Origin: Rhodospirillaceae bacterium
GTDB lineage: Bacteria > Pseudomonadota > Alphaproteobacteria > Rhodospirillales > Casp-alpha2
Assembly (NCBI GenBank): GCA_002706405.1
Contig: PALN01000016.1
Span: forward strand, 49,167-82,213
Reading direction: 5' to 3'
Length of the DNA stretch: 33,047 nucleotides
The position numbers were made by a program, and so were the translations under genes. Positions 1 to 33,047 of the stretch are shown here, piece after piece. The notes under the pieces were generated by a model. It searched no databases, was not told the origin of the DNA, and saw only the letters and a list, made by a program, of their open reading frames with translations. Every line of letters starts with the position of its first letter. The stretch's first letter is position 1.

Positions 1-1
1 A

Positions 2-781
2 TCCCTCGACATCGTCCGCGCTCCCAATCTGGCCGACCAGAAGGGGATCATGCACGGCTTCTTCACCCGCCGGGGCGGGGTCTCGGGCGGTATCTACGCC
101 GGGCTCAACTGCGGCCAGGGGTCCAAGGACGATCCGGACCATGTCCGGGAAAACAAGCGCCGGGCCATGGCGGCGATGGGCCTGGGGGCTGATGACCTGG
201 CCCTGGTCCACCAGGTCCATTCACCCGACGTGTGGACCGCCGATGCTCCCCGTGATCGCGCGGCGATGGAAAAGGCCGACGCCTTGGTCAGCCGTCGTGC
301 GGGCCTGGCGCTCGGCATTTTGACCGCCGATTGCGCCCCCGTGCTGTTCGCCGACGGAACCTCGGGTGTGGCCGCCGCCGCCCATGCGGGCTGGCGGGGG
401 GCGATGTCCGGGGTGCTGGAAAACACCGTCGCACGCATGGAAGCGCAGGGTGCCAAGCGATCCAATATCCATGCCGCCCTCGGCCCCTGCATCCGCCAGC
501 CGTCCTACGAGGTCGGCCAGGACATGAAGGATGCCTTCGCCGAACGCCACGATGACCATGAGAAGTATTTCGCCGGCGGCGCGCGGCCCGGGCACTACCA
601 GTTCGATCTTGCGGGCTTTATCATGGACCGGCTGGCGGCCCTGAACCTGGCCACCACCCATGACGTGGGGCTCGACACCTATGCCGATGCCGAGCGATTC
701 TACAGCTATCGCCGCGCCACCCATCAGGGCGAGCCCGATTACGGGCGCGAGCTTGCCGTGGTCGCGCTGGCCACCGGCTGA
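2..781 (+). CDS. pgeF: Peptidoglycan editing factor PgeF (laccase-domain / YfiH family), 5' partial
   Basis: This is the C-terminal bulk of a YfiH/PgeF (Cu-oxidase_4, DUF152) protein. The frame is open from base 2 and no start codon lies before the internal ATG at 50, so the true start is off-window. Family hallmarks, numbered from the Met at base 50, are HGFFTRRGGVS near the N terminus, QVHS with His57, TADCAPV with Cys95, AHAGWRG with His112, and LGPCI. His57, Cys95 and His112 correspond to the metal-binding His/Cys/His site of E. coli YfiH. The E. coli protein acts in the cytoplasm to remove mis-incorporated residues (such as L-Ser at position 1) from peptidoglycan precursors; related proteins also act on purine nucleosides. 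The stop codon touches the Shine-Dalgarno of the micro-ORF at 794, so the genes are probably cotranscribed. The assignment is secure; the exact substrate is not. Confidence 0.93.
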   Translation, partial: SLDIVRAPNLADQKGIMHGFFTRRGGVSGGIYAGLNCGQGSKDDPDHVRENKRRAMAAMGLGADDLALVHQVHSPDVWTADAPRDRAAMEKADALVSRRAGLALGILTADCAPVLFADGTSGVAAAAHAGWRGAMSGVLENTVARMEAQGAKRSNIHAALGPCIRQPSYEVGQDMKDAFAERHDDHEKYFAGGARPGHYQFDLAGFIMDRLAALNLATTHDVGLDTYADAERFYSYRRATHQGEPDYGRELAVVALATG

Positions 782-793
782 GGAGCCAAAACG

Positions 794-862
794 ATGCCCT
801 ATCTGGCGGTCTTGACCTTGGCGACGCTCGCGGTGATTCTCGTCACCTGCGTTATCGTTTAG
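794..862 (+). CDS. 22-residue single-span hydrophobic micro-protein
   Basis: A short ORF, ATG to TAG, follows the pgeF stop by 12 bases. It has an excellent Shine-Dalgarno, AGGAG at 781-785, which begins at the last base of the pgeF TGA and is 8 bases from the ATG. The product starts MPYLAVLTLATLAVILVTC and is almost entirely hydrophobic, with no charged residue, long enough for one membrane span. The single Cys near the C terminus is not in a lipobox with a charged n-region. The gene sits 15 bases before the lipoprotein gene at 878, so it would be translated from the same message. I do not recognise a family. It may be a real small membrane protein or a leader peptide coupling pgeF to the lipoprotein gene. 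Support comes only from the SD, spacing and composition. Confidence 0.45.
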   Translation: MPYLAVLTLATLAVILVTCVIV

Positions 863-877
863 AAGCGCCATCGTCTG

Positions 878-2560
878 ATGACGCGTGAAGCCGAAGGACG
901 AACGGCCTTGCGGGCAACGGTTCAATTCGCGATCTGGGTTTTTGCGGCGGCGGCGCTGGCCGTGACCGCCTGCACGCCCGTGCCGCGCGCCTTCGCCCCG
1001 GGCGAAGTGGACAGCGTCGGCAACGCCATCGTCCACGGCACCTTTACCAAGGGTATCCAGGTCAATCCGGTCGAGGGCACGGCGCCCATCATGTCCAAGA
1101 TTCTGGCGCGGACCACGGCCGATTCCTTCGAACCCTACGGCCTGCCCGCCGGGGTGGCACCCTTCGATGCCTCGGAATACATCCTTCACGGTCGCGCCCA
1201 CCGCGACAAGAACCCCAACGCCATTCCTTACGTCACCATCCATTGGCAATTGTCCAACAAGGACGGCCTGCTGCTGGCCGATCTGGAGCAGCCCGTCGAC
1301 GCGACCAGCGGGGAATGGGAGTTCGGCACGCCCGAGGTCATCATCCGCGTCGCCGAGGACGTCGCCCACCGTGTCGCCGCCATCCTGGCCGGGATCGCCC
1401 CGGCCCAGGCGGAACCGGCCCCGGACAAGGGCATCTTCGTGATGCCGGTCGAAGGGGCGCCCGGTGACGGCGATTTTTCCCTGACCCGCGCCATCGCCGA
1501 GGCCCTGAAGGTGCGGGGCACCCGCCTGACCCGGTACCGAGAGCAGGCGAAATACGTTCTCAACGGAAAGATGGAGGTCTCGCCCTCGGTTCAGGGCCGC
1601 CAGGGCGTGCGCATCACCTGGCGCCTGTCCCGCCCCGACGGCAAGGAAGTGGGCAAGGCCGAACAGGACAACACCGTGCCGTCGGGCACCTTCGATGAGC
1701 AATGGATGCCGACCGCGCGGCTGATCGCCGCCGCCGCCGTCGACGGCATCCATGAGGTCATCAGCGGTTGGGAAGAGCGTGAACGCATGCTGGCCGACGG
1801 CCGCGGCTTGGGCGTGCCGGACAATCTGGACGAGGCCGGCCTGCCGAAGCCCGGCGGCCCCAAACGGGTGATCGCCAAGATGCAGGACCATCTGGTGCCG
1901 CTGGATGCGCCGGTCAACAAGGATGCTCCGGCCGAGAAGACCGCCCGGGAGGAATTGGAAGACGCCCGCCCCGAGGCGGCCGAGAGCGCCTTGCCGCCGG
2001 CCGAGGCGCCAAGTGTGCTCGGCCCCGAGGACGCGGCCGGTGAAAAGGTCATCGAGGATACGTTCCAGCCGCCGACCCTGCGGACCCACGATGAAGACGC
2101 CGCCAATTCCTTCCTGATCGCCGAGGTCACGGGGGCGCCCGGCAACGGCAATCGCCTGCTGGGCGAGGCGTTGAAGCGGGTGCTGCGGGCGCGCGACCAG
2201 AACGTCACCGACGATCCGCGCCAGGCCCGATTCCTGGTGCGCGGCCTGGTCGTCATGTCGGAGCCCATGAACGGCAAGCAGAGCGCCCGCATCGTGTGGT
2301 CGGTCGAGGATATCGAGGGCAAGGCCCTCGGCAGTGCCGAGCAGAACAATACGGTAACGGCGGGTGCGCTCGACGACAATTGGGGGGAAACGGCGCTCGA
2401 TGTCGCCATGGGCGCGGTCGTGGGCATTCAGCGTGTTCTTGGCGACAAGGCGCGCCCGTTTGCCCGCCGGCTGCCGGCCGACTCCGTGCCGCCGCCCGCG
2501 AAAAGCGGAGAGACTCTTCCCTGGGACCCTGGCGATGCCATTCCGCCGCCCCGGCGATAA
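878..2560 (+). CDS. Predicted lipoprotein with three repeats of an uncharacterised ~105-residue domain
   Basis: The 560-residue product has a basic n-region, a hydrophobic stretch at about 15-30 and a lipobox VTAC with the lipidated Cys at 32, so export and lipidation are predicted. It contains three diverged copies of one domain, at about 60-170, 187-291 and 413-518. Each runs from a short strand (NPVEG, MPVEG, AEVTG) through a helix to a core of the type YxLxG...I.W.LS..DG...G..EQ.N.V..G..D..W, then an Ala-rich helix. Copies 2 and 3 are closest (VEGAPGDGD/VTGAPGNGN; AEQDNTV/AEQNNTV). Residues 340-405 are a Pro/Ala/Glu-rich linker and the C terminus is Pro-rich. I cannot name the family. The gene lies between pgeF and prs, and a cell-envelope role is an inference from the lipobox and the pgeF neighbour only. 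Confidence 0.8.
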   Translation: MTREAEGRTALRATVQFAIWVFAAAALAVTACTPVPRAFAPGEVDSVGNAIVHGTFTKGIQVNPVEGTAPIMSKILARTTADSFEPYGLPAGVAPFDASEYILHGRAHRDKNPNAIPYVTIHWQLSNKDGLLLADLEQPVDATSGEWEFGTPEVIIRVAEDVAHRVAAILAGIAPAQAEPAPDKGIFVMPVEGAPGDGDFSLTRAIAEALKVRGTRLTRYREQAKYVLNGKMEVSPSVQGRQGVRITWRLSRPDGKEVGKAEQDNTVPSGTFDEQWMPTARLIAAAAVDGIHEVISGWEERERMLADGRGLGVPDNLDEAGLPKPGGPKRVIAKMQDHLVPLDAPVNKDAPAEKTAREELEDARPEAAESALPPAEAPSVLGPEDAAGEKVIEDTFQPPTLRTHDEDAANSFLIAEVTGAPGNGNRLLGEALKRVLRARDQNVTDDPRQARFLVRGLVVMSEPMNGKQSARIVWSVEDIEGKALGSAEQNNTVTAGALDDNWGETALDVAMGAVVGIQRVLGDKARPFARRLPADSVPPPAKSGETLPWDPGDAIPPPRR

Positions 2561-2599
2561 TATGATAAGTATTTGAAAATACAGGACTATGAAAGATCG

Positions 2600-2628
2600 T
2601 TTACAGGCGGGGCCGGCATTGTTAGAGT
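2600..2628 (+). promoter_or_regulatory. Candidate sigma-70 promoter for prs
   Basis: TTTACA at 2600-2605 is separated by 17 bases from TAGAGT at 2623-2628. It lies in the 170-base gap between the lipoprotein gene and prs and would give a leader of roughly 95 bases. The -35 matches the consensus at five of six positions and the -10 at four. This is a pattern match only. Confidence 0.35.
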
Positions 2629-2688
2629 CCGCGCGCCCGACGCGGGAATATCCCGTATCGGCGCTCGGCACCGGCATCTCCAGGGGTG

Positions 2689-2715
2689 GTTTTGCTCCGC
2701 CTTCGGACGCAAAAC
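2689..2715 (+). promoter_or_regulatory. Stem-loop in the prs leader, directly upstream of the ribosome-binding site
   Basis: GTTTTGC (2689-2695) pairs with GCAAAAC (2709-2715), and TCCG (2696-2699) pairs with CGGA (2704-2707). This leaves a CCTT loop and one bulged C at 2708, so the stem is 11 bp. It ends at the base before GGAAAG (2716-2721), the only SD-like sequence ahead of the prs ATG at 2731. No T-tract follows, so it is not an intrinsic terminator; a role in translation or mRNA stability is inferred. Confidence 0.5.
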
Positions 2716-2730
2716 GGAAAGTGCGCAGCC

Positions 2731-3663
2731 ATGAAAATCCTTGCATGTAATTCCAATCGGCCGCTTGCGGAGGCGATTTCCGCCTATCTCAACCTGCCGC
2801 TGACCAAAGCCTCGATCCGGCGTTTCTCCGACATGGAAGTGTTCGTCGAGATCCAGGAAAACGTGCGCGGCGAAGATGTGTTCGTCATCCAGTCGACCTC
2901 GTTCCCGGCCAATGACAACTTGATGGAACTGCTGGTCACGCTGGACGCGTTACGCCGCGGTTCCGCCCGCCGGGTAACCGCCGTCATTCCTTACTTCGGT
3001 TATGCCCGCCAGGACCGGAAGTCCGGCCCGCGAACGCCGATCTCGGCCAAGCTGGTCGCCAACCTGATTACGGAAGCCGGTGCGGACCGGGTCCTGACCA
3101 TGGACCTGCACGCCGGGCAAATTCAGGGCTTCTTCGACATCCCGACGGATAACCTCTACGCCGAACCGGTGCTGGCCAAGGACATTCAGGATCGTGAAGA
3201 CGGCGCCGATCTGGTCATCGTCTCGCCGGACGTAGGCGGCGTGGTGCGTGCGCGGGCGCTGGCCAAGCGCCTGGATGGTGATTTGGCCATCATCGACAAG
3301 CGCCGCGAACGGGCCGGTGTCAGCGAAGTCATGAACATCATCGGCGACGTCGAAGGCCGGCGCTGCATCCTGGTCGACGATATCGTCGACAGCGCCGGCA
3401 CACTCTGCAACGCCGCCGTGGCACTGATGGAACAGGGGGCCGAGGCCGTTTCCGCCTATGTCACCCACGGGGTTCTGTCCGGCGGCGCCGTGGCGCGGGT
3501 GTCGTCCTCGCCCATGGATCGGCTCTGCGTGACCGACAGCATCATGGCGACGGAAGCCGTGCGCGTTGCCCATAACATCGAGCAGCTGACGGTCGCCCCC
3601 CTGATTGCCGAGGCCATGCGCCGGATTTCCGAAGAATCCTCGGTGTCGTCCCTGTTTAATTGA
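2731..3663 (+). CDS. prs: Ribose-phosphate pyrophosphokinase (PRPP synthetase)
   Basis: The 310-residue product makes phosphoribosyl pyrophosphate from ribose 5-phosphate and ATP in the cytoplasm, feeding purine, pyrimidine, His, Trp and NAD synthesis. Class I Prs signatures are visible: the N-terminal [16 protein letters not shown], the ATP loop region with [11 protein letters not shown], the metal-binding [11 protein letters not shown], the catalytic flexible-loop lysine and arginine in IDKRRERAG, and the PRPP-binding [10 protein letters not shown]. The start at ATG 2731 is chosen over an in-frame GTG at 2686 because family members begin at this MK(I/L) and because the 15 extra residues would be encoded by the leader hairpin. 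The gene has its own candidate promoter and a strong terminator, so it can be a separate transcription unit. Confidence 0.97.
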
Positions 3664-3666
3664 GGG

Positions 3667-3697
3667 AAGGCCCCGACGGGCCTTTTCTCGTTTTCCG
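3667..3697 (+). terminator. Intrinsic terminator of prs
   Basis: The stem AAGGCCC (3667-3673) / GGGCCTT (3678-3684) has a CGAC loop and is followed by a T-rich tail (TTTTCTCGTTTT). It starts 3 bases after the prs stop codon. Confidence 0.85.
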
Positions 3698-3779
3698 ATC
3701 TCTGACCTAATCGTGACGGCGCCGGTGACCGGGGCCGTCGCCGTTGCCTATGAGACGCATTACGTAAGGACGACCGATC

Positions 3780-4544
3780 ATGGACCTGCCGAAGACACCC
3801 TCATTCCGCGTGGATGGCCGCAAGGCCCTGGTGACCGGAGCCGGTCGGGGCATCGGCCTGGCCGCCGCCGCGGCTCTGGCCGAGGCGGGGGCCCATGTGA
3901 CGCTCTGTGCGCGATCGGGAAATGAGGTCGCTGCGGCCGCCGAGGCCATCCGCGCCCGCGGCCAGGAGGCCGAGGCCCTAACCCTGGACGTCACCGACAC
4001 GGCCCGCATGCAGGCCGAAATCGCGGCCCGCGGCCCGTTCCAGATTCTGTTCAACAACGCCGGCGGTAACCGCCCGCAGGAATTGTTGGAAATCACGGAA
4101 GAAGATTACGATGCGGTCACGAACCTGAACGTGCGTGCCGCCCTCTTCGTCGCCCAGGCGGTCGTGAAAGGCTTGGTCGAGGCCGGCCTGCCCGGCTCCC
4201 TCATCAACGTGTCGTCGCAGATGGGCCTGGTCGGCGGGCCCAAGCGCACGGTCTATTGCGCCACCAAGCATGCCATCGAAGGGGCGACCAAGGCCATGGC
4301 CTGGGAACTGGGCGACCAGGGCATTCGCGTCAACACGATCTGTCCGACCTTCATCGAAACGCCGATGACGGAAGGCTTTCTGGCCGATGCCGACTTCGTC
4401 ACCTTCGTGAAATCGAAGATCGCCCTGGGCCGTCTGGGCCAGGTCGAGGACCTGATGGGCGCCGTGGTGTTTCTGGCATCCGACGCGTCCAGCCTGATGA
4501 CGGGGGCGTCCCTGGTCGTCGACGGCGGCTGGACGGCGCAGTAA
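3780..4544 (+). CDS. Short-chain dehydrogenase/reductase (SDR family oxidoreductase)
   Basis: The 254-residue product is a classical SDR, an NAD(P)-dependent oxidoreductase of unknown substrate. It shows the cofactor glycine motif TGAGRGIG at 19-26, NNAGG at 92-96, the catalytic Ser146 in INVSSQMG and the YxxxK pair Tyr159/Lys163 in YCATK. The C-terminal DASSLMTGASLVVDGGW is typical of FabG-like and sugar/polyol dehydrogenase members. The residue after the Rossmann beta-2 strand is Arg (CARS), which tends to favour NADP, though this is only a hint. The ATG has an upstream AAGGA SD. mntP follows 13 bases downstream, so the two may be cotranscribed without an obvious functional link. Confidence 0.9.
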   Translation: MDLPKTPSFRVDGRKALVTGAGRGIGLAAAAALAEAGAHVTLCARSGNEVAAAAEAIRARGQEAEALTLDVTDTARMQAEIAARGPFQILFNNAGGNRPQELLEITEEDYDAVTNLNVRAALFVAQAVVKGLVEAGLPGSLINVSSQMGLVGGPKRTVYCATKHAIEGATKAMAWELGDQGIRVNTICPTFIETPMTEGFLADADFVTFVKSKIALGRLGQVEDLMGAVVFLASDASSLMTGASLVVDGGWTAQ

Positions 4545-4557
4545 ATCCGGATCGACC

Positions 4558-5139
4558 ATGTCCTTCGCTACCGTACTGACCATCGCCTTCGGGCTGTCGG
4601 CCGATGCTTTTGCCGTGTCCTTAGGGCGGGGAGCATCCGGGCGCTTTCGTACCTTTGTGTCGGCGGCGCGCATGGGGCTGATGTTCGGCGCCAGCGAGGC
4701 GGCCATGACCCTGTTGGGTTTTTTGTTGGCGGCCCGCTTCGCTGATTACGTGACCGAGGTCGATCACTGGATTGCCCTGGTCCTGTTGGGCGGGGTCGGT
4801 GGGCATATGCTCTACGAAGGCCTGTTCGGCGCCGATGAGCAAGAGGACGACGCGCCGCCCGCCCCGCGCGGCAAACGCAGCGTCCTCGGCAACATTGCCA
4901 CCGTGATCGGCACCAGCATCGACGCCGCCGCCGTCGGGGTCGCGCTGTCGGTGATCGCGGTCGACATCTGGCGGACGGTCGCGGTGATCGGCGCGGTGTC
5001 CTTCGCCATGAGCACCCTGGGCCTGCTGATCGGCCCGCGCGTCGGGCGCATGCTGGGCCGCCGGGCGGAGGTTGCCGGCGGCTTGGTTCTGATCGCGATC
5101 GGGCTTTATATCTTCTATAGCCACACCATGGGGGCTTGA
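4558..5139 (+). CDS. mntP: Putative manganese efflux pump MntP
   Basis: The 193-residue inner-membrane protein has six predicted spans in two homologous halves, as expected for MntP (DUF204). The conserved acidic motifs occur once per half: GLSADAFAVSLGRG near residue 12 and GTSIDAAAVGVALS near residue 120. MntP exports Mn2+ and protects against manganese excess. A charged cytoplasmic loop (DEQEDDAPPAPRGKR) separates the halves. In many bacteria mntP follows a yybP-ykoY Mn riboswitch; here only 13 bases separate it from the SDR gene, so no such riboswitch is present directly upstream. Confidence 0.92.
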   Translation: MSFATVLTIAFGLSADAFAVSLGRGASGRFRTFVSAARMGLMFGASEAAMTLLGFLLAARFADYVTEVDHWIALVLLGGVGGHMLYEGLFGADEQEDDAPPAPRGKRSVLGNIATVIGTSIDAAAVGVALSVIAVDIWRTVAVIGAVSFAMSTLGLLIGPRVGRMLGRRAEVAGGLVLIAIGLYIFYSHTMGA

Positions 5140-5194
5140 GAACCGCCGGGAGTAGGTCCGCAATCCCCGGATTTCCGCCTGATCACTGCCGGTA

Positions 5195-5223
5195 TTGACC
5201 CACAGGACCCGTGGGGCTATGTA
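5195..5223 (+). promoter_or_regulatory. Sigma-70 type promoter for rplY-pth-ychF
   Basis: TTGACC (5195-5200) and TATGTA (5218-5223) are separated by exactly 17 bases. Initiation is expected near 5230, giving a leader of about 75 bases before the rplY ATG at 5304. It lies 55 bases after the mntP stop. Confidence 0.6.
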
Positions 5224-5229
5224 TGCGCG

Positions 5230-5280
5230 CCCTCGCAAGGGGGTTTTTCGCCGCCGGCACCCCTGGAGGCCGGGGCTTTT
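5230..5280 (+). promoter_or_regulatory. rplY leader with two terminator-like hairpins (possible attenuator)
   Basis: Just after the predicted start of transcription, CCCT (5230-5233) / AGGG (5238-5241) is followed by GG and TTTTT. A second stem, CCGGC (5254-5258) / GCCGG (5269-5273), is followed by GGCTTTT. Both are short stems, but each ends in a T-run inside the 5' leader. Premature termination or feedback control by L25 is a possible reading, not shown. Confidence 0.35.
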
Positions 5281-5303
5281 CTAGACTGATACGGAGTTAT
5301 GCC

Positions 5304-5963
5304 ATGTCTGGTAACACCACCATGACGGCGGAACCCCGCGATCGGGCAGGCAAGGGGGCAGCCCGCGCAACCCGCCGGTCCGGCCGCGTTCCGGCCGTGA
5401 TCTACGGGGATCACAAGGATCCGATCCTGGTTTCCGTCGAACCCGTCGAACTGATGCAGCACCTGCAGAAGTCCGGCTTCTTTTCCATGCTTATGGACCT
5501 CAACGTTGCAGGCGAACACCATCGCGTGCTGCCTCGCGACGTCCAGTTCCACCCCGTGACCGATACGCCGATGCATGTGGACTTCATGCGCGTCGGCAAG
5601 GGAACGCGCATCACCGTCATGATCCCCATCCACGTCAAGGACGAGGAATTGTGCGCGGGTCTCAAGCGCGGCGGCGTGCTGAACCAGGTTCGTCACGAAG
5701 TGGAAGTGCGCTGCGATCCGGAGAATATCCCGGAAATGATCACCTTGTCCCTGGAAGGCCTGGACATCGGCGATGCCCTGCGCATCTCGGATGCCGGACT
5801 GCCCGACAACGTCAAGCCGACCATCACCGACCGCGACTTCGTGCTGGTCACCATCGCCGCACCGACGGTGGTCAAGGACGAAGCTGCCGAAGCTCAGGCC
5901 GAAGGTGAGGAAGAAGGCGAAGAGGGCGAAGAAGGCGAAGACAAGGAGGGCGGCGAGGAGTAA
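5304..5963 (+). CDS. rplY: 50S ribosomal protein L25 / general stress protein Ctc
   Basis: The 219-residue product is the long (CTC/TL5) form of bacterial L25, which binds 5S rRNA in the central protuberance of the 50S subunit. The N-terminal 5S-binding domain (about 1-95) carries RDRAGKGAARATRRSGRVPAVIYG and the HPVTDTPMHVDFMRV segment. The C-terminal beta domain follows (IPIHVKDEELCAGLKRGGVLNQV..., DIGDALRISD). The last ~35 residues are a Glu/Gly low-complexity tail, common in alphaproteobacterial L25. ATG 5304 is chosen because an upstream GGAG (5293-5296) is well placed and homologues begin here; the open frame extends upstream only through the leader. It is followed closely by pth. Confidence 0.95.
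   Translation: MSGNTTMTAEPRDRAGKGAARATRRSGRVPAVIYGDHKDPILVSVEPVELMQHLQKSGFFSMLMDLNVAGEHHRVLPRDVQFHPVTDTPMHVDFMRVGKGTRITVMIPIHVKDEELCAGLKRGGVLNQVRHEVEVRCDPENIPEMITLSLEGLDIGDALRISDAGLPDNVKPTITDRDFVLVTIAAPTVVKDEAAEAQAEGEEEGEEGEEGEDKEGGEE
5899..5961 (+). repeat. GAAGGC-type simple repeat encoding the acidic tail of L25
   Basis: The region consists of imperfect hexamers GAAGGC/GAGGGC/GAAGAA and encodes the Glu/Gly tail of L25. Unit changes of 6 bases would keep the reading frame. Confidence 0.6.
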
Positions 5964-5999
5964 TCCTCTCGTCCGGATCGGTTCCGGGGAGGGCGTTCC

Positions 6000-6629
6000 A
6001 TGCTGCTTCTGGTCGGGCTCGGAAATCCGGGCCCATCCTACCGCGACAACCGGCACAACGTCGGTTTCATGGCCGTGGATGCAATCCACGACCGTTGGCG
6101 GCTGGGCCCCTATCGGACCAAGTTTCACGGCGACCTTGCCGACGGCGCGATTGCCGGCGGCAAGGTTCTCGTCCTCAAGCCGCAAACTTACATGAACGAA
6201 TCCGGCCGCGCCGTTCAGGCGGTCATGACCTTCTACAAGCTGAAACCCGCCGACCTGATCGTGTTCCATGACGAGCTCGATCTGGCCGCGGGCAAGCTTC
6301 GGGTCAAGACCGGCGGCGGCCATGCCGGGCATAACGGTCTGCGCAACATCCAGGCCCATATCGGCCCGGATTTCCGCCGCGTGCGGATCGGGGTCGGCCA
6401 TCCCGGCGACAAGAACCAGGTGGTCGGCCATGTCCTGAAGGACTTCTCCAAGGAAGACCTTCAATGGCGTGACACGCTGCTGGATGCCGTCGCCGACAAT
6501 GCGGACCTGCTGGTTTCCGGTGATGACGCCGGATTCCAGAACCGTGTGGCGCTGGCCTTGAAACCGCCGCGCCAGAATGCGCCCCGGCGGCAAGACGGCG
6601 CCGGCGAAGACAAGGAAAAGAAGGACTAA
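6000..6629 (+). CDS. pth: Peptidyl-tRNA hydrolase
   Basis: The 209-residue cytoplasmic enzyme cleaves the ester bond of peptidyl-tRNAs released from stalled ribosomes. Key residues are present: Asn9 in GLGNPG, catalytic His19 in NRHNVGF, Asn66 in TYMNESG and Asp91 in HDELDL, followed by GGGHAGHNGLRN. The C-terminal ~20 residues are a charged extension (RQNAPRRQDGAGEDKEKKD). The gene begins 36 bases after rplY and ends one base before the ychF start, an arrangement of L25, Pth and YchF widespread in proteobacteria. Confidence 0.97.
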   Translation: MLLLVGLGNPGPSYRDNRHNVGFMAVDAIHDRWRLGPYRTKFHGDLADGAIAGGKVLVLKPQTYMNESGRAVQAVMTFYKLKPADLIVFHDELDLAAGKLRVKTGGGHAGHNGLRNIQAHIGPDFRRVRIGVGHPGDKNQVVGHVLKDFSKEDLQWRDTLLDAVADNADLLVSGDDAGFQNRVALALKPPRQNAPRRQDGAGEDKEKKD

Positions 6630-6630
6630 G

Positions 6631-7731
6631 ATGGGCTTCAATTGCGGCATCGTCGGCCTGCCCAACGTCGGCAAGTCGACCCTCTTCAACGCCCTGACGG
6701 CGACGGCCAAGGCCGAAGCGGCCAATTTCCCGTTCTGCACCATCGAGCCCAATACGGGCCGGGTCGCCGTGCCCGACCCGCGCCTGGACAAGATCGCCGC
6801 CATCGGCAAGTCGGCGCAGACCGTGCCGACGCAGCTTGAATTCGTCGATATCGCAGGCCTGGTCCGGGGGGCTTCCAAGGGCGAAGGCCTGGGCAACCAG
6901 TTCCTCGCCAACATCCGCGAGGTCGAAGCCATCTGCCATGTCCTGCGTTGTTTCGAGGACGGCAACGTGGTGCATGTGGAATCCACCGTCGATCCCGTGC
7001 GCGACGCCGAAACCGTGGAAACGGAATTGATGCTGGCCGACCTGGAAAGCCTGGAGAAGCGGATCGATCCGCTGACCAAGAAGGCGCGCGGGCAGGATAA
7101 GGAAGCGGCCAAGCAGCTGGAGATCGTCAACCGCTGCCTGGAGTTGCTGCGCGACGGTCAGCCGGCACGCAAGATCGAGCTCAAGGACGGCGAGGGCAGG
7201 GCCTTCCGCATGCTGCAGCTGTTGACTGCCAAGCCGGTTCTTTACGTGTGCAACGTCGACGAAGGTTCGGCCGCCACGGGCAATGAATTCTCGGCCAAGG
7301 TCGCGGAGATGGCCGCGGCCCAGGGGGCCGGCAGTGTCGTGATCTCGGCCGCGATCGAGGCCGAGGTCGCCATGCTCGACGACCCGGCGGACAAAAAGGA
7401 ATTCCTGGAAAGCTTAGGATTGGAGGAAACGGGCCTGGCCCGCGTCATCCGCGCCGGCTACGAGCTTCTGGGCCTACTCACCTATTTCACCGTCGGCCCA
7501 AAAGAAGCCCGTGCCTGGACCATCCACAAGGGCACCAAGGCGCCCCAGGCGGCGGCGGTAATCCACAAGGATTTCGAACGCGGCTTCATCGCCGCCGAAA
7601 CCATCGCCTATGAGGATTTCGTGGCCCTGGGCGGGGAACAGGCGGCGAAAGACGCCGGCAAGATGCGCCAGGAAGGCCGCGAGTACGTGGTCAAGGACGG
7701 AGACATCATGCTGTTCCGGTTCAACGTGTAG
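6631..7731 (+). CDS. ychF: Redox-regulated ATPase YchF (Obg-family, OLA1-like)
   Basis: The 366-residue P-loop protein is of the Obg family. It has GLPNVGKS (G1) at 9-16, DIAGLVRGAS (G3), and NVDE in place of the GTPase NKxD motif, the change linked to ATP preference in YchF. A coiled-coil insertion (about 130-200) is followed by a C-terminal TGS domain (LLTYFTVGPKEARAWT...). YchF associates with ribosomes and the translation/oxidative-stress response in other bacteria. ATG 6631 is used because homologues start with MGFNCGIVG; the longer frame reads back into pth. It ends in TAG. Confidence 0.96.
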   Translation: MGFNCGIVGLPNVGKSTLFNALTATAKAEAANFPFCTIEPNTGRVAVPDPRLDKIAAIGKSAQTVPTQLEFVDIAGLVRGASKGEGLGNQFLANIREVEAICHVLRCFEDGNVVHVESTVDPVRDAETVETELMLADLESLEKRIDPLTKKARGQDKEAAKQLEIVNRCLELLRDGQPARKIELKDGEGRAFRMLQLLTAKPVLYVCNVDEGSAATGNEFSAKVAEMAAAQGAGSVVISAAIEAEVAMLDDPADKKEFLESLGLEETGLARVIRAGYELLGLLTYFTVGPKEARAWTIHKGTKAPQAAAVIHKDFERGFIAAETIAYEDFVALGGEQAAKDAGKMRQEGREYVVKDGDIMLFRFNV

Positions 7732-7747
7732 GGGCGGACACCACGGT

Positions 7748-8314
7748 TTACAGGAAGTGCGCAGAGGAAATGACGGATTCGGCTTCCTGCTTGGCGCGGT
7801 CGTAGAAATATATTTCCGCGCCCGAATACATGATGGCGTAGAGCTTCTTATCCTTCAGAGCGCCGACGACAAAGGCACGCCGCTCCATGCCGTCTTCCTT
7901 GGTGAATTTGAACTCGACCCGGAATCCGTCTTGACCGGCCAATTTGGCGGGAGCGAATGATATTTCGCGGTATTCCAGGACGCCACTGGTCAGGAGGCTG
8001 TCGATAATGAATGCTTTGGCTTCAATGATCGTGGATTTCTCGTCAAATTTCGGTTTCTTCTCGTCAGGGCCGCTGAACAGTGTATCCCCATTGGAAACAC
8101 CCGTGACGAAGACGAGGGTCTGGAGCAGCCCGTCCAGGGTCCAAAGTTCGATATTCGGTGAATGAACCCGGGCCTTATTCCAGGCAATCGGCGTATCGAC
8201 CTTGAAGGCATCACCAACTTCGTAGCCCTTGGTAGCTTCGACCATGGAATAGGTCGTACAAGCGCCAAGCGCCAGGATCAGGCCGATGGCGGCAATTCGT
8301 CGCAATGTCGTCAT
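7748..8314 (-). CDS. Predicted small lipoprotein, third gene of an M48-lipoprotein operon
   Basis: The 188-residue product has a short signal peptide with arginines at positions 5-6 and lipobox LGAC (Cys19). After the Cys it has no further strong membrane segment and appears to be a soluble alpha/beta domain (FDEKSTIIEAKAFIIDSLL..., FRVEFKFTKEDGMERRAFVVGALKDKKLYAIMYSG), reminiscent of small envelope lipoproteins, but I cannot name a family. It begins 1 base after the stop of the M48 protease gene, so the two are translationally linked. It converges with ychF. Base composition is lower in GC than the flanking genes. Confidence 0.8.
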   Translation of the reverse strand: MTTLRRIAAIGLILALGACTTYSMVEATKGYEVGDAFKVDTPIAWNKARVHSPNIELWTLDGLLQTLVFVTGVSNGDTLFSGPDEKKPKFDEKSTIIEAKAFIIDSLLTSGVLEYREISFAPAKLAGQDGFRVEFKFTKEDGMERRAFVVGALKDKKLYAIMYSGAEIYFYDRAKQEAESVISSAHFL

Positions 8315-8315
8315 G

Positions 8316-9590
8316 TTATCCTACCGGTTTCAACATTTGGCGTATGAACGGTGCGTCAGGCGCGTCAGGCATCAGACGTAGATATTGGCCCAGTTCGTCG
8401 CGGGCATCGTCAATGCGGTCGAGTCGGCGATAGACGATTCCCAGCGAGCGGTGCAGCTTTGCAGGGTATCCGCCAAGGCGTTTGGCTTCGTGGTATGCGC
8501 TGACGGCGTTGTTGAGATCGTCTTCGTCCTTGTCGTTGCGCAGGCGGTAGACTTCCCCCTCGAAGAATTTCAACTCACCGACGTTGTATCCGTCCGCAAT
8601 CAGAATTTTGATCAACTCTAGCGTTCGTTTTGGGCGGCGTTGGCGGATCTCGTCCTCGAGCATCCAATGCCGATGTTTTCCTATAACGGCTCTATAGGCG
8701 TCCCTATTGTCTTTAGCCGGAAAGGCCGGTCCTTGAAGTTTATCGGCAAAAAGGTTCAATGTTTTGGCCCGTTCATCGGGTGGCGGATGCGACGCAAAAA
8801 AGAATGACCGGGTCGGTCTGTCGTCGCCCAAGGCGTCCAGCTCGCGGATAAGGTTCTCCCAAATTTTGGCGCCTTCCGTGATGTCGTAATTGTGGTCTCT
8901 CATGAAAAGGACGCCGAATTTGTCCGCTTCGCGTTCGTGATCGCGACTAAATGCGCTGATCGATCCCATGATGCCCAAATAAGCAATGTCGGACATGGCG
9001 GGGATTCCCACCGCGCCCATGGCTATCGAAAAGAAGGTGTGGAACGCGGCCTTGTCGGACATATCTCGCATGCGTTGAATGCTGTGACGCCGGACGAAAT
9101 GGCCAATTTCATGCCCTATGACCATGGAAAGCTGGGCTTCGTTATGGGCACGCAAGAGAAGACCACTAAAAACGTTCATCATCCCGTTCGGCGCCATGCT
9201 GGCGTTGAACTCTGGGACTCGCATCACGTAGACACGCACGTCAGGACAATATGGCCCAGCCAGTTTGCAGACAAGCTGACTGACGTAATTATGTAGGGCA
9301 GGGTCGATTAAACGTTGGCCGCTGGTTTTGGCCGTTGCCTCGAATTTATCGAACATCAACCACAGGCCAGCCTCGTCAGAGGTGAGCAGCGGTTGGACAC
9401 CGGCCTTCATATCGGGAATTTCGTAGACACTGCCACTTGTTTCATATTTGTCGATAAGACGGTCGAGCGGATCAACCAGGGATGGCGTACCCCCGGTCAG
9501 ACTGGCCGTCGTGCTGCCGCCGGTTGTCTGACAGGCAGCGAGAGACAGTAACGATGCAACAGCGGCCGATATAACTACCGGCCGGATCAC
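8316..9590 (-). CDS. M48-family metalloprotease lipoprotein with C-terminal repeat region
   Basis: The 424-residue product is a zinc metallopeptidase of the M48 (BepA/LoiP-like) group, predicted to act in the periplasm anchored by a lipid. From the GTG at 9590 it has a signal peptide with lipobox SLAAC (Cys20), the zinc motif HEIGH at 160-164 and the third ligand Glu221 in HEREADKFG. A hydrophobic helical segment (about 181-215) sits between them. The C-terminal ~100 residues (YNVGELKFFEGEVYRLRND..., SAYHEAKRLGGYPAKLHRSLGIVYRRL) look like TPR helices. The GTG start gives a 4-base GTGA overlap with the upstream gene and puts the lipobox in place; the longer frame would read through that gene. 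Related proteases degrade misassembled outer-membrane proteins. Confidence 0.88.
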   Translation of the reverse strand: MIRPVVISAAVASLLSLAACQTTGGSTTASLTGGTPSLVDPLDRLIDKYETSGSVYEIPDMKAGVQPLLTSDEAGLWLMFDKFEATAKTSGQRLIDPALHNYVSQLVCKLAGPYCPDVRVYVMRVPEFNASMAPNGMMNVFSGLLLRAHNEAQLSMVIGHEIGHFVRRHSIQRMRDMSDKAAFHTFFSIAMGAVGIPAMSDIAYLGIMGSISAFSRDHEREADKFGVLFMRDHNYDITEGAKIWENLIRELDALGDDRPTRSFFFASHPPPDERAKTLNLFADKLQGPAFPAKDNRDAYRAVIGKHRHWMLEDEIRQRRPKRTLELIKILIADGYNVGELKFFEGEVYRLRNDKDEDDLNNAVSAYHEAKRLGGYPAKLHRSLGIVYRRLDRIDDARDELGQYLRLMPDAPDAPFIRQMLKPVG

Positions 9591-10294
9591 GTCGGGAAGT
9601 TCTCTAGAAGGGTCTTGACGGTGTCTTCGGCTCCCGGCTCGTCGCGCAAGTCCCCATGTCCGCGGAACAGCCGGTTGAACCAAACGATATCGCCCGTATC
9701 AAGATCGACTAACGAAGCGAAACCTAACTGAGTCCCGCCTTGGAGAGATACACCGAACAAAGCGGCGGCAAGGAACATGGCAACTGCACGTCCGGCGCTT
9801 GTGTAGCTGTCACGGACATAGACGAACAGGCCGTATCGAGCCCCGTACTTTTCTCGCAACAGGCGAGTTTCCGGGCCAAGCGTCCATTCGAACTTGTCGC
9901 CTTTGGTCGGCAGTTTCATTTCTGGAATGTACTGGTGGGTCAAAATCGTCCGGCCCACCGCGCCGTGCAGCTTGAGAATTTGGACTTGTTTTGACAGTCT
10001 GTTGGTGTCGCCAGACGCGGAAGCCAAGCGAACTAGTTGGGCCTTGCGCTCGCTTAATGCTTTTTTCAGAAACGTGTCGATGTGGCGTTGTGCCTGGGCT
10101 GTCCACTCGGCGTTGATTTCCGTCAATCCGCCGGCGGTCAGTTCGCTGAGTTCGACATCGGCGGGTAGAAGTAGAACCGTGCGGTCAGATTCCTGGGCGG
10201 TCAGCTTGTCGCTTTTATAGAATGACGTCGTGACGCAGGCCGACACCATGTGAACGATCAAGACGACGACAATCAGCATTTTCATACGTCGCAT
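9587..10294 (-). CDS. Predicted lipoprotein, first gene of the M48-lipoprotein operon
   Basis: The 235-residue product starts MRRMKMLIVVVLIVHMVSAC, a basic n-region and hydrophobic core ending in lipobox VSAC with Cys20. The mature part is mixed alpha/beta. It includes a hydrophobic stretch near 170-185 (AVAMFLAAALFGVSL), followed by GFASLVDLDTGDIVWFNRL, a pattern seen in small envelope lipoproteins that report a value with a beta-hairpin. I do not recognise the family. The stop overlaps the GTG of the protease gene by 4 bases. Composition is AT-richer than surroundings, like its two operon partners. Confidence 0.8.
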   Translation of the reverse strand: MRRMKMLIVVVLIVHMVSACVTTSFYKSDKLTAQESDRTVLLLPADVELSELTAGGLTEINAEWTAQAQRHIDTFLKKALSERKAQLVRLASASGDTNRLSKQVQILKLHGAVGRTILTHQYIPEMKLPTKGDKFEWTLGPETRLLREKYGARYGLFVYVRDSYTSAGRAVAMFLAAALFGVSLQGGTQLGFASLVDLDTGDIVWFNRLFRGHGDLRDEPGAEDTVKTLLENFPT

Positions 10295-10327
10295 TGAATT
10301 CCCCCTTCGCGCAGATTGTTGCGTCCG

Positions 10328-10355
10328 AGCGTAGCAAATATGAGATTTGCGGCAA
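10328..10355 (-). promoter_or_regulatory. Candidate promoter and operator of the M48-lipoprotein operon
   Basis: On the minus strand TTGCCG (10355-10350) and TACGCT (10333-10328) are 16 bases apart. The spacer is filled by a perfect inverted repeat, GCAAAT (10334-10339) / ATTTGC (10345-10350) with a 5-base loop. A repressor bound there would block the promoter. Pattern-level evidence only. Confidence 0.35.
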
Positions 10356-10476
10356 GTAGAATATCACGCAGGAGTTGTTTCCAAGGGCTGGCCAACATCC
10401 TTTCGGCTTCCGCCGCACAACCGCCTGCGCTAGGTTACCCGCCAAACCGACAAGACCATTCCCCGGGAGGACCATC

Positions 10477-11151
10477 ATGGGACAAGACATCACGCTGACC
10501 GCCGGCGACGGCTTCCAATTGCACGGCTATCGCGCCGATCCGGAAGGCACGCCCCGTGGCGGCATCGTCGTCATCATGGAAATTTTCGGCGTCAACGAGC
10601 ACATCCGCGATCTCTGCGACCGCTTCGCCGAGGTCGGCTATCTGGCCGTGGCGCCGGCGCTTTATGACCGCTTCGAAAAGGGCTTCGAGGTCGGCTACAC
10701 GCCGGACGACATCGCAAAGGGCCGGGTCATGAAGGACAACGGCAACGCCCATTTCGACAACGTGATGCTGGACGTGGAAGCGGCCCGCAAGGTTGCGGCC
10801 GAAGCCGGCAAGGTCGGCATCACCGGCTATTGCTGGGGCGGCGTCGTGACCTGGGCCGCAGCCTGCCGCCTGGATTTCCAGGCCGCCAGTGCCTACTACG
10901 GCGGCGGCATTCTGCCGTACGTGAACGAACTGCCCAATTGCCCGACCATCCTGCATTTCGGCAAGCTGGACCAGAGCATCCCGCTGACCGACGTGGAGAA
11001 GATCGCCAAGACCCGTCCGGAATGCCCGGTCTATCTGTATGACGCCGACCACGGCTTCCATTGCGACATGCGGGGCTCGTTCAATCCCCACGCCGCCCAG
11101 GTCGCCAGCATCCGTACCTTCCGCCTGTTCGACGAACATCTGGCGGGGTAG
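10477..11151 (+). CDS. Dienelactone hydrolase family protein
   Basis: The 224-residue alpha/beta hydrolase has the dienelactone-hydrolase triad: Cys119 in GYCWGG, Asp165 in GKLDQSIP and His192 in DADHGFHC. The conserved Glu36 (MEIFGVN) interacts with the Cys in the resting enzyme. DLH proteins hydrolyse enol-lactones such as 4-carboxymethylenebut-2-en-4-olide, but many members act on other esters and no aromatic-degradation genes are nearby. ATG 10477 follows GGGAGG at a good distance; the longer frame extends into the non-coding leader. It is the first gene of the plus-strand run leading into mtnP, whose ATG lies 5 bases after this TAG stop. Confidence 0.9.
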   Translation: MGQDITLTAGDGFQLHGYRADPEGTPRGGIVVIMEIFGVNEHIRDLCDRFAEVGYLAVAPALYDRFEKGFEVGYTPDDIAKGRVMKDNGNAHFDNVMLDVEAARKVAAEAGKVGITGYCWGGVVTWAAACRLDFQAASAYYGGGILPYVNELPNCPTILHFGKLDQSIPLTDVEKIAKTRPECPVYLYDADHGFHCDMRGSFNPHAAQVASIRTFRLFDEHLAG

Positions 11152-11156
11152 GGGGC

Positions 11157-12038
11157 ATGACGGCATCCGGTACGCCTCCCGTCATCGGGGTCATCGGCGG
11201 CAGCGGCATCTACGACATCGACGGGCTGGAAAACACCCGTTGGGAAGCGGTGACGTCGTCTTTCGGCGAGCCGTCGGATCAGCTTCTGTTCGGCGAACTG
11301 GCGGGACAGAAGATGGTGTTCCTGCCCCGGCACGGGCGCGGCCACCGCATCCCGCCGTCCGAGGTCAACTACCGCGCCAATGTTGACGCCCTCAAGCGGG
11401 CGGGCGTGACGGAAATTCTCTCCGTCTCGGCCTGCGGTTCGCTCAAGGAACACTTGCCGCCGGGCACTTTCGTGATCGCCGATCAGTTCATCGACCGCAC
11501 CATCGCGCGGGAGAAATCGTTCTTCGGCACGGGGCTGGTCGCCCATGTGGCCTTGGGTCACCCCGTCTGCGGGCGGCTCGGCGACGCGGTCGAGGCGGCC
11601 TGCAAGGAAGTCGGCATCCCAGCCCAGCGCGGCGGCACCTACCTGGCCATGGAAGGCCCGCAGTTCTCGACCCTGGCGGAAAGCAACCTCTATCGCAGTT
11701 GGGATTGTGACGTGATCGGAATGACCAACATGCCCGAGGCCAAATTGGCCCGCGAGGCGGAGATTTGTTACGCCACCGTGGCCATGGTCACGGATTTCGA
11801 CTGCTGGCATCCGGACCACGACCACGTCACGGTCGACGCCATCATCAAGGTGCTGCTGGACAACGCCGAGAAGGGCCGCACTCTGGTGAAACAGGTCGCG
11901 CCCAAGCTGTCGGGGCGCACGGAGACCTGTTCCCACGGCTGCCATACGGCCCTGGAGCATGCGCTGATCACCGCCCCTGACGCCCGCGATCCCGAAATGG
12001 TCGAGAAATTGGCCGCTGTCGCCGGACGGGTTCTTTAA
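11157..12038 (+). CDS. mtnP: S-methyl-5'-thioadenosine phosphorylase
   Basis: The 293-residue cytoplasmic enzyme cleaves 5'-methylthioadenosine with phosphate to adenine and 5-methylthioribose-1-phosphate, the entry step of methionine salvage. Motifs are GVIGGSGIYD at the N terminus, PRHGRGHRIPPSEVNYRAN, the base-binding TDFDCWH region, and GPQFSTLAES and MTNMPEAKLAREAE typical of MTAP rather than bacterial PNP. The C-terminal SHGCHTALEHAL is also typical. ATG 11157 is used because homologues begin just before this glycine loop. mtnA lies two genes downstream, supporting MTA as the substrate. Confidence 0.95.
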   Translation: MTASGTPPVIGVIGGSGIYDIDGLENTRWEAVTSSFGEPSDQLLFGELAGQKMVFLPRHGRGHRIPPSEVNYRANVDALKRAGVTEILSVSACGSLKEHLPPGTFVIADQFIDRTIAREKSFFGTGLVAHVALGHPVCGRLGDAVEAACKEVGIPAQRGGTYLAMEGPQFSTLAESNLYRSWDCDVIGMTNMPEAKLAREAEICYATVAMVTDFDCWHPDHDHVTVDAIIKVLLDNAEKGRTLVKQVAPKLSGRTETCSHGCHTALEHALITAPDARDPEMVEKLAAVAGRVL

Positions 12039-12059
12039 ATACCGAGAAGGAGACGACCC

Positions 12060-12674
12060 ATGGCCAAGGCCTATTGGATGAGCCTGCGCATTCAGATCAA
12101 CGACGCCGACAAGATGAAGGCCTATGCGGAGAAGGCCGGGCCGGCCATCGCCGCCGGGGGCGGTAAGTTCCTGGCGCGGGGCGGCAAGGTCAAGTCGTTG
12201 GAAGGCTATGACCAGGGCCGCGTGGTCATCATCGAATTCCCCGATTTCGACACGGCGCTCAAGACCTATCATTCCCCGGCCTATGAAGACGCCCATTCCC
12301 ATATCCTGAATGGTGCGGTGGAACGCGACACCTTCATCGTCGAAGGCATCGAGGACCCGGCACCCCGCGGCGAGACCGCCGGGCCCGTGGCCTATTGGAT
12401 CGGCGCCCATATGACCGTCCATGACGCCGACAAGATGGCCGCCTATGTGGCCAAGGCGACCCCGGCGATCCAGGCGGCGGGCGCGCGCGGCCTGGTGCGG
12501 GGTGGTCGGGTTCAGACCATGGAAGGGTTTCCCCAGACGCGGATCGCCCTGATCGAACATCTGAACTGGGATGTCGCCGCGGCCTATTACGACTCGCCGC
12601 TTTATGTCGAGGCGCGCAAGGCGCTCGACGGCGGCTGCACCCGCGATATCTGCATTACCGAGGCTTTGGCATAA
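12060..12674 (+). CDS. Tandem DUF1330 protein (two-domain dimeric alpha-beta barrel fold)
   Basis: The 204-residue product is two DUF1330 domains in one chain, about 1-98 and 107-204. The two halves align throughout: AYWMSLRIQINDADKMKAYA against AYWIGAHMTVHDADKMAAYV, GKVKSLEGYDQGRVVIIEFP against GRVQTMEGFPQTRIALIEH, and YHSPAYEDA against YDSPLYVEA. DUF1330 belongs to the dimeric alpha/beta (ferredoxin-like) superfamily, and single-domain members usually form dimers, so this fusion may be a pseudo-dimer. Function is unknown. It has a strong AAGGAG SD and is placed between mtnP and mtnA with 21- and 12-base gaps, so it is cotranscribed with methionine salvage. A small-molecule or redox role there is only an inference. 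Confidence 0.85.
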   Translation: MAKAYWMSLRIQINDADKMKAYAEKAGPAIAAGGGKFLARGGKVKSLEGYDQGRVVIIEFPDFDTALKTYHSPAYEDAHSHILNGAVERDTFIVEGIEDPAPRGETAGPVAYWIGAHMTVHDADKMAAYVAKATPAIQAAGARGLVRGGRVQTMEGFPQTRIALIEHLNWDVAAAYYDSPLYVEARKALDGGCTRDICITEALA

Positions 12675-12686
12675 GGCAGGCGCGGC

Positions 12687-13781
12687 ATGAACGTCGACGG
12701 CACCCCTTACCGCACCATCTGGCTGGCCGACGACGGCTGGGCGGTCATGATCATCGATCAGACCCGCCTGCCCTTCGATTTCGTCACCCGGCGGCTGGAA
12801 AACGTTTCGGACGCGGCGCAATCCATCGCCGATATGTGGGTGCGCGGCGCGCCCTTGATCGGCGCCACGGCGGCCTACGGCATGGCGCTTGCGATGCATA
12901 CCGACCCGTCGGATCAGGGGCTGTCCGCTGCCTACGACACCCTGCTGGCGACCCGGCCGACGGCGGTCAATCTGCGTTGGGCCTTGGACGAGATGAAGGC
13001 GCTCCTGGCGCCGCTTTCGGCCAATCAACGGGCCGAGGCGGCCTACAAGCGGGCGGCGGAAATATCGGACGAAGATGTCGCCATCTGTTCCGCCATTGGT
13101 GATCACGGAAAGCCGCTGATTGCCGCCGCCTGGGAAAAGGCCGGCAAGGCCCGGCCGGTCAACGTGCTGACCCATTGCAATGCGGGCTGGCTCGCCACCG
13201 TCGACTGGGGCACGGCCCTGGCGCCCATCTACAAGGCCCATGACGCGGGCGTGGCGGTTCATGTCTGGGTTGACGAGACTCGGCCCCGCAACCAGGGGGC
13301 CAGCCTGACGGCCTGGGAACTGGGCCAGCACGGCGTGCCCCATACGGTGATCGCCGACAACGTGGGCGGCCATCTGATGCAGCACGGCGATGTCGACCTG
13401 TGCATCACCGGCACGGACCGCACCACGGCGTCCGGCGACGTGTGCAACAAGATCGGCACCTATCTGAAGGCGCTGGCGGCCCATGACAACGGCGTGCCGT
13501 TCTACGTGGCCTTGCCGGGCCCGACCATCGATTGGACGCTCCATGACGGCGTGCGCGACATTCCCATCGAGCAGCGCTCCGCCGACGAGGTCACCCGCAT
13601 GACCGGGCGCACGGACGGGGGCGAGATCACCACCGTGACCATCACCCCCGACGGCTCGCCCGCCGCTAACTACGCCTTCGACGTGACGCCCCGGCGCCTC
13701 GTCACCGGGCTGATCACCGAACGCGGGGTCGCCCCGGCCTCGGCAGACGGGCTCCGGGGGCTTTATCCGGAAAACGCCTGA
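12687..13781 (+). CDS. mtnA: S-methyl-5-thioribose-1-phosphate isomerase
   Basis: The 364-residue eIF2B-like enzyme converts 5-methylthioribose-1-phosphate to 5-methylthioribulose-1-phosphate, the step after MtnP. The substrate-binding RGAPLIG near residue 53 is present. So are the catalytic Cys164 in LTHCNAG and Asp244 in [22 protein letters not shown] is SGD here, a tolerated variation. Length matches the family. The later salvage genes mtnB, mtnC and mtnD are not in the window. Confidence 0.95.
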
Positions 13782-13783
13782 TC

Positions 13784-14347
13784 GTGTCTGTCCGCCTCAT
13801 TGCGCCGGTGATTGCCGCGTGGCTGGTCATTACAGCCGCCGCCGGTGACGCCAGGGCCGATGCGGAGACCTTGGTGGGCGATGCCTATCGATTGCTGCGG
13901 TACTGGTACGGGACGATCTGGGCCCAGGATTTCACGAACGGAACCGAGATCACGGCGGACCTGACCTGTGACGGGGTGGCCGACGAAATTTATGCTTGGC
14001 GCGACGGCGTCAACCCGGAAGGGAACTACTTCCATGTCGCCCTGGTGTCTCAGCCGGGCGGGTCCGCAGACAATGGCTGGGAACGGCTGCCGGATGTCAC
14101 GGGGGGGCTGCTCCCTCTGCGTTTGACCATCGGCGGCGACGATCAGTTCGCGCTTTGCGACAGCACCGTTGCGCCCTTTGGGTCAGGCTACACGACGACC
14201 GTTGTGCCGATTCCCGCGGATGCCCGCGCCCGATTTGCATTGCCCGCATCCTGTCGCAATTGGCTGCGCATCGACGACGGGATGTGCGACGCGCTTTGGG
14301 TGGGCTATGATCCGGGCCAACAAAAACTCATTCTCGACCGCAACTAA
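13784..14347 (+). CDS. Predicted secreted protein of unknown function
   Basis: The 187-residue product starts from a GTG two bases after the mtnA stop. It has a signal peptide (about 1-27) with a likely cleavage site in DARADA, so it should be periplasmic. The mature region has four cysteines (LTCDG, ALCDS, ASCRNW, GMCDAL), enough for two disulfides, and a repeat-like start with DGVADEIYAWRDG, which resembles an FG-GAP/EF-hand-like calcium loop. I do not recognise a family. It fits tightly in the operon, but its envelope location argues against a direct role in methionine salvage. Confidence 0.75.
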   Translation: MSVRLIAPVIAAWLVITAAAGDARADAETLVGDAYRLLRYWYGTIWAQDFTNGTEITADLTCDGVADEIYAWRDGVNPEGNYFHVALVSQPGGSADNGWERLPDVTGGLLPLRLTIGGDDQFALCDSTVAPFGSGYTTTVVPIPADARARFALPASCRNWLRIDDGMCDALWVGYDPGQQKLILDRN

Positions 14348-14365
14348 CCGCATCAAGGAAACATC

Positions 14366-14989
14366 ATGAAGCTCTACTACCGCCCCGGCGCCTGTTCCAT
14401 GGCCGTTCATCTCCTGCTTGAGGATCTGGGCGTCGACTACGAAGCCATCGCCGTGTCCGACGAGGTGCTGGCGTCCGACGAGTACAAAAAGACCAACCCG
14501 CGCAACCAGGTGCCGTCGCTGGCGACGGAGGACGGCCTGCTGACGGAAAGCGTCGCCATCATGTTGTATTTGTCCGACCAGTTCGGCGGCAACCTGACCC
14601 CGCCGCGCGGCACGTGGGAGCATGGCCAGATGATGATGATGCTGATGTTCATGGCGTCGCAGGAACACCCGGCCTTCGCCATCAACATGCGGCCCTTCCG
14701 CTGGACCGACGAAGAAAGCGCTCATGCCGGGATCAAGGCCAAGGCGGAACAGAACTGGCTGGCCTGCCTGACCCGCACCAACGGCTGGGCCGAAGGCCGC
14801 GAATGGCTGGTCGGCGACAAGATGACCCTGGCCGATTGCCTGGCCTGGGTGCACGCCCGCTGGGGCCTGCGCTGCACGCCCAAGACGCCGGACGGCTTTC
14901 CGGCCCTCTGGGCGCTGGCCAACCGGGTCGATGCCCTTCCCGCCGCCCAGCGGGTGATGGCGCAGGAAGGCATCAAGCCGCTCGCATAA
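14366..14989 (+). CDS. Glutathione S-transferase family protein (beta-class-like)
   Basis: The 207-residue product has an N-terminal thioredoxin-fold domain (1-80) and a C-terminal helical domain. The N terminus MKLYYRPGACSMAVH places Cys10 at the position of the catalytic/mixed-disulfide Cys of beta-class GSTs. NQVPSL carries the cis-Pro, and LTESVAI carries the Glu65-Ser66 pair that binds the gamma-glutamyl group. GDKMTLADCLAW is the usual N-capping-box region of the C-terminal domain. A Met-rich stretch (MMMMLMFM) lies in the first helix of that domain. Detoxification by glutathione conjugation or reduction is the likely role; the substrate is unknown. Confidence 0.9.
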   Translation: MKLYYRPGACSMAVHLLLEDLGVDYEAIAVSDEVLASDEYKKTNPRNQVPSLATEDGLLTESVAIMLYLSDQFGGNLTPPRGTWEHGQMMMMLMFMASQEHPAFAINMRPFRWTDEESAHAGIKAKAEQNWLACLTRTNGWAEGREWLVGDKMTLADCLAWVHARWGLRCTPKTPDGFPALWALANRVDALPAAQRVMAQEGIKPLA

Positions 14990-15015
14990 CGCGGGCCGGC
15001 GGGGAGGAGACAGGC

Positions 15016-16008
15016 ATGAAAGTCGTCATCACCGGAGGTTGCGGCTTCCTCGGCCAGATGATCGCCAAGGCGATCCTCAAGCGGGGTGAAATGCGCGGTC
15101 CCGACGGCAACCTGGCCGAGGTCGATGAAATCCAGCTGTTCGACCAGCTGGCGCCCGTGACGCCCTTTTCCTGGGCGGACAAGCGGGTGACCACGGCGGC
15201 TGGTGATATCTCGGACAAGGCCACGGTCTCGGCCCTGATCGACCGCGACGACGTCTCCGTGTTCCATCTTGCCTCCGTCGTCTCGGCGGGCGGCGAGAAG
15301 GACTTCGACATGGCCATGCGGGTCAACCTCATGGGCGGGCTGAACATCCTGGACGCGGCCCGGGCCCGAGGCTCGGTGCCGCGCCTGGTGTTCTCCTCGT
15401 CGCTCGCCGTGTTCGGCGGTCCGGACCTGCCGAAAGAGGTCGACGACTGGACCCGCCACACGCCGGAAACCACCTACGGCATGACCAAGGCGTTCGGCGA
15501 ACTGGCGATCAACGATTATACCCGCAAGGGCTTCATCGACGGGCGGACCGTGCGCCTGCCGACCATCGTCATCCGCCCGGGCGTGCCCAATGCGGCGGCC
15601 TCGGGCTGGGCGTCCGGCATCTTCCGCGAACCGCTGCAGGGGAAAGAGCACGTCCTGCCCGTGCACGACGGCTTCTACATGATGCTGCTGGGTTATCGCG
15701 CGGCCGTCGAGGGCTTCCTGGCGGTCCACGAGGCCGACGGGGCGGCCATCGGCACCGACCGCACCGTCTGCCTGCCCAACAAGGCCTATGCCGTGGCGCA
15801 GATGATCGAGGCGCTGGAACGCGTGGCGGCGGAGGAACGCCTCAAGCTCGGCCCCATCACCCGCCAGCGCGACCCATCGGTCGAAGCCATCTGCGGCTCC
15901 TGGCCCTTGAAGATGGACAGCACCAAGGCCAAGGCGCTGGGCTGTCCCGAGGATGCCGACCTGGACAGCGTGATCCGGGGGTTCATCGAGGATTTCCTCG
16001 TCAATTGA
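15016..16008 (+). CDS. denD: NAD-dependent epimerase/dehydratase-family dehydrogenase, DenD-like (D-erythronate dehydrogenase)
   Basis: The 330-residue product is an extended SDR with the glycine motif TGGCGFLG at 6-13 and a Ser (FSSSLAVFG) plus YGMTK (Tyr154/Lys158) active site. The N-terminal pattern RG-x-GPDG...DEIQLFD and overall length resemble DenD, which oxidises D-erythronate to 2-oxo-erythronate in four-carbon acid sugar catabolism. The other Den genes (DenK/OtnK kinase, OtnC decarboxylase, OtnI isomerase) are absent from the window, so the substrate may differ. ATG 15016 follows GGGGAGGAGA. The gene closes the long plus-strand run. Confidence 0.7.
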   Translation: MKVVITGGCGFLGQMIAKAILKRGEMRGPDGNLAEVDEIQLFDQLAPVTPFSWADKRVTTAAGDISDKATVSALIDRDDVSVFHLASVVSAGGEKDFDMAMRVNLMGGLNILDAARARGSVPRLVFSSSLAVFGGPDLPKEVDDWTRHTPETTYGMTKAFGELAINDYTRKGFIDGRTVRLPTIVIRPGVPNAAASGWASGIFREPLQGKEHVLPVHDGFYMMLLGYRAAVEGFLAVHEADGAAIGTDRTVCLPNKAYAVAQMIEALERVAAEERLKLGPITRQRDPSVEAICGSWPLKMDSTKAKALGCPEDADLDSVIRGFIEDFLVN

Positions 16009-16035
16009 AGTTTTCTGCCAGCGGGGGTGGGGGGA

Positions 16036-16581
16036 ATGTTCTTTGGCTACATCTTTGGCAGAAAAGCGGTTTTGCAGGAGTTCAAAGCCATGTTTGCCTT
16101 GGACTCCGACGAAAGGATCATTGCGGCTGCACCAGCCTACGTCGGTCCACCGACGGCAAACAGTGACAATTTTTTCAGCCTTCTGGTAATCGCAGGCGCG
16201 GTTATTGGTGCCCTGTTGTTTCGATACCTTCAGCCTGCTGCATACGCGGCGATCAATTGGCAAACCAAGTTAACGCGGAGGGGATTGCTGATTATAACTA
16301 CGAGGCATCTTGTCTTCTTTATCCCCGAAGTTGAAGGCAGCGGCTTAATTTATTTTGAGATTGAAGACATTCTAGGCATCGAGCTTGCCAAGAAGATTGA
16401 GGCGCCGACAGTGACTTTCTATGTCAGAGATGGCGCGATTACGCGTAATGGATTTCCCAAAGGAAAGCTTCTTTCGACATCTCAAGACATAGGAGTTTCA
16501 AAACACAGGATCGCGAGATGGGTGGTTCAAAAGGTCCGAGAAATTCGGCACATCGAAGTTTGGGAGCCGTTGGCGCTCTGA
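16036..16581 (+). CDS. Uncharacterised membrane protein with a possible bacterial PH-like domain
   Basis: The 181-residue product starts from ATG 16036, just after a run of G residues; a GTG at 16027 would add three residues. It has one clear hydrophobic span (FFSLLVIAGAVIGALLFRYL, about 47-66). The following ~110 residues (LTRRGLLIITTRHLVFFIPE, YFEIEDILGIELAKK, TVTFYVRDG) have the strand pattern of bacterial PH (bPH) domains. No enzyme motif is seen. Base composition is much AT-richer than neighbours (bases 16261-16320 have 26 G+C of 60), suggesting it arrived by transfer. Identity is uncertain. Confidence 0.6.
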   Translation: MFFGYIFGRKAVLQEFKAMFALDSDERIIAAAPAYVGPPTANSDNFFSLLVIAGAVIGALLFRYLQPAAYAAINWQTKLTRRGLLIITTRHLVFFIPEVEGSGLIYFEIEDILGIELAKKIEAPTVTFYVRDGAITRNGFPKGKLLSTSQDIGVSKHRIARWVVQKVREIRHIEVWEPLAL

Positions 16582-16597
16582 AAGATGCCAAATCAAT

Positions 16598-16629
16598 AAA
16601 AAGGCCCCGGATTTCTCCGGGGCCTTTTT
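16598..16629. terminator. Strong bidirectional intrinsic terminator
   Basis: A perfect 13-bp stem, AAAAAGGCCCCGG (16598-16610) / CCGGGGCCTTTTT (16617-16629), has a 6-base loop. It has A and T tracts on both sides, so it can end the plus-strand gene at 16036 and the minus-strand petABC operon. Confidence 0.93.
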
Positions 16630-16652
16630 ATTAGATGTAGAGCCGGTCGGGC

Positions 16653-17495
16653 TTAGTGGACGTCCGACCAGATCTTGCGCTTGAGGGCGAACAGCATGCC
16701 CGTGAGCACCAGTAGGAACAGCATCACCTTGATACCGAGGCGCTTGCGCTCCTCCAGCTCCGGTTCCGCCGCCCAGGCCAGGAAGGTGGAGACGTCATAG
16801 GCCATCTGGGCCACGGTGGCCTTGGTGCCGTCGGAATATTCGACGGCGTCCTCGGCCAGCGGGTTGGCCATGGCGATCACGCCGCCCGGGAAGTACTTGT
16901 TGTAGCTTCCGCCATCCGGCACTTCGACGCCCGCGGGGGCCTCGCCGTAGCCGGTCAGCAGCGCATAGACGTAGTCGGCGCCGATGGTGAAACCATCCGG
17001 GTGCTTCATGGACACCTTGATGATGGAATCACCGCCCTGAGCACGGGCCTTGGTGATCAGCGACAGGTCCGGCGGTGCCTTGCCGTTGTTGGCGGCGGCG
17101 GCGGCCTTGTCGTTGGGGAAGGGCGCCGGCAGCGGATCGGACGGTGTGCGCTTGCGGGTGAACATGTCCCCGTCGTCGTTGGGGCCGTCCTGGATTTCAT
17201 ACTCGGCGGCGAGGGCCTTAACCTGCGCTTCCGAGAACCCGATGTCCTGCAGATTGCGGAACTTGATCAGGCTCATGGAATGGCAGGCCGAGCAGACTTC
17301 CTTGTAGACCTTGTACCCGCGCTGGGCGGACGCCCGGTCGTAGGTCCCGAACAGGCCCTTGAAGGACCAGTCCTGGGCCGCCGGCTTGTGGCCGGCACCC
17401 GCCGCATGGGCGGGGGCGGAGGTCAGGGACAGCGCCACAACGGCACCGGCGGTGAGAACGGCCGCGAAGGCGGTCTTGATGGTTGGTTTCATCAT
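16653..17495 (-). CDS. petC: Cytochrome c1, ubiquinol-cytochrome c reductase subunit
   Basis: The 280-residue haem subunit of the bc1 complex passes electrons from the Rieske protein to soluble or membrane cytochrome c on the periplasmic side. It has a cleaved signal peptide (about 1-31, ending APAHAA), the haem motif CSACH (Cys68-His72), the axial Met in GGVIAMANPL, and a C-terminal anchor (LGIKVMLFLLVLTGMLFAL). The start is MM at 17495, preceded by an AAGGAAA SD and 5 bases from the petB stop. A longer frame only reads back into petB. The gene itself is intact. Confidence 0.96.
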   Translation of the reverse strand: MMKPTIKTAFAAVLTAGAVVALSLTSAPAHAAGAGHKPAAQDWSFKGLFGTYDRASAQRGYKVYKEVCSACHSMSLIKFRNLQDIGFSEAQVKALAAEYEIQDGPNDDGDMFTRKRTPSDPLPAPFPNDKAAAAANNGKAPPDLSLITKARAQGGDSIIKVSMKHPDGFTIGADYVYALLTGYGEAPAGVEVPDGGSYNKYFPGGVIAMANPLAEDAVEYSDGTKATVAQMAYDVSTFLAWAAEPELEERKRLGIKVMLFLLVLTGMLFALKRKIWSDVH

Positions 17496-17500
17496 TTTCC

Positions 17501-18778
17501 TTACTCCGCGGGCTGAGTGACCGAGGCGGAAATGCTTTCCGGCAGGGCCTTGGGCCGTTCGATGACGCCGAGGATGGGCAGGATCACCAGAAGGTGCGCG
17601 AAGTAGTAGATCGTCGAGATCTGGCCAAGCAGCACCCAGATGCCTTCCGGCGGATGGGCACCGACCATGCCGAGCACGACCCAGTCGAGCACGAAGATCC
17701 AGAAGAACCACTTGTAGATCGGCCGGTAACGGGCGGACCGCACCTTGGAGGTATCCAGCCAGGGCACCAGCGCCAGCAGGATGATCGAGCCGAACATGGC
17801 GATGACGCCCGCCAACTTCGCCGTCATCAGCCAGGAAATCGGCCAATACAGGATGAAGTCGTTGGTGAAGGCGCGAAGAATCGCGTAGGACGGCAGGAAG
17901 TACCACTCGGGCACGATGTGCGGCGGGGTCGCCAGCGCATTGGCCGGGATGTAGTTGTCCGCTTCACCGAAGTAGTTCGGCGCGAAGAACACGAAGAAGC
18001 AGAAGATCAGCAGGAACACGCCCATCCCGAACAGGTCTTTGATGGTGAAGTAGGGATGGAAGGGAATGGTGTCCTGCGGGCCCTTCACGTCGACGCCCGT
18101 CGGGTTGTTGGACCCGAAGGTATGCAGCGCCCAGATGTGCATGATCACCAGGCCCAGGATCACGAAGGGCAGCAGGTAATGCAGCGAGAAGAAGCGGTTC
18201 AGCGTCGGATTATCGACCACGAAGCCGCCCCACAGCAGGGTCACGATGCTGTCGCCGACCACCGGAATGGCCGAGAACAGGTTGGTGATGACCGTGGCGC
18301 CCCAATAGGACATTTGGCCCTAGGGCAGAACGTAGCCCATGAACGCCGTCGCCATCATGGCGAGCAGAATCAGCACGCCGATGATCCACAGTAGTTCGCG
18401 CGGGAACTTGTAGGACCCGAAGTAAAGGCCGCGGAAGATGTGGATATAGACGGCGATGAAGAAGAAGCTGGCGCCGTTCATATGCAGATATCGGATCAGC
18501 CAGCCGCCGTTGACGTCGCGCATGATGCGCTCGACGGAATTGAAGGCCAGCGTGGTGTGCGGCGTGTAATGCATGGCCAGCACGATGCCCGACACGATCA
18601 TGATGATCAGCGCCAGACCGGCCAGGGAGCCGAAGTTCCACCAGTAGCTGAGGTTCTTCGGCGCCGGATAGCCGGAGCCCACGGAATGATCGATGAAGCT
18701 GAAGATCGGCATGCGATGCTCGACCCACTTCACGACGCCGTTCTGCATGAATTTGCTTGTCGTATTTTGTTCGCTCAT
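17501..18778 (-). pseudogene. petB: Cytochrome b of the bc1 complex, interrupted by an in-frame amber codon
   Basis: This reads as a normal 425-residue cytochrome b, carrying both b haems and the Qo and Qi quinone sites, except for a TAG at codon 153 (plus-strand bases 18320-18322). The haem ligands are His99/His113 and His200/His214, each pair 14 apart as in other bc1 complexes; the first pair is before the stop and the second after it. The PEWY motif at 290-293 and all expected helices are present. The stop replaces the invariant Trp of GYVLP-W-GQMSYWG. TGG to TAG is one base (C to T at 18321 on the plus strand), and no frameshift exists. An in-frame ATG three codons later (18313) could restart translation, but it would give a fragment without the first haem-ligand helix. 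It sits between intact petA and petC. The family is certain; whether it is a mutation, a sequence error or readthrough is open. Confidence 0.95.
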
Positions 18779-18789
18779 GACGTCCCCCG

Positions 18790-19344
18790 TTACCCGATCA
18801 CGACCTGGGTGTCCGACGCGAACGTATAGTTCGGGACAAGCAGGTTCTGAGGCGCCGGGCCCTTACGGATCCGGCCCGAGGTGTCGTAATGCGAGCCGTG
18901 GCAGGGGCAGAACCAGCCGCCGAAGTCACCCTTCGGCTCGCCTTCCTTCTGACCCAGCGGAATACAGCCCAGGTGGGTGCATACGCCGACCATGATCAGC
19001 CAGTCGTCCTTTTGGACGCGGTCCGAATCCTTGGCCGGGTCCGGCAGGGCTGCGGTGTCGTCTTTCTTTGCCTGTTCGATCTCAGCCGCGGTGCGGTTGC
19101 GGATGAACACCGGCTTGCCCTGCCAGACGACCGTGATGCTCTGGCCGTCCTTGATGGGCTCCAGATTCACTTCCGTGGTCGCCAGGGCCAGGGTATCGGC
19201 CGCCGGGTTGAGGCTGTTAACAAACGGCCAGAGGGTCAACGCGGTACCCACCGCGCCGACGGTAGCCGTGGAAACCAGTAGGAAATCGCGGCGCGTCTGC
19301 GCGTCGATTTCGGCGGTTGGCGGGGTGCTCGCCGTGTCGCTCAT
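18790..19344 (-). CDS. petA: Rieske iron-sulfur protein, ubiquinol-cytochrome c reductase subunit
   Basis: The 184-residue [2Fe-2S] subunit takes the first electron from ubiquinol at the Qo site. The Tat-type N terminus TRRDFLLVS is followed by one membrane anchor (about 21-45). Cluster ligands are Cys122/His124 in CTHLGC and Cys146/His149 in CPCHGS, with Cys127 and Cys148 as the disulfide pair. ATG 19344 is preferred over a GTG two codons upstream because GGGGA is 7 bases from it. It is the first gene of the operon; a consensus TTGACA lies upstream on the minus strand (19407-19402), but no good -10 follows at the usual distance. petB starts 11 bases after its stop. Confidence 0.97.
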
Positions 19345-19621
19345 AAGCACTTCCCCTTAAAAGGTGTTTTGATCTTGTGTTCGCCGCCCCGGATTGATGG
19401 GTGTCAAACCCGAACGGCCCCCGAACTCACCGCCAAATCTACGGGACCGGCGGAAAAGAGGCAACGGCGGGCATGTATATTACCCAACCGTCATGAAACG
19501 TGCGGACGCAGAATGCCCGCACGAACCGGCGAGACCTTATGACTTGAGGACCTTTCAGGCAAGGGATAACTGTTGAGAATAGCTTGCAAACTGGGCCTTT
19601 CGGGGCCTTCATGGGGCCGCC

Positions 19622-20101
19622 ATGCCCGCACCGGTCGAAATCGCCCTATATGAGCCCGATATCCCGCAGAACACGGGTGCCGTAATGCGCACCGTGGCCT
19701 GTCTGGATGTCGCCCTGCATATCATCGAGCCCTGCGGCTTCGTGCTGTCCGATGCCCGCATGCGGCGGTCGGGCATGGATTATCTGGATCATCTGGTGAT
19801 GACCCGCCATGCCTCCTGGACGGGGTTTCGGGATTCCCTGGGCGACCGGCGCCTGGTGCTGCTGACCACGGCGGCGGAAACCCGCCTCCCGGCGTTCCGC
19901 TTTCGGCCCGGCGACATGCTGTTGTTCGGGCGGGAAAGTGCCGGCGTGCCGGAAAACGTCCATGCGGCGGCCGATGCGCAGGTGCGGATTCCCCTGGCCC
20001 CGGGCACACGGTCCTTGAACCTGGCGGCCAGTGCGGCCATGGTTCTGGCCACGGCGCTGGGGCAGCTCGGCGCTTATCCCGGAGAGCCCGACATCCCATG
20101 A
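19622..20101 (+). CDS. trmL: tRNA (cytidine(34)-2'-O)-methyltransferase TrmL
   Basis: The 159-residue SPOUT methyltransferase modifies the wobble base of tRNA-Leu isoacceptors using S-adenosylmethionine. SPOUT motifs are visible: [13 protein letters not shown] (motif 1), [11 protein letters not shown] (motif 2) and [20 protein letters not shown] (motif 3), which form the trefoil knot that binds SAM. Length is typical. There is no strong SD; a GGGG at 19613-19616 may serve. The stop overlaps the hemF ATG by 4 bases (ATGA), so hemF is translationally coupled. Confidence 0.95.
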
Positions 20102-20994
20102 CCGACGTGACGACCGCCGCTGAGTATTCCGACGCTCATAAATCCCGCGCCAAGGCCTGGTTCGAACGCCTGCGCGACGATTTCTGCAAGGCCCTGGAGG
20201 ATATCGAGGACGCCGTGACCGGCCCCAACGGCACCAGTGCGCGCGCCCCCGGCCGGTTTGAGCGCAAATCATGGGAACGCCCCGGTGACGCGGCCGGCAC
20301 CATGGGCGGCGGCGGCGTCATGGCCGTGATGCGGGGCGGGCGCGTGTTCGAGAAGGCCGGCGTCAACGTCTCGACCGTGATGGGCGAGTTTTCCGAGGAA
20401 TTCCGCCAGAGAATCCCGGGTGCCGCCGAGGATCCGCGATTCTGGGCGTCGGGCATTTCCACCGTCATCCACCCCAATTCGCCGCTGGTGCCAGCGGCGC
20501 ATATGAACACGCGGATGATCGTCACCACCCAGGGCTGGTTCGGTGGCGGCGGCGATTTGACGCCCGTCTTTCCCGATGCGGCCGACACGGACCAATTCCA
20601 CGGCGCCTTCAAGACGGCCTGCGACGCCCATGACCCGGCCTACTATCCCAAGTTCAAGGAATGGTGCGACCGCTACTTCTTCCTGCCGCACCGGAACGAG
20701 GCGCGCGGCGTCGGCGGAATCTTCTACGATCAGCACAACACGGGCGACTGGGACGCCGATTTCGCCTTCACCCAGGACGTCGGCCGGGCCTTCGCCAAGG
20801 TCTATCCCGAGATCGTGCGCAAGCACATGAACAAGACCTGGACCACCGACGACCGCGAGGCCCAGCGCGTAAAGCGCGGGCGCTATGTGGAATTCAACCT
20901 GCTTTACGACCGGGGCACCATCTTCGGCCTGCAGACGGGCGGCAACACGGAAGCGATCCTGATGAGCCTGCCGCCGGACGTCGCCTGGCCGTAG
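20098..20994 (+). CDS. hemF: Oxygen-dependent coproporphyrinogen III oxidase
   Basis: The 298-residue cytoplasmic enzyme decarboxylates two propionates of coproporphyrinogen III to give protoporphyrinogen IX, using O2. Signature segments are [59 protein letters not shown] and the C-terminal [35 protein letters not shown]. Length equals that of E. coli HemF. Haem supply is functionally related to the neighbouring bc1 operon, although the two are transcribed divergently. It ends in TAG. Confidence 0.97.
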
Positions 20995-21045
20995 CCCCTG
21001 GGTCGCACCGCGTTTCTGGTTCTGACGTCCTGTTCCGGAGGCCCC

Positions 21046-21402
21046 ATGCCGACCTTCTCCCTTGCCGCCCTGATGCCGATTCTGCTGCTCTGCGTGTCCA
21101 ACATCTTCATGACCGTCGCCTGGTACGGGCATCTGAAGTTCAAGCAGGAAGCGCTTTGGCTGGTGATTCTCATCAGCTGGGGCATCGCCTTCATCGAGTA
21201 CTGCTTCGCCGTGCCGGCCAACCGTTACGGGCACGGCGGGCTGTACACGGCGGCGGAATTGAAGACGATTCAGGAGGTCATCAGCCTGACCGTGTTCGCG
21301 GGCTTTTCCGTTTTGTACCTGGGGGAAAGCTTTTCCTGGATGCATGCGGCGGGTTTCGCCTGCATCGCCTTCGGCGCGTTCCTGGTGTTTCAGGCGGGCT
21401 AG
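21046..21402 (+). CDS. DUF486 family small membrane protein (DMT-transporter-like)
   Basis: The 118-residue product has four predicted membrane spans and matches the DUF486 pattern: LLCVSNIFMTVAWYGHLKF at the N terminus, SWGIAFIEYCFAVPANRYGH in the middle, and LKTIQEVISLTVFAGFSVLYLGE. The length is typical for the family, whose fold resembles half of a drug/metabolite transporter. Substrate and role are unknown. An upstream GGAGG supports the start. It ends in TAG and lies 51 bases after hemF, probably on the same transcript. Confidence 0.85.
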   Translation: MPTFSLAALMPILLLCVSNIFMTVAWYGHLKFKQEALWLVILISWGIAFIEYCFAVPANRYGHGGLYTAAELKTIQEVISLTVFAGFSVLYLGESFSWMHAAGFACIAFGAFLVFQAG

Positions 21403-21421
21403 CGGCTTCCGAAACCAATGA

Positions 21422-21453
21422 CGGCGGGAACCCGCTTTCTGGGATTCCCGCCG
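21422..21453 (+). terminator. Large stem-loop after the DUF486 gene, probable terminator
   Basis: CGGCGGGAA (21422-21430) pairs perfectly with TTCCCGCCG (21445-21453), and CCC/GGG can extend the pairing inside. Only CCGTTTGG follows, so the T-tract is poor. It lies 20 bases after the stop of the DUF486 gene. Confidence 0.55.
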
Positions 21454-21599
21454 CCGTTTGGATCGTTCGAAACGAAGCGTTTCGTATATCGGTTTTTTAG
21501 GGCCGCCCGAACGGCCTTGTTCTCGATCCGCGATCTCTGTGTCGCGGTGGTAGTGCCGGCGAGTATGCCGGGTGATGGTTTACCGATGGTTAACGACGG

Positions 21600-22379
21600 T
21601 TAGCTGCTCTTGGTCGACATCATCTGGTCGGCGGTCTGAATGACCTTGGAGCTCAGCTCGTAAGCCCGCATGGCCTTGACCATGTTGGCGATCTCTTCCA
21701 CCGGATTGACGTTGGAGGATTCCAGGAAGCCCTGCAGTAGAGTGCCGAATCCGGCCGTGCCGGGGGCCCCCACCAAAGGGGCGCCCGATGCCGTGGTTTC
21801 CTGGAACAGGCTGTCGCCGACGGCGGTCAGACCGCCTTCGTTGGGAAAGCGGACCAGATTGATCTGCCCCAAATTCAACGGCTGGTCCTGGCCTTCGAAG
21901 GACGCGAAAACCTCACCCGAATTGTTGATCGTGACCTCGATCGCTCCCGGCGGGACGGCGATGCCCGGGCCGACCGTCAGGCCGTCGTGGGTGACGATCT
22001 GGCCATCCTGGTCCAACTGAAAAGCCCCGGCGCGGGTATAGGCGGTCTCGCCATTGGCCAGGGTCACCGGGATATAGCCGGAACCCTGAATGGCCACGTC
22101 GAAGGGGTTGCCCGTCTGTGCCAGGTTGCCCTGTTCGACAACCCGATAGAAAGCCGCCGAATGCACGCCCAAGCCGGCTTTGACGCCGCCCGGCACGATG
22201 CCGTTGGCGCGTGAGTGCTTGGAATTGGGGCGCTTGTTGTCTTCATAGAGAAGGTCGTTGAAGGCGGCCCTGCGGCGCTGATAGCCGGTGGTGTTCATGT
22301 TCGCCAGGTTGTTGGCGATCATGTCCACGCGTTCCTGCTGCGCCACCATTCCGGTGGCTGCGATATAGAGTGGATTCAT
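21600..22379 (-). CDS. flgG: Flagellar basal-body rod protein FlgG (orphan copy)
   Basis: The 259-residue product is the length of FlgG, the distal rod protein of the flagellar basal body. The N-terminal rod/hook signature MNPLYIAATGM...NNLANMNTTGYQRRRAAF and the C-terminal ESSNVNPVEEIANMVKAMRAYELSSKVIQ are both present, as is the ANGETAYTRAGAFQLDQDGQ segment. The start at 22379 (AAGGAACGGG upstream) matches the family; the longer frame is leader. No other flagellar gene lies in the window (normally flgF, flgA and flgH adjoin), so this may be a displaced or second copy. FlgG rather than FlgF is chosen on length and the N terminus. Confidence 0.88.
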   Translation of the reverse strand: MNPLYIAATGMVAQQERVDMIANNLANMNTTGYQRRRAAFNDLLYEDNKRPNSKHSRANGIVPGGVKAGLGVHSAAFYRVVEQGNLAQTGNPFDVAIQGSGYIPVTLANGETAYTRAGAFQLDQDGQIVTHDGLTVGPGIAVPPGAIEVTINNSGEVFASFEGQDQPLNLGQINLVRFPNEGGLTAVGDSLFQETTASGAPLVGAPGTAGFGTLLQGFLESSNVNPVEEIANMVKAMRAYELSSKVIQTADQMMSTKSS

Positions 22380-22687
22380 TTTTCCCGTTCCTTGTACGTT
22401 CGCCTTCGCCGGGGTTGACCCCGATCCAGGTGCTGCTGGGGGTGTTTCAATCCCCGTGCCATGTTGAATATCGTTTATTTCCAATGGGTTGTATTATTTT
22501 CGACGAGGCCGGGACGGCAGATTCCGCCCGCGAAGGGGAAATTCTTGCCGGGTCGGACGCCATTGCAGGCGCGGGAGGCCGCCGATCGGGCTTGTCATCG
22601 GAGGCGGGGCGGGTCACCTTCCGCTCAGGCTTTTTCCGCACCCCTTGGGGGCGGCAATCGATCAGAAATTTCAAGGAGGAGACATCC
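22380..22687. other. 308-base divergent intergenic region between flgG and the quinone oxidoreductase gene
   Basis: Besides the sigma-54-like element, it holds a small hairpin, CGGGG-TTGA-CCCCG at 22410-22423, which would lie in the flgG leader. A strong SD for the plus-strand gene (AAGGAGGAG, 22673-22681) is also present. Open frames crossing it are extensions of the two genes, with no start supported. I see no RNA gene. Confidence 0.6.
22446..22461 (-). promoter_or_regulatory. Sigma-54-like promoter element upstream of flgG
   Basis: On the minus strand TGGCACG is followed by four bases and TTGA. The -24 GG and -12 region are spaced by the required 10 bases. The -12 dinucleotide is GA instead of GC, so the match is imperfect. 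Transcription would start near 22435, about 55 bases before the flgG ATG. Sigma-54 control of rod/hook genes is known in several alphaproteobacteria. Confidence 0.4.
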
Positions 22688-23686
22688 ATGCGCGCCTATT
22701 GGTATGACCGCGCGGGCCCGGCGGCGGACGTTCTGCAGTTCGGGGAGCTTCCCGACCCGGAACCGGGCCCCGGCGAGGTCCGCGTCCGCATCGCCTATTC
22801 CGCCATCAATCCGACGGACGTGAAGCGTCGGGCGACGGGCCGCGAGCTGGCCCGGTTCTCGCCGATCATTCCCAACAACGACGGTTCCGGTGTCATCGAC
22901 AAGGTCGGCGAAGGGGTCAACAACGCCCGCATCGGCCAGAAGGTCTGGATCTTCGGCGCCCAGCATGGCCGCCCCCAGGGCACGGCGGCGGAATACGTGG
23001 TCCTGCCGACGCGCCAGGCGATCTCGCTCGCCGGAGACGTCAGCCTGAGCCAGGGGGCCTGCGCCGGGGTGCCGGTGGTGACGGCCTATCACGCGCTGTT
23101 CTGCGACGGCGATATTTCGCGCAAGACCGTTCTGGTCACCGGCGGCACGGGGCGCGTCGGCGCCTATGCGGTGCAATTGGGCGTGTGGGGCGGGGCCAGG
23201 GTGATCACGACCTGCGGGTCCGAGGAGCATTGTGCCGAGGCGCGCGACCTGGGGGCGGCCGTGGCCCTGAATTACAAGGAGCCGGACCTCAAGGAACGCA
23301 TTCTCGAGGCCGCCGGCGGTCCCGTCGACCGCATCGTCGAGGTCGCTTTCGGATCCAACACGGACCTGCTGCCGGATATTCTGAAACCCAACGGCACCGT
23401 CGCGACCTATGCGTCCGACGCCGTGCCCGAACCGGTGATCCCTTTCAACAAATGGATGGGCGGCAACGTCAACATCCGCATGTTCACGATCTATCAACTC
23501 GACCGCCTGACCCAGGATGACGTGCTGCAGACCGTCAGCCCGCTGATGTCGCCGGATACCCTGGTCCACCGCATCGGCGAACGGTTCCAGTTCGACGACA
23601 TGGTCAAGGCCCATGAAGCGGTCGAGGCGGGCGACGTCCACGGCGTCGCCCAGGTCGTCGTGGCGAAAAATCTGGAGCATCAGTGA
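22688..23686 (+). CDS. Zinc-independent quinone oxidoreductase / NADPH:quinone reductase (MDR superfamily)
   Basis: The 332-residue product is a medium-chain dehydrogenase/reductase of the quinone oxidoreductase type. It has the GroES-like N-terminal domain (SAINPTDVKRRATG), NDGSGVIDKVGEGV, and the Rossmann glycine motif VTGGTGRVGAYAVQLG near residue 155. The catalytic-zinc cysteine of alcohol dehydrogenases is absent, as in QOR. It probably reduces quinones or enones with NADPH. The start follows a near-perfect AAGGAGGAG. The stop overlaps the next gene (TGATG), so the pair is translationally coupled. Confidence 0.88.
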   Translation: MRAYWYDRAGPAADVLQFGELPDPEPGPGEVRVRIAYSAINPTDVKRRATGRELARFSPIIPNNDGSGVIDKVGEGVNNARIGQKVWIFGAQHGRPQGTAAEYVVLPTRQAISLAGDVSLSQGACAGVPVVTAYHALFCDGDISRKTVLVTGGTGRVGAYAVQLGVWGGARVITTCGSEEHCAEARDLGAAVALNYKEPDLKERILEAAGGPVDRIVEVAFGSNTDLLPDILKPNGTVATYASDAVPEPVIPFNKWMGGNVNIRMFTIYQLDRLTQDDVLQTVSPLMSPDTLVHRIGERFQFDDMVKAHEAVEAGDVHGVAQVVVAKNLEHQ

Positions 23687-24072
23687 TGAAGATGATCAAC
23701 CATCAACCGGCGACCGTGCATAAGCCGTTCTCGGCCTATGCCCTGGCGACCGAGGTTCAGGACGCCACGCGCTGGCTGCATATCTCCGGTCAGGTCGGGG
23801 CCGACAGCGACGGCAAGCCGGTCGAAGGGATCGAGGGCCAACTGGAAGAGATTTTCTTCAAGCTGGGGGAAATCCTCAAGGAAGCGGAGATGGACCGCAC
23901 CAACCTGGTCAAGATCACCATTTTCCTGACCCGGGCGGAGGACGTGGGCGTCATGCGGAAGGTGCGTGATCGCTTCATGGCCGGGCATTTGTGCGCGTCT
24001 AGTCTGCTGATCGTCGCCGGGCTGTCGTCGCCCAACTGGCTGGCCGAAGTCGAGGCGGTCGCGGCGGCCTGA
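23686..24072 (+). CDS. Rid family (YjgF/YER057c/UK114) protein lacking the RidA catalytic Arg
   Basis: The 128-residue product has the Rid fold signatures ISGQVGAD, EEIFFKLGEILKEAEMD, LVKITIFLTRAEDVG and the C-terminal AEVEAVA. RidA deaminates reactive 2-aminoacrylate imines with an Arg in the segment before the last strand (PARSCV in RidA). Here that segment reads LCASSLLIV, with no Arg, so imine deaminase activity is doubtful and another Rid subgroup is likely. ATG 23686 shares a base with the TGA of the quinone reductase gene; a GTG one codon earlier is an alternative. Confidence 0.85.
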   Translation: MKMINHQPATVHKPFSAYALATEVQDATRWLHISGQVGADSDGKPVEGIEGQLEEIFFKLGEILKEAEMDRTNLVKITIFLTRAEDVGVMRKVRDRFMAGHLCASSLLIVAGLSSPNWLAEVEAVAAA

Positions 24073-24087
24073 TTTTCAGAGCGTCCG

Positions 24088-24106
24088 GACGGCCGCGCGT
24101 CTTTTG
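24088..24106. terminator. Weak hairpin with T-run between convergent genes
   Basis: GACG (24088-24091) / CGTC (24098-24101) with a 6-base loop is followed by TTTTGTCTT. The stem is only 4 bp, but it is placed where the Rid gene should terminate before the convergent channel gene. Confidence 0.35.
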
Positions 24107-24108
24107 TC

Positions 24109-24909
24109 TTATTCCGAGGCGCCTTCGGTCTCGATCGAAATTTCGCGGCCGCAATGCTTGCAATGCAGGGCATCGGGTTCGTGCAGCAACAGGCCGCAGC
24201 CGCCGCACTTGTGGCGGATCTTGGGCGGCCGGAAGACCGACTGCAGCAGGCGCAGAAACAACCCGACGCCGAAGATCAGAATGGCGATCGACAACCAGCG
24301 CCCGCTTTCGCCGACCAGAACGATATCGCCGAACCCGGTCGTCGTCAGGGCCGCGACCGTGAAGTAAATGGCGTCCGTGTAGGTTTTGATGTCGGGATTG
24401 ATGGCCGTCTGCACGGCATGGACGAAGGCGGAGACAATGAAAACGAAGACCGCCAAATTCAAGCTGCGTTGGATGACTTCCTCGTTGCGGCGGAAGAAGC
24501 TGCTGTCGTTGCGCAGTTCCTGCAGTACCCTGTAGGAGCGCAGCACGCGAAGGGCCCGGAGAACACGCAGGAAGGCGAAGTTCCCGAAAAACACCGGGGC
24601 GACCAGACTGAGGATCACCGCCAGATCGGCCCAATGGAAGGGGTTGGCCAGGAATCGCAGGCGATTCTCGGCGATCCAGCCGCGGGCCAGAAGGTCGAGA
24701 CAGACAAACGATGCCAGGAAAAGGTCGAGCCAGTAGATTTCCGGCGGCAGGGCGAAGAAGCCGGCGGCGATATAGGTGGCGATGATCACGAGGTCGAAGG
24801 CCAGCAGGCCCAGGCGGAACCGCAGGGCCGCTTTGCTGCGGCCCGTGTAGATGAATTCGATCTGCTTTTTCAGATCGTCCAAGTCCGCGTGTTTGCCGGC
24901 GCTTGCCAT
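24109..24909 (-). CDS. Voltage-gated potassium channel (6-TM, Kv-like) with C-terminal zinc ribbon
   Basis: The 266-residue inner-membrane protein has a voltage-sensor domain and one pore domain. S4 carries arginines at 115, 118, 121, 124 and 127, exactly every third residue, followed by RNDSSFFRRNEE. The pore helix and filter read ALTTTGFGDI (about 187-196), with GFG in place of the commoner GYG, as seen in many bacterial channels. After S6 (about 205-226) the C terminus has CxxC pairs at Cys235/Cys238 and Cys250/Cys253, separated by 11 residues: a zinc ribbon. K+ conduction and voltage gating are inferred from the family. A cytoplasmic zinc ribbon on such a channel is unusual. The gene faces the Rid gene. 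Confidence 0.9.
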   Translation of the reverse strand: MASAGKHADLDDLKKQIEFIYTGRSKAALRFRLGLLAFDLVIIATYIAAGFFALPPEIYWLDLFLASFVCLDLLARGWIAENRLRFLANPFHWADLAVILSLVAPVFFGNFAFLRVLRALRVLRSYRVLQELRNDSSFFRRNEEVIQRSLNLAVFVFIVSAFVHAVQTAINPDIKTYTDAIYFTVAALTTTGFGDIVLVGESGRWLSIAILIFGVGLFLRLLQSVFRPPKIRHKCGGCGLLLHEPDALHCKHCGREISIETEGASE

Positions 24910-25005
24910 GGCATGCCCACCTTCCGCCTTTCACCGAGGCTGGCGCCAAGGCTAAGGCTTTCATAGCACCGGCGGGGAGCACCGGCAAACAGCGGTCAGT
25001 GGCGA

Positions 25006-25710
25006 TCAGGGCACGTCGACGATGACGACTTCGGCGTCGGTATCGGCGCGGATGGTGATGGTGTCCACGTCCGTCACCGCCGTGCCCGACCGTTCGGGGG
25101 CGTGCACGCCGTTGATGGTAAGCGCCCCCACTGCGGGCACGATATAGGCGCTGCGTCCCGGGGCCAGGGTCAGGGTCGGTTCCTCGCCGGCCTTGAGCGT
25201 GCCGCCGAGGACCGCCGCGTCCTGATGGATCATCAGCGCGTCGGTGTCCTTGTCCTCGGCGCGGCCCGAGGCCAGCACGTCAAGCCTGCCGCCCCGGCTT
25301 TGCTTCGGGAATTGGCGGGCGTCCCAGCGGGGGGCGATGCCGGTCTCCCGGGGCTCGATCCAGATCTGGAACAGGGTCGTCGGCCCGTCCTCGCGGTTGT
25401 GCTCCGCATGGCGGATGCCGGTGCCGGCCGACATTACCTGGACATCGCCGGCTTCCGTGCGGCCGGTGTTGCCCAGGTTGTCCTGATGGGTGATGGCGCC
25501 CGTTCGCACATAGGTGATGATTTCCATGTCTTTGTGCCCGTGCGGATCGAAGCCGCGGCCCGGTTCGATGGTGTCGTCGTTCCACACCAGCAGCGGGCCC
25601 AGGCCCGTGCGCGCGGGATCGTAGTAGTTGGCGAAGGAAAAGTGATAGCGGGCGTTCAGCCAGTCGTTGGCGAAGCGGCCCAAATTTTCCAGGGGCGTGA
25701 CGGATATCAT
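25006..25710 (-). CDS. Pirin family protein (bicupin; YhhW-like)
   Basis: The 234-residue bicupin has the N-terminal metal site of pirins: His57 and His59 in DPHGHKDMEI, His101 and Glu103 in GIRHAEHN. E. coli YhhW, a close type by length and motif, has quercetin 2,3-dioxygenase activity; other pirins act as redox-sensing co-regulators. It is the last gene of the azoR-hydroquinone reductase-pirin operon, 20 bases after the previous stop. The company of two quinone-reducing enzymes favours a role on phenolics/quinones. Confidence 0.92.
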   Translation of the reverse strand: MISVTPLENLGRFANDWLNARYHFSFANYYDPARTGLGPLLVWNDDTIEPGRGFDPHGHKDMEIITYVRTGAITHQDNLGNTGRTEAGDVQVMSAGTGIRHAEHNREDGPTTLFQIWIEPRETGIAPRWDARQFPKQSRGGRLDVLASGRAEDKDTDALMIHQDAAVLGGTLKAGEEPTLTLAPGRSAYIVPAVGALTINGVHAPERSGTAVTDVDTITIRADTDAEVVIVDVP

Positions 25711-25730
25711 GGCGATGAACCTTTCGGTGG

Positions 25731-26705
25731 TCAGGCGGCCTTCAGGCGGTCGCGCCCGTGGGGCGCGTCCAAGTCCTGATCGGGGCCGGCGGGGATGATC
25801 CCCGTGGGGTTGATGGTCTTATGGCTGCCGTAGTAGTGGGCCTTGATCGCGGGCATATCGATGGTCCCCTTGACGCCCGGCCATTGGTGAAGCTCACGCA
25901 GGAAGCCGGACAGGTTGGGGTAATCGGCGATGCGGCGGATGTTGCACTTGAAGTGGCCGACATAGACCGCATCGAAGCGCAGCAACGTGGTGAACAGCCG
26001 CCAGTCGGCTTCCGTAACGCGGTCGCCGGTGAGGTAGCGGCTTTCGCCCAGGACGGCTTCGAGCCAGTCCAGGCTGTGGAACAGGTCCGTGACGGCTTCG
26101 TCGTATGCGGCCTGTGTCGTCGCGAAGCCGGCCCGGTAGACGCCGTTGTTCACCGTGCGGTAGACGCGCTCGTTGACCAGGTCGATCTCGTGCCGGAGAT
26201 CATCGGGGTAATAGTCGCCCCGCCTGGCGCCGACGCCGTCGAAGGCCGAATTGAACATGCGGATGATGTCGGCGGATTCATTGCTGACGATCGTCTGCGT
26301 CTGCTTGTCCCACAGTACGGGCACGGTGACCCGGCCCGTGTAATCGGACTTGGCGGCCGTATAGACCTGATGCAGGTAGCGTGCGCCCAGGATCGGGTCG
26401 GCGCCGGGAGCGATCTCCCAGCCGTTCTCCAGCATCAAGGGCTCGACCACCGTCACCGGAACCATGTCCTCCAGGCCCTTGAGGGCGCGGAAGATCAGGG
26501 CCCGGTGGGCCCAGGGGCAGGCGGCGGCGACGTAGAGGTGATAGCGCCCGGCGGCCGCCTTGAAGCCGCCTTGGCCGGTCGGCCCGGGGCCGCCGTCGGC
26601 GGTGACCCAGTTGCGGAACGCCGCGTCCTCGCGCTGAAAGCGGCCGCCGGTTGCCTTGGTGTCGTACCATTGGTCGCGCCAGTCGCCGTTTACAAGCTGT
26701 CCCAT
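25731..26705 (-). CDS. Glutathionyl-hydroquinone reductase (xi-class GST, YqjG/ECM4/PcpF type)
   Basis: The 324-residue cytoplasmic enzyme reduces glutathionyl-hydroquinones to hydroquinones, releasing oxidised glutathione. The thioredoxin-like domain carries the xi-class CPWAHR motif with catalytic Cys63. NESADIIRMFN and the C-terminal helical part (LTGDRVTEADWRLFTTLLRFDAVYVGHFKCN) are family-typical. ATG 26705 is preceded by AGGAGG; the longer open frame upstream reads into azoR. It lies 31 bases after azoR in the same direction. Confidence 0.93.
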   Translation of the reverse strand: MGQLVNGDWRDQWYDTKATGGRFQREDAAFRNWVTADGGPGPTGQGGFKAAAGRYHLYVAAACPWAHRALIFRALKGLEDMVPVTVVEPLMLENGWEIAPGADPILGARYLHQVYTAAKSDYTGRVTVPVLWDKQTQTIVSNESADIIRMFNSAFDGVGARRGDYYPDDLRHEIDLVNERVYRTVNNGVYRAGFATTQAAYDEAVTDLFHSLDWLEAVLGESRYLTGDRVTEADWRLFTTLLRFDAVYVGHFKCNIRRIADYPNLSGFLRELHQWPGVKGTIDMPAIKAHYYGSHKTINPTGIIPAGPDQDLDAPHGRDRLKAA

Positions 26706-26736
26706 TGTCGGCCTCCTTTCTTTAAGTCCGCCGGGG

Positions 26737-27333
26737 TCAGGCGGCTTCGGCGACTTGGCTGATCTGGGCCCGGGCGGCCTGGATGCCGTCGTCGCCCTTG
26801 GCCGTGCCTTCGGCATAGATGAAGGAAATGTCCTCGAGCCCGATGAAGTTGAGGGCGCGGCGCAGATAGGGTTCCAGATGGTCCAGGTGATTGAACGGCG
26901 TGCCCGGGCCATAGACCCCGCCGCGGGTGGTCACGACATGGACCGGGCGGTCGGTCACCAGGCCCTTGGGGCCCTGGCCCGTCGGCTCGAAGGTGCGGCC
27001 GATGCGGGCGACTTGGTCGATCCAGGTCTTGAGCGACGAGGCGATGCCGAAGTTGTGCATGGGGGCGGCGATGACGATGGCGTCGGCGGCGAACAGCTCG
27101 TCAATCAGTTCATTCGACAAGGCGAGTTTCTGGTTCTGCTCGACCGTGCGCTCGGCCTCCGGCGTATAGAAGGCGCCGATGGTTTCCTGGTCCAGATGCG
27201 GCGGCGGGTTGGCGCCCAGATCGCGGACGACGACGCGGCCGTCGCCGGCGAGGGAATGGGCCAGTTCCTGCGCCAGGGCGCGGGAACTGGAGCCTTCGAG
27301 ATTGGGGCTGGAACTGATGAGAAGAATGCTCAT
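26737..27333 (-). CDS. azoR: FMN-dependent NADH-azoreductase
   Basis: The 198-residue flavodoxin-like protein reduces azo compounds and quinones with NADH. Features are the phosphate loop SSSPNLEGSSSRALA, the APMHNFGIASSLKTWID segment, and TTRGGVYG, all characteristic of AzoR/AcpD. It is the first gene of the three-gene minus-strand operon, divergent from the LysR gene with 153 bases between them. Confidence 0.95.
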   Translation of the reverse strand: MSILLISSSPNLEGSSSRALAQELAHSLAGDGRVVVRDLGANPPPHLDQETIGAFYTPEAERTVEQNQKLALSNELIDELFAADAIVIAAPMHNFGIASSLKTWIDQVARIGRTFEPTGQGPKGLVTDRPVHVVTTRGGVYGPGTPFNHLDHLEPYLRRALNFIGLEDISFIYAEGTAKGDDGIQAARAQISQVAEAA

Positions 27334-27429
27334 GGGTCGGGTCCTTTCAACTGTCTGAGGTGGCCGGTGGGCCCGGGCATGTCCGGGGGGGGCGACCGTT
27401 GACGGGGACCCTACGCTTGGGCGTATTTG

Positions 27430-27457
27430 TAGACAATTGGCCTAAATGGAATATAAT
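27430..27457 (+). promoter_or_regulatory. Promoter of the lysR gene
   Basis: TAGACA (27430-27435) and a perfect TATAAT (27452-27457) are 16 bases apart. The surrounding 60 bases are conspicuously AT-rich for this genome. Initiation would fall near 27464, inside the palindrome described next. Confidence 0.6.
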
Positions 27458-27477
27458 TGTTTCTTTAAATAAACAAT
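27433..27477. promoter_or_regulatory. Two inverted repeats, candidate LysR-type operator
   Basis: A perfect palindrome, ATTGTTT (27456-27462) / AAACAAT (27471-27477) with an 8-base centre, overlaps the predicted lysR start site. A wider pair, ACAATT (27433-27438) / AATTGT (27455-27460), overlaps the -35 and -10. LysR-type regulators usually bind such sites between themselves and a divergent target; here the target would be azoR-hydroquinone reductase-pirin. Confidence 0.5.
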
Positions 27478-27486
27478 GAGCCGAGA

Positions 27487-28398
27487 ATGGATCACCTGAC
27501 CGGCATGGCCGTTTTCGCCAAGGTGGTGGAAACCGGCACCTTCACGGGCGCCGCCCAGGCCATGGGATTGTCCAAAGGGGCCGTCAGCAAGCAGATCGCC
27601 AGGCTGGAAGACCGTCTGGGGGCGCGTTTGTTGAACCGCACCACCCGACGCTCCAGCCTGACCGAGGTCGGGGCCGCGTTCTATGAACGCTGCCGGCGCA
27701 TCGTCGCCGAGGCGGAAGAGGCGGAACTGGCCGTCACCCGGCTGCATGCGGAGCCCCGGGGAACCCTGCGCGTCAATCTGCCCATGTCCTTCGGCATGCT
27801 GCATATGGCCGACGCCTTGCCGGATTTCATGGCGGCCTATCCGGAAATCAGCCTGGACGTGACCCTGGACGACCGGGTCGTCAACGTGGTCGATGAAGGG
27901 TTCGACGTGGTCATCCGCATCACGGAGCTGCCGGATTCATCCCTGATCGCCCGGCGGGTCGCGCCCTTCCGCATCGCCACTTGCGCCGCCCCCGCCTATT
28001 GGGACGCCCACGGCCGGCCCACGCATCCGGATGACCTGCGTCATCACGCCTGTCTGCTGTACAGCTATCTGTCCAATCTGAACGAATGGCGCTACCGGGG
28101 GCCGGACGGCCCCTTCGCCGTGCGGGTCGACGGCCCCATGCGCGGCAACAACGGCGACCTGTTGCGCGCCGCCGCCGTGGCCGGGTTGGGGGTCGTGCGC
28201 TCGCCCACCTTCATCGTCGGCTGCGACGTGGTGGAAGGGCGGCTGGAGCAGGTGCTGACCGAGTATGAGGACGACGACCGCGGCATCTACGCCGTCTATC
28301 CCCACAACCGGCATCTGTCGGCCAAGGTCCGCGCCTTCGTCGATTTCATGGCCAAACGTTTCGCGGACCCGATCTGGCTCGGCATGAACGTCGCCTGA
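27487..28398 (+). CDS. LysR-family transcriptional regulator
   Basis: The 303-residue product has the winged helix-turn-helix at the N terminus (about 5-62: FAKVVETGTFTGAAQAMGLSKGAVSKQIARLEDRLGARLLNRTTRR). A two-lobed effector domain follows from about residue 90 (LRVNLPMSFGMLHMADALPDF...). The N-terminal pattern MDHLTGMAVFAKVVETG places it in the large group related to CrgA/AaeR/QseA-like regulators. It is divergent from the azoR operon and probably controls both it and itself through the intergenic palindromes. The effector is unknown; a quinone or electrophile is a reasonable guess. Confidence 0.93.
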   Translation: MDHLTGMAVFAKVVETGTFTGAAQAMGLSKGAVSKQIARLEDRLGARLLNRTTRRSSLTEVGAAFYERCRRIVAEAEEAELAVTRLHAEPRGTLRVNLPMSFGMLHMADALPDFMAAYPEISLDVTLDDRVVNVVDEGFDVVIRITELPDSSLIARRVAPFRIATCAAPAYWDAHGRPTHPDDLRHHACLLYSYLSNLNEWRYRGPDGPFAVRVDGPMRGNNGDLLRAAAVAGLGVVRSPTFIVGCDVVEGRLEQVLTEYEDDDRGIYAVYPHNRHLSAKVRAFVDFMAKRFADPIWLGMNVA

Positions 28399-28413
28399 CC
28401 GATGCGCCGCCCG

Positions 28414-30027
28414 TCAGTGCGACGGGCCGCTGGGCGCGGGCAGGCCTTCCAATTCCACGTTGACGCAGGCGACCTTGCCGCTGGCCACGGCACGGTCCAG
28501 GGCCGCGTCCAGTTCCGCCGGGTCGGTGACGTACTCGCCGTGCCCGCCGAGCCCTTCCACGGCCAGGTCATAGCGGGCATCGCCCAGTTCGCAGCCGATC
28601 AGGCGGTTGGAGCCGTACTCGCGCAACTGGATCTGATGTTCCGCGTTCCAGCGGTGGTCGTTGCCGATGATCACCACATAGGGGGTTCCGGCGCGGGCCG
28701 CTGTCTCGAACTCGGCGAAGTGGAAGCCCACGGTGCCGTCGCCCATCAGCGCGAACACGGTGGCCTCCGGCAGGGCCTTCTTGGCCCCCAGGCCGTAGCC
28801 CAGGCAACCGCCGATGACCCCGGATATGCCGTTGATCACGCGTTTTGAGGTCCGGATGCCGGCCTGAGCCCATTGCCCGAACTCGCCGCCGTCGATGATC
28901 AGCACCGCGTCCTTGGCCTTGTCGATCTGACGTTGCACGGCGGCACAGACCTGGGCCGGGGAAATGCCGCCGTTGGCGGCGGCCTGGTCCGGGGAGAAGC
29001 TGCGCTGGGCGATCTGTTCCGCGGTCTTGGCGCGCCAGGCCTGATGTGCCGTGCCGCCCTTGCCTTGGGCGATCAGCACTGATGCCGCGTCCCGGGGGTC
29101 GGCGGCCAGGGCCGTCATGATGCGGTCATCCAAGTTGCGATGGGCGCGGTCGCGCTCGTCGGCGTCGGCGTTGACGCAGATCCATTTGCAGGCAGGGTCG
29201 AAGATGTTGGTGCCGGCGAAGCCCAGGGTGAAATCGATCCGCTTGCCCAGGGTGACGATCAGGTCGGCCTCCGCCATCACGGCGGCGATGCTGCCGAGGG
29301 ACGGGTCCTTCAGGCCGCGCGGGCTTTCCATGACGACCACGGGGGCATCCAGGGCGTCGGCCAGCTTGTCCGCGACACCCGGACTGCGCGCCGAATTCAG
29401 CACCGGCCCGCACAGGACGATGGGGTGTTTGGCGGAGGCCACGGCGTCGGCGACCTGTTTGGCATCCTCGGGCGAAAGCGCCATGGTCTCGCGGGCGAAG
29501 GCGCTTGTCGGCGGTACGTTGCCGGCCGTGGCATCGGCTTCGACCACGTCGAAGGCGAGGGATATGTGGACCGGCCCCGGCCGCCCCGACTTGGCGGCGC
29601 GGATCGCCCGCGCGGCGGCGCTGCCCAGATCGGCGGCCCGCGTCGGGCGGATCGACAGCTTGGTCAGGGGGGCGATCATCGGCACTTGGCGCATTTCCTG
29701 AAAGGCCCCCCGGCCGTCCTGGGCGACCGGGGAATCGCCGGTCAGCAGCAGCACCGGCGTGTCCGATTCCCAGGCCGTGAACAGCCCGCCCATGGCGTTG
29801 GCGGCACCGCCGCCGGCCGTCACCATGGCCACGCCGACGTTCCCCGTCAGTTGGGCATGGGCCTCGGCCATGTATACGGCGGCGGCTTCGTGCCGGGTGT
29901 GAATGATCTCGATGCCTGCGTCGAAGCAGGCGTCATAGACCGGCATGATCTGGTTGCCGGACAGTGAGAAAATACGTGTCACGCCGGCGGCCGCCAGCGA
30001 CTTAACGAGAAGGTCTGCGCCTCGCAC
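28414..30027 (-). CDS. Thiamine-diphosphate-dependent enzyme (acetolactate synthase / benzoylformate decarboxylase-like)
   Basis: The 537-residue product has three domains: PYR (1-165), central (about 185-325) and PP (about 355-525). The cofactor-activating Glu47 is in TRHEAAAVYMAE, and the Mg-ThDP motif starts at GDG 429-431 and ends with Asn456. Domain order is that of acetolactate synthase, oxalyl-CoA decarboxylase and benzoylformate decarboxylase. The substrate cannot be assigned, and no ALS small subunit is near. The start is a GTG at 30027 with AAGGGG 8 bases upstream. It lies 107 bases after the TauD-like gene in the same direction; that gap holds a short palindrome, ACAAC-G-GTTGT (30078-30088). 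Confidence 0.85.
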   Translation of the reverse strand: MRGADLLVKSLAAAGVTRIFSLSGNQIMPVYDACFDAGIEIIHTRHEAAAVYMAEAHAQLTGNVGVAMVTAGGGAANAMGGLFTAWESDTPVLLLTGDSPVAQDGRGAFQEMRQVPMIAPLTKLSIRPTRAADLGSAAARAIRAAKSGRPGPVHISLAFDVVEADATAGNVPPTSAFARETMALSPEDAKQVADAVASAKHPIVLCGPVLNSARSPGVADKLADALDAPVVVMESPRGLKDPSLGSIAAVMAEADLIVTLGKRIDFTLGFAGTNIFDPACKWICVNADADERDRAHRNLDDRIMTALAADPRDAASVLIAQGKGGTAHQAWRAKTAEQIAQRSFSPDQAAANGGISPAQVCAAVQRQIDKAKDAVLIIDGGEFGQWAQAGIRTSKRVINGISGVIGGCLGYGLGAKKALPEATVFALMGDGTVGFHFAEFETAARAGTPYVVIIGNDHRWNAEHQIQLREYGSNRLIGCELGDARYDLAVEGLGGHGEYVTDPAELDAALDRAVASGKVACVNVELEGLPAPSGPSH

Positions 30028-30134
30028 GATCGATCCCCTTGATTGTTATTGCTGTGTCGTGGCGAGAAGACGCCTGCACAACGGTTGTAGCATTTATGAA
30101 AATTTCCGAAACCCCGCCGCTCGGGTAAAGGAGC

Positions 30135-30971
30135 CTAGGCCGGCACGTCGCCTTCCAGAATGACCCGATGCATGATGCGGCCCTCGGACGCGTCGTAGTC
30201 CCGATGGGCGATATGCAGGGTCGCCCGGTTGTCCCACAACAGCAGATCGCCCGGCTGCCAGGTATGACGATAGGTCACGTCGGGGGTGATGGCGCGGGCC
30301 AGCAGGTCCTGGATGAAGGCGCGGCTGTCCTCGGGCGTCATGCCGTCGATGCGTTCGGTCTTGCCGGGATGGACATAGATCGCCTTTTTCCCCGTTTCCG
30401 AATGGGTGCGGATCAGGGGATGGCGCTGCGGCGCCTTGGCCAGGGCCTGGCGCGCGTCTTCGCCGACGCTGCCCGTATCCTGTTCGATCACGTTGACGGT
30501 TATCATCGGGTCCAGCTTGCTGCGTTCTTCCGCCGGCAACCCTTCATAGGCGGCCTGCATGTTGGCGAAGCTGGTATCGCCGCCCTTGGACGGCAGCTTG
30601 ACCGCATAGAGCATGGTCATCTTTGGCGGACGGGCGTGGTTGGTATGGTCCGTGTGCCAGGCGCGGGACCCGGTGGGAATGGCCTTGCCGTCCTTGCCCT
30701 TGTCCGACTGGCGGCTGTCCAGCACGACGATTTCCGGATGTCCCGGCATCAGGATATTGGTCAGATGCTGCGGCATCAGGTCGCCGAACAGGCGGGCGGC
30801 GTCCAGGAACCGTTCGGGCGTGAAATTCTGGCCGCGCACGACCATGACAAGGCGCTCACGCAGCGCCTGCTGCATGGCGGACAAGTCTTCCGATGCGACC
30901 GGGCCGCTGAGGTCGATACCTGTCGCCTCGACGCCGAGGGTCGACGACAGGGGATTAAGAGATACAGACAT
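30135..30971 (-). CDS. TauD/TfdA family Fe(II)/2-oxoglutarate-dependent dioxygenase
   Basis: The 278-residue product is an oxidative hydroxylase using Fe(II), O2 and 2-oxoglutarate. The iron triad is His106/Asp108 (WHTDHT) and His253 (ATLHIAHRDY). Arg269 in GRIMHRVIL is the 2-oxoglutarate carboxylate ligand. These match TauD in order and spacing, but the substrate may be a sulfonate, an aryloxyacid or another acid. ATG 30971 follows GGAGGAAA; the longer frame extends into the leader. It ends in TAG. A hairpin, CCCGGC/GCCGGG (30992-30997 / 31005-31010), lies in the leader shortly before the SD. Confidence 0.88.
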   Translation of the reverse strand: MSVSLNPLSSTLGVEATGIDLSGPVASEDLSAMQQALRERLVMVVRGQNFTPERFLDAARLFGDLMPQHLTNILMPGHPEIVVLDSRQSDKGKDGKAIPTGSRAWHTDHTNHARPPKMTMLYAVKLPSKGGDTSFANMQAAYEGLPAEERSKLDPMITVNVIEQDTGSVGEDARQALAKAPQRHPLIRTHSETGKKAIYVHPGKTERIDGMTPEDSRAFIQDLLARAITPDVTYRHTWQPGDLLLWDNRATLHIAHRDYDASEGRIMHRVILEGDVPA

Positions 30972-31038
30972 GGGCGTTTCCTCCGATACCGCCCGGCTTT
31001 TTTCGCCGGGTCGGATCAAATGCGCCCCCCTGGGGATC

Positions 31039-31068
31039 ATGATAATCACGCCGGCCGGCGCGGCGCAA
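31039..31068 (-). promoter_or_regulatory. Candidate promoter of the TauD-like gene
   Basis: On the minus strand TTGCGC (31068-31063) is followed after 18 bases by TATCAT (31044-31039). The -10 matches five of six consensus positions and overlaps an 8-bp palindrome, ATCATGAT (31037-31044). The leader would be about 60 bases. Confidence 0.4.
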
Positions 31069-31084
31069 TGCCCGGAATGGGCGA

Positions 31085-33047
31085 TCAGCGCCCTTCGCGC
31101 CACCAGGCGGCCATCAGGGTGCCGAGCGCCAGCACGGCCAGCAGCAATCCGGACAGCAGGGGAATATCCTTGAGCCCCGTCACCACATAGGCCTTGTGGG
31201 CGACCAGGCCGACCCAGCCGCGCCCGGCAAGATCGCGCCCGGGATCGACGCGGCGCAGATCGGGCACGCCGTCGGCGAGCCAGCGTACGGAGCCGCCGGT
31301 GATCTCCGTGACCGGCGTCAGGACCGCGTCCGTGGCGCGCAGGTCCGACAGTTCCAGCGGGTTCAACTCACCCGAGGCGACCAACGCCTGATGCTCGCCA
31401 TCGCTCAGGCGGTAGAGCCCGATCTCGGCCGCCGCCAGCTCACCCCGCCACAGGCCCGGCTGGGCGTTCTTCAATTCCAGTTCCTGGACCTCGCCCGAGG
31501 GGGCGGTGACGGTGACCTTGCCGACGGTGTCTTTCAGGCTTCGCCGCTCGACCGTCAGTTTGCCGCCGCGCGTGTGGGCGTGAAGGGCCTCTTCCTCCAG
31601 GTCCGGTTCGCGCATCAGCCAATGGGCCAGCCGGCGCAGCAGTTCGCCCTGGGGGCCGCCGCCGTCGTACCCCCGCGCCCACAGCCAGATATGGTCGGAC
31701 ATGACCTGCGCCACGCGGCCCTTGCCGACGCGGTCCAGCAACAGGATCGGTTTGTCCTGCAGGCCGGTCATCAGCGACACGCCCGCCGTGGCGTCGCCCG
31801 GAATCTGTCGGAACCAACGGCCCCAGATGGGATCGGCCTTGGGGTCGATGCCGGGCCGCAACAGCGCCGCCGTCACCGGATGGCGCAGGCCCGTATCGGA
31901 CACCCTGGGCCGGAACCCCGCTTCCAGCACGTCGCCCGTGGGGGCGGCCGGCAGGATTTCCCGCAGCGGTGTGTGATACAGGCTGGCGCGGCTCGCGAAC
32001 TCCGGCCCCACGGCCATCAACAAGGCGCCGCCCTGGCGCACCCGGTCGGCTATGTTGGCCAGGTGCTGAGGCTGCAGCACGCCGCGCTTCAAATAGCGGT
32101 CGAACACGATCAGGTCGAACTCATCCAGGCGCTCGACGAACAGTTCATGGGTCGGAAAGGCGATCAGCGCCAGTTCGTTGAGCGGCGTGAAGTCGTCCTT
32201 GTCGGGCGGGCGCAGGATCGTGAAATGGACCAGATCGACGGAGGGATCGGACTTCAGCAGGTTGCGCCAGGTCCGTTCCGCCGCATGGGGCTGGCCCGAA
32301 ATCAACAGCACCCGCAGGCGGTCGCGCACCCCGTTGACGGAGACCAGCGCCCGGTTGTTGACCGTGGACAATTCGCCTTCGGCCGGTGCGACCGACATTT
32401 CGGCCAGCGACGGTCCCGCATGCTCCAGCTTGAAGGTAAAGGTCTGGTCCTCGCCCACGGGGACCAGGGCGGTCGTGCCCTCGGCCCCGTCGATCTTGAA
32501 TTCGACCCGCGCCGACGGGCGGGCCGTGGTGCCGTCGGATTTGGCGTGTTTGTCCTCGATCCGGTAGGTCAGGGTGACCTCTTTGCCGACGATGCCGTAA
32601 CCGGGCGCGTTCTTGATGACCAGGCGGCGGTCGATCTCGTCGCGCTGGCCGGTCAGCAGCACATGCAGCGGCCCGCGCACGCCGGGAATCTTGCCCTCGG
32701 CGATGTCCTTGGGCAGGTCGTGGACCTGACCGTCGGTGATGATCACGGCGCCGGCGAAGCGGTTCGGCGAAATGTCGGCGGAAGCCGTGGAAAGGGCTTC
32801 CATCAGCCGCGTGCCCGGGCGGTCGTCGGTCGCGGAATCCGTGACTTCGACAATGCGGTAATCCAGGTTGGCCTGACGATCCAGGGCGGCGACCAGGGCT
32901 TCCTCGGCGTTGGACATTTGCTGGCGGCGGTCGCCGGTCTTCTGGCTCGACGTGCGATCGATGACGATCAGGGCTTCGTCGGGCTGCGGCTCGCGCTTTT
33001 CGTTGACGATGCGGGGATCGGCCAGGGCCAGCAGCATCACGCCGAGG
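31085..33047 (-). CDS. VWA-like / glutamine-amidotransferase-like membrane protein, 5' partial
   Basis: The visible part is about 650 residues and the frame stays open to the window edge, so the N terminus (probably a membrane helix preceding LLALADPR) is missing. Near the start, VIDRTSS resembles the DxSxS MIDAS site, and GAVIITDGQ resembles the second strand of a von Willebrand A domain. The middle (LRVLLISGQPHAAERTWRNLL..., FDLIVFDRYLKRG, GGALLMAVGPEF) has the fold pattern of class I amidotransferase-like domains, but no catalytic Cys-His-Glu is seen. The C terminus has one membrane span (LLSGLLLAVLALGTLMAAWW). Such proteins usually follow MoxR, DUF58 and DUF4159 genes and are thought to act in envelope or metal-insertion complexes; those genes would lie beyond the right edge. 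Confidence 0.7.
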   Translation of the reverse strand, partial: LGVMLLALADPRIVNEKREPQPDEALIVIDRTSSQKTGDRRQQMSNAEEALVAALDRQANLDYRIVEVTDSATDDRPGTRLMEALSTASADISPNRFAGAVIITDGQVHDLPKDIAEGKIPGVRGPLHVLLTGQRDEIDRRLVIKNAPGYGIVGKEVTLTYRIEDKHAKSDGTTARPSARVEFKIDGAEGTTALVPVGEDQTFTFKLEHAGPSLAEMSVAPAEGELSTVNNRALVSVNGVRDRLRVLLISGQPHAAERTWRNLLKSDPSVDLVHFTILRPPDKDDFTPLNELALIAFPTHELFVERLDEFDLIVFDRYLKRGVLQPQHLANIADRVRQGGALLMAVGPEFASRASLYHTPLREILPAAPTGDVLEAGFRPRVSDTGLRHPVTAALLRPGIDPKADPIWGRWFRQIPGDATAGVSLMTGLQDKPILLLDRVGKGRVAQVMSDHIWLWARGYDGGGPQGELLRRLAHWLMREPDLEEEALHAHTRGGKLTVERRSLKDTVGKVTVTAPSGEVQELELKNAQPGLWRGELAAAEIGLYRLSDGEHQALVASGELNPLELSDLRATDAVLTPVTEITGGSVRWLADGVPDLRRVDPGRDLAGRGWVGLVAHKAYVVTGLKDIPLLSGLLLAVLALGTLMAAWWREGR

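Follow-up and report, generated by a model that had tools for sequence, protein, structure and literature searches.

An amber codon at a conserved tryptophan position of petB in a draft Rhodospirillaceae genome

The window considered here is the whole stretch of 33,047 nt that was analysed: positions 49,167 to 82,213, forward strand, of contig PALN01000016.1 (assembly GCA_002706405.1, Rhodospirillaceae bacterium). Its minus strand carries petA, petB and petC, the genes of the Rieske iron-sulfur subunit, cytochrome b and cytochrome c1 (Table 1). The petB frame has 425 codons, and its sole interruption is TAG at codon 153, read as cta on the plus strand; our re-reading of the window thus agrees with the initial annotation, which had reported this stop in an otherwise open frame. 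The difference from a tryptophan codon is a single G-to-A change (TGG to TAG), or C to T at plus-strand base 18321. The flanking genes had also been described as intact. This holds for the Rieske gene; the cytochrome c1 gene is open over the part scanned.

Table 1. Coordinates of the features discussed (positions are those of the window unless a contig or locus is named; G000 is the present genome, G001 its nearest congener)
Feature	Position	Strand	Remarks
petB frame, 425 codons	ATG 18778 to TAA 17501	-	PF00033 256.3 bits
petB codons 1-152, with His99 and His113	18323..18778	-	PF00033 151.6 bits
TAG, codon 153 of petB	18320..18322	-	TGG in all seven congeners
petB codons 154-425 and TAA, with His200, His214 and PEWY	17501..18319	-	from Met156: PF00032 134.4 bits, PF00033 87.2 bits
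Met156 ATG, first in-frame ATG past the stop	18311..18313	-	anti-SD pairing predicted weak, -3.0 kcal/mol
petA, Rieske iron-sulfur subunit, intact	18790..19350	-	TIGR01416 226.6 bits; PF10399, PF00355
petC, cytochrome c1, open over the scanned part (start codon not resolved)	16653..17456	-	PF02167 330 bits
cydAB gap	L201 (G000:C69) 5050-5073 vs L200 (G001) 6343-8946		aligned flanks
COX1-like frame, unclassified	C43:3203-4372		57.5 bits
C5 cytosine methylase, Vsr and TniB-like genes	G000:C2, L158 1480-3952		TIGR00675, TIGR00632, PF05621
Partly matched frame outside the window	L180 5380-5952		191 of 252 residues matched

In every respect except the stop, petB looks like an alphaproteobacterial bc1 cytochrome b (petB/fbcB). 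Its two pieces give matches to PF00033 and PF00032 over the cut-offs (the domains of each piece are in Table 1), and residues 13-417 of the frame align with chains 2yiu_A and 1zrt_C, which we take to be the cytochromes b of Paracoccus and Rhodobacter. Read through the stop, the frame is 90-98% identical to the four nearest database proteins (P0002-P0005). It retains His99, His113, His200 and His214, presumably the expected haem ligands, and PEWY at 290, as the initial annotation had stated. The single uninterrupted frame of such a gene is broken here by TAG, which the 118 other loci compared do not have. A second petB, the search for which had been recommended, does not appear: the whole frame gives the only PF00033 match in the draft genome, i.e., one cytochrome b gene was found.

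The residue replaced by the stop had been equated with W142 beside G143 of the yeast protein; this is off by six positions. In the alignment, Met156 of petB is paired with residue 139 of 3cx5_C, presumably the yeast cytochrome b chain, which reads FLGYCCVYGQMSHWG from residue 129, so that codon 153 corresponds to yeast position 136, a Tyr that precedes G137. The equivalent of W142 is W159 of petB, six residues further on and intact in GQMSYWG. Nor is the tryptophan invariant, as had been claimed. Among the 228 database proteins that cover the position (12 of the 240 examined do not), 227 have Trp and one has Arg; judging from these sequences, conservation of the residue is strong and falls just short of invariance.

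The stop was sought in relatives at several depths. All seven congeners have TGG at codon 153. Among the matches listed for 61 genomes drawn from its genus, family and order (three relatives with partial cytochrome b matches and one with a distant match only), no stop was found in cytochrome b besides that of the genome itself. Across 119 loci, with five congeners fetched and counted twice, codon 153 encodes Trp in 118; the one stop is that of the window. A class-wide search pattern with TAG or TAA in the place of codon 153 matched one of 385 genomes, again its own; since the TGG control pattern matched 42 of 58 genomes, roughly one case in four would escape such a search. The amber codon is, at the level of the sequences available, private to this draft among the genomes compared. 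A stop conserved among relatives, as programmed readthrough would suggest, is found in none of the three comparisons (61 genomes, 119 loci and 385 genomes of the class).

Separate pieces of the protein were looked for as well. Near-identical proteins of 152 or 270 residues are absent among the matches listed (120 per search, one of which scored 8000 candidates). In P0148 and P0217, both more distant, the last residue is the one just before the codon-153 position; P0148 is labelled partial. Plasmid matches comprised only copies 60-90% identical and were kept out of the comparison. As a separate observation, P0144 is a 152-residue cytochrome b fragment that ends in GYVLPWGQMSF and represents 62 sequences from 15 contigs; perhaps contigs tend to break at this highly conserved stretch. 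Of the titles in the literature listings, none refers to the present case or to a two-piece bc1 cytochrome b.

We compared selection on petB before and after the stop. Past the stop, dN/dS is 0.053 relative to the nearest congener. With the three nearest congeners the ratio is 0.19-0.23 before the stop and 0.05-0.08 after it, and with G002, G005 and G007 it is 0.09-0.12 and 0.12-0.14, respectively. In the comparison with six congeners (G003, of another length, was left out), four residues private to this genome lie before codon 153 and none in codons 154-425. The private base changes number 17, ten of them C>T or G>A; all nine that lie past codon 153 fall at third positions. The part of petB past the stop is, on this comparative evidence, under purifying selection and without a sign of decay. 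Low dN/dS and third-position-only private changes indicate that the 272 codons past the stop were kept in frame until very recently; relaxed selection, as in an old pseudogene, is not observed. Such preservation counts against an old pseudogene and is compatible with a sequence error, a mutation of very recent date and ongoing expression alike.

Whether the cell could do without bc1 depends on the rest of its respiratory chain. All four congeners tested have cytochrome bd subunit I, which was not found in this genome. Here the flanks of cydAB abut on one contig, 22 bp apart, versus about 2.6 kb in the nearest congener, where both subunits were confirmed; the larger distance is likewise seen in G004 and G006, and one flank is shared by the cydA-bearing contig of G002. 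The comparison points to a likely loss of cydAB in this lineage. The genome encodes an open aa3-type cytochrome c oxidase (CtaD scores 654.6 bits for its matched part, with the cut-off at 670.75), an open cbb3 oxidase over the cut-off and a quinol NO reductase. A weak COX1-like frame, also present in the congeners, has no NCBIfam match and was left unclassified. Both types of cytochrome c oxidase depend on bc1. With cydAB missing and both identified O2 reductases presumably in need of bc1, electrons from quinol would lack any identified path to O2 if bc1 were dead, the missing bypass being judged on a genome 88.8% complete. The organism would probably not tolerate a bc1 null.

The possibility that UAG is read as sense in this organism finds little encouragement. 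The gene for RF1 is present, over the cut-off and in an open frame, and TAG terminates 21 of 142 sampled frames, which were picked mechanically. In the window it ends ychF, the dienelactone hydrolase gene, hemF and the TauD-like gene, i.e., four of the six TAG-ended frames named in the initial annotation are confirmed. Neither loss of RF1 nor avoidance of TAG, either of which would be expected upon reassignment, is seen. The suppressor search that had been proposed gave no CTA anticodon among the 37 tRNAs called by ARAGORN out of 38 tRNA matches in the 88.78% complete draft; the 38th match is weak and reads CAU in the alignment. The set is incomplete, with no tRNA called as Asp, His, Tyr or Ile. 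Two tRNA-Ser genes with the GCT anticodon (L140 and L148) were called. The PylS profile gave two matches in the 88.8% complete genome, scoring 30.1 and 24.3 bits where the cut-off is 178.15, so PylS was not detected there; of the 13 control genomes with matches, 12 show similar sub-cut-off signals. The earlier opinion that a TAG-to-Trp reassignment is unlikely is thus supported by RF1, the frames ended by TAG and the tRNAs called.

In the b6f complex, cytochrome b is functional although divided into two proteins (cytochrome b6 and subunit IV); the natural b6f split lies after the fourth helix and separates two proper genes, whereas the stop in petB comes earlier. Indeed, cytochrome b6 chains extend past the codon-153 point in the alignment, in line with the previous remark that the b6f split is not here. 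The restart site is also predicted to be weak: ahead of Met156, pairing with the anti-SD sequence is put at -3.0 kcal/mol, whereas the petB start itself reaches -9.2, 116 starts picked mechanically have a median of -6.2, and random 22-mers come to -5.0. The predicted pairing thus gives no efficient restart site of the kind a split cytochrome b would call for. Methionine stands at position 156 in 117 of the 119 loci, and since 116 of these have no stop, its presence there does not reflect selection for a start.

The quality of the assembly bears on the reality of the base. The draft consists of 97 contigs with 1.73% contamination, and the contig with the amber site, 82,213 bases long, continues for about 14.7 kb beyond it, so that the site is away from an edge. 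In a first pass for interior stops, 13 of 153 matched frames were flagged. After filtering by third-position changes, 9 of 147 frames (49,126 codons) carried stops; 28 of the 147 lie in the window, itself selected for looking odd, and 119 outside it (40,851 codons). The filter is crude: it lost hemF and the cytochrome c1 gene and retained some shadow frames. By our reading, eight of the nine are over-extended starts or wrong-frame or antisense ORFs; petB alone has a stop deep inside. One frame outside the window was matched only in part (Table 1), and no stop was seen among the ABC-transporter matches listed. We rejected a generally error-prone assembly, there being no convincing interior stop in the 119 frames outside the window. 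The clean sample weakens the case for an error at petB but does not remove it, as one wrong base in many thousand codons suffices.

We also considered cytosine methylation as the source of the change. On the plus strand, the amber change turns the inner C of a CCAGG site into T; such sites are the classic amber hotspot of the Dcm type. The genome contains a C5 cytosine methylase gene adjoining a Vsr gene and a TniB-like gene, perhaps as a mobile unit; the nearest congener has no PF00145 match. Nevertheless, over 171,864 columns aligned with that congener, inner C-to-T changes at CCWGG show no excess towards the present genome (53/1383 versus 62/1393 in the opposite direction), and the hotspot was rejected as the source of TAG. 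The specific change of CCAGG to CTAGG occurs once in 672 in each direction; its rarity is consistent with the general avoidance of CTAG. The most lopsided context is CCCTG (21/476 versus 4/455), which differs from that of the amber site.

The initial annotation had offered a recent nonsense mutation, an error or readthrough, and this list of options holds; recoding lacks positive support, the stop being absent from all relatives compared. A single transition that is private and not followed by decay is what one expects both of young nonsense alleles and of consensus errors in draft genomes. Since the stop is private, the sequence past it has not decayed and bc1 is apparently needed in this lineage, we favour the latter: TAG is probably an error of the assembled consensus, and we infer the wrong base itself. 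The living cells would then carry a Trp codon and make normal full-length cytochrome b, and nothing would be recoded. A real and very recent nonsense mutation is possible but distinctly less probable. Such an allele, transient or under weak selection, would leave the cells with only a 152-residue fragment and without bc1 activity. The change is one of the transitions common among the private changes of petB, and the assembly sampled looks clean, which would make an error here a one-off. The likely loss of cydAB suggests a respiratory chain in flux, the genome has a quinol NO reductase, and the part before the stop has both the higher dN/dS relative to the three nearest congeners and the four private residues. 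Against this, both identified O2 reductases are open and should need bc1, a null would be strongly selected against without cydAB, and the part past the stop shows no decay.

That the stop is real and a working bc1 is still made, whether by readthrough at codon 153 or by restart at Met156, seems to us improbable. Partial readthrough, in which near-cognate tRNAs or a suppressor that escaped detection would supply sufficient full-length protein, is in itself an outside chance: yeast has Tyr and one database protein Arg at this position, where Tyr or Trp would likely be tolerated, the preserved 3' part agrees with it, and a suppressor could sit in the missing part of the tRNA set. Yet RF1 is present in an open frame, the 37 tRNAs called include no CTA anticodon, and the lack of the stop in every relative compared argues against a programmed signal. 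Much less credible is a cytochrome b made as 152- and 270-residue pieces that would assemble around the haems, despite the in-frame ATG three codons past the stop, the distribution of the haem histidines (two in each piece) and the b6f precedent; the weak pairing ahead of Met156, the presence of this Met in loci without the stop and the different place of the b6f split speak against it. Nothing was found in favour of TAG being reassigned or encoding pyrrolysine, and its use as a terminator, RF1, the sub-cut-off PylS signals and the anticodons called make this, within the limits set by an incomplete draft, an extremely remote prospect.

As the evidence stands, we regard the case mainly as a caution: a single base in a draft assembly may look like recoding, and apparent cases can be judged quickly from conservation in relatives together with selection past the stop. 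Should TAG prove real and tolerated, an essential membrane haem protein would be made through a stop or as two pieces, and an essential respiratory gene would have stayed functional despite an amber codon in a cell that had already lost its bypass oxidase, cytochrome bd.
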